Below, piece by piece: positions 1 to 60,256 of a stretch of 60,256 bases of DNA (positions are counted from its first letter, which is position 1; each line of letters opens with the position of its first letter). The position numbers and the translations under genes are program-made. The stretch is from Microcaldota archaeon (GTDB lineage: Archaea; Micrarchaeota; Micrarchaeia; Micrarchaeales; CABMGC01). The notes beneath the pieces were generated by a model, which did no database searches, was not told the DNA's origin, and worked only from the letters and a program-made list of their open reading frames with translations. The stretch lies in contig JAJZKU010000004.1 in the NCBI GenBank assembly GCA_021850705.1, positions 1 through 60,256 of the forward strand. The letters run 5' to 3'.

Positions 1-199
1 AAAAGACTTGACAAGGCTCTGCTTCGCTTCCAGCACTGTATACTCATCATCATAGAGTATGTGCTGTAATACCCTGTAGCACCTTTTGCTGTGCTCGTGC
101 CTAGGAGTAAAGTTCTTAGGCAAAAACTGTACCGCTTCTTTTATTGCAGCTTCTATATCCTTCGCATCATACGTGACCGTGTGTGTATCTTCTGGCATC
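1..199 (-). CDS. hypothetical protein, partial (runs off left edge)
   Basis: Open minus-strand frame from ATG at 199: MPEDTHTVTYDAKDIEAAIKEAVQFLPKNFTPRHEHSKRCYRVLQHILYDDEYTVLEAKQSLVKSF... Confidence 0.6.
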
Positions 200-310
200 T
201 GTTCACCCTATCCCCACTATTACATGTACTTCAAATAATATAAACCTGCTTGTGCCAAAGTGGCATTTCAGGTACACCGCTCCAAAACAGCAGAGATCAA
301 GCGATCCTGC

Positions 311-1624
311 TTAAGGTACGAGAAGGTCAGGAGTCCTTGGGAAGAGAACCGCTTCACGTATGTTCTGTATTCCCAGTATCTTCATGGTGAGCCTCTCTAT
401 GCCTATGCTGAAACCTCCATGTGGCGGAGCCCCGTATTTGAAGAATTCGCTGAACCACTTAAGGTTATCGACATTCAAACCTTTGCCCTTTGCCTGTTCT
501 ATTATCTTCTCATACCTGTGCTCCCTCTGCCCTCCGCTGCTTATCTCAAGCCCCTTGTACATGAGGTCTACGCTCCTGGCCCACTGCGGTTCATCGTCAA
601 AGCGCATGACGTAGAATGGCTTTATCGCATAAGGGAACCTGTTTACGAAGAAGAAATCAGAATTATACTTCTCTTTTACATACTTTCCAAGGGCAGCTTC
701 CCCCTGCTTGTTGTAATCTTCTTCCCCTCTTTTTGGTTTGAAGCCCAGCTCCTCAAGAATGTCATAGACTCCTGGGAATTCCAGAACAGGGAAATGCTCC
801 GGTATGCGTATATCAGCTTCAAACATGGCCAGCTCCTCCTTGCATTCATCCAAAACCGTCTTCATTGCGCTCTTTACCAGCCCTTCCTCAAGCTCCATCA
901 CATCCTTCTCATTCTCTATGTACGACATCTCTGCAGCGCATGTCCTGTGCTCTGTAAGGTGCATGGGAGTATTGCTAAGCTCTGCGCGCCAGCTCGGTCC
1001 TATCTCATAGACTCGCTCGAAGCCCGCGACCATCAGAAGCTGCCTGTGCAGCTGCGGATCCTGCCTCAGATATGCATTCTTGCCGAAGTGCTTTAGCTGG
1101 AATACTTCCGAGCCGCCTTCCGAAGAGGCACCCATCAGGCTAGGAGTAAAGGTCTGCATGAACTTCTGCGAATAAAGATACCTCTGCATCCCTTCCATCA
1201 GCTTCGACTGCACCAGGAAGACGGCCGTGTTCTTCTGGTTCCTCAGGTCCAGAGCCCTCCAGCTCAGCCTCTTGTCAACGCTGCTCTCATTCATTCCTTC
1301 AATGTCTATGGGAGAAGGCCCGCTGGTCTTGCTGACTATCTCTATCTTAGTAGGTAAGAGCTCCTTTCCAAGCGATGTCTTTATCTCCTTGGGCACCGTT
1401 CCCTCTACAATCACAAAATCATTTGGCATGAGCTGCTCTGCGACCTTGAGCAGTTCTGGCTCCATGCTGTTCTTCAATATTGTTACCTGGGCAGACCCTG
1501 TTATATCCCTGACCCATACGAAAATGGCGCTCTTGAGATTGTTTACCTTTACTACTCTTCCGCCTACCCTCGCCCTGCTCCCATGTTCCAGCTTCATGTC
1601 CTTTATATACTCTACTCTAAGCAC
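311..1624 (-). CDS. aspS: aspartyl-tRNA(Asp/Asn) synthetase, archaeal type
   Basis: N-terminal OB-fold (GGRVVKVNNLKSAIFVWVRDITGSAQVT) and class II motifs (FTPSLMGASSEGGSEVFQLKHFGKNAYLRQDPQLHRQ; HGGFSIGIERLTMKILGIQNIREAVLFPR). Confidence 0.96.
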   Translation of the reverse strand: MLRVEYIKDMKLEHGSRARVGGRVVKVNNLKSAIFVWVRDITGSAQVTILKNSMEPELLKVAEQLMPNDFVIVEGTVPKEIKTSLGKELLPTKIEIVSKTSGPSPIDIEGMNESSVDKRLSWRALDLRNQKNTAVFLVQSKLMEGMQRYLYSQKFMQTFTPSLMGASSEGGSEVFQLKHFGKNAYLRQDPQLHRQLLMVAGFERVYEIGPSWRAELSNTPMHLTEHRTCAAEMSYIENEKDVMELEEGLVKSAMKTVLDECKEELAMFEADIRIPEHFPVLEFPGVYDILEELGFKPKRGEEDYNKQGEAALGKYVKEKYNSDFFFVNRFPYAIKPFYVMRFDDEPQWARSVDLMYKGLEISSGGQREHRYEKIIEQAKGKGLNVDNLKWFSEFFKYGAPPHGGFSIGIERLTMKILGIQNIREAVLFPRTPDLLVP

Positions 1625-1697
1625 AATATCACTCTGACGTATTGCTTTATACAGGGAATTTTATTAAAACGTTATGTATAATATTAGAGGCGATCTA

Positions 1698-1832
1698 ATG
1701 TGCAAAGTCTGTCAAACTATGATAGGATGCAGTTGCTACTGCAAGGATATATGGCGTGCAGCAGAGTACAACCATACGACTAAGAAGGAGGAGCAGTACT
1801 GCTCAAAGTGCAACCATGCAACTCCATCATGA
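1698..1832 (+). CDS. small Cys-rich (zinc-binding-like) protein, 44 aa
   Basis: ATG..TGA: MCKVCQTMIGCSCYCKDIWRAAEYNHTTKKEEQYCSKCNHATPS; two CxxC pairs plus CxCxC. Shorter than the ORF-track cutoff. Confidence 0.45.
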   Translation: MCKVCQTMIGCSCYCKDIWRAAEYNHTTKKEEQYCSKCNHATPS

Positions 1833-1847
1833 TATGTGTAGATATTT

Positions 1848-2375
1848 ATGGAATTGAATACTCTTTCCGATTATGAGAGCGCGTATCCGCACCTGCGGAA
1901 AGTAACTCTATGCTATCTTATTGACAAAGAGGGGCTGGTTCTCATAGCAATGAAGAAGAGGGGCTTCGGCGTAGGCAAATGGAACGGAGTAGGTGGCAAG
2001 CTTGCCGAAGGAGAATCAGTCGAAGATGCATTATTGAGAGAGACAAAAGAAGAGATAGCTGTTGATCTCAAGTCATTCAGGAAGACAGGCGTGATAAGAT
2101 TCTACTTTAGCGGAGAGGAGAGTTCCAAGTTTAACCAGGAGGTGCATGTATTCATAGCCGATTCATGGGAGGGCGAACCCAGGGAAAGCGAGGAGATGAA
2201 GCCCAAGTGGGTCCATCCTAAAGACCTTCCTTTGGAAGAGATGTGGCCTGATGACAGGTACTGGCTGAAAGACGCGCTGAATGGCAATTACATCACAGCG
2301 TCCTTTCTCTTCGACGAAAATAGCAATGTCAAGGAGAGTGACATACAGATAAAACCAAAGGCGAATATAGTATGA
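1848..2375 (+). CDS. NUDIX hydrolase (MTH1/8-oxo-dGTPase-like)
   Basis: NUDIX box [23 protein letters not shown]-terminal [34 protein letters not shown]. Confidence 0.9.
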
Positions 2376-2752
2376 AACTCAACAAACTCACAAAGGAAGA
2401 GGAGAAGGTAATCGTGCACAAAGGGACAGAGCGTCCTTTCTCCGGTGAATATGATGACTTCTACGAAAAGGGCATATATGTCTGCAGGCGCTGCGAAGCT
2501 CCATTATACAAGTCAGATGACAAGTTTGATGCGCACTGCGGCTGGCCGAGCTTCGACCAGGAGATTCCAGGGGCTGTGAAAAGGTTGCCTGATCCTGATG
2601 GGAGAAGGACTGAGATAGAGTGTGCAAGATGCGGAGCGCATCTTGGCCATGTCTTTATTGGAGAAGGGCTTACTCCAAAGAATACAAGATACTGTGTAAA
2701 TTCAATCTCCATGAAGTTTATCCTTGAAGCAAAGGATAAACACAAGGCATGA
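2372..2752 (+). CDS. msrB: peptide-methionine (R)-S-oxide reductase
   Basis: [28 protein letters not shown]...[12 protein letters not shown]...[11 protein letters not shown]; 4-nt overlap with upstream NUDIX gene. Confidence 0.95.
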
Positions 2753-2845
2753 TTGGCAAAATGCAGTTATGTCCACTGCATTGATTTAAATAGATACTCT
2801 ACAAATTATGCAGTATCTTATTTCACCAATCGCTTACTGCAAATA

Positions 2846-4375
2846 ATGGACGTTTATGTTGATATAATGGCTGGGAAGAGCGCCAATCCTGCGGCTGAGA
2901 AAAAACCTATTCACGAGAACATAATACTCGGAGTGATACTGATAGCCGTGCTCATGGCGGCAATAGACTCTACCATAGTGCTTCTCGCCTTCCCTGCGAT
3001 TGTAAGCTCGCTCCATTCGAACCTTGCAACGATAATCTGGGTAATACTAATCTACATGCTTGTCAGCGCAGTTGCAACCACGCAGTTCGGAAAGGTCGGG
3101 GACATGTTTGGCAGGAGCAGGGTGTTCATAGCCGGTTTAGTTGTATTCACAATATCATCATTTCTCTGCGGAATAGCTCCAACTGACGTACTGCTCATAG
3201 TATTCAGGGCGATACAGGGGCTAGGCGGGGCGATGATCTCGGCTACAAGCGGAGCGATAATAGCCGATACCTTCGAAAGGCAGAGGATAGGCAGGGCATT
3301 CGGCTTCACAGCAATGGCATATAATGTAGGGGCGATACTTGGCATAGTCCTTGGCGGAGTTATAACCACCTTCATAGGATGGCAGTACATATTCTTCATA
3401 AATGTGCCTATAGGCATAGTTGCATTGATTCTGGGAGTGAAGTACATAAAGGACAAGCAGATCTTCGGAGCTAAGCTTGATATAGCCGGCATGGTGACGC
3501 TGGCTGTCTCTCTTTCCCTGCTTCTTTATGGGGGGATAGGTTTTGCGTCTACAGGAACAAGTCTTATTAACATCGCATCCGTCTTTGCAGGCGTACTGCT
3601 TATTATCGCATTCTATTTCATAGAGAAGAAAGCAGAGAGCCCTACCATACCATTCGACATGTTCGACAACAAGGTATTCAGGAATTCTGTTCTTGCTGCT
3701 CTTCTCCAGGGATTGGGCTTCCTTGGAGTAGTATTCATGCTTATAATGTATATGCAGGGAGTAAGAGGCTTTACGCCATTCTATGCCTCTCTTCTTCTTG
3801 TACCTGGTTATGTAATAAGCGGGATAGTCGCTCCTTATATGGGAAGGCTATCAGACAAGCACGGCGCAAGGATAGTCGCAACTCTTGGAATAGTACTACA
3901 GCTTCTCGGAGTAGTCGTATACCTATTCATAGCGCAGAATACTACGATATACCTGATAATATTAGGTTCATTAATAATGGGCATAGGAGGAGCGATGTTC
4001 TGGCCTGCAAATAGCAGCGCCATAATGGCACATGCTGAACAGAGACGATTCGGAATCGCCTCAGGACTATCAAGGCTCTTCTCTACAATGGGCATGATGG
4101 GCAGCTTCATAGTCGTCTTTGTAGTTGCAGCATTCTCTATCCCACGTGCTCAAGCCTTTGAGATATTCGTAGGAACATCCACAATCTCAGGAAATATAGC
4201 CGGAGCCTTCATCACAGGCATGCGCTACTCATTCGTAGCGATGATAGTTATACTTGCAATAGCCGGTGCGATCTCACTTGTAAGGGGAAAAGAAGACAGA
4301 TCTGCAAGCCATAGTGCAGAACAGCCAAAGTCTAAGAATCCTGAGGATAAGAGAACGAAGTCAGGGCAGAAGTAA
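2846..4375 (+). CDS. MFS transporter, DHA2-like (14-TM) drug/proton antiporter
   Basis: LDSTIVNVALP-like motif (AAIDSTIVLLAFPAI), GKVGDMFGRSRVF motif A, many TM segments; start chosen at internal ATG 2846 of ORF 2753-4375. Confidence 0.88.
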   Translation: MDVYVDIMAGKSANPAAEKKPIHENIILGVILIAVLMAAIDSTIVLLAFPAIVSSLHSNLATIIWVILIYMLVSAVATTQFGKVGDMFGRSRVFIAGLVVFTISSFLCGIAPTDVLLIVFRAIQGLGGAMISATSGAIIADTFERQRIGRAFGFTAMAYNVGAILGIVLGGVITTFIGWQYIFFINVPIGIVALILGVKYIKDKQIFGAKLDIAGMVTLAVSLSLLLYGGIGFASTGTSLINIASVFAGVLLIIAFYFIEKKAESPTIPFDMFDNKVFRNSVLAALLQGLGFLGVVFMLIMYMQGVRGFTPFYASLLLVPGYVISGIVAPYMGRLSDKHGARIVATLGIVLQLLGVVVYLFIAQNTTIYLIILGSLIMGIGGAMFWPANSSAIMAHAEQRRFGIASGLSRLFSTMGMMGSFIVVFVVAAFSIPRAQAFEIFVGTSTISGNIAGAFITGMRYSFVAMIVILAIAGAISLVRGKEDRSASHSAEQPKSKNPEDKRTKSGQK

Positions 4376-4451
4376 ACGGGAATAAGCCAAGGACTACCTC
4401 CTTCCAACATTTCAGTATAAGGTATTTATTTCTTCTCGATAATAATAAAGC

Positions 4452-4511
4452 ATGGGAGAAGGTACTATCATACTCGGAGCAGGCTGCTTCTGGTGCACTA
4501 AACTACACTAA
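4452..4511 (+). pseudogene. possible msrA 5' remnant (19 codons with MsrA active-site motif)
   Basis: MGEGTIILGAGCFWCTKLH*; resembles the N-terminus of intact MsrA at 5223 (MSKSIVLGGGCFWCTQAIF). Confidence 0.5.
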
Positions 4512-4606
4512 ACTGCTGCTTTTGTCTGTGGACATAAGGCAAAAGCCATAGCCCTACTACAATATCATGGTGCTGACTCAATCTATGAATGAATCTGAGA
4601 TAGAGC

Positions 4607-5110
4607 CTACTTTTTAGTGATTATACGAAATATTTGATTCGGCGATAACGACGCATCAATAAAAATTAATCCATTTTCCTTTGCCCTTCTATCGACTGAA
4701 TTTATCCAACCAAAAACAAGTTCCTTCTGGTGCTTGGTCTTGCCGAAGTCATAAGGGCCTGTTCTGGTTTTCAGTCTTTTAGCCAACAACTTCTTGTCTG
4801 CTTTAAGGTAGTATGTTCTATCAAAGAGGTCAAGAACATCAAACTGATTATCTGCACCACCGAATAGATATAATTCACGATTATCTTTTAACAATTTCTT
4901 AAGTTTCCTTACATTCCAGCGCCATCTATGTTCGGACAGCCATTTTTTACTGGCATGTTTCATCATTCGTTTAACATGTCCTCTTTTATCGAGCCATTTA
5001 CCAAGCTCTTCGTCTCCATCAAAAGCAGTCTTGCCTTTCTTTATAAAATAAGCTGTCAGTGTAGTCTTTCCAGTGCCAGGCATGCCAATTACCAGGACGT
5101 GTTTATGCAT
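4607..5110 (-). CDS. P-loop ATPase / nucleotide kinase-like protein
   Basis: Walker A GMPGTGKTT near N-terminus; small kinase-like architecture. Confidence 0.7.
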   Translation of the reverse strand: MHKHVLVIGMPGTGKTTLTAYFIKKGKTAFDGDEELGKWLDKRGHVKRMMKHASKKWLSEHRWRWNVRKLKKLLKDNRELYLFGGADNQFDVLDLFDRTYYLKADKKLLAKRLKTRTGPYDFGKTKHQKELVFGWINSVDRRAKENGLIFIDASLSPNQIFRIITKK

Positions 5111-5222
5111 AGATTAAATATTTACCACACCTATATAAATACAATCTTACTTTTGACCGATTGATGCAAAAGAATAAGAGTGTTTGATGCCGATATATTA
5201 ATTGTCTTGTAATGTGGTATTG

Positions 5223-5741
5223 ATGTCTAAGTCAATAGTACTCGGTGGCGGTTGTTTTTGGTGTACTCAGGCGATATTTGATATGTTTAAGGGAGTTGTC
5301 AAGACAACGCCTGGATACGCAGGAGGGCATACCAAGAATCCGACATATGAGCAGGTGTGCAGTGGCGATACAGGGCATGCTGAAGTCATAAAGGTAGATT
5401 ACGATCCCGATGTAGCGAGTCTTGATAAGCTGCTGGAGATATTCTTCGCTGCACATGATCCGACATCGGTCAACCAACAAGGCGCAGATGTCGGCTCGCA
5501 GTATCGTTCCATAATACTATACACAGATGAGAAGGACAGGAAAGTGATAGAGGCTTACATAAAGGGCATTGCTGGCAACTTCAAGAAGCCCATTGCAACT
5601 GAGGTCAGGAAGCTGGACTCATTCTATCCATCTGAAGATTACCATAAGGACTACTACAAACTTAACCCTTTTCAGCCTTATTGCATGCTTGTCATCAGGC
5701 CTAAAATTGGAAAGATAAAGAAGGAGTTTGATCTGAAGTGA
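5223..5741 (+). CDS. msrA: peptide-methionine (S)-S-oxide reductase
   Basis: GGGCFWCTQAIF, GYAGGHTKNPTYEQVCSGDTGHAEVIKVDYDP, GADVGSQYRSIILY. Confidence 0.96.
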   Translation: MSKSIVLGGGCFWCTQAIFDMFKGVVKTTPGYAGGHTKNPTYEQVCSGDTGHAEVIKVDYDPDVASLDKLLEIFFAAHDPTSVNQQGADVGSQYRSIILYTDEKDRKVIEAYIKGIAGNFKKPIATEVRKLDSFYPSEDYHKDYYKLNPFQPYCMLVIRPKIGKIKKEFDLK

Positions 5742-5748
5742 GACCTTA

Positions 5749-6069
5749 TTACTTCCTACCCATTTTTACTGAAGATACTGCATAATGTCCTGTATCGCGT
5801 ATAAGGCGTATTATACGTTTATGGTAGTTGGAAGCGAAGACGAATATGACAAAGACAATAACTGTCATTATCACTATGAGGGTAAGCCCGTAGTTCAGCC
5901 ATTTTATAACAGAGCTTATATTTGAAGAGTAAGCGTGCAATGAGACCAACGTGGCTATTGCTATAGATACGTCTGCAAAAAGCGACACGTATGCAAGCCT
6001 GTCAAGCATGCGCTTGTAGAATTCCGCCTTTTCAAGGCTTTTAAGTTTCTCCTTATTCAGGTCCACCAA
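5749..6069 (-). CDS. small membrane protein of unknown function
   Basis: Two predicted hydrophobic helices (LAYVSLFADVSIAIATLVSLHAY; WLNYGLTLIVIMTVIVFVIFVFA). Confidence 0.55.
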   Translation of the reverse strand: MVDLNKEKLKSLEKAEFYKRMLDRLAYVSLFADVSIAIATLVSLHAYSSNISSVIKWLNYGLTLIVIMTVIVFVIFVFASNYHKRIIRLIRDTGHYAVSSVKMGRK

Positions 6070-6107
6070 TTAGATCTCCGGATAGACTTAGATGGAAACA
6101 ATTAAAA

Positions 6108-6731
6108 TCATTTTAGATGGACAAAGTCATTGAAGGTAATGAGCCGCCATCTGCCATCGGCTTGCACATCGCATTCCGTTATGCCTGTATTCTCAGTGCG
6201 CATGAACTTCACAATCCTTTCGAAGCTCTCAGGATCAAGGGAATCTCCGAAGAGACCTACTGCAAGTATCATCCTTATAAGGCCGCTGTGCGTGCACACC
6301 AGCACATGCTCCTCCTTCCTGCCTTCTATATACTTTACAACCTTTTTCCCTCTGTCTATCCTGTCGAATATATTCTCTTCGTCAGAGTAGTGCCATTTTG
6401 GGTCTCCTGAATGTTCTACCATTATCTTCTTTATCTTTAGAGAATAAGCTGAATCATGCTTCTTCCCCTCAACTTCAGATGGATTCTTGAATTCGTTCAG
6501 AAGGCTGGTATAAACAACCGGCCTGTCTATTCTTTTTGATATTATCCTTGCAGTATGCGCCGCACGCTCATACCTGCTTGAAAGTATTACATCTACATCT
6601 ACGCCAACGAATCTCTCTGCTATCGTCTCTACCTGCTTGATTCCTGTCTCAGACAGCTTGGTATCCGGTGGCTGATGTATTCCCTTTCCATTCAGCCTGC
6701 TATGACCATGCCTTACTAAGAATACCTTCAT
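6108..6731 (-). CDS. histidine phosphatase / phosphoglycerate mutase family protein
   Basis: KVFLVRHGHSRLNGKG (RHG motif); second His in VLVCTHSGLIRMIL. Confidence 0.88.
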   Translation of the reverse strand: MKVFLVRHGHSRLNGKGIHQPPDTKLSETGIKQVETIAERFVGVDVDVILSSRYERAAHTARIISKRIDRPVVYTSLLNEFKNPSEVEGKKHDSAYSLKIKKIMVEHSGDPKWHYSDEENIFDRIDRGKKVVKYIEGRKEEHVLVCTHSGLIRMILAVGLFGDSLDPESFERIVKFMRTENTGITECDVQADGRWRLITFNDFVHLK

Positions 6732-6782
6732 GATAAGATCACAAGATAATAAAGTTAAAAATGCTTAATAAATGCAATGCAA

Positions 6783-7316
6783 TCAGTAGAGCTCCTTGTT
6801 CTCCAGATGTATCAGTGCCATATGCACGGCCTGCTTTGTATAATCCTTCCTTGTGACTCTGCCATTTGTCAAAAGGCCTATCGCACCCTCTGCAGATCCG
6901 ATCTTCTTATTTTCAGTAAGGCCCAGCTTGTAAAAGGCATCGTTTGCTGTTATCCCAAGCTCATTTATCATATCCGTTACCTTCTTGGGAAACTCGAAAG
7001 CGCATGAAAGGCCAAGGTTGTGCTTCTTCCCATCATATATCGAGCACGCGCAGAAATCCATGCTCCCGCTCTTTGTATGCGGCACCTTCATCAGCCCGGA
7101 TTCTATGCCTATACTGTAATCACAGTCCTTAAATGCAGCTTCAGCCCTATTCACTGCACCCTGAACGGTCTCTTCCAAGGATTTAGGCTGCTCTGAAACT
7201 CCTGTATCAACCGCAATACCCTCCACGTCTGCCTCTTTCAGTACAGGATAATCACCAAGAGCCTCCCTTACTGCCGATACCTTTACCATGTTTGTAGAAG
7301 CCACTACTATCTTCAT
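6783..7316 (-). CDS. inosine/xanthosine triphosphatase (DUF84/YjjX family)
   Basis: MKIVVASTNMVKVSAVREAL; GVSEQPKSLEETVQGAVNRA; SIGIESGL. Confidence 0.88.
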   Translation of the reverse strand: MKIVVASTNMVKVSAVREALGDYPVLKEADVEGIAVDTGVSEQPKSLEETVQGAVNRAEAAFKDCDYSIGIESGLMKVPHTKSGSMDFCACSIYDGKKHNLGLSCAFEFPKKVTDMINELGITANDAFYKLGLTENKKIGSAEGAIGLLTNGRVTRKDYTKQAVHMALIHLENKELY

Positions 7317-7423
7317 ATAATCATCAGAATTTACAGTATTAGCGCAGATTATTATTTGTTATCATACGTCTGAAAACATACGCATATGTTTATAATGTTT
7401 GTCAGAAATTTAATACTGGTTAT

Positions 7424-8224
7424 ATGGATAAGAAACCATTCGTCATAATGGTAGCATCGCAGAAAGGCGGAGTTGGAAAGACTACAGTTGCTATAAACCT
7501 TGCAGCTGCATTGATATATCAGGATTATAAGGTCCTGCTCGTCGATACGGATGTTGACTCATTCAGTATAATGGAACATCTGGGGATACAAGGAGTGGGC
7601 AACGGATTCAAGGAGATAGTGACAGGAAAGGCTGAGATAGAGAATTCACTCTTCGTATACCAGAACATAGATCTTGCAATAATACTCGGTTCTCCTGCAG
7701 ATGAGTCAATGACCTTCAAGCCGGAGCAGCTTGTAAAATTCTATTCGCAGCTTGTAAAGCAGCCCTATGATTTCATAATACTGGATACAAAGCCAGGTAT
7801 GTTCCCAAGCGCGATAGCCAGATACCTTAATGATGTGATAATAGTGTCAACTCCTGATTCTCCATCAATCGCAAGCAGTGCAAAGCTTGCTGCGTACTGC
7901 GAGAAACTCAAAGTCTCGCGCAGGCTTGTAATCAACAGATCAGGGTACAGCAAATTTGAGATGAGCAAGGAGGACACTGAAAAGATGTTCGGAGATGTAG
8001 CTTTTGTCTCTATACCTGAAGACAAGATAGTTCCGGAAAGCCTGTCGAAACAAAAACCTGTCTATCTGATAGACAGGGGTTCGCCTTTCGCTGCTGCTAT
8101 AGACCAGATTGCAAGAGTGTATGGTCTCAAGGCAGGCGACACGGATAACAGTTCTGTAAAGGCCAAGAGGAGAGGCTTCTTCGAGAAGATCGCCTGGTGG
8201 GGCGCAAAAGACGGGAACAAATAA
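7424..8224 (+). CDS. ParA/MinD-family ATPase
   Basis: Deviant Walker A ASQKGGVGKTTVAINLA; LLVDTDVDSF. Confidence 0.9.
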   Translation: MDKKPFVIMVASQKGGVGKTTVAINLAAALIYQDYKVLLVDTDVDSFSIMEHLGIQGVGNGFKEIVTGKAEIENSLFVYQNIDLAIILGSPADESMTFKPEQLVKFYSQLVKQPYDFIILDTKPGMFPSAIARYLNDVIIVSTPDSPSIASSAKLAAYCEKLKVSRRLVINRSGYSKFEMSKEDTEKMFGDVAFVSIPEDKIVPESLSKQKPVYLIDRGSPFAAAIDQIARVYGLKAGDTDNSSVKAKRRGFFEKIAWWGAKDGNK

Positions 8225-8352
8225 TCCTTATTGCCAATAAGCGAACATTAAATGAATGACAGTAAGACTATTGCCATACTATGAACGTGGTGTAGCTGTA
8301 CATCTGATTCTGCTATTCTTAAAGTAAATCGAGAGAATACTTAACGCAGCCT

Positions 8353-9216
8353 TTAATCAGAGTTGTTTCCTCCACAGCAACCACTGTTACTATTGTTATT
8401 GTCGTCTCCGTTGCCTCCTGTTCCTTTCCAATGCTGGCTGTGAGTGCTCGCTTCATAGTCGCCATGTGAATCTGCGTTGTTATCACAGTTATCATGATGA
8501 TGATCCATGCCTTGGTTATTATTCATATGGTTGTACCACATCCAGGTATTCAACGGTGCAAATACAAAATTACCTCCCCATGTTCCTCTAAACATACTAA
8601 TATATTCGGAATAATTTCCTGTTGAATTACCTGTCCAGTTTCCAGACCACGTTGAGTTTGCAGAGCTTGTATTCCAGTTATTGTAGTTCCAGCTGCCCCA
8701 TCCCCAATAACTCCAGCCCCATCCGTATCCATGGTGCTGGGTATCATTTTCAGTTATGTTGCACTGCTGAATTGTAGTTGTTGGTGCAGTGGTTGAAAGA
8801 GAAGTGGATGATAATGTAGATGTGCTAGATGATGTGGAAGTTGATGAAGTTGAAGTAGATGTGCTTGTAGATGTTGATGAAGTTGAAGTAGACGTGCTAG
8901 TGGAAGTTGAAGTAGATGTGCTTGTCGGAACTGATGTGCTAGTAGATGTGCTTGTAGATGTTGATGAAGTTGAAGTAGACGTGCTAGTGGAAGTTGAAGT
9001 AGATGTGCTTGTCGGAACTGATGTGCTTATGGACGTAGACGTGCTTGTAGAAGAGGAAGTACTTGAAGATGTTGATGAAGTTGAAGTAGACGCTATGCTT
9101 GTCGTGCTGCTGGTACTGGTAATTCCGCTTCCAGGACTAGCATGTACTACGAATGGCAACATCATCATTGCAAAAACTGCAATACCCAGTATAATTCCAA
9201 CCTTACTAACATTCAT
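8353..9216 (-). CDS. secreted/surface Ser-Thr-rich low-complexity protein with W/G/N/H-rich C-terminal domain
   Basis: N-terminal signal-like segment (VGIILGIAVFAMMMLPFVVHASPG), (ST)n tract with VPTSTST repeats, many N-x-S/T sequons. Confidence 0.75.
   Translation of the reverse strand: MNVSKVGIILGIAVFAMMMLPFVVHASPGSGITSTSSTTSIASTSTSSTSSSTSSSTSTSTSISTSVPTSTSTSTSTSTSTSTSSTSTSTSTSTSVPTSTSTSTSTSTSTSTSSTSTSTSTSTSSTSTSSSTSTLSSTSLSTTAPTTTIQQCNITENDTQHHGYGWGWSYWGWGSWNYNNWNTSSANSTWSGNWTGNSTGNYSEYISMFRGTWGGNFVFAPLNTWMWYNHMNNNQGMDHHHDNCDNNADSHGDYEASTHSQHWKGTGGNGDDNNNSNSGCCGGNNSD
8856..9029. repeat. two tandem copies of an ~87 bp unit inside the Ser/Thr-rich gene
   Basis: The run tagatgtgcttgtagatgttgatgaagttgaagtagacgtgctagtgg...ggaactgatgtgct recurs at an 87-nt offset (8856 and 8943); 29 aa in-frame repeat. 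Confidence 0.8.
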
Positions 9217-9363
9217 ATCTGCACCTAATAATGTTAAGTGCTGTTGTTAAGATATTAAAACGTTGCTGTTATATTAAAGCAATCTAAAACATGCAAGGGA
9301 GATAGATAAACTATTTATTAGTTAGGTTTCTCTATATAGTCATAACAGGATCCGACGATTATC

Positions 9364-10644
9364 ATGTCTTTAATAGGGTTGGCTTTCATATTCATAGCAG
9401 GCATCTCCTTTCTAGGGTTTGCCATAAATGCGCTTTTCGACAAGATAAAGATAACCAGCGTGCTTCCCTTAATGATAATAGGGCTGTTAATCGGCCCGGT
9501 CTTCGGTCTTGTAAACGTAGGCCCAAACAGCATAATAACAGAGCTTAATCCTTACATAACTGCAATAGCCATAGCGTTCGTCCTATTCGATATAGGGATG
9601 AATATGCGCATAAAGACCCTTAGCAAGGTCATATTGGCATCTACCCAGTTTGTCCTTCTTACACAGGTAATAATAGGCGCTTCAGTGGGCATATTTGTAC
9701 ACTATATAATGGGATGGTCATGGCCAATTGCACTAATATTCAGTTTTGCTGTATCTGGACCTAGTTCAATAACAGCACCTACACTTGCAAAAAACATGAA
9801 GGCTCCTGAGAACTTGCGCACCTTTATAGTATACGAAGGAGTGTTCTCCGATATCCTGGAACTTGTGGTTCCATTGGTGCTGATAAGCATATACGTGCTT
9901 CCCAACGTTGCAATAGCCACCGCTCCAGGTCCGTCAATATTCTACCAGCTAATGGGCGCAGCATCCCTTGGTGTGGTCTCGGCTTTATTCTGGCTTTACA
10001 TACTCAACAGATTTCCAGAAGCCAGCAAGAACTACAGCTGGATGCTCACTATAGCCATGGTAATAGCAACATATGGGATATCTGCCCAACTAGGCATCAA
10101 CACTGCTATAGCAGTATTCATATTCGGAATCGTGTTTGCAAACATAGGCTCGATAAACAAGGCGAAAGAAGGAGAGGAAGAGAGCTTTGTCCAGAAGTAC
10201 TTTTCAGTAAATGACTATGTAGATCATACAAGGGAGTACCAGCGCGAGATTGTCTTCTTTGTAAGCACCTTCTTCTTCGTATACATAGGATTGCTTTTCA
10301 GCCTTTCACAAATTACATTAAATATGGTGGGATTGGGAATCGCTGTAACTGCGCTTGTAATTCTATCTAGGATAATAGCCATGCCTATACTTTCCAAGGT
10401 CTTCTCCAAAGATCCTGAGACTCAGAAGATAGAACGCGGCGTGGCATACTTCAATATAGCCAGAGGTCTATCTCCTGCAATCATAGCCATATACATACTT
10501 ACTTCAGGGGTGTACGTGCAGGGATTTACAGATTCTATCTTCATGGTTATACTGATAACAAACCTGATATTCACTGCAGGGGTATTCATCTCATACAAGC
10601 CGATACTGGAAGCTCCTGCAGCTGAAAAAGCCGCTGCTAAATAA
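9364..10644 (+). CDS. cation:proton antiporter (CPA/NhaP-like)
   Basis: ~12 hydrophobic segments, PLMIIGLLIGPVFGLVN, FVLFDIGMNMR. Confidence 0.82.
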   Translation: MSLIGLAFIFIAGISFLGFAINALFDKIKITSVLPLMIIGLLIGPVFGLVNVGPNSIITELNPYITAIAIAFVLFDIGMNMRIKTLSKVILASTQFVLLTQVIIGASVGIFVHYIMGWSWPIALIFSFAVSGPSSITAPTLAKNMKAPENLRTFIVYEGVFSDILELVVPLVLISIYVLPNVAIATAPGPSIFYQLMGAASLGVVSALFWLYILNRFPEASKNYSWMLTIAMVIATYGISAQLGINTAIAVFIFGIVFANIGSINKAKEGEEESFVQKYFSVNDYVDHTREYQREIVFFVSTFFFVYIGLLFSLSQITLNMVGLGIAVTALVILSRIIAMPILSKVFSKDPETQKIERGVAYFNIARGLSPAIIAIYILTSGVYVQGFTDSIFMVILITNLIFTAGVFISYKPILEAPAAEKAAAK

Positions 10645-10686
10645 ACTTAAGACTATGTGCTTTTCCTGCAAGAAAAGGTGCAATAG

Positions 10687-11289
10687 ATGCATGAAGTAAA
10701 AGGAGCTAAGATAAAAACAATAGACGGTGTATACGCACCTGCAGAAGACACTATCATCGCCGCAGAGATTCTTCAAAGGAACATAGATGGCAGTAAGCTA
10801 TCTGTAGCAGAGATAGGCACAGGAACAGGAATCCTTGGCATAATTGCTGCCATGGACAAAAGAGTCTCCAATGTCATAATGTCAGACATATCGGAAGAAG
10901 CCCTTCAATGCGCAAAGGAGAATGCAAGATTAAACGGAGTAGAGAAAAAATGCACGTTAATCAAGAGCAATCTTTTCGATAGCATAGAAGGAAATTTCGA
11001 CATAATCATATTCAATCCGCCATATCTGCCAGAGGATGACGAAGTAAGATCGGGAAAGAACTGGTGGTCCGGAGGACCCACTGGCATAGAATTGACAAAG
11101 CTCTTCGTAGAGCAGGCAGAAGCCCACCTAAAAAGCAATGGCATTATAATAACTGTGGAAAGCTCTCTTGCAGACAGCAAAGCCCTGCATGATTTCATAG
11201 ACGCAAAAGGCTTCAGGATCGCAGACTCGGAAAAAGTGCACATCTTTTTCGAGGACATTGTTGCGCTTGCGCTTAAAAGGAAAGGCTAG
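10687..11289 (+). CDS. class I SAM methyltransferase, HemK2/Mtq2-like
   Basis: EIGTGTGILGI, IIFNPPYLPEDDE (NPPY motif), WWSGGPTGIEL. Confidence 0.85.
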   Translation: MHEVKGAKIKTIDGVYAPAEDTIIAAEILQRNIDGSKLSVAEIGTGTGILGIIAAMDKRVSNVIMSDISEEALQCAKENARLNGVEKKCTLIKSNLFDSIEGNFDIIIFNPPYLPEDDEVRSGKNWWSGGPTGIELTKLFVEQAEAHLKSNGIIITVESSLADSKALHDFIDAKGFRIADSEKVHIFFEDIVALALKRKG

Positions 11290-12524
11290 TGTATCTTCAA
11301 TACCTTCTTGACCTTTGCCAGCGCATCTATAGCAGCGTCTACATCCTCTCTCTTGTTGTAGATATAGAAGCTCATCCTTGATACGGAATCCTCGTTGAGC
11401 ACCTGATTCACCAGAGGCATCGCACAATGGTGTCCCGCCCTTATCGCTACATTCTCGCTGTCGAATATCTGTGCAACATCGTGAGGGTGCGCCCCGCTTA
11501 CCTTGAAGGATACAGCTCCGCCTCTTCTCTCAATCTGGTCTTCAAGAGGTCCGTAGACTGTAACTCCGACCTCTCTAAGTCTCTTTATCGCATAAACTGT
11601 AAGCTCCTTTTCATGCTCCCTTACATTCTGCATTCCTATCCTGTCAAGATACTCTATGGCAGCCCCGAATCCTATTCCACCCTCTATGTTCGAGGTTCCG
11701 GATTCAAATTTCCATGGAAGTTCATTGTATGAGCAAGAGTCGAAATCAACGCTCTTTATCATGTCCCCTCCTCCAAGGAGCGGTTCCATCTCCTCAAGAA
11801 GCTCCTCCTTGCCGTAAAGGACGCCTATGCCTGCAGGACCGAGCATCTTATGGCTCGAGAAGGCCATGAAATCGCAGTCTATCTTCTTAACGTCTATCGG
11901 CATGTGCGGAACTGCCTGTGCGCCGTCTATTATGACTAATGCTCCTGCGTCATGTGCCATCTTGGTCATCTTCTCCATCTCCGTTATGGTTCCAAGGACA
12001 TTCGACGCTGCTGTGAAAGAGACAATCTTGGGCTTCGCCTCAAGCTTCATCTCAAAGTCTTCCATGTCTATAAGCCTTTTCTTCTCATCAAGGGCTATGT
12101 AATCCATAACCGTATTCTTCCTCTCCTTGAGCATCTGCCATGGAACTATATTGCTGTGGTGCTCCATCTCAGTAAGCAGTATCCCGTCTCCGCCCCTGAG
12201 CTTCCTTCCTGCCCATGAGAGCGCAAGAAGGTTTATCGACTCTGTCGTATTCCTTGTATAGACTATGTTCCTGTAAGAGTCCGCGTTTATCAATTTTGCA
12301 GCAAGCTCCTTAGAGCGTATGTACTCGTCAGTAGCTCTTACCGATATCTTATAGATTCCACGGTGTATGTTGGCGTTGTACTCCCTGTAGTATTGATCTA
12401 TCTTGTCTATCACCTGCTGCGGCTTCTGCGATGTGGAAGCACTATCCAGATAGACCAATCTCTTGCCCTCCCTTTCCTGCGACAGTATCGGGAAATCCTC
12501 TATTATCTTATTAGAATCAAGCAT
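11286..12524 (-). CDS. sufS: cysteine desulfurase SufS
   Basis: VYLDSASTSQKPQQVID, IDGAQAVPHMPIDV, SSHKMLGPAGIGVLYGK, RAGHHCAMPL. Confidence 0.95.
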   Translation of the reverse strand: MLDSNKIIEDFPILSQEREGKRLVYLDSASTSQKPQQVIDKIDQYYREYNANIHRGIYKISVRATDEYIRSKELAAKLINADSYRNIVYTRNTTESINLLALSWAGRKLRGGDGILLTEMEHHSNIVPWQMLKERKNTVMDYIALDEKKRLIDMEDFEMKLEAKPKIVSFTAASNVLGTITEMEKMTKMAHDAGALVIIDGAQAVPHMPIDVKKIDCDFMAFSSHKMLGPAGIGVLYGKEELLEEMEPLLGGGDMIKSVDFDSCSYNELPWKFESGTSNIEGGIGFGAAIEYLDRIGMQNVREHEKELTVYAIKRLREVGVTVYGPLEDQIERRGGAVSFKVSGAHPHDVAQIFDSENVAIRAGHHCAMPLVNQVLNEDSVSRMSFYIYNKREDVDAAIDALAKVKKVLKIH

Positions 12525-13256
12525 CTACACACCATTCTCGTATCCTTCCTTCTCTATCTTCTTGACAAGTTCATCTCCTCCCTCCATTATTATCCTGCCG
12601 TTTTTCATCACATGTATCTGATCAGGTTTGAGGTATTCAAGGATTCTGCTGTAATGCGTTATAAGGATAACGCCTGCGCCTGTCTCCTTCATGAACCTGC
12701 TTATGTTCTCTGCCACAATCTTAACCGCATCAACGTCAAGGCCCGAATCAGGCTCGTCGAGTATCGCTATCCCTGGCTTCAGTATCTGCATCTGCAGTAT
12801 CTCCACCTTCTTCTTCTCGCCTCCTGAGAAGCCGGCGTTTAGCGATCTGCCAACCAGGTCTTCCTTGAGCTTCAGTCCGGAAGAACGCTCCTTAACCTCA
12901 TTCATGAATTCGCGAACGCTCTTCGTATCCCTCTTCATGGAGTTCCTTGCAGCGTTAAGGAAGTTGAGTATTCCCAGTCCTTCTATCTCCACTGGCTCCT
13001 GGAACTGAAGGAAGAGCCCTAGCTTCGCGCGTTCGTTTGCCGGAAGATCATTTATCTCCTTTCCATTAACAAGAACCTTTCCGCTCTTTATCTTGTAATC
13101 TGGATGGCCCATTATGCCCTTGGCAAGACTGGACTTGCCGCAGCCGTTAGGCCCCATGAGCACATGGAGCTCTCCGCTACTGACATTAAGATCAGTGCCG
13201 TCAACTACCTTATTGCCGCCAATCTCTATACAAACATTTTTTATCTCAAGTTTCAT
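12525..13256 (-). CDS. sufC: Fe-S assembly ATPase SufC
   Basis: GPNGCGKSSLAKGIMGHPDY, FSGGEKKKVEILQM, AILDEPDSGLDVDAV. Confidence 0.96.
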   Translation of the reverse strand: MKLEIKNVCIEIGGNKVVDGTDLNVSSGELHVLMGPNGCGKSSLAKGIMGHPDYKIKSGKVLVNGKEINDLPANERAKLGLFLQFQEPVEIEGLGILNFLNAARNSMKRDTKSVREFMNEVKERSSGLKLKEDLVGRSLNAGFSGGEKKKVEILQMQILKPGIAILDEPDSGLDVDAVKIVAENISRFMKETGAGVILITHYSRILEYLKPDQIHVMKNGRIIMEGGDELVKKIEKEGYENGV

Positions 13257-13260
13257 ACTC

Positions 13261-14430
13261 TCACCAATTTGCATTCCATACGTTCTTCATGCTTATTCCG
13301 GGAACCTTCCCGAAAGAGCCGCTCTCAGACTTTTCAAGCAGCATCGATGTGGAAAGCTCCCTCGCCAATGGATTTGTTATGCCTGAAAGATATTTAGACA
13401 TGAACGCTCCAACGAAGAGCCTTCTGCTCTCAACGCTGTCTATCCCTCTGGACATTATGTAGAACAGCGCATCCTTGTCTATAGGGGCTGTTGCGGCAGA
13501 GTGCGTTGCCGATACTCCGTCACCGTAGTCGATAGCCATGTCCGGAAGCGCATCTATGTGCGCCGCTTCGCTCAGCAGTATCCCATGCTCTTCTACTCTT
13601 GATATGGCTCCTTTCGCAAGCTTCTCCACCTTCGCATAGCCCTTCAGCATGCACATCGAGCTCCCGTCAAGCACAGCTCCGCTCTCAAGCTTCGCATAGG
13701 TATTGGGCTTGGCATTTGTCATGAATGTATTGATGTCAAACTTCTGGTCAGATGCCCCTACAACTATCTCCTTTGCATCTATTCTGGATCCTTCCTCATT
13801 CGCATAGAACTCATTCTTCATCTTTGTAACCGAGGAGCCGCTATAGACGAAATTCGCCTTAAGCTCAGCCCCTTTGTAGACCTCTGCCTTTGCAAAACCC
13901 ATCATGCATGAGCCGCTTGTCTTGTTGTTGACAAGGCTGAATTCTGCATGTGCATTGCTCTCTACCATGAATTCATGGAGAGGCGCTACAGAATAAATAT
14001 CCTGATCTGCAGAGCAGTAGTACTCGAACATATTGAGCCTCGATCCGGACCCGCATCTGACAAGGATCTGGAATGGCATATGCCCCGAATTTATCGCCAT
14101 TATTCCAATCTTAGCACTCTCATTGTCAGGTATCTCTATGATTATAACATGCTTGGAATTGGCATTTATGTAAGCCGATATTCTGTCTTCGCTTCCATTT
14201 GTCATCTTCCCTTCAATCATGCTGCCAGGAATTTCATCAGCAGAAAACACCTTTACGAATTTACCAGAATTCTTCACTTCAGTATCGGAAACTATCACAT
14301 CAAACTTAGAATCAAGCTGCTTCTCAATCTCTGAAGCGCGCTCCATCACTGAAGGTCCTGACACTATGCTCTTCGGATATTCAAGCTTTAAGCTGTTCCT
14401 GCTGTAAAGCTCGTTAATCTCGTCCGGCAT
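13261..14430 (-). CDS. sufD: Fe-S assembly scaffold SufD
   Basis: SufBD-type C-terminal core (HSAATAPIDKDALFYIMSRGIDSVESRRLFVGAF); position between sufB and sufC. Confidence 0.92.
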   Translation of the reverse strand: MPDEINELYSRNSLKLEYPKSIVSGPSVMERASEIEKQLDSKFDVIVSDTEVKNSGKFVKVFSADEIPGSMIEGKMTNGSEDRISAYINANSKHVIIIEIPDNESAKIGIMAINSGHMPFQILVRCGSGSRLNMFEYYCSADQDIYSVAPLHEFMVESNAHAEFSLVNNKTSGSCMMGFAKAEVYKGAELKANFVYSGSSVTKMKNEFYANEEGSRIDAKEIVVGASDQKFDINTFMTNAKPNTYAKLESGAVLDGSSMCMLKGYAKVEKLAKGAISRVEEHGILLSEAAHIDALPDMAIDYGDGVSATHSAATAPIDKDALFYIMSRGIDSVESRRLFVGAFMSKYLSGITNPLARELSTSMLLEKSESGSFGKVPGISMKNVWNANW

Positions 14431-14488
14431 CTCGGCATAATAACTATGTGCGTTCTTTGCAAATTCATTATAATTCAGAAAAACACCT

Positions 14489-17074
14489 TCAGCCTACTCC
14501 TTTGCTTGTGTCCAGTTTTATCAGTCTCTTCAGTTCAAGCGAGTACTCCATAGGAAGTACCTTTGTAAGATCATCAAGGAAACCAAGCACTATCATCGCT
14601 ACCGCATCATCCTCGCTTATTCCTCTTGACATCAAGTAGAATATCTCATCATTGCTTATCTTCCCTACCTTCGCCTCATGGCTTATCATCGCATCATTCC
14701 TCTCTATATTGTTGTAAGGGAAGGTATTAGTCTTTGCATCGGAATCAAGAAGCAGCGCATCGCATGAGACATGGGATTTGACATTCGCGGCGCTCTTTGT
14801 AACGCGTATCTGTCCACGGAATGTCGTAACTCCGGAGCCTTTAGAAACGCTCTTCGATATTATCTTTGAAGTCGTATTCGGGGCTATGTGGATTATCTTG
14901 CCTCCTGAATCCTGTATCTGCCCCTCTCCTGCTATCGCTATCGAAAGGACCTCTCCCTTTGCTCCCTCTCCGCGCAGGAATATAGATGGATACTTCATGT
15001 TTACTTTGCTGCCTATATTTGCGTCAATCCATTCCACTCTGGCGTCCTGCTCTGCATGCGCTCTCTGCGTTACCAGATTGTATACATTCTTGGACCAGTT
15101 CTGTATCGTTACATACCTTATGTGTGCACCTTTCATCGCTACCATCTCTACCACCGCTGAATGCAGAGAGTCGACAGCGTATACTGGCGCAGTGCAATTG
15201 TGAACCGCAACATTCTCGGCTACATAGCTCTCGTTCTCCTCCACGCTAAAGTTATACACGGGAAGGTTAGTTACCTTTTCACAGCTTATGCTCTTTATCG
15301 GTACAAACGCATAATTGTCAGTTATCTTTGCATAGGAAGAAAGGCTCTTCTCACCGAGCATGTTCAGCATCTGCAGATATTCATACCTGCTAGTCCCTGC
15401 CTTCACCAACGTCCTGAATTCTACCAAGGAGGCAAACTCCTGCAGATACTCGCCACCCACATAAACAACATACATCGTATGCCTGTTCCCAGGCCTTGCC
15501 GCCTTATTCACAGAACCGAATATATTGCATCTTAACAGCATGTCCCTAATCTGTTCAGCCAGTCTCTTCGATATTGTATTCATGCGGAACATTCTCTTGG
15601 TGCCCCAGGAATACTGCTTGTACATGAAGCTGCCATCCCCTCTCCAGAAGCCCTTTATTATCTCGGCCTGTTTTGCAGGATCCTCAAGCATCACCCACTT
15701 CGGCAGACTCTTAGCGCCTGCCCCATGCCCAAACTGTGCGGTAAAGAACTTTGCAGCTATTGTGGAACACAGTATTACGCTTATCCCATTCTTATACTCC
15801 TTCTGTATTATCGGCTTCTTATTGAAGTATCTCTCAAGCAGCGATGCAGTATCCTGTATCAATTCCGTCTCATTCTTATTGAATGTAAACGAGAGATAAT
15901 GCCCGCTTATTACGCTGCCTTCAGAAAGGTAATAGCCGACCAATCTGAAGAAATCCTTGTCAGTTTGCAGCTCAAGATCCGTCCTTACGGAGTCCCATCT
16001 CCTCTTGGATATTATTGTAAAGGTCTTCCGCTCATTAGATACTACCTGCCTGTCTATAGGCATTGCTACATAATCATACTTCTTAAGATCCTTTGCCGGC
16101 ACCCATTCCGTCTTCCACTCAGCATTCTTGTATTCGCTTCGTGTTCTCTTAGAAACGAGAAAAGGATGTTCATCAGTCGCTTTTACCTCACATGTGGAAT
16201 CTCCGAAATATTTCAGAGTGTACATCTCTCCTGTATGGGGTCTTACCTGCGTGTGGTAGACTCTCTTATAAGTGCCGTCGTGTGTAAGGACCATGTCCCC
16301 GACTTTTATCTCCTCTATCCTGACAGGCCCGTTCTCAGTAGTGACCATAGTCCCTGCAACAAAGCAACCTTCTATATACGTAACGTCTGCGCCTTCATCA
16401 GCTATTATGAGCGTGCGCTCGAACTGCCCTGACTTCTGCGCGTTTATCCTGAAATAAGCATTAAGAGGCATAGGCACCTTCACCCCTTTCGGTACGTATA
16501 TGAATGTGCCACCGGACCATGTGGCCGTGTTGAGCGCTGCAAACTTATTGTCAGTAGGAGGTATTATCGTCCCGAAGTACTTCTGCATAAGCTCAGGGTA
16601 CTTCTTTACCGCATTATCAGTATCGGTGAATATTATACCAAGTTTGTCCAGCTCCTCGTTTATATGTGAATAAACTACGCCGCTGTCGAACTGCGCCTCA
16701 GCCCCTGAAAAGAACTTCCTCTCTGCTTCCGGCACGCCCAGCTTGTCGAACGTATTCTTTATGTCTTCAGGCACATCCTCCCACTTGTTGGACTCCTTGC
16801 CCTTGGGCTTTACATAGTAATAGAAATCGCTGAAGTCTATCTTGCTCAGATCAGCTCCCCACTTCGGCATGGGCTTCGATTCGAATATCTTATATCCTGT
16901 CAGCCTCTTCTGGAGCATCCACTCAGGCTCTCCTTTAAGCTCTGATATCTTACGAACCACGCTCTCCGATAAGCCCTTCTCAAAATCCTCGTACTTCACG
17001 TTCTTCTCGCTGAATCCGTAGGCTTCGTTATAATCAAGCTTCTCTACTATCTCTTCCAAACCTTCATTCGACAT
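14489..17074 (-). CDS. sufB: Fe-S assembly scaffold SufB, interrupted in-frame by an intein
   Basis: Exteins ...ADVTYIEG / CTAPVYAVDSLHSAVVEM...; C-terminal ISHEAKVGKISNDEIFYLMSRGISEDDA; start chosen at MSNEGLEE (17074). Confidence 0.95.
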   Translation of the reverse strand: MSNEGLEEIVEKLDYNEAYGFSEKNVKYEDFEKGLSESVVRKISELKGEPEWMLQKRLTGYKIFESKPMPKWGADLSKIDFSDFYYYVKPKGKESNKWEDVPEDIKNTFDKLGVPEAERKFFSGAEAQFDSGVVYSHINEELDKLGIIFTDTDNAVKKYPELMQKYFGTIIPPTDNKFAALNTATWSGGTFIYVPKGVKVPMPLNAYFRINAQKSGQFERTLIIADEGADVTYIEGCFVAGTMVTTENGPVRIEEIKVGDMVLTHDGTYKRVYHTQVRPHTGEMYTLKYFGDSTCEVKATDEHPFLVSKRTRSEYKNAEWKTEWVPAKDLKKYDYVAMPIDRQVVSNERKTFTIISKRRWDSVRTDLELQTDKDFFRLVGYYLSEGSVISGHYLSFTFNKNETELIQDTASLLERYFNKKPIIQKEYKNGISVILCSTIAAKFFTAQFGHGAGAKSLPKWVMLEDPAKQAEIIKGFWRGDGSFMYKQYSWGTKRMFRMNTISKRLAEQIRDMLLRCNIFGSVNKAARPGNRHTMYVVYVGGEYLQEFASLVEFRTLVKAGTSRYEYLQMLNMLGEKSLSSYAKITDNYAFVPIKSISCEKVTNLPVYNFSVEENESYVAENVAVHNCTAPVYAVDSLHSAVVEMVAMKGAHIRYVTIQNWSKNVYNLVTQRAHAEQDARVEWIDANIGSKVNMKYPSIFLRGEGAKGEVLSIAIAGEGQIQDSGGKIIHIAPNTTSKIISKSVSKGSGVTTFRGQIRVTKSAANVKSHVSCDALLLDSDAKTNTFPYNNIERNDAMISHEAKVGKISNDEIFYLMSRGISEDDAVAMIVLGFLDDLTKVLPMEYSLELKRLIKLDTSKGVG
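15197..16366 (-). mobile_element. SufB intein (390 aa) with LAGLIDADG-type endonuclease domain
   Basis: Begins CFVAGTMVTTENGPVRIEEIKVGDMVLTHDG (block A), TDEHPFL (block B), LVGYYLSEGS and IIKGFWRGDGSF (LAGLIDADG-like), VYNFSVEENESYVAENVAVHN | C (blocks F/G). Confidence 0.95.
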
Positions 17075-17076
17075 GT

Positions 17077-17427
17077 TCAGCCCTTTGCAACCTTGTCTGC
17101 GTATGAGAATCTGCACTCTGTTTCGGTAAGCGCCCTGCATATGGTGCATATGCACAGCTCGACATAGTGCTCCTTCTTCTGATGTATCATCTCTATGTAA
17201 TAGTTGAACCTCTCATCCTTCATTATCGTCTCCTTTATCTCTGCTATCCTCCCTGAGCTCTTGCCGTTCAGATACTTGCTTACCGCTGCCTGTGCGACTC
17301 CAAGCCTGTCCGCTATGTCCTGCTCCGTCATGTTATACCTTTTCTTAAGCACCGTGGCTATGAAGAGCCTTGCGGCAGGTATTATCTCCCTGTCTGCCTT
17401 TCCATAATCAACATGAATCCCTTCCAT
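17077..17427 (-). CDS. HTH transcriptional regulator with C-terminal Cys cluster, probable suf regulator
   Basis: HTH MTEQDIADRLGVAQAAVSKYLNGKSSG; C-terminal CICTICRALTETEC; directly upstream of sufB. Confidence 0.75.
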   Translation of the reverse strand: MEGIHVDYGKADREIIPAARLFIATVLKKRYNMTEQDIADRLGVAQAAVSKYLNGKSSGRIAEIKETIMKDERFNYYIEMIHQKKEHYVELCICTICRALTETECRFSYADKVAKG

Positions 17428-17472
17428 ATAACTCAGTTATATTTATGCAAGACAAGGGTTTTTATATATGCT

Positions 17473-18252
17473 CTATCGGTTCCCGCTCTTAAGTACCATA
17501 TTCCATGCGGTATCTGGCCTTTCTCCTATGCTCTTTGAATACCTGCGTGCATACTTTGTATCTTCAGGAATGCACTCAAGGCCATTATTCGTTCCTATTC
17601 TATCCATCTCAAGCAGATCCTCTCCATTTATATCAATGCCATGCTCAGTCTCATTCCTGCTGAGCCATCTGAGCTCATGCATGACGAATCCGGAGCCGCT
17701 TGGGGTGAGCAGCATGTCTATCGAGTTTATCCCTTCTATGCTTTTTCTTACAAGAAGCTGGTCAAGCTTTCTGTCAAGCGCAGTTATATAGCTGCTCCTT
17801 GTCCTGCAGAAGTTCATTATCCTTCTGTAGTTGATATCAGGAAATGGACAGACGAGCAGGTCTGCACCGTATGACTTTGCGATATCCTGTGCAACAAAGG
17901 CGACATCATGCTTGCTCTTCATGCACCTCCTGATAAAGTTGTCTCCGTTAATCCTTTCTATCTTCTTGCACACGACAGCAATCTTTGAGAATCTGGGTGC
18001 ACATGATGCAACGCTTCCTATGACGGAGAACTGGTCAAAGCTGGCAACGCTCTCAACAGCGATATTGGAACCTGAAAGGAAGGCCATAAGGAGAAGCTTG
18101 CCAACATTCTCTGATATTTCTATAACAGAATGCTCCGTTCTATCATCGGGAAAAGCCGATCTTAAACGGACCCTGCCAACATTAAGGCTCTCCAATAGCC
18201 TATCTCTCACCGCATATGTGCCTGCTATCATGTTCAAAGCCTCCATATGCAA
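17473..18252 (-). CDS. conserved-looking protein of unknown function
   Basis: 259 aa ORF, start ATG 18252, no family recognised. Confidence 0.6.
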   Translation of the reverse strand: MHMEALNMIAGTYAVRDRLLESLNVGRVRLRSAFPDDRTEHSVIEISENVGKLLLMAFLSGSNIAVESVASFDQFSVIGSVASCAPRFSKIAVVCKKIERINGDNFIRRCMKSKHDVAFVAQDIAKSYGADLLVCPFPDINYRRIMNFCRTRSSYITALDRKLDQLLVRKSIEGINSIDMLLTPSGSGFVMHELRWLSRNETEHGIDINGEDLLEMDRIGTNNGLECIPEDTKYARRYSKSIGERPDTAWNMVLKSGNR

Positions 18253-18384
18253 TATGGTATACTTTTACCTTAATATATGTTTCTATACTTGAATAAAAGA
18301 AACTGGAAAATAGTGCATCTGATTATAGAACCGTTGCTGCTCATATGTATTTATATAATTTATCCGAGATTACCAATAGGATAG

Positions 18385-18726
18385 GTGATATTTATGCCAA
18401 AGAGAGAGCGCGATAACGACAGCATATGGGCAATAAGAAAGCTTATGTCAAAGCCCAATTATGCTGTACTGAAACTGCTTTTAGTCAAATCCCCAAGGAC
18501 GACAAGGGAGCTGTATGTTCTTCTTGGGAAGAAGTTTACAAGGAAGACACTTATAATAACGCTAAGGAGCCTGTCTATGGACCTCAATGTGCTGCAGCCT
18601 ACGCACATAAGGACGGAGAGAGGTTATGACCTCGGATATAACATAAACCCGAAATTGAAGGAGATGATAAAGTCCATAGAGAAGTTCGAGAAGGTCATCG
18701 AGTCGATAACGAACTCAAGGTCCTGA
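18385..18726 (+). CDS. winged-helix/HTH-like protein
   Basis: KPNYAVLKLLLVKSPRTTRELYVLLGKKFTRKTLIITLRSLSMDLNVLQPTHIRTERGYDLGYNI. Confidence 0.55.
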   Translation: MIFMPKRERDNDSIWAIRKLMSKPNYAVLKLLLVKSPRTTRELYVLLGKKFTRKTLIITLRSLSMDLNVLQPTHIRTERGYDLGYNINPKLKEMIKSIEKFEKVIESITNSRS

Positions 18727-18748
18727 TTTTATTCTTTAAAGTGAAATT

Positions 18749-19483
18749 ATGGTAGTGCTAAAGCCGGTCGTGATAAACAAGCCATATGTTCTAACGAGCA
18801 TAGAGAAATCCACCAGAGACGTCACGACATTCAGGTTCGAATCGAAGGAGAAGACAAGTGTCCACTTCATACCTGGCATGTTTGCAATGCTTACCTATAA
18901 AGATCCTGAGAGCGGCAAGTCGATAAGCAGGGCATTTTCTATAGCAAATGCTCCACCATCAGATTACTTCGAGTTCTTCATAGCTATGATAAACGGACAA
19001 CTTACATCAAAGCTTGCAGACGCGAAGGTCAACGACGTATATTACATCTCTGCTCCATACGGGCAGTTCCAGTTCGATATAAATGCAGGGACGAAGTTCC
19101 TCTTCCTTGCAGGAGGAACCGGAGTCGCCCCGTTCTTCTCAATGCTGAGACAGGCGGAGAGCATGGGCAAAAAGCTCGACTGCTCAATGATATACAGCGT
19201 AAAGTATCCTTATGATATAATAGAGAAGGAAGAGATTGCAAAGTTCGAGAGGGATATGGATCTTAAGAACCTTGTCACTGTCACAAGGCCTGCCGAAGGC
19301 GACGGATGGACAGGACAGACTGGCAGGGTGAACGGAGAGATGATCAAGAAGTTCGTACCTGACTTCCTCGACAGAATAACATACATCTGCGGACCTCCGG
19401 CATTTGTGACTGCACTCAAGAACGACATGATAGCTATGGGTGCAAATGACAGGGAGATAAGGGCAGAGATGTGGGGAGAGTAA
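18749..19483 (+). CDS. FAD/NAD(P)-binding oxidoreductase (ferredoxin-NAD(P)+ reductase type)
   Basis: SRAFSIANAP, FLFLAGGTGVAPFFSMLRQ, TYICGPPAFVTAL. Confidence 0.88.
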   Translation: MVVLKPVVINKPYVLTSIEKSTRDVTTFRFESKEKTSVHFIPGMFAMLTYKDPESGKSISRAFSIANAPPSDYFEFFIAMINGQLTSKLADAKVNDVYYISAPYGQFQFDINAGTKFLFLAGGTGVAPFFSMLRQAESMGKKLDCSMIYSVKYPYDIIEKEEIAKFERDMDLKNLVTVTRPAEGDGWTGQTGRVNGEMIKKFVPDFLDRITYICGPPAFVTALKNDMIAMGANDREIRAEMWGE

Positions 19484-19504
19484 AAGCAATTGCCTCTCTT
19501 TTTA

Positions 19505-22018
19505 TCACTTATTCGCTTTCAGGAACTTTATGTTTGCCTCGATCCTTTCCAGAGTGTCATTCAGTGCCGGCACCGTATCCTTCCTGTAATTATCTTTCTT
19601 TGCAAAGAAGGCTTTCATCTCCTTCATTGTAGCAGCATCAGAGACTACCCTTAGGTTTTCAACATACTTGCGGACCATATGGTCTCCTACCTCGAATCTT
19701 CTGATAACGCTCTTCCAGTTCTTCTTCGTCCAGCTCCATATGAGCGTCTTTCCGACCTGGTTCTCAGAGACGCAGCGCGATATAACATACCTGTCCTGGT
19801 CACGGACATTCTCACTCATGCTGAAGGCCAGCGCATCCATGATTATCTTCTTGTCCTTGAAGATTCCTAAACAGTCCATGTACTCGCTCTTAATTGCGGG
19901 ATCCCTTTCCTTCATGTAGCTTCTCCTGAACCATTCATAGAGCTTTACTGACCCATTCCTTGCAGCTATGCCAAAAACGCTGCTTCTTATTCCAGGGTCT
20001 ATGCTAACTCCTTTGGTCTGGAAATCAGAGAAGATCTTTGTTGCTTTTGCCACAGTCTCCCTGTCGCCTGCATATCCGGCTACGCTTATAGCTGCGCTCC
20101 TCATGATCGTATCTATACTGCTCTCATTCTTTCTTGACTTCCATCCCAGCTTCCTCAAATGATACTTGGAATAGTCTATGCAGATGCTCTCTATTCTCTT
20201 CCTGAGCGCATGCCCTTCAGGGAGCATATCATGCATGAAGAGCATATCTGCCATCATCGAGTTTGCCATCGGGTATTCGCATCCGTCCCTGAATAAATCT
20301 GCGAAGTTCAGGTAATCCCCGACCTTTATGTCCCCTGCCTTTGCAAGCGCAAAGAGGTCGTTTGCCATGCCCCATCCGTCTTCCCAGCCAAGCCTTCCCT
20401 CTTTTACAAGAGTGCCGAGCTTCATCAGCTCCATCTTCTCATAGAAGACCCTGTACAGTCCTCTCTGCCCGTAGTTGAGCTTTATCCAGCCATTCGTGCC
20501 TCTGATCCTCCCTCTCTTCCTGTCAAAGAGCGTCATCATGCTCTTTCCGGATCCTGTGGCATATATTATTGGTATGGGCCATACGGTCTTGTCATTGTTC
20601 TTGAGCGTGCCAAGTATGAACCTTGACTGCTCCATGCTGAAATCGCTGCCTACCTTTACATAAGGATAACCCTTCTGCGTTATCCATGCATTTGCGACTC
20701 TCTTTACCTGCAGCTTCCTTCCTGCAACAGAGTCTATCGCATTCCAAAGGTCATCCCTTACGGAATTTGAGTACATATGCTTTCTCAGATATCTCTGCAG
20801 ACCCTTTCTGAACTTCTCCTTGCCCGTATAATCTTCTACCATTCCAAGTATGCTCCCTCCCTTCCTATAGCTTATATTGTCAAACGCCCTGTCCATATCC
20901 GTCGGATCTTTTACCTCAGCTTCAACAGGGTGGGTGCTCTTTATGCCGTCGGATTCAAGTCCTACATTAACGGTGTCTAGCAGGAACTCCTTGTCCATGT
21001 GGAATTCAGGAAAGACCTCTGCCGTAGCCTTATACGCCATGAATTCCGCAAAGCTCTCATTCAGCCATATGTCGTTCCACCACTTCATCGTGACAAGGTC
21101 GCCGAACCACTGGTGCGCAAGCTCGTGCGCTATCACCATAGCGGTATACTGCTTGTCTGGCGTCGGGCTGTCCTCCTTTACTAAGAGTGTGTGCTCCCTG
21201 AAGGTTATCGCCCCCCAGTTCTCCATTGCAGATGCTGAGAAGTCAGGCACGGCTATGATATCAAGCTTTGGAAGCGGGTACCTTATCCCAAAATACTTCT
21301 CATAAAAAGCGAGCAGCTTTATCGTATACTCCATGGGCAGCTTGAGATACTCCTTGTGCGCAGGGGTCGCGTGCGAGCTTACCGTAACATTCCTGTACTT
21401 TCCGCTCATCGATACATGCTTTAGCACTCCGATGTACAGCAGATATGTTGACATTATAGGGGTTCTCATGAATACAGAGCTCTTCCTTCCGTTCCTTACT
21501 GTCGTGCTCTTTGCAGGCATGTTTGAGATGAGATTGTAATCCTTGTCAGCGCTGAGCGTCAGTTCAAATGCTGCCTTTAGCTCAGGCTCGTCAAAGCACG
21601 GGAACGCCTGCCTTGCATAAAGCGCCTCGAACTGTGTAGTCAGTATATTTACCGCTTTTCCATTCTCCTTGTAGCTGCTCCTGTAGAGCCCTGCCATCTT
21701 CTCCCCGGCTTTGCCCTCAAACCTTATGCATATCTCTACCTTCCCTATCACCTTCCTATCGAGCAAAAGGGTAAGCCTTTGCTTCTTATCGTCAGTTACT
21801 GGTTTTGCAGCTATCCTTGAATTCCTGCTTACCACATATGCTTCCTTTATCTTCAGCATATACGAATTCATCACTATCCTGTCGCTGCTCTCAGTAACCT
21901 TTGCATATATCGATTCGCTTCCGGAGAAGGTGCATCTCTTCATGTCCGCGTCTATGCTCAGCTTATACAGTTCAGGTACGACTCTCCTTCCAAGCCTGTA
22001 ATCCTCGCTCTTGTCCAT
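19505..22018 (-). CDS. M1 family aminopeptidase (tricorn-interacting factor F2/F3-like)
   Basis: SAMENWGAITFRE, VIAHELAHQWFGDLVTMKWWNDIWLNESFAEFM. Confidence 0.95.
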   Translation of the reverse strand: MDKSEDYRLGRRVVPELYKLSIDADMKRCTFSGSESIYAKVTESSDRIVMNSYMLKIKEAYVVSRNSRIAAKPVTDDKKQRLTLLLDRKVIGKVEICIRFEGKAGEKMAGLYRSSYKENGKAVNILTTQFEALYARQAFPCFDEPELKAAFELTLSADKDYNLISNMPAKSTTVRNGRKSSVFMRTPIMSTYLLYIGVLKHVSMSGKYRNVTVSSHATPAHKEYLKLPMEYTIKLLAFYEKYFGIRYPLPKLDIIAVPDFSASAMENWGAITFREHTLLVKEDSPTPDKQYTAMVIAHELAHQWFGDLVTMKWWNDIWLNESFAEFMAYKATAEVFPEFHMDKEFLLDTVNVGLESDGIKSTHPVEAEVKDPTDMDRAFDNISYRKGGSILGMVEDYTGKEKFRKGLQRYLRKHMYSNSVRDDLWNAIDSVAGRKLQVKRVANAWITQKGYPYVKVGSDFSMEQSRFILGTLKNNDKTVWPIPIIYATGSGKSMMTLFDRKRGRIRGTNGWIKLNYGQRGLYRVFYEKMELMKLGTLVKEGRLGWEDGWGMANDLFALAKAGDIKVGDYLNFADLFRDGCEYPMANSMMADMLFMHDMLPEGHALRKRIESICIDYSKYHLRKLGWKSRKNESSIDTIMRSAAISVAGYAGDRETVAKATKIFSDFQTKGVSIDPGIRSSVFGIAARNGSVKLYEWFRRSYMKERDPAIKSEYMDCLGIFKDKKIIMDALAFSMSENVRDQDRYVISRCVSENQVGKTLIWSWTKKNWKSVIRRFEVGDHMVRKYVENLRVVSDAATMKEMKAFFAKKDNYRKDTVPALNDTLERIEANIKFLKANK

Positions 22019-22030
22019 GCCAAACCCTGT

Positions 22031-22486
22031 CTATTCCAAAGAGGACAAGGCCTCAAGTATCTCGTCTTCATGGCCCTTTGGATTTACCTTCTCGAAAACC
22101 TTCGCTATCTTTCCCTTCTTGTCTATTATGTACGTATTCCTCAGCGTTCCCATCCCGAAGATCCCCCTGTCTCCATAGGCGCCGTATGCCTTTATCGTCT
22201 TTGACTCAGGATCAGAGAGCAGCAGGAATTCAAGCCCGTACTTGCTGCAGAACTTGTCATGCGACTTAAGATCATCCTTGCTCACCCCGACTATCTCTGC
22301 ACCCTTCTTCCTTATCTCCTCGAGCTTCTTGTTGAAGCCCTTTGCCTCTATAGTGCATCCCGGAGTGTCATCCTTAGGATAGAAGTACAGTACAAGATAT
22401 CTGCCCTTGAACTCGCTAAGCGTGTGTTCCTTTCCGTCAGATCCCTTTAGCCTGAAATCAGGCGCCTTTGAATTAACCTCAACCAT
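22031..22486 (-). CDS. bcp: peroxiredoxin, Bcp/PrxQ family
   Basis: LYFYPKDDTPGCTIEAKGF; GVSKDDLKSHDKFCSKYGLEFLLLSDP. Confidence 0.93.
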   Translation of the reverse strand: MVEVNSKAPDFRLKGSDGKEHTLSEFKGRYLVLYFYPKDDTPGCTIEAKGFNKKLEEIRKKGAEIVGVSKDDLKSHDKFCSKYGLEFLLLSDPESKTIKAYGAYGDRGIFGMGTLRNTYIIDKKGKIAKVFEKVNPKGHEDEILEALSSLE

Positions 22487-22594
22487 ATTATCATATAAGA
22501 GTTAAGCAATAGATTATAAATTCGTTCTGTACATTTCTGATTACATATTCTCAACATGCTCCTTATCGGATCATGCAGCAGTCTGGTAGATATT

Positions 22595-23269
22595 ATGCAA
22601 ATAAGAATTCCATTCATTCAAAAGAAGAAGGGCTACAAGGTTACAATCACAAGCATCAGCCTAAGGTTCATGGGAGCAGTTCATGGAATACCTGGCATAA
22701 CCTCTGAGAAGCAGGTCTTCTATGTAAACATACCCTTCCAGAACAAGATGGGTTCAAACCTGCTGCCTGATGACCTTAAGGGACCGAGCATGAAGATAAA
22801 GGATATCAAGGTGGGCATGCCCTTCAAGCTTCTTGAAGTCAGCCCGCAGCTTCCTGCTGAGATACCATTCATGACAAAGACCGTATTCAGGCTTAAGGTG
22901 GAGGGTCCTGCTGTCAACTATGAAGGGCCGATGAGCATAACGATGAACGATGAGCCTGCGGAGAACATAGGCCTCAACATAAGGGCCATAGCGTTATCAA
23001 AGGGAGAGCAGAGGGTTGAGCTGCAGAATTCCTCAATGCGCCTCTCGCTGCAGAAGGGGCAGATCTTCAAGACAGAGCTGCAGATGTACAACGTCCTGAA
23101 GTACAATGACAAGATATCAAAGGTAAGGGTAGCACCTCCGTTTACAGTAGAGTCTACGGATCCTGCATTCCCGACAACTGTGGACAAGAAGGACAGCTAC
23201 GTGATGAAGATATACATAAGGGCTCCAGATTCAAACTACACCGGTGACTTAGATATAATTGTCGAATAG
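22595..23269 (+). CDS. hypothetical protein, beta-rich
   Basis: 225 aa ORF from internal ATG MQIRIPFIQKKKGYKV; no family recognised. Confidence 0.6.
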   Translation: MQIRIPFIQKKKGYKVTITSISLRFMGAVHGIPGITSEKQVFYVNIPFQNKMGSNLLPDDLKGPSMKIKDIKVGMPFKLLEVSPQLPAEIPFMTKTVFRLKVEGPAVNYEGPMSITMNDEPAENIGLNIRAIALSKGEQRVELQNSSMRLSLQKGQIFKTELQMYNVLKYNDKISKVRVAPPFTVESTDPAFPTTVDKKDSYVMKIYIRAPDSNYTGDLDIIVE

Positions 23270-23340
23270 AAGGAAGCTGCCCGGTGCAGCTGCACTAATG
23301 CTCCATATCAGAATAAATTAGTCAATTTATTATAACTAAT

Positions 23341-23886
23341 TTATCTCAAAAACATGAGCCAGTATAGCAGTCCATCCCTTGTTGTCAGATCAAATATCTT
23401 TCCGCTCTTAAGCCTCTTTTCTATCTCATCAGCCTTGAACTGTACGGTCTCCATCAGCTCATCCTCATCAAGCTTCTTCTTGCTTTTAGTCAGTCCATTT
23501 GCAACTAAAACACTGTTTCCTGCATCAGAGGACCACGGAGTTATCGCACCGGTATAGAGAAACTTAACGCTCTTTGCAGTATAACCTATCTCCTCCTCCG
23601 TCTCTCTCCGCGCCGCCTTCACTATGCTCTCCCCTTTCTCAACGTGCCCTCCAGGCAGTTCATATATGAAACCGCTCCTGCTGAAACCTGAGCCTCGCAT
23701 TGCAGGCCTGTACTGCCTTACCAGCAGAACGGTATCCTTATCGAGCAGCGGCAGTACGGTGACTGTATACGGCCCTTTAATTCTCCTGAACTGCTTCTCT
23801 ATCAGCCTGCCCTCTACTCTGTCAACCACCTTTACGTACTCCTCCTTCCTGTAAACCTTCTTCTCAGAAAGCCTCTTGCTGTCCAT
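23341..23886 (-). CDS. NUDIX hydrolase, ADP-ribose pyrophosphatase-like
   Basis: GGHVEKGESIVKAARRETEEEIG; VLLVRQYRPAM. Confidence 0.88.
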   Translation of the reverse strand: MDSKRLSEKKVYRKEEYVKVVDRVEGRLIEKQFRRIKGPYTVTVLPLLDKDTVLLVRQYRPAMRGSGFSRSGFIYELPGGHVEKGESIVKAARRETEEEIGYTAKSVKFLYTGAITPWSSDAGNSVLVANGLTKSKKKLDEDELMETVQFKADEIEKRLKSGKIFDLTTRDGLLYWLMFLR

Positions 23887-23992
23887 GCATTATAATCGAA
23901 ACCAAAATTATTAACCGCTATGCTGTCTACGTCAAACGTGGATAATATTTGCCTAATCCAGTGTAATCAATAATCCTGCCCACTAAAAAAGT

Positions 23993-24634
23993 TCACATCT
24001 TAAAGTATTCAGGATATTTTCGTATGAGTTGTTTTGCCGTCTGCTTATGAAAATCAAACAACTCCTGTTTCTTATTCAAAGCGTCAATTGCCTTCTGATA
24101 AATTCCGAGATCATCCATATATTTTATGTCTAATCTCTTGCACAATCCAAATATCTTACTGTTTGCAGATTCCATTTCCTTCTTATTTTTTACAATTACC
24201 TCTACTTCAAAATAATTTCCAAAATGTTTTATGTAGCCCAATTCAAATTGGATATTATTATACCTATAAATGTATTTTTTCTGCGCCTGTACGTAAGCTT
24301 TATGGAAGCCCAGGACTTTTAAAAAATCTACTGCTTCATCAAACTGATCATTTAGCATCTTAAAGGATATCTCTTTCCTTCCTCCTCCAACTTCTTCTTC
24401 AAATGAGCCATATTTTAACACAATCTCCATCTCTCCATTATCGAGTCTTACGCGTACATCTATATCATCATACTTTTGATTTGGACTCTCCTTAATTGCC
24501 TTTGGGCAGAGATAAATCAAGGATAATCTATCCATTTTTCTAATAAACTTCCCATTTTTATCCATAAATTTCTTAAGACGGCTGAACTCTCTAGTACTCA
24601 GTCTGCCTCTATACTCAACTTCAATATTTGGCAT
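23993..24634 (-). CDS. CYTH-like (triphosphate tunnel metalloenzyme-like) protein
   Basis: N-terminal MPNIEVEYRGRL (E-x-E-x-R variant), DDIDVRVRLDNGEMEIVLKYG, KYIYRYNNIQFELGYIKHFGNYFEVEVI. Confidence 0.6.
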   Translation of the reverse strand: MPNIEVEYRGRLSTREFSRLKKFMDKNGKFIRKMDRLSLIYLCPKAIKESPNQKYDDIDVRVRLDNGEMEIVLKYGSFEEEVGGGRKEISFKMLNDQFDEAVDFLKVLGFHKAYVQAQKKYIYRYNNIQFELGYIKHFGNYFEVEVIVKNKKEMESANSKIFGLCKRLDIKYMDDLGIYQKAIDALNKKQELFDFHKQTAKQLIRKYPEYFKM

Positions 24635-24738
24635 ATGATCATACTTTGCTGGTTTTGAGGATCTCTCTATCTGTACAAAAGATATTACCATATCATGTGG
24701 TGATCAAACTCTATTGCTGCAGCCATTTTACCCCATTC

Positions 24739-25398
24739 TTATTTATCCAGACTATATATTATTTCATTTATCCTGCGGAAATCCGATGCTTGATGACCAA
24801 GTTTATCCCCATTATACGAAATTACATGCATCCCCAAGGCCATCGCTCCTTCAAGTTCATCAAGGTCATGGCCTACAAAGACGGTCTCTGCAGGACCAAC
24901 ATTAAACGCATTCATCACTGTTTCATAAGCTTCCCTGTCAGGCTTTTTATGACCTATCTCACATGATACAAATGCCCTGTCAAATATTCCTCCCAATCCA
25001 ATAATGCCCATTATGAGCTCTCTTATGGAAGCAGGATGCCCACTATCAGACAGCACTGCCAGCCTGTAGCCCTTCATTTTAAGGTCTTTCAAATATTTTC
25101 CCTCATCCTTTTCCATAAGCCTTGCATAATTAAATGACTCCCTGTCAAACGCTTCATACTCTCCAATCAGCTCTGGCCGAATGCCTATTCTGGATATATA
25201 CTCCTTATGTGCCTGTAACATGGTTATCTTACCAACCATAACTGCCTCGCCAAATTCCTTCCATATACTGCCAAGCTCCTGCGGGTCAGTCTTGCTGTTC
25301 TTCTTTACAAATTCAGTAAGTTTCATACTGAAATACTTCATCTGTTCTTCAGCGCTGTAAAGCACATGCTCTGCATCAAAGATAACAAGCTTTATCAT
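24739..25398 (-). CDS. HAD-superfamily hydrolase
   Basis: LVIFDAEHVLYS, LAVLSDSGHPASI, CEIGHKKPDREAY, VFVGHDLDELEGA. Confidence 0.82.
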   Translation of the reverse strand: MIKLVIFDAEHVLYSAEEQMKYFSMKLTEFVKKNSKTDPQELGSIWKEFGEAVMVGKITMLQAHKEYISRIGIRPELIGEYEAFDRESFNYARLMEKDEGKYLKDLKMKGYRLAVLSDSGHPASIRELIMGIIGLGGIFDRAFVSCEIGHKKPDREAYETVMNAFNVGPAETVFVGHDLDELEGAMALGMHVISYNGDKLGHQASDFRRINEIIYSLDK

Positions 25399-25512
25399 AA
25401 AAATCCCCAATTATTATGTTAAGCCATACAAATAACTTATACTTATTCTTTATTATAATCCTTTGCTTATAAGTAACTTATAATTAATATCAATGAGTCT
25501 TTCCAAGTCATA

Positions 25513-26016
25513 CTACTCGGAAAATTTGTCCAGATTACGAACAATTTCATCAACAATCTGAAGAGCATTTCTCCCGGCAGTATCTATATTTATCCCGTAA
25601 TCAAATTCTGATACCAGTTCAAAAACGTCTTTTGTAGCCTGTTCTCCCAGTCCATCATTTCTAGATTTATCCCTTTCTATGCATGCCTTCAGGTCTGCCT
25701 TTAATGTAAATACCATGTGGCTGAAATCCAACTTTGATATAATATCCTCTATCTGTTCCTTATGATAAAAATTACCATCTAGAATGAGATTGTTGCCACT
25801 TTCTAGCTTCTCCCTGAATTCAGGCAACATTATTTCATCTGCTTTCAGAAACTTCTGCAAGGGTATCCATTTATCTCCTGGCATATAATCCAATCCTAGC
25901 TTATCCATTATAATATCGAAATTAACTACATCAGCATTAATCTTTTCAGCTAGCAGTTTGCTTACTGTGCTCTTCCCTACTCCTGCAGGTCCTCTTATTA
26001 TCACATAGTAACTCAT
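25513..26016 (-). CDS. P-loop kinase-like protein
   Basis: Walker A GPAGVGKSTVSKLLAEK. Confidence 0.78.
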   Translation of the reverse strand: MSYYVIIRGPAGVGKSTVSKLLAEKINADVVNFDIIMDKLGLDYMPGDKWIPLQKFLKADEIMLPEFREKLESGNNLILDGNFYHKEQIEDIISKLDFSHMVFTLKADLKACIERDKSRNDGLGEQATKDVFELVSEFDYGINIDTAGRNALQIVDEIVRNLDKFSE

Positions 26017-26219
26017 GCGAACCGCCCGAATCAGATCAAATATGACGTTCCTAATCCTTCTAAACTCTAATAATCAGAAGCGCTTATATCTTTCCAGTAA
26101 GACATATTTACATTACTAAAACTCCTTATTAATTCCTTATGCAGAGCTTCTCTCGCACGAATAACATGAACATTCCCAGAAATAGCAATTACTGAATTAT
26201 GCTTTTTATCAGTAAACAT

Positions 26220-26657
26220 TCATACTTTATGCCGTGCAGCTATATCTCTCCATTCAAGTATGTCCTTTTTATCATCCAGCATATTTTCTGGAAGTGCATA
26301 TATGTTAAACCATCTGTATTCATCTGACTCATCATTGAGCACTATTTTCGTATTAATATCAATAGAAGTTGCATAGAAATGCATCAGGTATTCGTTAGGT
26401 TCTGATTCTGGAACCTTTCGCACATATACTGGTACCAGATCCTCCTGCTTCAGGTCTACGCCTATCTCTTCTCTGGCTTCCCTTATGCATGCCTGAACAG
26501 GGGTCTCATCAGGTTCAACAGAACCTCCTATGTTACCCCATCCTCCTTTATCTTCCCATTCTTTGTTATGCCTGCGCTTAAGCATGAGTATCTTTAGGTA
26601 CTCGCTGTCAAATACGCAAACAAAAGCTCCTGACCACATATAATTACCAACATACAA
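26220..26657 (-). CDS. NUDIX hydrolase
   Basis: GGSVEPDETPVQACIREAREEIGVDL. Confidence 0.88.
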   Translation of the reverse strand: MYVGNYMWSGAFVCVFDSEYLKILMLKRRHNKEWEDKGGWGNIGGSVEPDETPVQACIREAREEIGVDLKQEDLVPVYVRKVPESEPNEYLMHFYATSIDINTKIVLNDESDEYRWFNIYALPENMLDDKKDILEWRDIAARHKV

Positions 26658-26717
26658 ACCTTAGATAAGCCCTGTAATCAAATCCTTTGCCTATATTAAA
26701 TATAACCTTAATTCTTA

Positions 26718-27398
26718 TTACAAACCTTTGCCTATGAGCGACTTAGAATCCATATCCACGAGTCTTTCCCAATCTGTATTACCTCCTTCCTTTAATCTTT
26801 CCTTTATGATCAGGTAACCAAGCGCATAACCAGACCACAATGCAAACTCCTTATCATCTGGACTTATGAATAATCTATTGTAAAGGTCAACACTGTTATC
26901 ATCCAGCCTATCTGTTATCTTCTGCCAGACCTCTTTTGCCTGATCCATATTCAACGCTGTCGACCACGGTCTTACCTTGCCTGTTGCAGCTTCTTCAAAG
27001 CACTGTGCAAGGCCTTCAAATGCAATCCCTGCCCCTATGCCACTGCGTTCTCTTCCAGACATTCTCTGGAATCTTACAGCGTGGTTGTATTCATGGGCAA
27101 TTGTTTGGGCAACAAAATCTCTCCAAGAATGCGCTCCTGTATTTATACTTATGGATATTACAAAATCGTTTCTTGTGAATCCAAAGACACCATCCATCCT
27201 ATCTCTTATAAAAGTGTCCTCATTGGTTGACAGAATAACTGCAATATCATTTCTGCTAATAAGCAGCTTTTCTGACTTTGCCATGCCTTCCTTTACCAAG
27301 GAAACCGCATCCTCTAACTCCTTCTCATAAGTAACAAGTACCTTGAAATTACTCATCTCTAGCTGTTCAAACCCTAATCTTCTTCCCTCATTGCCCAT
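26718..27398 (-). CDS. putative Zn-dependent protease, DUF2268-like
   Basis: HEYNH zinc motif in AQTIAHEYNHAVRFQRMSG. Confidence 0.65.
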   Translation of the reverse strand: MGNEGRRLGFEQLEMSNFKVLVTYEKELEDAVSLVKEGMAKSEKLLISRNDIAVILSTNEDTFIRDRMDGVFGFTRNDFVISISINTGAHSWRDFVAQTIAHEYNHAVRFQRMSGRERSGIGAGIAFEGLAQCFEEAATGKVRPWSTALNMDQAKEVWQKITDRLDDNSVDLYNRLFISPDDKEFALWSGYALGYLIIKERLKEGGNTDWERLVDMDSKSLIGKGL

Positions 27399-27439
27399 AA
27401 AACCGCGATTAACTATGTTTATTAATACCTAGAATCTGT

Positions 27440-27874
27440 TCAGGCATTATTTTTATATAAAAACTCACTTGCCTTTGTTACGGCCTCTTGTCCTCCCTGG
27501 AAATGCAGCAGTTCCTTGGCTCTTTCCAGATTAGCCCATTCATATGCCGTATGTTCATCAGAAAGGACAGGATCAGTATCGCATCTTGCCAGAAAGAGTA
27601 TAATCTTGCGGTGAACACCTTCTGGATTTATATACGTATTCTCATTGCGGAAACCTTCGACAGGCTTTAACTTCTCTATATCAATCTCCGTTTCCTCCTT
27701 AAGTTCGCGTATTGCAGTTGTGAGTTCATCTGTATCTTCCGGTTTGACATGCCCCTTCGGAAAGTCCCATACTCCATCAATAGCCTTTTTCATAACCAGA
27801 AAATTACCCTTACTGTTAACCAGAATAAATCCAATTGACGTGTCGTAGTTCTCCATTAATTCACTTATAATCAT
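27440..27874 (-). CDS. NUDIX hydrolase, diadenosine tetraphosphatase-like
   Basis: DFPKGHVKPEDTDELTTAIRELKEETEIDI. Confidence 0.88.
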   Translation of the reverse strand: MIISELMENYDTSIGFILVNSKGNFLVMKKAIDGVWDFPKGHVKPEDTDELTTAIRELKEETEIDIEKLKPVEGFRNENTYINPEGVHRKIILFLARCDTDPVLSDEHTAYEWANLERAKELLHFQGGQEAVTKASEFLYKNNA

Positions 27875-28007
27875 ATTTTAATAACGAAGTTATGTAAATA
27901 CCATGTTTCTGGACTCATTTGGGCAATGTAGTGATAACCAGAGCATATCTAGATAACCCTAATCTTCTTCCCACACTATACTTATCTTATTAATATTAAT
28001 AAGCCAT

Positions 28008-28265
28008 TCATTTCCTATACCTGTAATAACTAACTGCAGTTCCGCAGCTTCCTGAAGAGACCTCAGATATGGACTTTGCAAGTTCCTTCTGCTCCTCCAA
28101 GGAGCCGATCCTTGCCCTTACTATGAAGCCATAGTCCCCTTCGGTAAGCAGTACCTCATCCACACTATCAAATCCTGCAAACCTCTTTGCTAGCTCGTCC
28201 GCGTTCGTATTCTCCTTTGGCCTCACAAAGAACAATCTGTGAAGCTTCGCTATTTTCTTTGCCAT
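28008..28265 (-). CDS. small stand-alone Lrp/AsnC ligand-binding-like (RAM) protein
   Basis: 85 aa: FAGFDSVDEVLLTEGDYGFIVRARIGSLEEQKELAKSISEVSG; no HTH. Confidence 0.5.
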   Translation of the reverse strand: MAKKIAKLHRLFFVRPKENTNADELAKRFAGFDSVDEVLLTEGDYGFIVRARIGSLEEQKELAKSISEVSSGSCGTAVSYYRYRK

Positions 28266-28322
28266 TTTAACCCACCAAGGTTAAGTGTAACTGCAGCTAA
28301 GCGTGATATATTGTAAAAAGAA

Positions 28323-28410
28323 GTAGATGAGATGGAGTTATGTAGGGTTGGGTTGGGAAAAAAGAATTCGACCATATAAATGGTTCATTCTTCGTATCCA
28401 TCTCATCCAC
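28323..28410. other. nested inverted repeats / possible structured RNA or regulatory element
   Basis: gtagatgagatgga (28323-28336) pairs with tccatctcatccac (28397-28410); inner aagaat..accat..atggt..attctt hairpin between. Confidence 0.45.
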
Positions 28411-28629
28411 CTGTCCATACATATGAATATCCTTTTATTTATTAATGAGCTCAATACGTGCCTGTATTGATAGATATTTCTAAATATAATCCTTATCTAT
28501 CCTATATTGGCTCTAACATCATAATGCTTGATATGTGCTTTACCCATATAATCCCCTGCTCCACTCACAAAACAATAAAAAAGTGCAACTTTAAATATCA
28601 GGCATTATACATATAATATTGGTGGAGTT

Positions 28630-30045
28630 GTGCCTAAAAGACTTCCAGATGACATAGACAGGGCTGTACGGACTATACGGAAGGAGTATGGCCATTACGT
28701 CCAGGCAAAATTCATGCATGGGAAGTACAGGCTCTTTGAGGCAACAAGTATCTACGATCCTGAAAAGAAGAAACCCAAGAAGGTCACACGATACCTGGGG
28801 TGGCTTACAGAGAGCGGACAGCTGATACCTGCCAGGCACAATGATTTGAAGACAAAGATCTTCAACAAACTTGAGGAGGATACTGAAAAGAAGATAAAGG
28901 AACTGGAAGAATCACTGAAGGAAGCGGAGAAGAAGAGTTACGAAGAAGGGATAAGGAAGAAGAATACAGAAAAACATGAACGCGACATTCTAAGGGCACT
29001 CTCAATGAATGCAAGGATAACCGTTCCAGAACTTGCGAAGATAACAGGACTCGGCAACACTGCAGTTAACTACCATCTGAGAAACCTAGAAAGACGATAC
29101 GACATAAAGTACCTATTGGAAATAGACATAGAAAAATTCGGATACATAAATTACATAGCCTTTGTAAAGTTCAAGGATAAAAGGCCGACATACGAGGAGA
29201 TGAAGAGTCAGCTTGAAGCAATCCCATACGTCCAGGTAGCAATGACAACAAAGGGAATTTATGATATGGTCATTTTCCTAGTAGTAGAAGCAAACAGTGA
29301 TGCAAGATCATCACTATACGATTTAATTAGCTTCGCATTCCCCTCTTATAATGTCGATTGGACAATGACTCCTGCATATTTCGGTGGTTTTGGGTTTATC
29401 CCATTAAGAGACCAATTCTTCGAGATTCTTAAAGAAAAGGTGTGGACAAGAACAAAGGAAAAACCAAGACCTGTACATGATGAAATAACAGAGATAGAAT
29501 ACAAAGTGCTAAGAGCAATGAATGATAATGCAGCAGCAGATTTTACATCTATAGATAAAGAGATAGGAGCAGATACTGGCAGATCAAATTATGCGTTCCA
29601 CCAGCTTATTAAAAGAGGGATAATAAAAAGAGCTACTATAAATATGCAAAATATTAACTCTAAATTTGATGTGATGTTCTTACTTAGCCATGAAAATTAT
29701 AATGAATGGGCTCCATATAGAGAAAAGTTACTTATAGAAATAATAGAAGAAAAAAGTCATCACGATACTTACTCATTTACTTGTGATACAATGTCTCCAA
29801 GAGGCGTATTGCTAATCACACACATCAAAAAAAATGAAAATCCAGAAGAAAAAGTTGAAAAACTATCAAATAAAATAAAAGGTATGTGTTTTAACACATT
29901 GATAATAACAAATCAAGTGCTTGGATTAACAAATAATAGATTATATGATAAAACTCAGTCGAGACAATACGAAGTACTAATATCTGGATATAACTATACT
30001 CCAGAAAAGATACATAGTATACTCGAACACGAAAATCGTGATTAA
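28630..30045 (+). CDS. two-module Lrp/AsnC-like HTH regulator with N-terminal transposase-like/unknown domain
   Basis: HTH ERDILRALSMNARITVPELAKITGLGNTAVNYHLRNLERRY and second HTH-like EYKVLRAMNDNAAADFTSIDKEIGADTGRSNYAFHQLIKRGII; GTG start preceded by ggtggag. Confidence 0.7.
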   Translation: MPKRLPDDIDRAVRTIRKEYGHYVQAKFMHGKYRLFEATSIYDPEKKKPKKVTRYLGWLTESGQLIPARHNDLKTKIFNKLEEDTEKKIKELEESLKEAEKKSYEEGIRKKNTEKHERDILRALSMNARITVPELAKITGLGNTAVNYHLRNLERRYDIKYLLEIDIEKFGYINYIAFVKFKDKRPTYEEMKSQLEAIPYVQVAMTTKGIYDMVIFLVVEANSDARSSLYDLISFAFPSYNVDWTMTPAYFGGFGFIPLRDQFFEILKEKVWTRTKEKPRPVHDEITEIEYKVLRAMNDNAAADFTSIDKEIGADTGRSNYAFHQLIKRGIIKRATINMQNINSKFDVMFLLSHENYNEWAPYREKLLIEIIEEKSHHDTYSFTCDTMSPRGVLLITHIKKNENPEEKVEKLSNKIKGMCFNTLIITNQVLGLTNNRLYDKTQSRQYEVLISGYNYTPEKIHSILEHENRD

Positions 30046-30080
30046 CTACTACTTCCTCCTCCGCCAGGTCCTCCTAACAT
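30042..30080 (-). CDS. possible mini-ORF (MLGGPGGGGSSS)
   Basis: ATG..TAA of 12 codons preceded by aggtgaaaat; Gly/Ser-rich. Confidence 0.2.
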   Translation of the reverse strand: MLGGPGGGGSSS

Positions 30081-30281
30081 ATTTTCACCTAAATGAAAGT
30101 ATTTTCAAATCTTTAAAAACCATGCTGCTATCAAAATATATCCATGTATAACCACGTCAATCAACGATTGAGCAGGTTGCTAATTTATAAACCTGCCTTT
30201 AATCTGCCTAATTGTTAACGACGGACATACGATAACTATTTATATGTGGAAATGCACATCAAATAGTAAGGTATGTAGCTC

Positions 30282-31151
30282 TTGACCAGAGAGCTTCACA
30301 GGGTTGGTATAGTGGTAGAAAGAGTAGCAACAGGGATAAAAGGATTCGACCAGCTAGTAGAAGGGGGATTCCCAAAAAGGTCATCAATACTTATAACAGG
30401 TCCTCCTGGAAGTGGCAAATCTATATTCTCAATGCAGTATATATATAACGGAGCAATGAATGGGGAGAATGGAGTTTACGTTTATATGGACTCTGCCCTA
30501 GACATTTTAAAAACGCAGGCTAAGCAATTCGGAATGGACTTTGAAAAGCTGGAGCAGGAAGGAAAGGTAACATTTATACATGTGCCTTTGACCAAGAGGA
30601 AATTCGACCTTTTCTATAATATAGAAGATTCAGTTAAGAAAATAAGTGCACAGAGGCTAGTTTTCGATAGCCTGCCAACCTTTGTAATAAACATGGACCT
30701 GTTTACAGTACCTGCTGCATATTCTGGAGCTGCAGCATCAACGGTAACCACTACAAGAGATCTGATAGCTACAAACAGCAGTGCACTTGCAGCTTCTCCT
30801 AAACAAGATAGTGATAAAATTGTGTATCAGGGCGACCAGGAAAAAAGAATTGTAAGTATAACCATAGATCAGCTGAGAAAACTTGAAACCACTAACCTTA
30901 TAGCAACGTTTGGAAACGAAGAGCTCAACAAAGTCACTATGGATGGTATAAGTGAATATGCGTGTGATGGAGTTATAGCTATGAATATCCAACACATAGC
31001 AAAGAAAACAGTAAGAAGTATAACGATTAAAAAAATGCGCAATACTAAACAGGAGCTGGATGACTTTTTACTAAACATATCCGAAAAAGGCCTGAGCGTA
31101 GAGAAAGAAAGCGTATTTGAAGGTTCCAAAATATCCGGAATCAACGAATAG
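30282..31151 (+). CDS. KaiC-like / RecA-superfamily ATPase
   Basis: ATGIKGFDQLVEGGFPKRSSILITGPPGSGKSIFSMQYIYNGAMNGENGVYVYMD; Walker B RLVFDSLPTF. Confidence 0.85.
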   Translation: MTRELHRVGIVVERVATGIKGFDQLVEGGFPKRSSILITGPPGSGKSIFSMQYIYNGAMNGENGVYVYMDSALDILKTQAKQFGMDFEKLEQEGKVTFIHVPLTKRKFDLFYNIEDSVKKISAQRLVFDSLPTFVINMDLFTVPAAYSGAAASTVTTTRDLIATNSSALAASPKQDSDKIVYQGDQEKRIVSITIDQLRKLETTNLIATFGNEELNKVTMDGISEYACDGVIAMNIQHIAKKTVRSITIKKMRNTKQELDDFLLNISEKGLSVEKESVFEGSKISGINE

Positions 31152-31156
31152 ATGCT

Positions 31157-32755
31157 ATGATGGTAGAAAAAATAGATAATTTAATAGGAGGACAGCCGAT
31201 TAATCTTGGCAAGGCTTATTTTACAGTGGAAAGTCCATTTTACAAAGATCTTAAAGTATCGATTGCAGATTCAAGTCAACTTGACATATCTATTGCTTTA
31301 TCTAAGATAAAAAACGCATGGGAAGATTGCCAAAAATTAAGTTTTAATGAAAGAGCAGATATAGTAGAAAAAGCCGCTTCAAAACTGAAGTTTACAGAAG
31401 ATGAAATAAACTCTATAGTAAAAATGCTAGGCATGCCCAAAAAATATGTTTCAATGCAGATAAACCAGATAATAGCGATAATGCAGACATTTAGAGAAAC
31501 AGTGTCTAAAAGGTACGGTTTTATAGATGAAAAGATAGGAACAAATTTCATAGAAAATGACAACTTTCATAAAATAGAATTCAGAATTCCTAAAAAAGGT
31601 TTCATCTACGCTGTTACTCCTGGAAATGACCCAAGAGTAACCTCTGTTGTATTAACTATACTTGCCCTGCTTGGCATACCTGGAATAATTAAACCTAGCA
31701 AAAACGATTATATAATCCCTATAAAAGTTGCAAAAGCAATAGTCGATGCCGGATATCCGAAAAATGGTTTAACAATATTATTCTTAAATTCAGAAAACCC
31801 TAAGTCAAAGGAATATAATTTCAGGATATGCGATGCATCCATGGCGATATGGCCGTTCGGAGACGAAAATACTGTAGACAACCTTTTAAGGATAGAAAAG
31901 CATGATGTATTCGATATAGAAAAATTCCTAAGTGACAAAAAAATAAATAACCTGAAAAACAACTTTCCAGAATTTTTAGCTGAATTGGAGAAAAGCAAAA
32001 ATTACATCGATACATATATGCTTACACAGACTATAGATCATTTTGCATCAAAACTTGTCCTTAGGCATGCATCTGGTAGATGTGCAGGAGTACTGGACGA
32101 AGATTTTGATCTGAATCTTGCAGCTAAGATGGCAATAGAATCGTCTATGGCATATCCGATAGGCTGTAATTCTATGAAATCATTATTTGTTGTAGAATCA
32201 GTATTCGACAAATTTGTGAACATACTTAAACAAGAGGTTATCAAGCTTGACAAGAAGACTTCAGACCCACTAAATCCAGATACCGAAGTTGGTTATGTTG
32301 ATAAAGAAATAGTCAACTTCATAGAAAAAAGAGTAGAGGAACTTAAGTTGCTACAGCAGGTATCAATATTGCATGGGGGTAAAAAGATAAGTCCGGTCCA
32401 ACTTACTCCTCTTATCGTCTCAACAAATGATCTAAACTCTGAATTATTGATAAACGAGATATCTGGGTATATATTATGCTTAACTAAAGTTAAATCGTTC
32501 CAAGAAGGCATATCAGAGATAAACAGATTATCTAAGAATTCGCCAAAACTGGCCATAAGCTATTTCACTAATAGCACTACTAACATGAAACACTATGTTA
32601 ATGCGCATCATGTAAAGATAAACCACGTTACTACAGACCTAGACGGGATAGTTCATGAAGGCAACGATTATATAATGCAACTTACGAGACCATATATGGT
32701 GCATCTGAACAAAGAACATACTAAAAATCATCCGTATAGGAAGGTGGCGAACTAA
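31157..32755 (+). CDS. aldehyde dehydrogenase-superfamily / LuxC-like acyl reductase
   Basis: ALDH-like YAVTPGNDPRVTSVVLTILALLGIPGIIKPS; catalytic-Cys-like YPIGCNSMKSLFVVESVFDKF. Confidence 0.7.
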   Translation: MMVEKIDNLIGGQPINLGKAYFTVESPFYKDLKVSIADSSQLDISIALSKIKNAWEDCQKLSFNERADIVEKAASKLKFTEDEINSIVKMLGMPKKYVSMQINQIIAIMQTFRETVSKRYGFIDEKIGTNFIENDNFHKIEFRIPKKGFIYAVTPGNDPRVTSVVLTILALLGIPGIIKPSKNDYIIPIKVAKAIVDAGYPKNGLTILFLNSENPKSKEYNFRICDASMAIWPFGDENTVDNLLRIEKHDVFDIEKFLSDKKINNLKNNFPEFLAELEKSKNYIDTYMLTQTIDHFASKLVLRHASGRCAGVLDEDFDLNLAAKMAIESSMAYPIGCNSMKSLFVVESVFDKFVNILKQEVIKLDKKTSDPLNPDTEVGYVDKEIVNFIEKRVEELKLLQQVSILHGGKKISPVQLTPLIVSTNDLNSELLINEISGYILCLTKVKSFQEGISEINRLSKNSPKLAISYFTNSTTNMKHYVNAHHVKINHVTTDLDGIVHEGNDYIMQLTRPYMVHLNKEHTKNHPYRKVAN

Positions 32756-33231
32756 TGCACAAAAAAGCAGAAGAATTAATGTTTGCAGATCTTCTCCGTT
32801 TCAGAGAAGACGGTAGAATAGACCTTTTTAACAACGCTGCTTTCTTACTTCCAAGTGAATTCATACTAAAAATGGAAGAGCATCTTTCTCCGGAAGAAAT
32901 TTACGTATTAGCTAAAAAAATACCCTTGCCTATTATAAAAATATTATCTGATAGGGAGATGAAGGAACTAGAAAGATTGGATTTCCTATTACAACTTGCA
33001 GAGGTTTTAGGAATGGGCAGCATCAGCGTTCCAAATTTCGATCAGAATAACGCGGCGCATCAAGTAATAATAACAAATACTAATCCAAATAAGGTATCAT
33101 GCCATCATACTAGGGGATATCTGGCCTCAATATTCTCAGATGCCTTAAAAAAGAACTTTGAATGCGAAGAAAACCAATGTGTCTCAAGAGGCGCAGACAG
33201 CTGCAAATTCACTATATCTGTTAAAGGCTAG
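32755..33231 (+). CDS. V4R-domain (4-vinyl reductase-like small-molecule-binding) protein
   Basis: C-terminal RGYLASIFSDALKKNFECEENQCVSRGADSCKFTI matches V4R signature pattern; start overlaps previous stop by 1 nt. Confidence 0.75.
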   Translation: MHKKAEELMFADLLRFREDGRIDLFNNAAFLLPSEFILKMEEHLSPEEIYVLAKKIPLPIIKILSDREMKELERLDFLLQLAEVLGMGSISVPNFDQNNAAHQVIITNTNPNKVSCHHTRGYLASIFSDALKKNFECEENQCVSRGADSCKFTISVKG

Positions 33232-34409
33232 CCTATACAGCAACCTGCTGATATTATATCATTAGGATTATCTATGCGGCTGATATCTGATATAACCTTA
33301 CTTTTAAGACCGCATTCACATTCAGACTCATTCTTAATCGTTGTTGCTTCGTCTCCAGGCGCATATCTTATATACACCGTGCCCTCACGAGCAATTGTAG
33401 TATAAATTAACAGTCCCTTTTCTCCTTTTTTTGCAGGTACTATAACGCCATCCTCCTCTTTTACTACTTCTACATAATGGGGCCCGTTAAACACGTGTAA
33501 TGCGTTGAACTGGCATACCTTATTACTTTCTATGGAACTGATATTCCCTCCTTGAGGTATGGCCTCTGAGGAACCTAAGAAGCTAGCAATGGGTTTTCTG
33601 AAAGCTTTTGACCAGTTTACAACTTCATCTATTACATTATAACCTGCTAATGCAATCTTATCAATATTGTTTTCTATAACATCATGCCCTGCTTCTACCA
33701 AGGAAAGGAAACTTGTTCCTCCTCCTTTAGATACCTTATCTCCTTCTGTGATGGGCCCTTGTGAAGTTATTAATGAATTTATCTTATACTGTTTAATAGT
33801 CTCTATAACATCATCTGAAGAATCTGTAGAACGTCTAGGTATGTATGTTGCACCAATCTTCAATATCGCTTCTTTTAGTTCTTCACCGCCCTTATGCGTC
33901 GGATTATAAGTACACATTATTCTATCATTCTCGTTAAAACCTGCGTATGCAAGAACACGAGCAAGCCCTGCACTTTCTATCTCCCTATCAAGCGGAGTGA
34001 TGAACGTTGGAGTCGCAGTCCCTTTTGTTCCTCCTGATTTATATACTTGATAATTAGATTTAATGCCGCTTGGCAATAACATATAAGGATCTGTCAGTAT
34101 CTTATCCCTAAATCCGACACCACTTGACGTTGAATCTTTAACAAGAATTGGTACAGAACTAAAATCTTCAAACGAATCAATCTTCGGGATGTTTTTGTAT
34201 GCGTTTTTATAAACAGGTATCTTATTTATTGCGCGATCAAGGCTGAACCTTAAGAAAGGTAAAAGAGCCTCTTCTAATTCTCCCTTATTTAACAGTTCCC
34301 AGGAAGAGTTTTGCCATATACTCGTAGGTATCTCCAGTGGAGACAGATACTTTCCATTACGGACATCTTCTTGAAACTCTTTAAATTCTTCATCTATTTT
34401 TAATTGCAT
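33228..34409 (-). CDS. PaaK/LuxE-like adenylate-forming (acyl-CoA/acyl-protein ligase-like) enzyme
   Basis: VYKSGGTKGTATPTF (adenylation P-loop-like), AGLARVLAYAGFNENDRIM, FLGSSEAIPQGG, IRYAPGDEATTIKNESECECGLKSKVISDISRIDN. Confidence 0.7.
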   Translation of the reverse strand: MQLKIDEEFKEFQEDVRNGKYLSPLEIPTSIWQNSSWELLNKGELEEALLPFLRFSLDRAINKIPVYKNAYKNIPKIDSFEDFSSVPILVKDSTSSGVGFRDKILTDPYMLLPSGIKSNYQVYKSGGTKGTATPTFITPLDREIESAGLARVLAYAGFNENDRIMCTYNPTHKGGEELKEAILKIGATYIPRRSTDSSDDVIETIKQYKINSLITSQGPITEGDKVSKGGGTSFLSLVEAGHDVIENNIDKIALAGYNVIDEVVNWSKAFRKPIASFLGSSEAIPQGGNISSIESNKVCQFNALHVFNGPHYVEVVKEEDGVIVPAKKGEKGLLIYTTIAREGTVYIRYAPGDEATTIKNESECECGLKSKVISDISRIDNPNDIISAGCCIG

Positions 34410-34432
34410 AAAATCCCTATAATTACTATATG

Positions 34433-35803
34433 CTATTTCTTGCTTGTAAGAAGTCTACTGTAAAATACAAATATGTTATTTGTTAGATGGTGACAGCTTG
34501 CCAAATCCCCTTCTTTAGAACCTATCTCTCCAGAAGTAGTAAACCCTACGATGTTGGCGCCTCGAAATCCTTGCTTAAGCTTCTTTAAGTCTTCTGGAAA
34601 TTGCTCCTTCATAACGTTTTTACGAGTAAGGCAGGAGGTTAAAAGTATTAAGCTAGGTTGATTAGTCTCTTCAGTATATTGTTGTATATTAGTAACTATC
34701 TCGTCAGTAGCGCTGAATAAATTTTTAGGATCTCCATCCATCAAGAATATAGGTGCCCCCTCTATAACTGGTGCAGGATATGCCAGACTCTCGTTATCGG
34801 GTCCTGTAGGAACACCTCCTCCTCTTACTATTATGTTACCTAATGTATCTACCATTCCTATGGGCCATCTTTGAGTAATTCCGAGTGTCATCGCACTGTC
34901 TACAAACTCCTTTTTACTCATCTTAAGTTTTTTAGAGTACCAGTCAACAGGCTTCTGTCCGGATATCTCATCAACTACATATCCGCCAAGCGATGTCTTA
35001 CTAACTACATCTAAAGATCCTGTTTTCTTGGCACCATGTGCCATGGAATATCCATAAAGCATGCTGGTAACAGTAAACATGATTATCAAACCATCTTTGT
35101 AGACTTTACCAGAATGGAGCGAATATATGTCATATTTATTCATTATGTTTTCTAAAGAGGTTTCAAAGCTTCCTCCCCATATTGGTACCTGCCTGCCAAC
35201 AGTATCAGATATGCCTAAAATAATCTTATCCTCTTCTCCCATCTTAGGCAATTTGAACCCGTTAACAAAAACATGGATATAATAAGGTGGTACCTTTACA
35301 ATGCCCCTAATATCTCCGCTCTTCAGTCTAAGTGCTTGCATATAAGGGTCAACGTAATTATCAATCGATAATTTTGTTAATGCCTCTTTAGACACCTTCT
35401 TGGCAACTCCGAAAGAATCTTCGGAAGCACCATCTGCAGAAGCAATACCAACATGTAAGAAATCAGACTGTATACTTGCTACAACAACTCCTTTGTCAAG
35501 GACCTTATTATCGTATATTACGCTTCCTCCTAAACCTCCAACAAACTCAGTATTCTTTAAGACCTCCTTTAAACCTTTAGTCAGTTCATATGGGTCGTAA
35601 TTTCCAGAGAAAAATACATAACTAACAGTGGGATCCTTCCCATTAAGTTTAGACAATGCCTGCTGTGCAGCCTCCTTTGCCGCCAGATATGCATTAGCAT
35701 TAACAGACATTCCACTTCCAACTAACATTGTTGTATTTTCAGAACTCTTTATATCTTGCAGTTTCCCCCATTTAGTTACCAACCCATCTTCCATATAATT
35801 CAC
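34433..35803 (-). CDS. FIST-domain sensory protein (FIST_N + FIST_C)
   Basis: YVFFSGNYDPYELTKGLKEVLKNTEFVGGLGGSVIYDNKV...; C-terminal LILLTSCLTRKNVM...GFTTSGEIG. Confidence 0.8.
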   Translation of the reverse strand: MNYMEDGLVTKWGKLQDIKSSENTTMLVGSGMSVNANAYLAAKEAAQQALSKLNGKDPTVSYVFFSGNYDPYELTKGLKEVLKNTEFVGGLGGSVIYDNKVLDKGVVVASIQSDFLHVGIASADGASEDSFGVAKKVSKEALTKLSIDNYVDPYMQALRLKSGDIRGIVKVPPYYIHVFVNGFKLPKMGEEDKIILGISDTVGRQVPIWGGSFETSLENIMNKYDIYSLHSGKVYKDGLIIMFTVTSMLYGYSMAHGAKKTGSLDVVSKTSLGGYVVDEISGQKPVDWYSKKLKMSKKEFVDSAMTLGITQRWPIGMVDTLGNIIVRGGGVPTGPDNESLAYPAPVIEGAPIFLMDGDPKNLFSATDEIVTNIQQYTEETNQPSLILLTSCLTRKNVMKEQFPEDLKKLKQGFRGANIVGFTTSGEIGSKEGDLASCHHLTNNIFVFYSRLLTSKK

Positions 35804-36234
35804 CCTAACTTACTGAGCCCTTTTTTACCAGAAGGAACGATTGACCTTTCAACCTTCTTTATCTCAATCGATTCAACCAACATAGGTCGTAAACGGCTCG
35901 GTATTGTTTTGTTAAGCGTCTCTTCAAGTGAGCTCTTGAATTGTTCTGCATTCTCCTTTTCCTTAAAATGCCCTATTAACGTAATAGGAGTGCCTATAAG
36001 AAGTTCAAGCAAACCATCTTTCATAATTAGCCTATGGAAAAATCTTGTTTCTAAGAAATCAGCTCCAAGATAAACAGACTCATATTTTAATGAAGATTCA
36101 AGATCTAAAATGAATTGCTTTAAGTTTCCAATGGCTATCTCCTCCTGCCTTGTTAAGATATTCTCTCTTTCTAATTTAAATGGTAAAATCCCACTAAAAT
36201 CTACAAGAACTACATCGTATGACTCTTTAATCAT
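35800..36234 (-). CDS. hypothetical protein co-transcribed with FIST protein
   Basis: 144 aa, 4-nt overlap with FIST gene. Confidence 0.6.
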   Translation of the reverse strand: MIKESYDVVLVDFSGILPFKLERENILTRQEEIAIGNLKQFILDLESSLKYESVYLGADFLETRFFHRLIMKDGLLELLIGTPITLIGHFKEKENAEQFKSSLEETLNKTIPSRLRPMLVESIEIKKVERSIVPSGKKGLSKLG

Positions 36235-36325
36235 AATATCCCTATATTACTAATTTACTACTAACTTATATGAGTAATATATGCTCTATAAATCTTTCGT
36301 AAAGGCTTAAAGACAGATTAAATGG

Positions 36326-36844
36326 TCACACTGATATTTTCTCCTTGTTTTTCTTGTACCAGTCAAAGAGAAGCAGGAAGGTAGGCACAAACCTTTCCCC
36401 GTTCCTTATCTTCATCTCTATCTCTTCAATCGTATAACACTCCTGTGATCCTGCATCTTCATGCAAACGCGGCTTCCTGTCAGACCTTGTAATATAAAGT
36501 CTGACAAACTCATTCTTGGTATCAGGTCCTAAAGGAAGATCATAACAGGGCTTCAGCTCAAGGCCTTCTATTCCAAGCTCTTCGAGCGCTTCCCTGCGTG
36601 CAGCCTCATCATAACTCTCACCCTTACTCACATGGCCTGCGGCAGACGAGTCATAAAAACCAGGATGCGTATCCACGCTCTGTCCCCTTCTCTCTATCCA
36701 TAACCTTCCATCTGAATCAAGCATGAATATATGCACAGCTCTATGGAGCTTGTCTGTTTTGTGAACCCCTTTCCTCGGAGTCTCCCCGATTACCCTGTTA
36801 TTCTCATCTACCACATCAACCATTTCAACCTGTTCGGCTTCCAT
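36326..36844 (-). CDS. NUDIX hydrolase, IDI/YfcD-like
   Basis: VDVVDENNRVIGETPRKGVHKTDKLHRAVHIFM; SAAGHVSKGESYDEAARREALEELG. Confidence 0.85.
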   Translation of the reverse strand: MEAEQVEMVDVVDENNRVIGETPRKGVHKTDKLHRAVHIFMLDSDGRLWIERRGQSVDTHPGFYDSSAAGHVSKGESYDEAARREALEELGIEGLELKPCYDLPLGPDTKNEFVRLYITRSDRKPRLHEDAGSQECYTIEEIEMKIRNGERFVPTFLLLFDWYKKNKEKISV

Positions 36845-36906
36845 TCATATCACCATAATCGCGTTTTATACATCTTACAAAGTTTTCAATATAACTAAAT
36901 ATTGGA

Positions 36907-37695
36907 CTATCCTCCTCCGCTGCTGTAGTCCTTCAGCAGTGTGTAGAATATCTTCCTTGAAACGAAGATAACGACTAATGATAGCAACAGTGCTGCAGCT
37001 ACTGCAGTAGGGCCGATCATGCCGAAAAGTGCTTCTGCAGGATAGTAGTATGCTATTCCTATTGGCATTGCAAGGGTGAATATCAGCTGCCCAAGTACTC
37101 CATAAACGCTTAATGGGTATGTACCTGCATTGCTGAGCATGCTCTCCATATTATTTATGAATTGCCCGCTCTTGAACAAACGATAAGAGAGAATGGACAT
37201 CATCACGAAGAACATCAGGAACGCAGCAGTGCCTGTGATGAAGAGCAATGCAAAGTAAACTAACTGCATTGCGGTTATGCCGAGATGCATTGCCGAATAG
37301 ATAAACAAAGCAAGTCCAGACATGAAACCTGCGGAGTCCCAGACCATGCCGAAGCCGCCAGAGATTATCGTAAGGTAGCCGTAGGGCTTCGTGAACCACA
37401 TGTCCATGTTCCCTCTCCTAAGCCTCTGTGCCACATCCCACGGGGCTATCATATAATCTACGAACCCGAACATCATTGATGTAATGCTGGACAGTGCAAG
37501 CACCTGGAAGTAGGACCATCCTGGTATGCCGCTCGATACTGTGTAAATAACAGTTATCGCCACTATGCTGTTTAAGATCACGAGTAAATCAGCAAATAAC
37601 CATATGAAAGCCTGCCATCTGTATATAAGGAAGCTCTTCCATGCCATCTTCTGCACGTTGATCAAAAAACTTAGATTATCTATGAATCTGCTCAT
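36907..37695 (-). CDS. ABC-2 type transporter permease
   Basis: ~6 TM segments, arrangement with 37696 permease and 38506 ATPase. Confidence 0.8.
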   Translation of the reverse strand: MSRFIDNLSFLINVQKMAWKSFLIYRWQAFIWLFADLLVILNSIVAITVIYTVSSGIPGWSYFQVLALSSITSMMFGFVDYMIAPWDVAQRLRRGNMDMWFTKPYGYLTIISGGFGMVWDSAGFMSGLALFIYSAMHLGITAMQLVYFALLFITGTAAFLMFFVMMSILSYRLFKSGQFINNMESMLSNAGTYPLSVYGVLGQLIFTLAMPIGIAYYYPAEALFGMIGPTAVAAALLLSLVVIFVSRKIFYTLLKDYSSGGG

Positions 37696-38499
37696 CTAAC
37701 CACCTACGGATGTAATATTCTTCTTTACTCTTTTCCACCAGAAGAACGCAAAGATGCCTAGTACTATGGCCCAAACTGTACCTACCAGTAACCCATTGAC
37801 TATGGCAGCAGGCGTGGCAGTCCCAAGAAATATTGATACTGGGAGATAGCCCATGTCCTGAAATGGCAGTGCATATACTATGTTGGAAAGATACTGGGGA
37901 AACATGCTTAGCGGCACCGTTCCTCCTGCTACGATGTATACAAGTATGCCTATCATATACCTTAACCCATAAACACGGGTCACAAATAGGGCAAGCGTTC
38001 CTATAAGGAAGCTGATTATGCCAAATACTGCGAAACCTACTGCAAGGGTGAGCAGTGCCAATGCTATGCTATATACGGTTATTGGAATATGCGCCACGAG
38101 CACAGCTATCAGCAGCAGTGGCAGCGAGAAGGTGGCAACTCCCACCATCATATTGCTAACAGATGCAATAAACAGATGCATCACATAATTTACAGGCCTT
38201 ATGATTATAGCAGTTATTGTCCCTTCAAGCACATCATTCTGAATGTAATAGGCGATGTTTGATTCAGCTATAGCATAGAAAGCGACGAAAAGGAAGAAAT
38301 ATGCGTATATGCCTTGCAACGTGAATCCTCCAATCTGTTTTGCTCCTGAGCTTTCAAAGAGTACTGTCCATACAAATATCATAAGCAGCGCGTAACCTAT
38401 GCTGAAGACCATTTCCAGTAAGAAGTCTGTCTTGTAATAAAAGACATCCTTCAGGTCTATCTTAAGCATGCCTATATACGGCTCCAGGTATCTATTCAT
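37696..38499 (-). CDS. ABC-2 type transporter permease
   Basis: ~6 TM segments; NDVLEGTITAIIIRPVNYVMHLF. Confidence 0.8.
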   Translation of the reverse strand: MNRYLEPYIGMLKIDLKDVFYYKTDFLLEMVFSIGYALLMIFVWTVLFESSGAKQIGGFTLQGIYAYFFLFVAFYAIAESNIAYYIQNDVLEGTITAIIIRPVNYVMHLFIASVSNMMVGVATFSLPLLLIAVLVAHIPITVYSIALALLTLAVGFAVFGIISFLIGTLALFVTRVYGLRYMIGILVYIVAGGTVPLSMFPQYLSNIVYALPFQDMGYLPVSIFLGTATPAAIVNGLLVGTVWAIVLGIFAFFWWKRVKKNITSVGG

Positions 38500-38505
38500 C
38501 TTCTA

Positions 38506-39489
38506 TCACTGCTTATCCATCTTCTTGTACAGCTTTGAGAGTACGAAGTTCAGCCCAGGCTCATATACCTTGTAATCAATGACATTGTCGCCCGAGAGCA
38601 TGCCTATGAATCCTTTGCTCTTCAATATCTTCCTGTTAACCTCCAGCTTTACGAAGTTGTCCGAACTCTCCAATATCTTTCCATACTTCCTGAATTCAGC
38701 TCCTGATGAGCTCCTAAGCTCAAGGTCTATCATGCGCTTGTCTCCAAAGAGATGCTCAAGCTTACTCCTAGGCCCGTCAAAGACCAGCCTGCCCTTGTTT
38801 ATGAGAATTACCTTCTCGGCCATGGTTATGTCTTCAACCAGATGCGTTGTTATCACGAAGGTCGTATTGTACCTCTTCTGCATGCTCAGGATCATGGAAC
38901 GGAGCGCAGTCTTTGAAGGCAGATCCACGCCTATCGTGGGCTCGTCAAGGAAGACTATCTTGGGCATATGCAGCACAGAGGCTACGAAGTTGCACTTCAT
39001 CTGCTCTCCAAGAGAGAGCGTCCTTACCGGCCTCCTGTACACCTTCTTCAGGTCCAGCATCTCCAGCAGCTCCTCCAGACGCTTCCTGTACTCCTTCTCA
39101 GGTATCCTATATATCGAGCGTATGAAGTCAAAGGTGTCTATTGCAGGCAGGTTCCAGTAGAGCTGCCCATGCGCTCCCAATACCACTCCTATCTGCGAAG
39201 CTATCCTTATCCTGTTCTCCCACGGGTCCACTCCCATTATCCTGACGCTTCCGCTGTCTGGGTGCAGTATCCCTGTCATTGTCTTTATCAGCGTGGACTT
39301 CCCGCTTCCGTTCCTTCCCAGCAGTGCCACTATCTCTCCCTCATTCACAGAGAAGCTCAGGCCGTCAAGGGCCGTCTTGTTGTAGCTCTTGCGTATCAGC
39401 TTCGCCAAAAAGCCGCCGTTCTTCCTGTGTTCATGGGTTCTGAACCTCTTCTTCACATCCTTTACTTCTATTATCTTCTCCATAAGCAT
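38506..39489 (-). CDS. ABC transporter ATP-binding protein
   Basis: LLGRNGSGKSTLIKTMTG, LSLGEQMKCNFV, IVFLDEPTIGVD. Confidence 0.93.
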   Translation of the reverse strand: MLMEKIIEVKDVKKRFRTHEHRKNGGFLAKLIRKSYNKTALDGLSFSVNEGEIVALLGRNGSGKSTLIKTMTGILHPDSGSVRIMGVDPWENRIRIASQIGVVLGAHGQLYWNLPAIDTFDFIRSIYRIPEKEYRKRLEELLEMLDLKKVYRRPVRTLSLGEQMKCNFVASVLHMPKIVFLDEPTIGVDLPSKTALRSMILSMQKRYNTTFVITTHLVEDITMAEKVILINKGRLVFDGPRSKLEHLFGDKRMIDLELRSSSGAEFRKYGKILESSDNFVKLEVNRKILKSKGFIGMLSGDNVIDYKVYEPGLNFVLSKLYKKMDKQ

Positions 39490-39730
39490 GAATTTGGGAT
39501 ATCCCTTGCCGTATAACGATAAACATCATTGACGCTCCGCAGTCTTTAAAGAGTACAAGAAGAAGATCGTTTGATAGGACTGTTGCTGCGCTAGTAGGTT
39601 TGCCATTACAGATACAGCATTTCGCGCATATCAAACACCGTTGAATAACCTTAGACATTGATGATTTATATACTTTTCTGTCTTTCCCGATTCATATTTT
39701 AAAGTAAAACTCTATATACCTGCGTATCAT

Positions 39731-40219
39731 AATTAATTTGTGGAGAAATGGTACGGCAAAATACCTCTGGAGAGGTGCACAAAAAACCAGCAGATAATAA
39801 ACAAAAATACACCTTCACCTTCAAATCTGGAGACAGTGTAAGAATAAAATGAGATTCATTCTGGAGAGAGAGGGAGAAGACAGCCGAGATATGGGACATT
39901 TTATGCTCGAACTGCAGGTCAAAGGTACTTCTGTACCAGAAAGACGGGAGGGGCAAGCTACACCGGTGTTATCTCAACAGGATACTCGACCCTCCATCAT
40001 ATGCAGAGTTGCAGGATAATGTAAAAATAACAAAGGAAAACATGCCTGTTTTAATATGCAGAAAATGCCAACAAACCATCGGTTATCCAATGATGCACAG
40101 AGAAGGAAGGCTTGCCTACTTCCTGCTTAATGGTAAATGGACAAAGCAGAAAAGTGATATAATTGGAAGATAATTGAAGGAAATCTAAATAACGCATTCT
40201 GGCCTCATTGTTTAAGGAG
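39731..40219 (+). repeat. 489 bp direct repeat, copy 1
   Basis: Near-identical by eye to 44487-44975 (aattaatttgtggagaaatgg ... cattgtttaaggag), only a few mismatches. Confidence 0.93.
39748..40173 (+). pseudogene. zinc-ribbon-like protein gene inactivated by internal TGA (copy 1)
   Basis: Same frame as 44504-44929 but codon 35 is TGA at 39850-39852 where copy 2 has CGG. Confidence 0.85.
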
Positions 40220-40373
40220 AGGCAAAGAAGAGATTATGATACGAGAAATGAGTGCCTAAACACAACACAATGTTACTAGAATTAAGTGCATATGCGCATC
40301 GCACTTATATTATTAAAAAGATCTTTAGAAACAATCTTATATGAAAAATGATTAAGAATGAAGATGTATTGAT

Positions 40374-41573
40374 ATGAAAAAAATGCCTCTTGAGTATAAA
40401 TTTTTTATATTTTACAATACACTCTCAGTTCTGGACATGTATTTTGCCCACTGGAACAGAGTTCCTAGTCTAAACGTTGAAAAACTGCGAAAAGAGTATA
40501 CTAAAGCAGTAAAAAATTCTAAGAACAGATACGAGTTTTTTCTTGTTATGTCCAGCATGATGGCAAGGCTAAGAAACAGGCATACCTGGTACACTGACAG
40601 AAAAATATGGCAGGATTACGGTATGGGGGTGGGATTCAATGCCATATATCACGATAAACTTAGAAAGTGGATAATCACATCAAGCGAAAACCGTAAGCTC
40701 CCTATAGGCAGTGTGATAACAAAAGTAAATGGCATCTCTACTAATAAATTTTTTAACAGCAAGAAAAAATATATCCCTGCTTCAAACGAACGTGCTGCCA
40801 GAAACAACTTATTCTCTTTTGGCCCATATTTACCAAAATCTATGGATATAGAACTAAACAATAAGACCAAGGTTCATATAAACAGAACCAAATTCACCAA
40901 CACTCCCAAAGAACATACTTCCTGCAAGGTATTCAAAAATAAGATCGGCTATATTAAAATACCGAGTTTTACCGGACATAAATTCGAAAAAGCAGCCTTG
41001 AATTGCTTGAATAAAATGAATGGACTTCGTACCATCATAATAGATCTGAGAGATAATGATGGTGGAAGTACACCTTGGAATCTGCTAAAAAAACTTATAA
41101 ATAAGAAATGGGAAAGCCCAGTGTATTTTGAAGTGGTAACTCCAACTGCGCTTGAGAGGCAGCATTCAAATATCAACAAGTATAGCCAAAATGGTTACTA
41201 TATTGATAAAAATAGGATATACAAGAAAAATAATTATGTTTATACTTCATGGAAAGATGCATTCAAGGGAAAACTCATAATATTAACAAACGAATCAACC
41301 TTATCTGCTGCCGAGGACTTTTTGATACCGTTAAAATATTATAAAAGAGCAATAATAATTGGCAGTAGAACTAATGGCAGCGATGGGGATGTGTTTTTTC
41401 ACGATCTTGACAAAGATATCTTTATAGGCGTAGGGTGCGCTTCTGTCAGATTCCCAGATGGTAAAAGAATTGAAGGATTTGGTATATCTCCAGACATAGA
41501 AGTATATCCAAAGCTAACAGATATTAGAAGTAAAACAGACGTTGTCTTAAAAAGAGCCTTGGAAATGGCATAA
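40374..41573 (+). CDS. S41-family (tail-specific/tricorn-type) peptidase
   Basis: TIIIDLRDNDGGST, LIILTNESTLSAAEDFLIPLKYYKRAIIIGSRTNGSDG. Confidence 0.85.
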   Translation: MKKMPLEYKFFIFYNTLSVLDMYFAHWNRVPSLNVEKLRKEYTKAVKNSKNRYEFFLVMSSMMARLRNRHTWYTDRKIWQDYGMGVGFNAIYHDKLRKWIITSSENRKLPIGSVITKVNGISTNKFFNSKKKYIPASNERAARNNLFSFGPYLPKSMDIELNNKTKVHINRTKFTNTPKEHTSCKVFKNKIGYIKIPSFTGHKFEKAALNCLNKMNGLRTIIIDLRDNDGGSTPWNLLKKLINKKWESPVYFEVVTPTALERQHSNINKYSQNGYYIDKNRIYKKNNYVYTSWKDAFKGKLIILTNESTLSAAEDFLIPLKYYKRAIIIGSRTNGSDGDVFFHDLDKDIFIGVGCASVRFPDGKRIEGFGISPDIEVYPKLTDIRSKTDVVLKRALEMA

Positions 41574-41625
41574 TGCCATTTAATTCATAATGCCGATTAA
41601 GGATGGACACGCATAACAAGCAGTA

Positions 41626-42252
41626 TTGTTGGTAAAAATGCCCTTATCAAGAAAAACACCAGACAAACAGATCGCTAAGCTTTCAATAAATATATCATCT
41701 ATGCCTAAAGAAGCCATAGATGAGATTTGGTTTAGGGCAGGGATAATATACAAAGATCCTGAGGATAACAATGCATTGCCTGATAATGTTATAATGCAGA
41801 TTAAAAAATCCGAAAGTACTGCCTATCCGATTGTTGAAAAACTGTGTTTGGAAAAAGGTAAGGCCACAGTTGAAAAATTAGCAGATCAGGTAGAAAGATT
41901 AGATTATATAGGAAATGCTGGAATTAGCAGAAAGATACTGTCCCGTAAAACCTTCACAAATCTTTCAAGCGAGACGATAACAAAGAAGGAGCTGGCAGAT
42001 ATGGCTAAAAGAATACGCAATCTGCCTGAAAAGAAGATAGACGAGTTATGGGCTTCCCTTGGATTCATATATACAAATAAAGGGAATAACAAGGCTATGT
42101 CAAATACCACTATCAGACTCATAAAGAAGTCAAAAGAAAACGCAGAATACGAAACTCTTAGCTTCTTTGATGAAACCCATATAAATGATATAATAAAAGA
42201 GTTGCAAAGAATCCAGAACTCAATAAAGAAGAACAGTCCAAAGAAATCTTAA
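41626..42252 (+). CDS. hypothetical protein with internally duplicated domain
   Basis: Repeat halves KEAIDEIWFRAGIIYKDPEDNNALPDNVIMQIKKS and EKKIDELWASLGFIYTNKGNNKAMSNTTIRLIKKS; TTG 41626 or ATG 41638 start. Confidence 0.65.
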   Translation: MLVKMPLSRKTPDKQIAKLSINISSMPKEAIDEIWFRAGIIYKDPEDNNALPDNVIMQIKKSESTAYPIVEKLCLEKGKATVEKLADQVERLDYIGNAGISRKILSRKTFTNLSSETITKKELADMAKRIRNLPEKKIDELWASLGFIYTNKGNNKAMSNTTIRLIKKSKENAEYETLSFFDETHINDIIKELQRIQNSIKKNSPKKS

Positions 42253-42354
42253 ACAGCCTATCAATTTTGTATTCAGTCTCCTCATCTGAAGATTGCAACA
42301 TAATTAACATTAATGATTAAGACAATTACTATGATAACATTAAAGATAGTCTAT

Positions 42355-42567
42355 CTACTTCCTTCTTACTGATGCCAGCTCCTTAATTTCTCCACTCTTA
42401 AATGCTCTGGCTATCTGATTAAATTCAGACACAGTCATATTTGCTTTATTTCCTGCTCTATCAATCAGACTTACAGTTTGCTTCTGTTCGTCTAAAACAA
42501 ACTTAGGACAGTTGTCCCCAACTTTAGATCCTTCCTTTCCATCTACGTCGTATATCATTTTTTCCAT
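42355..42567 (-). CDS. DUF397-like small protein (tentative)
   Basis: CPKFVLDEQKQTVSLIDRAGNKANMTVSEFNQIARAFKSGEI resembles DUF397 pattern. Confidence 0.45.
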   Translation of the reverse strand: MEKMIYDVDGKEGSKVGDNCPKFVLDEQKQTVSLIDRAGNKANMTVSEFNQIARAFKSGEIKELASVRRK

Positions 42568-42590
42568 ATTTCCACCTAAATAAGTATTAC

Positions 42591-43160
42591 TTAACCTAAA
42601 TTAATATCATTATCCCTCAAAAACTTCTGCATTGGTATTCCAATATGCAATAGCTTATCTTTTAGTTCCAAATATCTTGATACTTCTGAATATCTTTTTA
42701 TTGGATTACTTCTAGACAAAAGATGACCTTCTGAATCATAGTTCATAAGCATTACAGTACTAGAATCAAACATCCAATAATCACTAAAACCTTTTATTAA
42801 ATCTGATACATTCTTTCGTTCAATAAATAGAAACTTTTCACCTTTCTGTTCTGCAAATAAGGACCCATACTTAATTCCAAATTTAATATAATCACTCATC
42901 GGCAAGTCAAGTACTTGTATATCCACTATAGATACTCCCCTTTTGACTGTCTGCTCAGCCTTAGACAGCCATTCATTAAATCCAGACACTTCTTTAAAAA
43001 CATCTACTGGCTTACCTTGCTTGTATTTGTTAAATGCTCCAATTTCATAGTCTATGCTATAAATATTTAAAAGTTCTAATCTAAAAATCTCAACTTTCGC
43101 TTCAGACCACAAATCGCTGAATGTTTTAACAGAATTGACTCTAGGTTTTACCTTCTCCAT
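42591..43160 (-). CDS. DUF6879-like protein
   Basis: FRLELLNIYSI...VKRGVSIVDIQVLDLPMSDYIKFGIKY...DYWMFDSSTVMLMNYDSEGHLL. Confidence 0.6.
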   Translation of the reverse strand: MEKVKPRVNSVKTFSDLWSEAKVEIFRLELLNIYSIDYEIGAFNKYKQGKPVDVFKEVSGFNEWLSKAEQTVKRGVSIVDIQVLDLPMSDYIKFGIKYGSLFAEQKGEKFLFIERKNVSDLIKGFSDYWMFDSSTVMLMNYDSEGHLLSRSNPIKRYSEVSRYLELKDKLLHIGIPMQKFLRDNDINLG

Positions 43161-43180
43161 AAAAATATTGAGCCACTATA

Positions 43181-44254
43181 TTATTTATATGTTACGAATT
43201 TAATCGGTTTTTTACTGATTGCTTCCATTTCACATCTCCATTTTACGTAACTGTTTGTATTAAATGGCCACATTCCAGTTATCAACTCCGTCAACATACA
43301 TTGCTCTACATACGGATACTCATTATGCCATGCTTTTTTTAGGAATTCAGGTCCTGTCTCATTAAGGCAAACGCCATCTTTAAAATTACAAAAATACACT
43401 GCATCAAAATATCCTGTCGTATCACATACTACAGAATAATCTGAAGTAACTTGCCCTTCACTTTTAGAACCAATTACTTTGTAAAGAAAAGGCAATAATG
43501 ACATTTTATGATGATTTTCATTTGGTATAATTACTTCTGCATAAAATAGAAATATTCGCTTATCTGGATTTTGTACACACATTCTAAAACCCTTTATTAT
43601 GCCCTTTTCAACCAATTTATTAATTGCATATATTACCCTCATTTTGGATACTCCTGTTGCTGCTGCCAACTCTCCTAATCTTATTCTGGAATTATCAAGC
43701 AATTTTGTCAATATTAATTTTTCCACTTTATTTATACGCTCAACTTTGGCCCTTGTAATTAACGTACTCTTCACTGGCATGAATCCTTCAACCATATCAT
43801 TAAGCGTCACGGTCTTTACCCTTGGCTTATAAAAAGACAAGCCAACTCTAAACGCAAATTCCCAATGCTTATATTTAACATAGTCCATCCCCACTATATG
43901 TATAATAAGATCAAAATCTCCTGTTGCAAGATATGCGTTCTGAACAAACGGATCTTTCCCAAGGACCTTCTTTAAAAGAGCTATATCGGGAACTCTTTCC
44001 TGAAACTTTATTGCAATTATTCTAGGCTCTGAGAAACCAAGAAGGTTTGTATCTACGTCTAATGTATACTTAAGATTATACTTCTCTTCACACTCCTTAA
44101 GGCATTTGGAAAGCGTATGGTGGGATATTCCTAGCTTGCGCTCAAGCTCCTTTATGGAAACCCTTGAATTAAGGTAAAGCTCCTTAAGCAGTTCATGAGG
44201 AAGTTTTTCCTCTATTCTCTTCCTCTGATAAGATGATGCTGACATGTTATACAC
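43181..44254 (-). CDS. two-module Lrp/AsnC-like HTH regulator
   Basis: HTH1 RVSIKELERKLGISHHTLSKCLKECEEKYNLKY; HTH2 RIRLGELAAATGVSKMRVIYAINKLVEKGIIKG. Confidence 0.72.
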   Translation of the reverse strand: MYNMSASSYQRKRIEEKLPHELLKELYLNSRVSIKELERKLGISHHTLSKCLKECEEKYNLKYTLDVDTNLLGFSEPRIIAIKFQERVPDIALLKKVLGKDPFVQNAYLATGDFDLIIHIVGMDYVKYKHWEFAFRVGLSFYKPRVKTVTLNDMVEGFMPVKSTLITRAKVERINKVEKLILTKLLDNSRIRLGELAAATGVSKMRVIYAINKLVEKGIIKGFRMCVQNPDKRIFLFYAEVIIPNENHHKMSLLPFLYKVIGSKSEGQVTSDYSVVCDTTGYFDAVYFCNFKDGVCLNETGPEFLKKAWHNEYPYVEQCMLTELITGMWPFNTNSYVKWRCEMEAISKKPIKFVTYK

Positions 44255-44390
44255 AAAATTAAACTATTTGTTATATTATTTTAAATTATAATACAATATA
44301 TTACAAATTATATAATATTTTATGCTATATATTTTATTTCTTGCAATAAGTATTTAAATCATGCATGTGCAAGCCTGTACTGGTGGTGAA

Positions 44391-44492
44391 ATGGCGGGCA
44401 TGCAAGCTGTAAAGAAAATTGATCAGTGCATGCTAGTTAAAACCCTATCCAACCCAGCTGCTGGATTTTCCAGCAGCTTTATGCTAAATTAA
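44391..44492 (+). CDS. possible small ORF (33 aa) whose stop lies in repeat copy 2
   Basis: tggtggtgaa-ATG; MAGMQAVKKIDQCMLVKTLSNPAAGFSSSFMLN*. Confidence 0.35.
   Translation: MAGMQAVKKIDQCMLVKTLSNPAAGFSSSFMLN
44456..44478 (+). other. perfect hairpin immediately upstream of repeat copy 2
   Basis: agctgctgga ttt tccagcagct: 10-bp arms, 3-nt loop. Confidence 0.7.
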
Positions 44493-44975
44493 TTTGTGGA
44501 GAAATGGTACGGCAAAATACCTCCGGAGAGGTGCACAAAAAACCAGCAGATAATAAACAAAAATACACATTCACCTTCAAATCTGGAGACAGTGTAAGAA
44601 TAAAACGGGATTCATTCTGGAGAGAGAGGGAAAAGACAGCCGAGATGTGGGACATTTTATGCTCGAACTGCAGGTCAAAGGTACTTCTGTACCAGAAAGA
44701 CGGGAGGGGCAAGCTACACCGGTGTTATCTCAACAGGATACTCGACCCTCCATCATATGCAGAGTTGCAGGATAATGTAAAAATAACAAAGGAAAACATG
44801 CCTGTTTTAATATGCAGAAAATGCCAACAAACCATCGGTTATCCAATGATGCACAGAGAAGGAAGGCTTGCCTACTTCCTGCTTAATGGTAAATGGACAA
44901 AGCAGAAAAGTGATATAATTGGAAGATAATTGAAGGAAATCTAAATAACGCATTCTGGCCTCATTGTTTAAGGAG
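44487..44975 (+). repeat. 489 bp direct repeat, copy 2
   Basis: See copy 1 at 39731-40219. Confidence 0.93.
44504..44929 (+). CDS. zinc-ribbon-like protein (intact copy 2)
   Basis: LCSNCRSKV...LICRKCQQTIGYPMMHREGRLAYFLL; two CxxC knuckles. Confidence 0.7.
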   Translation: MVRQNTSGEVHKKPADNKQKYTFTFKSGDSVRIKRDSFWREREKTAEMWDILCSNCRSKVLLYQKDGRGKLHRCYLNRILDPPSYAELQDNVKITKENMPVLICRKCQQTIGYPMMHREGRLAYFLLNGKWTKQKSDIIGR

Positions 44976-44983
44976 GTGAAAGC

Positions 44984-45013
44984 ATGAATAAACATTTATT
45001 AAAAAAGAGCTAA
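44984..45013 (+). CDS. possible leader mini-ORF MNKHLLKKS
   Basis: ggaggtgaaagc-ATG; 9 codons + TAA, 5 nt before the ATG of the PEP-synthase-like gene. Confidence 0.35.
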   Translation: MNKHLLKKS

Positions 45014-45018
45014 ACTAT

Positions 45019-47046
45019 ATGGTTGGAGATGAACATAATAACAATAATCTAGGTGGTTTATTGCGATCTGAAAATTATATATATTTTAGAAATACTGAAG
45101 AACCGCGCATTGATGATTTAGGTGGAAAGGGATATGGGCTTGCTAAGTTACAAAATGCAGGGTTCAACGTTCCAAAATTTTTTATAATCACGACTTCTGC
45201 ATTAGAAAAATTATTAGAGTCAAATAACTCTTCTTTGGACAACTTATATAAGTACAAAGAAGACTTCTCCTCTAAGATAATGGGGATGAAGTTTCCAGAC
45301 GACCTTAGATCAAGTATAATTGGCACATATAAAGATATGTTCGGCAATGAACCGGTTGCAGTAAGAAGTTCTGCCACAATAGAAGATACGGAAAAAGATA
45401 GCATGGCAGGCAGGTTCGAGACTATTCTTAATGCAAATGAGAGCAATATGCTAGACTCGGTTAAAAAAGTGTATTGTTCATTGGTAAAAATCTGTAAAGA
45501 TTCTGGAATAAAATCTTCAATGGCGGTAGTTGTACAAAAACAAGTTTTTCCAAAGAAAAGCGGCGTTGCGTTTGTTGATAACGAGAAAACAGTTATAAAT
45601 GCAGTAATAGGCCACCCAGGTCTTTTAGTATCCGGAATGGAAAGCGGTGATACCTGCGTTATAGATAACGGCGGGAAATACTCTTCGATATATAAGCCAC
45701 AAAAAAGATTAACTATAAATGGGGATAATACAGAAGATATTCCTAAAATAATATCAACAAAACAAAAAATATCCAAATTCGAGGCTATAGAAATTGCAAG
45801 CACCTCAAAAAAGGTAATGGAGTCATTAGGAAAGCCTCAGGATATAGAATGGTGTTTTGCTAATAACGAATTATTCATACTTCAAGCTAGACCTATAACC
45901 AAGACAGTAGATATTCCAAAGGGCTCTTCTTCTATAGGTCTACTGCCAGTATCTATCGGGATAGCAGAGGGCATTCCATGGTCAAAAGTTGACCAGATAC
46001 CTGAAAATGATGTTATACTAACTGTTCCTTATCTAGAATTGAGCGATGCGGATAAGTTAGTGAATAATCCAAACATAAAAGGGATCATAACAGAATTTGG
46101 AGGCATGTTGTCACACGAAGCAATACTTGCAAGAGAAAAAGGCATACCATATCTGGCAGGTTTCAGAAGTCCTTCAGCAATACTGGCTGGTGTATCGCAT
46201 TTAAAATTAGATACCCAGAAAATAAGCATAATTGCAGACGGTAAAGAGATGATAATATCGGAACCAGAAAGTTACATGTGGCTAGACAAGAATTTTGATA
46301 ATCTCCACAATATACTGTACAAAAATAACGATTACGGCCTGCTGGTAAGAAATATTGGCAGATTTATCATAGTATACCGGGATATTAAAACAAAAGAGGA
46401 TATGGAAAACGTTGAACACGCAATAAAAGATTGCAATGCCTTCGGTAACGATTTTATATTGGTATTTGAGACAAACGATAGAACCTTAACAGCTATGCGC
46501 ATGCTAAATATAAATCCTCTAAATTCTGAACCATTGATATATTCAAATCTAAAGAGCATGGAGAAAGCCGTAAGCGAGTTTAATGTTGAACTATTAAACA
46601 AAGCATATTCAAAATCTAAAAGTGATTTCTTTTCATGTGCAGAACAATCTATAAAAGACTATGAATTATATAAAGGCAGTAAAACCGATGAGAATCTTAA
46701 AAAAGTATCTAAATCAGTATTGATGGCAGAAGGTGCTTACAGGGCGATAAGATCGATGACTGATTATTATGAGTATTCGTTGGGAAACCTTATAACAAAA
46801 AATGAGGGAAGACTAATAACCGACATTGAATTGTACAAACTAAAAACCAAATACGAAGAAAAGTACCCTAATATAAAAGAAACAAGTCTAAAGCTACAGG
46901 AAATATTAGAAGACGTTGACAGATCACAATATACTAATGCTGGCAATCAGTCATCATATACTGATATTGCTAAAAATGTTTTAAGCGATTTACAGAAAAA
47001 ACTAAGTGAAGATAAATTCAAACGCACAATATTATATCTGGACTAG
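45019..47046 (+). CDS. PEP synthase-like protein (ATP-grasp + phosphohistidine swivel), no PEP-binding barrel
   Basis: LGGKGYGLAKLQNAGFNVPKFFIIT, VAVRSSATIEDTEKDSMAGRFET, TEFGGMLSHEAILAREKGIPYLAGF. Confidence 0.85.
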   Translation: MVGDEHNNNNLGGLLRSENYIYFRNTEEPRIDDLGGKGYGLAKLQNAGFNVPKFFIITTSALEKLLESNNSSLDNLYKYKEDFSSKIMGMKFPDDLRSSIIGTYKDMFGNEPVAVRSSATIEDTEKDSMAGRFETILNANESNMLDSVKKVYCSLVKICKDSGIKSSMAVVVQKQVFPKKSGVAFVDNEKTVINAVIGHPGLLVSGMESGDTCVIDNGGKYSSIYKPQKRLTINGDNTEDIPKIISTKQKISKFEAIEIASTSKKVMESLGKPQDIEWCFANNELFILQARPITKTVDIPKGSSSIGLLPVSIGIAEGIPWSKVDQIPENDVILTVPYLELSDADKLVNNPNIKGIITEFGGMLSHEAILAREKGIPYLAGFRSPSAILAGVSHLKLDTQKISIIADGKEMIISEPESYMWLDKNFDNLHNILYKNNDYGLLVRNIGRFIIVYRDIKTKEDMENVEHAIKDCNAFGNDFILVFETNDRTLTAMRMLNINPLNSEPLIYSNLKSMEKAVSEFNVELLNKAYSKSKSDFFSCAEQSIKDYELYKGSKTDENLKKVSKSVLMAEGAYRAIRSMTDYYEYSLGNLITKNEGRLITDIELYKLKTKYEEKYPNIKETSLKLQEILEDVDRSQYTNAGNQSSYTDIAKNVLSDLQKKLSEDKFKRTILYLD

Positions 47047-47183
47047 CTACTAATAAATTTATCAACTAAGAATAATCTATATATCGCATTGAATATTTTA
47101 TCAATGACACATCAAGATATCAAGCTATAGAGGGTGCTGGCTAGTAAGAACTGAATCTGTATAGAATTTAGAAGGTAATATCT

Positions 47184-49292
47184 ATGGGCATATCATATTC
47201 AAGAAGTTTTATATCGATAAAAAATGATTACAAGTCAAAAGAATTATTAGTAAATACAGATGAAATCGGGGGCAAGAGTAGTTCTTTACTTATCCTGTCT
47301 GAAAGATTCAATGTTCCTAGTGGGATAATACTCACCACTGGCACCTTTGATGAATATCTAGAACAAAACGGACTATTAAAAATTCTCGAGAAGAATCAAA
47401 AGGGAAAGAGTAAACTGAAAGATCTGAACAAGGCACTGTCAAATTCTGCAATACCTGAAATCACACTCAAAAGCCTTGAAAGGAGATTAGATGAATTGGG
47501 AATGATTGGGCATCCTCTTATAGTAAGAAGTTCAGCAACAGCTGAAGACTCTGAGACAGCCAGTTTTGCAGGAAGGTTCAGAACGGTAATAAACGTAAAC
47601 GGGATAGAACAAGTGGCAAAAGCAATAAAGGAAGTGTATGACTCTGCATACAGTCCAGAAGTGATATCCTACTGCCATGAAGTCGGCATTCCTCTTAAGA
47701 AGATAAAAATGGCAGTGGTAATCCAGAAACTTATTATTGGCAGTTATTCAGGAGTTATGTTTACGCGGGATCCTGTAAATCTTGCAGACAAGACAATAAT
47801 AGAAGCAATATCTGGACTTAATGAGGGCATGGTCTCAGGAAAGATAACCCCAAGCAGATTTGTGTTTGACAACAAGGACCACAGAATAGAGTCTTCGGAT
47901 TATGTTCTGCAGAACAAGATCTTTGTGCCTGACGCTAATTGTGGCACTAGAATATCGGATCTCAATTCAGGTTCAGTCAGGAGGCTTCCAAAGGCTATTC
48001 TGTATAAGCTTGCAGAGATGGGTCTTGAGATAGAAAAAACCTTTGGATTACCTCAAGATATAGAATGGACTGTAAAAGACGGAAAAATATACATACTCCA
48101 GAGCAGGAGCATAACTACAGGAAGGAAAAATACAGCCACAAACGCGGTCACAAGCAATTCTGGAACGGCACTAATAGGCTATCCTGCATCGGCAGGAATG
48201 GCCTCAGGTAAGATAAAGAAGATAAGCGGTCCAGGTGAGAATATACCTAAGGGCATAGTGCTTGCATTGGATGTTCTCGATACCGACTACTCAACAGAAT
48301 CAGTTAAGGGTGTAAAGGCCATAGTGACACAGGATGGAGGAGTATTATCACATGCTGCCATAGTGGCAAGAGAGCTTGGAATACCATGTGTTGTGGGGGT
48401 AGAAGGCATAATGGAAAAGGTAAAGGATGGTAATAAGGTAGTGGTTGACGGGACTAACGGCGTAGTATACATGAACAGCATCTCTTCAGGAATCAGTACC
48501 GAGCGAAGAATTGATTACAGTTATCTATATGATTTTGACAGAATGTTAAAACTTGGCAAAAAGGACATATACTATGAAGAATTCGATGACAGGGTTATAT
48601 ACTACTCATATCCTGAACTTGGCAAAAATGATCTTAAAAAGTTATTCGGAAAAGCGTACCGTGAAGGCAAGGATATTAAGAGAGGCGGTGCTCCGAAGAA
48701 TTACATATGCCATAGGTATTACGAATATAAGCAGAACATGATACTTAACAGACTTACAGAGTCTGCAATAGGAGCAGCAAGATCATGCAAACCTGAACTT
48801 ATTGAAAAAGTGTCTAAAAACCTTCTAAAAGAGGCCACCAAGTGCATGAGTCAGTACGATAAAATTCCAGGGGAAGGAAGGAAAGCCTATCTGGAAAGGC
48901 TGTCAAAGCTCCTTCATGCAGAATGGTGCTATACCTTAGTAAATGAACTAATATGCGAAGGATATGGGATAACCTCATTGCAGAGAAAGCTGAATCCTAT
49001 CCTGAGCCCAATGGGAAAGGACATAAGCTATTTCCTTGATGCGGTTGACTCAAATGGCAATATTTATGTTAAAGGGCTAAGTGCAGGGCAGAGAGAGGCG
49101 CTTAACGATGCAGTTAAATACTACAGGAAACTCAAAGAGTGGCGTCTTGGATCATATCCCAAATTCAGATCAGTAGGGGCCACAGGTTCGGATTTCGAAG
49201 ATAAGTTCAAAAAGACCATATCAAAACTTTCAAAGGATGGTCAAAGCAGGGATAGGATCATGGAAGAAGCCACGCGATATATAAATCGCTAA
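47184..49292 (+). CDS. PEP synthase-like protein (ATP-grasp + phosphohistidine swivel), paralog
   Basis: IGGKSSSLLILSERFNVPSGIILT, LIVRSSATAEDSETASFAGRF, VTQDGGVLSHAAIVARELGIPCVVG. Confidence 0.87.
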   Translation: MGISYSRSFISIKNDYKSKELLVNTDEIGGKSSSLLILSERFNVPSGIILTTGTFDEYLEQNGLLKILEKNQKGKSKLKDLNKALSNSAIPEITLKSLERRLDELGMIGHPLIVRSSATAEDSETASFAGRFRTVINVNGIEQVAKAIKEVYDSAYSPEVISYCHEVGIPLKKIKMAVVIQKLIIGSYSGVMFTRDPVNLADKTIIEAISGLNEGMVSGKITPSRFVFDNKDHRIESSDYVLQNKIFVPDANCGTRISDLNSGSVRRLPKAILYKLAEMGLEIEKTFGLPQDIEWTVKDGKIYILQSRSITTGRKNTATNAVTSNSGTALIGYPASAGMASGKIKKISGPGENIPKGIVLALDVLDTDYSTESVKGVKAIVTQDGGVLSHAAIVARELGIPCVVGVEGIMEKVKDGNKVVVDGTNGVVYMNSISSGISTERRIDYSYLYDFDRMLKLGKKDIYYEEFDDRVIYYSYPELGKNDLKKLFGKAYREGKDIKRGGAPKNYICHRYYEYKQNMILNRLTESAIGAARSCKPELIEKVSKNLLKEATKCMSQYDKIPGEGRKAYLERLSKLLHAEWCYTLVNELICEGYGITSLQRKLNPILSPMGKDISYFLDAVDSNGNIYVKGLSAGQREALNDAVKYYRKLKEWRLGSYPKFRSVGATGSDFEDKFKKTISKLSKDGQSRDRIMEEATRYINR

Positions 49293-49460
49293 TCAGACGT
49301 AGAAAATTACTATACAGGCCCTGCACCAGTATAATGTCTTTGCATGTATGCAAAAGGCTAAAATAACTTATACATGAATAATAATCGGGGATACGGCTCC
49401 ATCGTATGGGCACTATTTAGCATCAATTATAACTGATGATTCTAAAAAGAGTAAAACCTG

Positions 49461-50090
49461 ATGAGTATGTATAAACACATAATCTTCGCCTTAGGAGGAG
49501 TCTTCCTTAATCTCATGGGTCAGCATTCAGGAGTGCCAAAACAGCTTTCAGAGGCACTTTCCATACCTGAAAGTGATGCAGAAAGGCTATGGAAAGAGAA
49601 CAGGGAGAAGCTCCTTACGGGAAAAGAGTCGCCAAAACAGTTTCTGGACCGTGTTGTTAAGGTAGTTTATGGCAATGCTGACATGGACGAAGTTCATTCA
49701 AGATGGAAGGCAAGTGACAGAGTGAGAGAAGATCAGATAAACTGGCAGCTTGTTGATTATGTGGAACAGCTAAAAAAGAGCGGCTACCTGATACACATGC
49801 TTACTGACACTATCGATTTAAGCAGGAAGACGGATCCAATTGTGAAGGAAATAGACAGTCATTTCCATAATGTCTTCAAATCCTATGAAGAAGGGATAAA
49901 GAAGCCTGATAAAGAAGCTTTCATCAATGCGCTCAAGAAGATCAAAGCCGAGCCTGATGAGTGCGTTTTTGTAGATGATTATGAATCAAATGTAAAAGCA
50001 GCAAGCGAACTTGGGATTACCGCAGTGCAGTTCACCACTACAGAAAACCTCAAGGAAAGTTTTGAAGAACTAGGGATAAAAATATCATAA
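49461..50090 (+). CDS. HAD-superfamily protein with substituted nucleophile (FALGG)
   Basis: IIFALGGVF (Ala for Asp), MLTDT, KKPDKEAF, CVFVDDYESNV. Confidence 0.82.
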   Translation: MSMYKHIIFALGGVFLNLMGQHSGVPKQLSEALSIPESDAERLWKENREKLLTGKESPKQFLDRVVKVVYGNADMDEVHSRWKASDRVREDQINWQLVDYVEQLKKSGYLIHMLTDTIDLSRKTDPIVKEIDSHFHNVFKSYEEGIKKPDKEAFINALKKIKAEPDECVFVDDYESNVKAASELGITAVQFTTTENLKESFEELGIKIS

Positions 50091-50185
50091 ACATGTTCAA
50101 TTAGAGAAAAATAAAGTAATGGAAACATACCATGCAAAATAACATGATCCGTATGCAAATGTTTTAGAATGGCTTAAAGCCTAAT

Positions 50186-50788
50186 GTGGGGGAAATGATA
50201 AAATTAATACTCTTTGATATGGGCGGAATAATAAACAACAACACGAGTGGAGGTTATATTGACTATCTTTGCAAGGTTTCTGGGAAGAACAAAGATGAGG
50301 TGGTAAGAGTTGTAAAACCAATTACAACAAAGCTCTCAATATCTGCAATAAGTCTTCAAGAGGCAGAAAGATTAATTGCAGAAGGACTGAGTGTAGAAAT
50401 TGGGCAAATCAAGTTCCTAGAATATTATAAAGAACATCTAAAAATAAACGATCAAAACGTGGAGTTTATCCGATTGCTTAAAAAGAAATACAAGTTGGCC
50501 AGTTTAACAAACAATGAGGAAAACAGATACAGGTATGCAGTATCACAGCTTGGCAACAATTTTTTTGATTTTGAATTCCCTTCATCAAGAATGCATTATA
50601 GGAAACCTGATAAGCGTGTATACGAGTTCGTAAAAGAAGAAACAGGATTTGAGTATAACGAGATGCTCTTCATAGAAGATACTGATGAAAACCTTTCAGT
50701 AGCAAGAGAGCTAGGAATTAACACTATACTATTTGACAATCTTTATGGCATGAAGAAGGATATGCGAAAGCTTGGGATAAAAGTATGA
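50186..50788 (+). CDS. HAD-superfamily hydrolase
   Basis: LILFDMGGIINNN, LASLTNNEE, YRKPDKRVYEF, LFIEDTDENLSVA. Confidence 0.82.
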   Translation: MGEMIKLILFDMGGIINNNTSGGYIDYLCKVSGKNKDEVVRVVKPITTKLSISAISLQEAERLIAEGLSVEIGQIKFLEYYKEHLKINDQNVEFIRLLKKKYKLASLTNNEENRYRYAVSQLGNNFFDFEFPSSRMHYRKPDKRVYEFVKEETGFEYNEMLFIEDTDENLSVARELGINTILFDNLYGMKKDMRKLGIKV

Positions 50789-50942
50789 TGATGTGCTGTT
50801 GCAAAACACATGGCTATGAAAGTAACGGCAAAACTGATTGAATTAGGATATAAAGACACTAAGGACGAATAACAACTGCCAAGAAGCTTGGAAAACAGTA
50901 AAGTTAATTATACACCTTGTATTTATTACTAATAACAATGGT

Positions 50943-51545
50943 GTGGTCATTAGGAAAGCCGATATAATATTCGCAACATCAAACAAGGGAAAGGTAGAGT
51001 TAGCCAACGAGAGGCTCAACAGGTACGGCATTAATATAACTCAGCAAACCGCTTCGGTTCAGGAAATACAATCCATTGATGTGGAAGAGGTGGCCCTGCA
51101 TAAGGCAAGACAGCTTGAAGGGATAATAAAAAAGCCCTTTTTCGTAGAGGATTCGGGTCTTTACATAGACAAGCTTAACGGTTTCCCAGGAGCGCTGCTG
51201 AAGCCTGTAATGGATACTATAAAGGATGATCATCTGCTGAAGATGCTATCAGGAGAAGAAAACAGGTCTGCATGTATAAAGAGCGTGCTGGCATATTACG
51301 ATCCTGTATCAAATACTGAAAAGCTCTTTATCGGAATCTACAAAGGCAGGATCTCAGAGGAGGAACGCGGAAATGATACGCGAGGCTGGAAAGTTTCACG
51401 CATATTCATACCTGATAACTTTGAGAAAACACTGGCAGAGATGGACGATGATGACTGGGCCAGAACTCTGGAAGAATCAAGGAAGGATGACCATTTCTAT
51501 AAGTTCGGGGAATGGTTCTCAAAAAATAACCAAGTGCCGATATGA
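50943..51545 (+). CDS. HAM1/RdgB-like NTP pyrophosphatase
   Basis: IIFATSNKGKVELANERL, PFFVEDSGLYIDKLNGFPGALLKPVMDTI. Confidence 0.88.
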   Translation: MVIRKADIIFATSNKGKVELANERLNRYGINITQQTASVQEIQSIDVEEVALHKARQLEGIIKKPFFVEDSGLYIDKLNGFPGALLKPVMDTIKDDHLLKMLSGEENRSACIKSVLAYYDPVSNTEKLFIGIYKGRISEEERGNDTRGWKVSRIFIPDNFEKTLAEMDDDDWARTLEESRKDDHFYKFGEWFSKNNQVPI

Positions 51546-52123
51546 AAATAACATTCATAACTACGAATAATGTAAAGTTCAACATCGCCTGTGATGTACT
51601 ATCCAGATACGGGATAACTGTGGAGCAGCGCAAGATGGAGCTTTCTGAACTGAAGACCATTAATTTAGACGATGTTGTAATGGACAAGGCAAAGCAGGTT
51701 GCCAAGACCTTCAAAGAGAATTTTATTGTGGATGATTCCGGTCTTTACATTGACGCTTTGGCAGATTTTCCAGGTGCTCTCTTCAAACCAACCATATATA
51801 CGCTTGGAGAAGAGAAATTCCTCAGGCTGATGAACGGTGAAAAAAACCGCAGAGCACGTTTTGTAAGCGAATTGATCTTCTATAATTCTAAAACCAATGA
51901 ATTCTCTCTTATTCCGACTATCATGACCGGGACAATTGTTGATACAGTTAGCACTGGAACCAGGCGTGTGGGCTACTCTTTAGAGAGAATATTTGTGCCA
52001 GACAGAGAGAAAAAGCCAATCGCAGAGATGGATGATAAAGAATGGGAGGCGTTATACTCCAGGACAAAGACTAAATTACACTATGAAGAACTTGGCAGGA
52101 AACTGAGCTCTGATAAAGGTTAA
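51542..52123 (+). CDS. HAM1/RdgB-like NTP pyrophosphatase, tandem paralog
   Basis: ITFITTNNVKFNIACDVL, NFIVDDSGLYIDALADFPGALFKPTIYTL; 4-nt overlap with upstream paralog. Confidence 0.88.
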   Translation: MKITFITTNNVKFNIACDVLSRYGITVEQRKMELSELKTINLDDVVMDKAKQVAKTFKENFIVDDSGLYIDALADFPGALFKPTIYTLGEEKFLRLMNGEKNRRARFVSELIFYNSKTNEFSLIPTIMTGTIVDTVSTGTRRVGYSLERIFVPDREKKPIAEMDDKEWEALYSRTKTKLHYEELGRKLSSDKG

Positions 52124-52154
52124 TACTATTAAAAAATAAATAGGAAGATTTAAG

Positions 52155-52760
52155 ATGGCCGAAGAAATCGAACTAAAATTCCTAATAAGCGATTATCACA
52201 AGGTATTCCATAGAATACTCTCTATCGGAGAACATGAAAAAACTGCATACGAATTAACGGTTATGTATGATAACGATAAGAAAACTTTATACAAAGAAGA
52301 TTCAAGGTTAAGGCTAAGGAAGATTATCGATTTAAAAGATGACAGAGAATCTTGCGAACTGAGTTATAAAAAACCTAAAACCAGGGAAGGAATAAAGATA
52401 GAAGAGGAAATAGAAGTAGAAACTTCTTCATTTAAAGATTCCGAAGAAATATTAGCCAGGTTGGGTTATCGCAGTGTCAGCAGCTACGAAAGGATAAGAG
52501 ATACCTTTAGGGTAAACACCTGCAAAGTCACCCTAGACAATTTCCCATTTGGTTATATTTTAGAGATAGAAGGAGACGAAGAAAATATTAAAAATGTAGC
52601 TAAAAGGTTAAACTTCAACCTAAAGGATAACACTACGAAATCCTGCGACGATATATATGCGGAGATATGCAAAACAAATCACAAAGAGGCAAAAAAAGAT
52701 ATTCTATTTGAAGGTTTATCATTACAAAACCTAAAAAGGCAGCATAAAACGCAATCCTGA
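52155..52760 (+). CDS. CYTH-domain protein (class IV adenylate cyclase / triphosphatase-like)
   Basis: N-terminal EIELKF (ExExK), DSRLRLRKI, CELSYKKPKT, KVTLDNFPFGYILEIEGD. Confidence 0.85.
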   Translation: MAEEIELKFLISDYHKVFHRILSIGEHEKTAYELTVMYDNDKKTLYKEDSRLRLRKIIDLKDDRESCELSYKKPKTREGIKIEEEIEVETSSFKDSEEILARLGYRSVSSYERIRDTFRVNTCKVTLDNFPFGYILEIEGDEENIKNVAKRLNFNLKDNTTKSCDDIYAEICKTNHKEAKKDILFEGLSLQNLKRQHKTQS

Positions 52761-52787
52761 TTAAATATATGTAAATGTAAGAAATGT

Positions 52788-53567
52788 ATGGTGAAACAAA
52801 TGGGAAATAAGATATCAAAGCACTTCTTTTCAAAATACAAATCTGAAGAGAGCAAGGAATACAAAAAAGACATAACGGCAAAAGTCCGTTTCATAAATAA
52901 TGCCAACAAACGCTTCCTAAAAGGCAGGGGAAGGAAGATGCTCGATGTTGGATTCGGAAATGCACCTTTGATACCATATCTGGGCAGTAAGTATGAGATA
53001 TCAGGAGTAGACATAAGCAAGGAGAATGTGGCAAAGGCAAGGAAAAACTATCCTAAACTAAAGTTCTTCAAGGCAGACATGCGAAACTTTAGGACAAACG
53101 GCAAGTATGACATAATAATATCTGTATGCGCGATTGATCACGGTGATGGCTTAAGGAAGGGACTGGGAAAGACGATCAAAAGCATGGCAAAACACCTGAA
53201 TGAGAGGGGCATTATACTGTTCGACACTCCTCTATCATTAGACAGCTGGCAGAGAGAGTCTTCATTCGAGTGCGATGGCAGGCTGATAGGCGAGAGAGGC
53301 ACAAAGTACTGTTTTGTGAATCACAGGCAATGCGGCAAGCAAAAAGGTTCAGGCTCTACCTATTCTGTCTCGATAAAAGCAAACGGCAAAGGCATATCAG
53401 TTGAGACTAGCGATATATTTCCTGCAAAATACCTTGTAGGGGTGGATCAGGTAAAGGCAATTGCAAAGAAAAATGGATTCAGGGCATATGTCTATGATGG
53501 TTGGGAAGCCAAAAGCCCAAAGAGCGGCAAATTCACCAAAGACCCTGTCTTCATACTGGCAAGATGA
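52788..53567 (+). CDS. class I SAM-dependent methyltransferase
   Basis: KMLDVGFGNAPLIPYLGSKYEISGVDISKENVAKARKNYP. Confidence 0.82.
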   Translation: MVKQMGNKISKHFFSKYKSEESKEYKKDITAKVRFINNANKRFLKGRGRKMLDVGFGNAPLIPYLGSKYEISGVDISKENVAKARKNYPKLKFFKADMRNFRTNGKYDIIISVCAIDHGDGLRKGLGKTIKSMAKHLNERGIILFDTPLSLDSWQRESSFECDGRLIGERGTKYCFVNHRQCGKQKGSGSTYSVSIKANGKGISVETSDIFPAKYLVGVDQVKAIAKKNGFRAYVYDGWEAKSPKSGKFTKDPVFILAR

Positions 53568-53678
53568 AATGCCTGTTTAATAAGCGCACTTGCGGCTAAG
53601 CAGCAGTGCAATCTCCAATATCGCTATGGAATATGGCAAACTCTTTAAATCCAACATGAGAATAAGGAGTGTGATGTT

Positions 53679-54572
53679 TTGAACTATCTGGTAGCTGTGC
53701 CGGTTGACAAGAGCCTGGCGGAATTCATAGGCAAGAAGGGTGGAGAGAACGGGATAACCTTCTACAACAGGAAAGCGGATGAGAATGTGATAGTGGCGCT
53801 CTTCCCTACGAATGCGCAGGAGAAGTTCTACGGCTTTGTGGAGAGCATGCTGCTCGCGGACCAGATAGTGATAAGCACTGCAAATGTTGACAGATTACTT
53901 GGAGAGGCGCTGATAACGGCAGAGCTGCTTGGAAAACATCTGATAATAACAGAGGAGAATGACATAAAGGCGCTTCTTGCAGGAACGGGCATAAAGGACT
54001 TTGAATTCTCCTCAAAGGAGCAGCTGCTGGAGAAGATAGCTGCATACAAGGGAAAGGACCAGGGTACAGGAGTGCGCATAGACATAGACCAGGCATTCCC
54101 TGTAAAGGGCATAGGCTCAGTGGCGCTTGGCATAGTGACAAGGGGCACCGTGAAGGTGCATGACAAGCTCATCCATAGCTCCGGAAAGGAGGTGGAGATA
54201 AAGTCAATACAGTCCCAGGATGTGGACCAGAAAGAGGCTTCAAGGGGCACGCGGGTAGGGATAGCGATGAAGGGCATAGACTCGGATGAGATGGCAAAGG
54301 GAGACATACTGTGCAATACGAGAATACCAAAGGTAAAGTCCCTAACTCTCTCAATGAAGAAGAGCGCCTTTGTGGCAGAGGAGCTAAAGGAAGGTGGCAG
54401 GTATATGATAGCAGCAAATTTCTCACACTCTATAGCATTCCTTGACAATCCAAAGGAGATGCGCTTCACGCTCGAGAAGCCGCTTGCAATTGAAAAAGGT
54501 CAGCAGGTTGCTGTATCAAGGGAGCAGCAGCCAAGGGTATTCGCAAGCGGAACGGTACTGGGAGTGGAATGA
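53679..54572 (+). CDS. EF-Tu/SelB-like protein lacking GTPase motifs
   Basis: EF-Tu domain II-like RIDIDQAFPVKGIGSVALGIVTRGTVKVHDKL...VEIKSIQSQDVDQKEASRGTRVGIAMKGIDSDEMAKGDILC; no GHVDHGKT/NKxD. Confidence 0.75.
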   Translation: MNYLVAVPVDKSLAEFIGKKGGENGITFYNRKADENVIVALFPTNAQEKFYGFVESMLLADQIVISTANVDRLLGEALITAELLGKHLIITEENDIKALLAGTGIKDFEFSSKEQLLEKIAAYKGKDQGTGVRIDIDQAFPVKGIGSVALGIVTRGTVKVHDKLIHSSGKEVEIKSIQSQDVDQKEASRGTRVGIAMKGIDSDEMAKGDILCNTRIPKVKSLTLSMKKSAFVAEELKEGGRYMIAANFSHSIAFLDNPKEMRFTLEKPLAIEKGQQVAVSREQQPRVFASGTVLGVE

Positions 54573-54633
54573 GCTCCTCCATACTATCTGAGCCAACTTA
54601 CAGGATATAATCAAGGCAACAAGGTGCATAAAG

Positions 54634-55722
54634 ATGCAGGTAAAATCCTTCCATTTTGCAGGAAAAGAGACCAAGATACCAATAGGATATGACATAATGC
54701 AGGATCTGGGGAAGATGATAGCTGAGCATGATCCTTACAGGATAGTGATAGTAACAGATACGAATGTGAAGAACCTCTATGGCGATTCGGTAAAGAAGAA
54801 GATAGAGAGCCATGGCATAGAGTGCAAGCTCATCGATTTCCATCCTGGAGAGTTCCAGAAAGCGCGTGAAGTGAAGGACAGGGTGCTTGATGAGATGCTG
54901 GGTTTTGCAACAGCCGACAGCGGGGTAGTCGGCCTTGGAGGGGGCATAGTGCTCGATGTTGCAGGATATGCCGCATGCGAATACTTCCGTGAGAAGCTCA
55001 AGTTCTTCGCCGTACCTACTACTCTAATGGCTGCGCATGATGCTGCGATAGGTGCAAAGAATGCGCTAAACTCCCGTTTCGCAAAACACTCATACGGTGT
55101 CTACTACGCGCCTGAATTTGTCTTTGTGGATGCCAAAGCACTCCAATCCCTTAATCAGAGGGAGACGAGGAACGGGCTGATAGAGAGCATAAAGCATGCG
55201 ATGGCACAGGACCTTGGCTTTCTCGACTACCTGCTCTCCCTTCCAGACGATCTGAAGCTCTCAAAGGAGCAGCTGCTCAAGGTCATTGAGCGTACAATAG
55301 ACCTCAAGCTGGAATGCATGGCAGGGGATGAGTATGAGATGTTCAATCCTGTATTGCACCTCGGGCACACTCTCGGTCATCAGATAGAATTCCATTCTAA
55401 TTTCCAACTTACTCACGGAGAGGCGCTCTCCTTGGGAATAAGAGCGGAAGCCTCTCTTTCAAATAAGCTGGGCATGCTCTCCCAGGATGATGTAAAAAGG
55501 ATATACTCTGTCTTTGAAAGAATCGGTGCACCTGCAAAATTGCCCAATCCTTCAAGCGAACTGTTCTCAAGTATCATAGACAGTCTTAAGTACGACAACA
55601 AAAGGACAAGGAGGGGGACACCCTTCTTCCTTCTAAAGAAGCTTGGAGCTCCGCCTGTCCTTGTGAATGAGGATGAGATTCCAAGGGAGCAGATACTCAG
55701 CTGTCTGAACTCCATATGCTGA
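54634..55722 (+). CDS. 3-dehydroquinate synthase family (sugar-phosphate cyclase-like) protein
   Basis: GLGGGIVLDVAGYAA, AVPTTLMAAHDAAIGAKNALN, LIESIKHAM, LHLGHTLGHQIE, HGEALSLGI. Confidence 0.8.
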   Translation: MQVKSFHFAGKETKIPIGYDIMQDLGKMIAEHDPYRIVIVTDTNVKNLYGDSVKKKIESHGIECKLIDFHPGEFQKAREVKDRVLDEMLGFATADSGVVGLGGGIVLDVAGYAACEYFREKLKFFAVPTTLMAAHDAAIGAKNALNSRFAKHSYGVYYAPEFVFVDAKALQSLNQRETRNGLIESIKHAMAQDLGFLDYLLSLPDDLKLSKEQLLKVIERTIDLKLECMAGDEYEMFNPVLHLGHTLGHQIEFHSNFQLTHGEALSLGIRAEASLSNKLGMLSQDDVKRIYSVFERIGAPAKLPNPSSELFSSIIDSLKYDNKRTRRGTPFFLLKKLGAPPVLVNEDEIPREQILSCLNSIC

Positions 55723-55785
55723 TTCATGAATTAAAGAAAGAGATTATACTAACCTTATCCTGACAAATTAATAAAATACTGGAAT

Positions 55786-56160
55786 TCATACTATAGAAAC
55801 TTTGAATTCAGGAAACAGCTTCTTTATTTCCTTAAAGTCTTTATCCATTGTAAATAATCTGATCTTGTTTGCCATTGCAGAAGCGGCTATGTAAACATCA
55901 TTTTCATTTACCGTTTTGCCTGCCTTTCTAAGTTTTACAAAAATTTCAGATGCCTTTAATATTATGGGATTGGAGAAATTGATAGTTTCAAAAGCTCCTT
56001 CCAAAAGAAGTTTCTGCTCTTCTGGATTTTTCTTGTATCTTATGTACTCATATATGCTCAACACGTTTATATGGCACTCATTTTCAAGAATTTGTTTGTC
56101 CCCATCTCTATCAAAGATGTCTATTAGTATGCTTGTATCTAAAATAACTTTCTCGGCCAT
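55786..56160 (-). CDS. VapC-like PIN-domain toxin
   Basis: VILDTSILIDIFD; NENDVYIAASAMANKIRLFTMDKDF. Confidence 0.88.
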   Translation of the reverse strand: MAEKVILDTSILIDIFDRDGDKQILENECHINVLSIYEYIRYKKNPEEQKLLLEGAFETINFSNPIILKASEIFVKLRKAGKTVNENDVYIAASAMANKIRLFTMDKDFKEIKKLFPEFKVSIV

Positions 56161-56378
56161 CCATACACCTTCCTATCTTTCAAAAGCTCTTCTAACGTAA
56201 CCTTATTCTCTTTTTTATTTGCCTCAAGCAGCCTTTTCATAGAAAGCTGCTTTAATAATCTCTTATAATTAACGATAAGTTTATCCACCGCATCATCCAT
56301 ATTCCTAGTCTCAAGCTCCTCCTTTAGCTTCAATAATTCATCGTATGTTTCATTTGATATTGCTATTGTCTTTACCAT
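56139..56378 (-). CDS. VapB-like antitoxin
   Basis: KTIAISNETYDELLKLKEELETRNMDDAVDKLI; overlaps 5' end of vapC. Confidence 0.8.
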   Translation of the reverse strand: MVKTIAISNETYDELLKLKEELETRNMDDAVDKLIVNYKRLLKQLSMKRLLEANKKENKVTLEELLKDRKVYGWPRKLF

Positions 56379-56468
56379 AGTATCGATTATCTATAGAATT
56401 ATAAGTTTATAAATTATTACTTTTCCTGCTTGCCTTCCAAGTATAAGCTTTATATATCTAATGTATTA

Positions 56469-56484
56469 TAATGTCATAACATTA
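56469..56484. promoter_or_regulatory. palindromic operator candidate taatgt-cata-acatta
   Basis: 6-bp perfect arms 17 nt upstream of the RHH protein start. Confidence 0.4.
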
Positions 56485-56500
56485 CAATATATGTGATAAG

Positions 56501-56728
56501 ATGGCAAAGACTGCAGGATTGAAGAGGAAGTACACTACAATAACCATACCAACTCCGTTATTCAACAAGCTAAAAGGGAAGATAAAGGAGACGGGGTTTT
56601 CCTCGGTCTCTGACTGTGTCACCTACATACTGAGAGAGACGATAATAGAGATGGAGAGCAACGATTCACAGGCGAAGAAGAACAATGCCGTGATTGAGAA
56701 GCTGAAGGCTCTCGGATATACAATGTGA
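56501..56728 (+). CDS. ribbon-helix-helix regulator
   Basis: YTTITIPTPLFNKLKGKIKETGFSSVSDCVTYILRETI. Confidence 0.75.
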   Translation: MAKTAGLKRKYTTITIPTPLFNKLKGKIKETGFSSVSDCVTYILRETIIEMESNDSQAKKNNAVIEKLKALGYTM

Positions 56729-56732
56729 TCTT

Positions 56733-57017
56733 ATGAAGAATGGAATAAAGGAGATAAGCGATAAACTCTGGGACAGTCCTGATGAGAAGAACTGGAAGCT
56801 GCTCTCAGGCTCGCTCAAGAAGGCAGGGATAGCATACTACAAGACGGTATACAACAAGGGCAAGCTGAAGAACACGCAGGACCTGAAGAAGTCTTATGTG
56901 GAGCTGTATGACAGGAAAGCAGCGTTTGTAACAAAGGTCCCATTGTTCATGAAGAAAGGTAAGGAGCTCAGGGGAGCTACAATCTACCTGAAAGGGCTGC
57001 AGATAAACAATAAGTGA
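56733..57017 (+). CDS. hypothetical protein
   Basis: 94 aa in tight operon between RHH and cysD-like genes. Confidence 0.6.
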   Translation: MKNGIKEISDKLWDSPDEKNWKLLSGSLKKAGIAYYKTVYNKGKLKNTQDLKKSYVELYDRKAAFVTKVPLFMKKGKELRGATIYLKGLQINNK

Positions 57018-57026
57018 AGTGGTATC

Positions 57027-57815
57027 ATGATAAAGCAGGACATAAAATCTTTGGAAGAGAGGAGCATATATATAATGCGCGAGGCGAAGTCGAACTTCAA
57101 GAACGTAGCTGCGCTATGGAGCATGGGAAAGGACAGCACGACCATGCTCGCGCTGGCAAGGAAGGCCTTTCACGGCAAGGTTCCCTTCCCTGTGATACAC
57201 ATAGACAACGGCATTGATTTTCCCGAGACCTACCAGTTCAGGGATGATCTGGCAAAGAAGTGGAAGCTGGACCTTATAGTCGGCAATAGCATAATCAAGC
57301 CCGAGATGTCAGGTTATGCCTGCTGCGGAGCAAACAAGACTGTGGCTCTCAAGAAGATACTTAAGGAGTATGGCTTTGATGCACTTATAGTCTCGATAAG
57401 GAGGGACGAGCACGGTATAAGGGCAAAGGAGCGCGTCTTCAGCCCGAGGAACAAGGACTTCAAGTGGAACTACAAGAACCAGGCTGCAGAGCTGTGGGAC
57501 AACTACTCGTCAAACGATGATTCAGACGGCCATATAAGGGTACATCCCCTGCTCGATTGGAACGAGGTTGACATATGGAACTACATAAAGAAGGAGAAGG
57601 TTCCTATGAACCCGTTGTACTTCTCAAGGGACGGATACAGGTACAGGAGCCTCGGCTGCACCCACTGCACAACCCCTGTAAAATCAAAAGCAAAGAATCT
57701 TGACCAGATCATAAAGGAGCTCGAAGCAACAGACACTGAAGAGCGTGCCGGAAGGGACCAGGATAAGGAAAAGGCATACGTCATGGAAAAGTTAAGGGCA
57801 TTGGGATATTTATAG
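57027..57815 (+). CDS. cysD: sulfate adenylyltransferase subunit 2 / PAPS-reductase family
   Basis: ALWSMGKDSTTMLALARKAF, PVIHIDNGIDFPETYQFRDDLAKKW, VSIRRDEHGIRAKERVFSPR, PLLDWNEVDIWNYIKKE. Confidence 0.88.
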   Translation: MIKQDIKSLEERSIYIMREAKSNFKNVAALWSMGKDSTTMLALARKAFHGKVPFPVIHIDNGIDFPETYQFRDDLAKKWKLDLIVGNSIIKPEMSGYACCGANKTVALKKILKEYGFDALIVSIRRDEHGIRAKERVFSPRNKDFKWNYKNQAAELWDNYSSNDDSDGHIRVHPLLDWNEVDIWNYIKKEKVPMNPLYFSRDGYRYRSLGCTHCTTPVKSKAKNLDQIIKELEATDTEERAGRDQDKEKAYVMEKLRALGYL

Positions 57816-57822
57816 TGATATT

Positions 57823-58644
57823 TTGGCTAAGCAATCCAAAGAATGGATAAGAAAACGAGTCGAATCGAGGAAAGGTTACCATCCAACAGAAGAGACATTA
57901 AGAAAACAGAGCGAGGCCAAGAAAGGATCTAAAAATCCAATGTATGGAAAACCTAGAAGCCAGGAAGCGATACAAAAATTTATTGTTACTAGAGCTGGAT
58001 ATAAGCATTCTAATGAAACACGTCAGAAGATCAGGGAAGCAAGACTCAGATTTTATAAGGAACATCCTGAAGCAATTCCAAAAGGCGAAAAAAATCCAAT
58101 GTATGGAACAATCAGTGTTTGGCGTGACAAACACCTTCCAGAAAAAATAAGATTAAAAATTAGTCAACAGCGAAAAGGCAAATATAACGGATCGGATAAC
58201 CCTTTCTTTGGAAAGAGGCATACTGAACATACAAGAGAAATAATGAAAGACAAATGGAAACACAGATCTTTCAAGGAAAAAGATAATAAGCTAGAATTAA
58301 GATTTCAGAAAGAGCTAAAAATAAGAAATATTATTTTTCAGAAACAAGCAGAGATTCTTGGAAGGCCAGACATTTTTATACAACCAAACATCTGTATATT
58401 TGTAGATGGTTGTTACTGGCATGGTTGTAAATGCAAATTCAATCCAGAATGGAGTGGCGAACATGCAGAATACATAAAGAGTAGGATGAAACATGATATT
58501 GAAGTAAACCAAAAACTTCATGAGGCAGGCTATGTTGTACTCAGATTCTGGGAACACGAAATTCTTGGAGATATCAATTCATGCATTTCAAAAATAAATT
58601 CCTATTATAAAATTGAAGATGGTAGAAAATATGATAGTAAATAG
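57823..58644 (+). CDS. NUMOD3-repeat + Vsr-like endonuclease (homing-endonuclease-like)
   Basis: NUMOD3-like repeats (KGSKNPMYGKPRS, KGEKNPMYGT, GSDNPFFGKRHTEHTR) and Vsr-like IFVDGCYWHGCKC...HDIEVNQKLHEAGYVVLRFWEHEI. Confidence 0.85.
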   Translation: MAKQSKEWIRKRVESRKGYHPTEETLRKQSEAKKGSKNPMYGKPRSQEAIQKFIVTRAGYKHSNETRQKIREARLRFYKEHPEAIPKGEKNPMYGTISVWRDKHLPEKIRLKISQQRKGKYNGSDNPFFGKRHTEHTREIMKDKWKHRSFKEKDNKLELRFQKELKIRNIIFQKQAEILGRPDIFIQPNICIFVDGCYWHGCKCKFNPEWSGEHAEYIKSRMKHDIEVNQKLHEAGYVVLRFWEHEILGDINSCISKINSYYKIEDGRKYDSK

Positions 58645-59860
58645 GGTAACTCTCCTCGGTAACAAGGATCACGGCAAGTCGACTCTGATCGGCAGCCTTC
58701 TGATAAGCACGGGTTCGGTATCTGAACAGAGGATAAACGATGCGAAGAAGACCAGCAAGAAGCTGGGCAGGCAGTTCGAACCAGGTTACATACTCGACAG
58801 CTTCCAGGAGGAGCGGGAAAACGAGATGACAATAGATACTACAAGGGCGCAGGTCAAGTACAAGGATACGGGTTTTGAATTCATAGACGTTCCAGGACAT
58901 GAAGAGCTGATGAAGAACATGCTCAGCGGAGCTTCATATGCGGATTTTGCCCTTCTGATAGTCTCCGCGAAGAAGGACGAAGGGATAACGGAGCAGACCA
59001 AGAGGCATCTATTCGTTGCAAAGTTGATGGGCATAAACAGGATAATCGTAGCCGTGAACAAACTTGACACGGTAGGCTATGGCAAAGATCGTTTTGATGA
59101 GATAAAAACAGGCATAACCGATTACCTGCAAAGGATAGGCTTCGATGCAGAGTCAATCAGCTTCGTGCCGGTCTCCGCGTACAATTCCGAGAATCTGGTA
59201 AGAAGATCCAAGAGCATGAAGTGGTACAAGGGGAACAGCCTGATAGACACGCTTGTAGAATTATCGCATTCAAGGAAGAGGAGCAATGGCAAGGAGCTGC
59301 TTATCCTTCTTCAGGGAACTTCCGAGGATGACAGAAAATCAGTCTTCGGAAAGGTACTATCAGGAGAACTGAGAAAAGGGGAGAGGATAAAGATACTCCC
59401 TGACGGCAAGGAAGCAGATGTAAAGCAGATCTTCGTAAGCGGAAGAAAGCGTTCAAAGGCAACATTCGGCAATGTCGTTACACTGGAGCTGAACAGGGAG
59501 ATAGGGAATGGTGTAAAGGGATCGGTGGCATGCACCAACACGAAAGCATGCAGGGTAGAGAGCTCCGCAGATGCCCTATTCTTCGATACAAGGCCGCTCA
59601 AAGGCAGATTATCGATAAAGATGAACAGTGTAGAGATACCGTGCAGGAAGGTAGTGATCGACAGAACCGTGGATATAGCTACAGGAAACATAAAGAATAA
59701 TGGCAGCATAAAGCCACTGCAGGCAGCATACATCAGGCTGACATTCCCAAGGGATATAGCATTCGAGGACTTCGAAAAGATACCGGAACTGGGAAGGTTT
59801 GTCCTCTATTCCGATAAGAAGTTCGCAGGAATAGGGGTCATAAAGGACCAGTCTCGTTAA
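58631..59860 (+). CDS. cysN: sulfate adenylyltransferase subunit 1 (EF-1A-like GTPase)
   Basis: LLGNKDHGKSTLIGSLL, FIDVPGHEELMKNMLSGASYADFALLIVSAKKD, AVNKLDTV; start chosen at MIVNRVTLLG. Confidence 0.85.
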   Translation: MIVNRVTLLGNKDHGKSTLIGSLLISTGSVSEQRINDAKKTSKKLGRQFEPGYILDSFQEERENEMTIDTTRAQVKYKDTGFEFIDVPGHEELMKNMLSGASYADFALLIVSAKKDEGITEQTKRHLFVAKLMGINRIIVAVNKLDTVGYGKDRFDEIKTGITDYLQRIGFDAESISFVPVSAYNSENLVRRSKSMKWYKGNSLIDTLVELSHSRKRSNGKELLILLQGTSEDDRKSVFGKVLSGELRKGERIKILPDGKEADVKQIFVSGRKRSKATFGNVVTLELNREIGNGVKGSVACTNTKACRVESSADALFFDTRPLKGRLSIKMNSVEIPCRKVVIDRTVDIATGNIKNNGSIKPLQAAYIRLTFPRDIAFEDFEKIPELGRFVLYSDKKFAGIGVIKDQSR

Positions 59861-59887
59861 CAAATTCCATTAGCATAATCAATAAAT

Positions 59888-60256
59888 TCAGGAATACTCC
59901 TTCCACATCTTCCAGAATGTCCTGCGCATGCTCTCCACCGAATCCTTATCGTGCATTATCTCTATTATCTCGACATTCCTGCGCATTCCCCTATAGGTCA
60001 GGTTTGCAGAGCCCGAGATGGCCTCATCTTCAGAGATGTACATTTTAGCATGGACAAACCTCTTCGGAATTACCAATGAGATGTTCCTGTTGCCAGTTAC
60101 AGATGCAAAGTACCCTATAATGAGAGTCAGTGCAACTGCAAGGAGAGCATATGCATAAAGACCGTAAAGAATCCCTATGTACAGCTCAACAGCTGAGAGC
60201 AGGATTGCAAGGAGGAAGCGCAGGATTGAGAATCTCTTCCCAAGAATCTTTATCGC
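59888..60256 (-). CDS. membrane-anchored phospholipase D-like protein, partial (runs off right edge)
   Basis: HxK motif HAKMYISEDEAISGSANLTYRGMRRNVE; upstream frame open to window edge with two hydrophobic segments. Confidence 0.7.
   Translation of the reverse strand, partial: AIKILGKRFSILRFLLAILLSAVELYIGILYGLYAYALLAVALTLIIGYFASVTGNRNISLVIPKRFVHAKMYISEDEAISGSANLTYRGMRRNVEIIEIMHDKDSVESMRRTFWKMWKEYS

Follow-up and report, generated by a model that had tools for sequence, protein, structure and literature searches.

The window, i.e., the 60,256-nucleotide stretch of DNA analysed here, belongs to a metagenome-assembled genome that is 79% complete and falls, by its relatives, within the phylum Micrarchaeota. 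It contains six compactly arranged genes that converge from both strands. The plus strand encodes a single-domain KaiC-like ATPase (30282-31151), a divergent protein of the aldehyde dehydrogenase (ALDH) superfamily (31157-32755), and a stand-alone V4R ligand-binding protein (32755-33231). The minus strand encodes a PaaK-related adenylate-forming ligase (33228-34409), a sensor protein with FIST N and FIST C domains (34433-35803), and a 144-aa protein (35800-36234) that recurs elsewhere beside FIST or V4R genes. All six reading frames are intact at the coordinates given in the first-pass annotation, and the four-nucleotide tail-to-tail overlap that it reported between the ligase and V4R genes was confirmed (CTAG, 33228-33231); the FIST and 144-aa genes likewise overlap by four nucleotides. 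Pfam searches matched the families expected for the ALDH (PF00171, 2.1e-29), V4R (PF02830, 1.1e-10), and FIST (PF08495, 5.5e-19; PF10442, 1.6e-14) proteins. The KaiC-like gene is annotated with a TTG start, but the GTG at 30312 is more likely given that homologues begin at MERVKTG or similar. Upstream on the plus strand lies a two-module Lrp/AsnC-like protein (28630-30045; HTH_24, 2.9e-11) that shares 28.9% identity over 460 aa (blastp) with the product of L036:3456-4889 from JA4.bin46, where it also precedes the cluster; it is a possible associated regulator.

We surveyed 301 genomes of the phylum for these genes. The ligase family occurs in four of them (47-73% identical) and the 144-aa gene in eight, including all four ligase genomes. 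A FIST gene is present in every ligase locus, and each time both it and the 144-aa gene are close to the ligase; ALDH and V4R genes are present in three of the four loci, with the contig ending in the fourth. Since these genes recur together in other genera, their grouping is not due to chance, and the refuting condition named in the first-pass annotation, that homologues of the six genes never co-occur, does not hold. We also set aside contamination, given that homologous clusters exist in four Micrarchaeota genomes. The convergent layout is not conserved and operon organization varies. In L036 (JA4.bin46), the 144-aa, FIST, ligase, UbiA-like prenyltransferase, ALDH, and V4R genes share a single orientation, and one gene separates the ligase from the ALDH; in L039, the ligase (9870-11027) and ALDH (11015-12454) genes overlap. 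A core of KaiC, V4R, FIST, and 144-aa genes was also found without the ligase and ALDH, which are thus an add-on to a wider sensory core, and the coupling of chemistry to sensing may therefore be loose. In L092 and L090, genes for the 144-aa protein, KaiC, a response regulator, and a PAS histidine kinase are clustered.

Among the 60 nearest relatives, no ligase was detected outside the window genome and the ALDH search returned only weak matches to other ALDHs. This patchy distribution makes horizontal transfer of the cluster likely. An ALDH scan of named genomes recovered a single locus, that of JA4.bin46; this contig and G228 are identical. The ligase was not found in viral contigs, and plasmids yielded only PaaK-type matches of approximately 25% identity and no FIST. 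Two further ligase matches (G090 and G091) were weak and were rejected; the G090 locus appears to encode CapK-like proteins of a sugar locus.

The ligase matched no Pfam family above the cut-off. Its NCBIfam matches were to paak_haloarch (9.7e-16) and F390 synthetase (2.6e-10), at scores far below the family cut-offs, and it matched PDB entry 4r1l at 1e-8. Alignment of the four homologues with PaaK-family proteins showed that the adenylation motifs of PaaK are present throughout the family, i.e., the P-loop (SGGTKGTATP), GSSE (GSSEA), RYxxGD (RYAPGD), and the A8 Arg/Asp. Whereas six full-length PaaK-family proteins continue for approximately 100 residues further, all four ligases stop at the A8 glycine with the tail GCC[IV]G (GCCIG in the window). 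All four consequently lack the C-terminal subdomain and end Lys of PaaK, and share an invariant Cys pair (residues -4 and -3, counted from the C-terminus). On these alignments, the ligase is a PaaK-related, truncated, and Cys-tailed enzyme. It had been described as PaaK/LuxE-like; the PaaK relationship stands on the NCBIfam and 4r1l matches, but the LuxE profile PF04443 matched none of the four ligases, nor anything in the cluster-bearing genomes up to an E-value of 10, and we did not adopt LuxE membership. The AlphaFold model of the ligase is of low confidence (pLDDT 54.5), such that the position of the tail relative to the active site cannot be read from it.

In the ALDH, Cys337, previously proposed as a candidate catalytic residue in YPIGCNSMKS, aligns with the nucleophile of ALDHs, and N157, K179, and E434 correspond to the conserved Asn, cofactor Lys, and Glu399. 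At the general-base position (Glu268 of ALDH2), all three full-length cluster copies carry His (His304 in the window), whereas 21 out of 21 further ALDHs from the phylum have Glu there. This Glu is also absent from gamma-glutamyl phosphate reductase and methylmalonate-semialdehyde dehydrogenase, both of which were among the PDB matches of the ALDH. The FTGSxxxG loop is altered to FGDENTVDN, making cofactor use uncertain. Homologues are 56% and 37% identical, with a C-terminal fragment in L093, and the cluster proteins score only 65-103 bits against the Aldedh profile compared to 420-532 bits for six ordinary ALDHs; by these measures they form a distinct and very divergent family. The suggestion that the protein is ALDH/LuxC-like was upheld at the level of the superfamily. 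The window ALDH had no PF05893 (LuxC) match above the cut-off, and the two homologues of three that passed (32.0 and 21.1 bits) were not clearly above ordinary ALDHs, which reach 26.4 bits; given this lack of specificity, LuxC membership was not adopted. With its retained residues and its missing general-base Glu, the divergent ALDH is a probable acyl reductase.

By their Pfam matches, the KaiC-like, V4R, and FIST proteins belong to sensory and signalling families, as first proposed, and in two related genomes the 144-aa and KaiC genes have two-component neighbours. The KaiC-like ATPase (PF06745, 4.1e-48) shows a Walker A motif (GPPGSGKS) and a Walker B motif (LVFDS). KaiC contains a Glu pair after beta-2; this position reads D-S here (YMDSA), and hence the predicted ATP hydrolysis may be weak. 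The V4R protein contains an E-x2-C-x7-C motif, with E139, C142, and C150 invariant among homologues. Its profile matches the MJ1460 structure (2OSD) at 5.6e-4, and it weakly resembles phenol-sensor domains such as that of MopR. FIST homologues are 76, 72, and 44% identical. The 144-aa protein had no Pfam or NCBIfam match; its AlphaFold2 model (pLDDT 78.8, pTM 0.74) predicts a b-a-bbbb-a-b alpha/beta domain with no significant fold match, and resemblances to AdoMet decarboxylase and to the profilin/roadblock fold were too weak to name.

We tentatively propose that the cluster is a micrarchaeotal small-molecule module joining acid-to-aldehyde chemistry to ligand sensing (probability approximately 0.4). 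The first-pass annotation had envisaged an undescribed system that activates and reduces an acid and couples this to sensing; the recurring gene set, the residue-level features of the enzyme pair, and the sensory families favour part of that proposal, but neither the ligase nor the ALDH could be placed in a Lux family. Together, the ligase and ALDH probably reduce an acid to an aldehyde, and their recurrence with sensors suggests that the cluster both processes and senses one small molecule. We infer the catalytic steps and their direction, as well as the ligand and relay, from sequence. The ligase would adenylate a carboxylic acid, perhaps one with an aromatic or prenyl group, and, lacking the C-terminal subdomain, would move the acyl group onto the Cys pair of its own G-C-C-x-G tail. 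This would resemble LuxE, in which acyl-AMP formation is followed by a thioester on the C-terminal Cys364 and transfer to the Cys of LuxC (PMC8301110). Alternatively, the Cys pair could be a metal-binding site, a disulphide, or the attachment point of a lipid. The acyl group would then pass to Cys337 of the ALDH for NAD(P)H-dependent reduction to an aldehyde, with the absence of the general-base Glu preserving the thioester from hydrolysis to the acid. Binding of the substrate or product would fall to FIST, V4R, and the 144-aa protein, and the KaiC-like ATPase would relay their state to two-component or transcriptional outputs.

The recurrent UbiA-like gene bears on a different reading, in which an aromatic or prenylated acid is converted by the ligase to its acyl-CoA or acyl-AMP, and this serves the adjacent UbiA-like prenyltransferase and methyltransferase as a building block for a quinone- or lipid-like secondary metabolite. 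The ALDH would then use an intermediate as its substrate, with the sensors regulating the pathway by conventional feedback. This gene lies between the ligase and ALDH in L036 and adjoins the ligase in L037, and UbiA-like, methyltransferase, and KaiC genes occur together in L095 and L106. However, no copy of the family was detected in the window genome (79% complete) or in the L039 cluster, and it is thus not an obligate part; the missing C-terminal subdomain also argues against an ordinary CoA ligase. We regard this reading as possible but rather doubtful.

The same residue-level features weigh on two improbable alternatives. Weak family scores for both the ligase and ALDH, the altered cofactor loop, and the sensor proteins on all sides would agree with the pair having lost its enzymatic function and binding ligands within a signalling complex that also contains FIST, V4R, and KaiC; yet the catalytic Cys, Asn, Lys, and Glu and the adenylation motifs are kept down to 37-47% identity. 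In a catabolic role, marginally less probable again, the pair would oxidise an aldehyde and activate the acid so that it can be degraded, and V4R and FIST would be ordinary inducer sensors. This reading draws on the weak V4R resemblance to phenol sensors such as MopR and on the ALDH gene also carried by a haloarchaeal paaK locus, but is countered by the loss of the hydrolytic Glu from the ALDH, by the truncated and Cys-tailed ligase, and by the paaI thioesterase and thiolase genes of that haloarchaeal locus not being recognised in the four clusters. An extension of our own proposal, which we offer only as a long shot, is a self-contained signalling system that makes its own aldehyde ligand via the truncated, Cys-tailed ligase and reads it by FIST/V4R through a KaiC relay, with LuxE-like chemistry acquired independently, perhaps as a signal between cells or with hosts.

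Little is known of the compounds to which DPANN archaea with small genomes respond or which they produce. By linking the proposed activation and reduction of an acid to three sensory families, the recurring module offers a concrete, testable lead on the ligands of FIST, V4R, and KaiC. The ligase would also be a clear case of the mobile C-terminal subdomain of an adenylate-forming enzyme being replaced by a short Cys tail, and bears on the origin of LuxE-type chemistry from PaaK-type enzymes.

Among known systems, LuxE/LuxC likewise combines an adenylating enzyme and an ALDH-superfamily partner, with a Cys near the ligase C-terminus and a nucleophilic reductase Cys (PMC8301110). It differs in that the cluster ligase has no PF04443 match, the LuxC match is not specific, and the cluster neighbours are V4R, FIST, KaiC, and the 144-aa protein. 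No luciferase genes (luxAB) were recognised among the translated cluster neighbours. With PaaK and coenzyme F390 synthetase, the ligase shares relatedness over approximately 330 residues, the adenylation motifs, and a CxC motif, but ends in the G-C-C-x-G tail instead of the C-terminal subdomain. The cluster ALDHs resemble acyl-transferring ALDH relatives without the general-base Glu in keeping the nucleophilic Cys, but have His instead of this Glu and constitute a very divergent family of their own. KaiC-like ATPases have been proposed to act as signalling hubs in archaea (PMC5847659, citing Makarova 2017). The same domain families as in such hubs and in V4R/FIST sensors occur in this cluster, with two-component proteins in related loci; here, in contrast, they are combined with the ligase, the ALDH, and the 144-aa protein, which is new.

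All six genes that the first-pass annotation placed at 30282-36234 are present with intact frames and the overlaps it described, on contig C11 of a 0.65-Mb, 24-contig, 79% complete MAG. Pfam bore out the KaiC, Aldedh, V4R and FIST N- and C-terminal identities. The KaiC gene probably starts at GTG 30312 rather than TTG 30282, because homologs begin with MERVKTG or similar; archaeal KaiC-like ATPases have been proposed as signaling hubs (Makarova 2017, according to the citing passage of PMC5847659). The V4R protein retains E-x2-C-x7-C in alignment and resembles the MJ1460 structure by profile match. The 144-aa protein had no convincing family match in Pfam/NCBIfam scans; it is predicted, with fair confidence, to form a single alpha/beta domain, and a fold search with this model returned no confident match.

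Close ligase homologs occur in four of the 301 genomes of the phylum, namely the window genome, G180 (73%), G228 (JA4.bin46, a Candidatus Micrarchaeota genome from the window's order; 70%) and G297 (47-49%), and are absent from all five other genomes of the window's genus. The 144-aa protein is found in eight genomes, including these four; the probability of such nesting by chance is ~2e-7 (our own calculation, 70/C(301,4)), ignoring kinship of genomes. FIST gave strong matches in six genomes, and family-specific ALDH matches came from the window genome, G228 and G297, plus G299, where the gene is a fragment at the contig edge.

In G228, the 144-aa, FIST, ligase, UbiA-like, ALDH and V4R genes share one direction, with KaiC convergent. 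G180 carries 144-aa, FIST, ligase and UbiA-like genes, followed at the contig edge by the beginning of another ligase gene (L037:2-250), which suggests tandem ligases there. In G297 the V4R and 144-aa genes occupy one strand, and the opposite strand encodes FIST, an SDR-like protein of 515 aa, ligase and ALDH; ligase and ALDH overlap, and KaiC genes flank the locus on both sides. G299 retains an ALDH end, 144-aa and V4R. KaiC, V4R, FIST and 144-aa genes occur without ligase or ALDH in G007, which encodes four further V4R proteins, and a response regulator and PAS histidine kinase lie near 144-aa and KaiC genes in G033 and G178. The cluster is therefore a sensory core with an enzymatic add-on: the neighborhood first proposed recurs in other Micrarchaeota, but its tail-to-tail layout is local to the window.

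Two related regulator-like proteins are encoded at 28630-30045 and 43181-44254, the first Lrp/AsnC-type by Pfam and 29% identical to a protein encoded upstream of the JA4.bin46 cluster (L036:3453-4847); similar two-module regulators flank UbiA-like genes at loci L105 and L107. An 85-aa stand-alone AsnC/RAM-like domain protein (28008-28265) has a 39%-identical relative in G180 (L037:9050-9310), ~5 kb from the 144-aa gene. By eye, the 226-aa protein at 26718-27398 resembles a zinc peptidase of the DUF2268 type (HEYNH); its 47%-identical neighbor in G180 (L037:5853-6548) indicates that the wider neighborhood is partly common to both. An ABC transporter gene cluster (36907-39489; ATPase and two ABC-2-like permeases, by eye) adjoins the module. 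Mevalonate-kinase-like GHMP kinase genes lie within FIST/V4R/KaiC islands of G007 (L089:4496-5662) and G178 (L091:4112-5152). Proteins of ~370 aa are repeatedly encoded close to KaiC and UbiA-like genes of Micrarchaeota (L106:7043-8161, L108:10024-11124, L095:3004-4125, L091:2011-3141); the L106 and L091 copies matched no Pfam model.

The most likely reading (roughly 40%) is that ligase and ALDH form a putative acid-to-aldehyde pair that would feed the sensors or be regulated by them. The ALDH family is very divergent, with Aldedh scores of 65-103 bits versus 420-532 for six ordinary ALDHs, and its cofactor-contacting glycine loop is altered; Cys337, Asn157, Lys179 and Glu434 correspond to conserved ALDH residues. 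All three full-length cluster ALDHs have His at the general-base position, where 21 of 21 other ALDHs compared have Glu, and loss of this Glu fits an ALDH-type enzyme without thioester hydrolysis. That both proteins are pseudo-enzymes within a signaling complex is improbable. A biosynthetic role together with UbiA is somewhat unlikely. Two cluster loci (G228, G180) include a divergent UbiA-like gene, which hints at a prenylated ligand; neither copy matched a Pfam model, the assignment resting on a G008 homolog 0.4 bits above the Pfam cut-off and an aspartate-rich motif. Elsewhere in Micrarchaeota, further members of the family have KaiC, methyltransferase or Lrp-type regulator genes as neighbors. 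The gene is not required, and no copy was detected in the window genome (MAG 79% complete). Least probable is a putative catabolic role for the module. Compared with these, the acid-to-aldehyde pair remains our preferred reading.

PaaK/F390-type NCBIfam models, far below cut-off, were the sole matches of the ligase in Pfam/NCBIfam scans. An alignment with six full-length members of the PaaK family shows that the four cluster ligases keep the P-loop SGGTKGTATP (Arg replacing Lys in G297), GSSEA, RYAPGD, a CxC motif and, at A8, the Arg and Asp. Whereas the PaaK-family proteins continue for ~100 residues past the invariant A8 glycine, all four cluster ligases end there, followed by C-C-x-G; that four MAGs agree on this end speaks against a frameshift. 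The first-pass annotation had likened the two enzymes to LuxE/LuxC. Membership of the LuxE family was not upheld, as the LuxE model did not match the ligase, and the LuxC model scored 32.0 and 21.1 bits in two cluster ALDH homologs versus 26.4 in ordinary ALDHs, not clearly better. The likeness to LuxE lies instead in anatomy and in the chemistry proposed for the ligase: LuxE converts an acid via acyl-AMP to a thioester on Cys364, a residue close to the LuxE C-terminus, and passes the acyl group to a LuxC cysteine, where it is reduced (PMC8301110).
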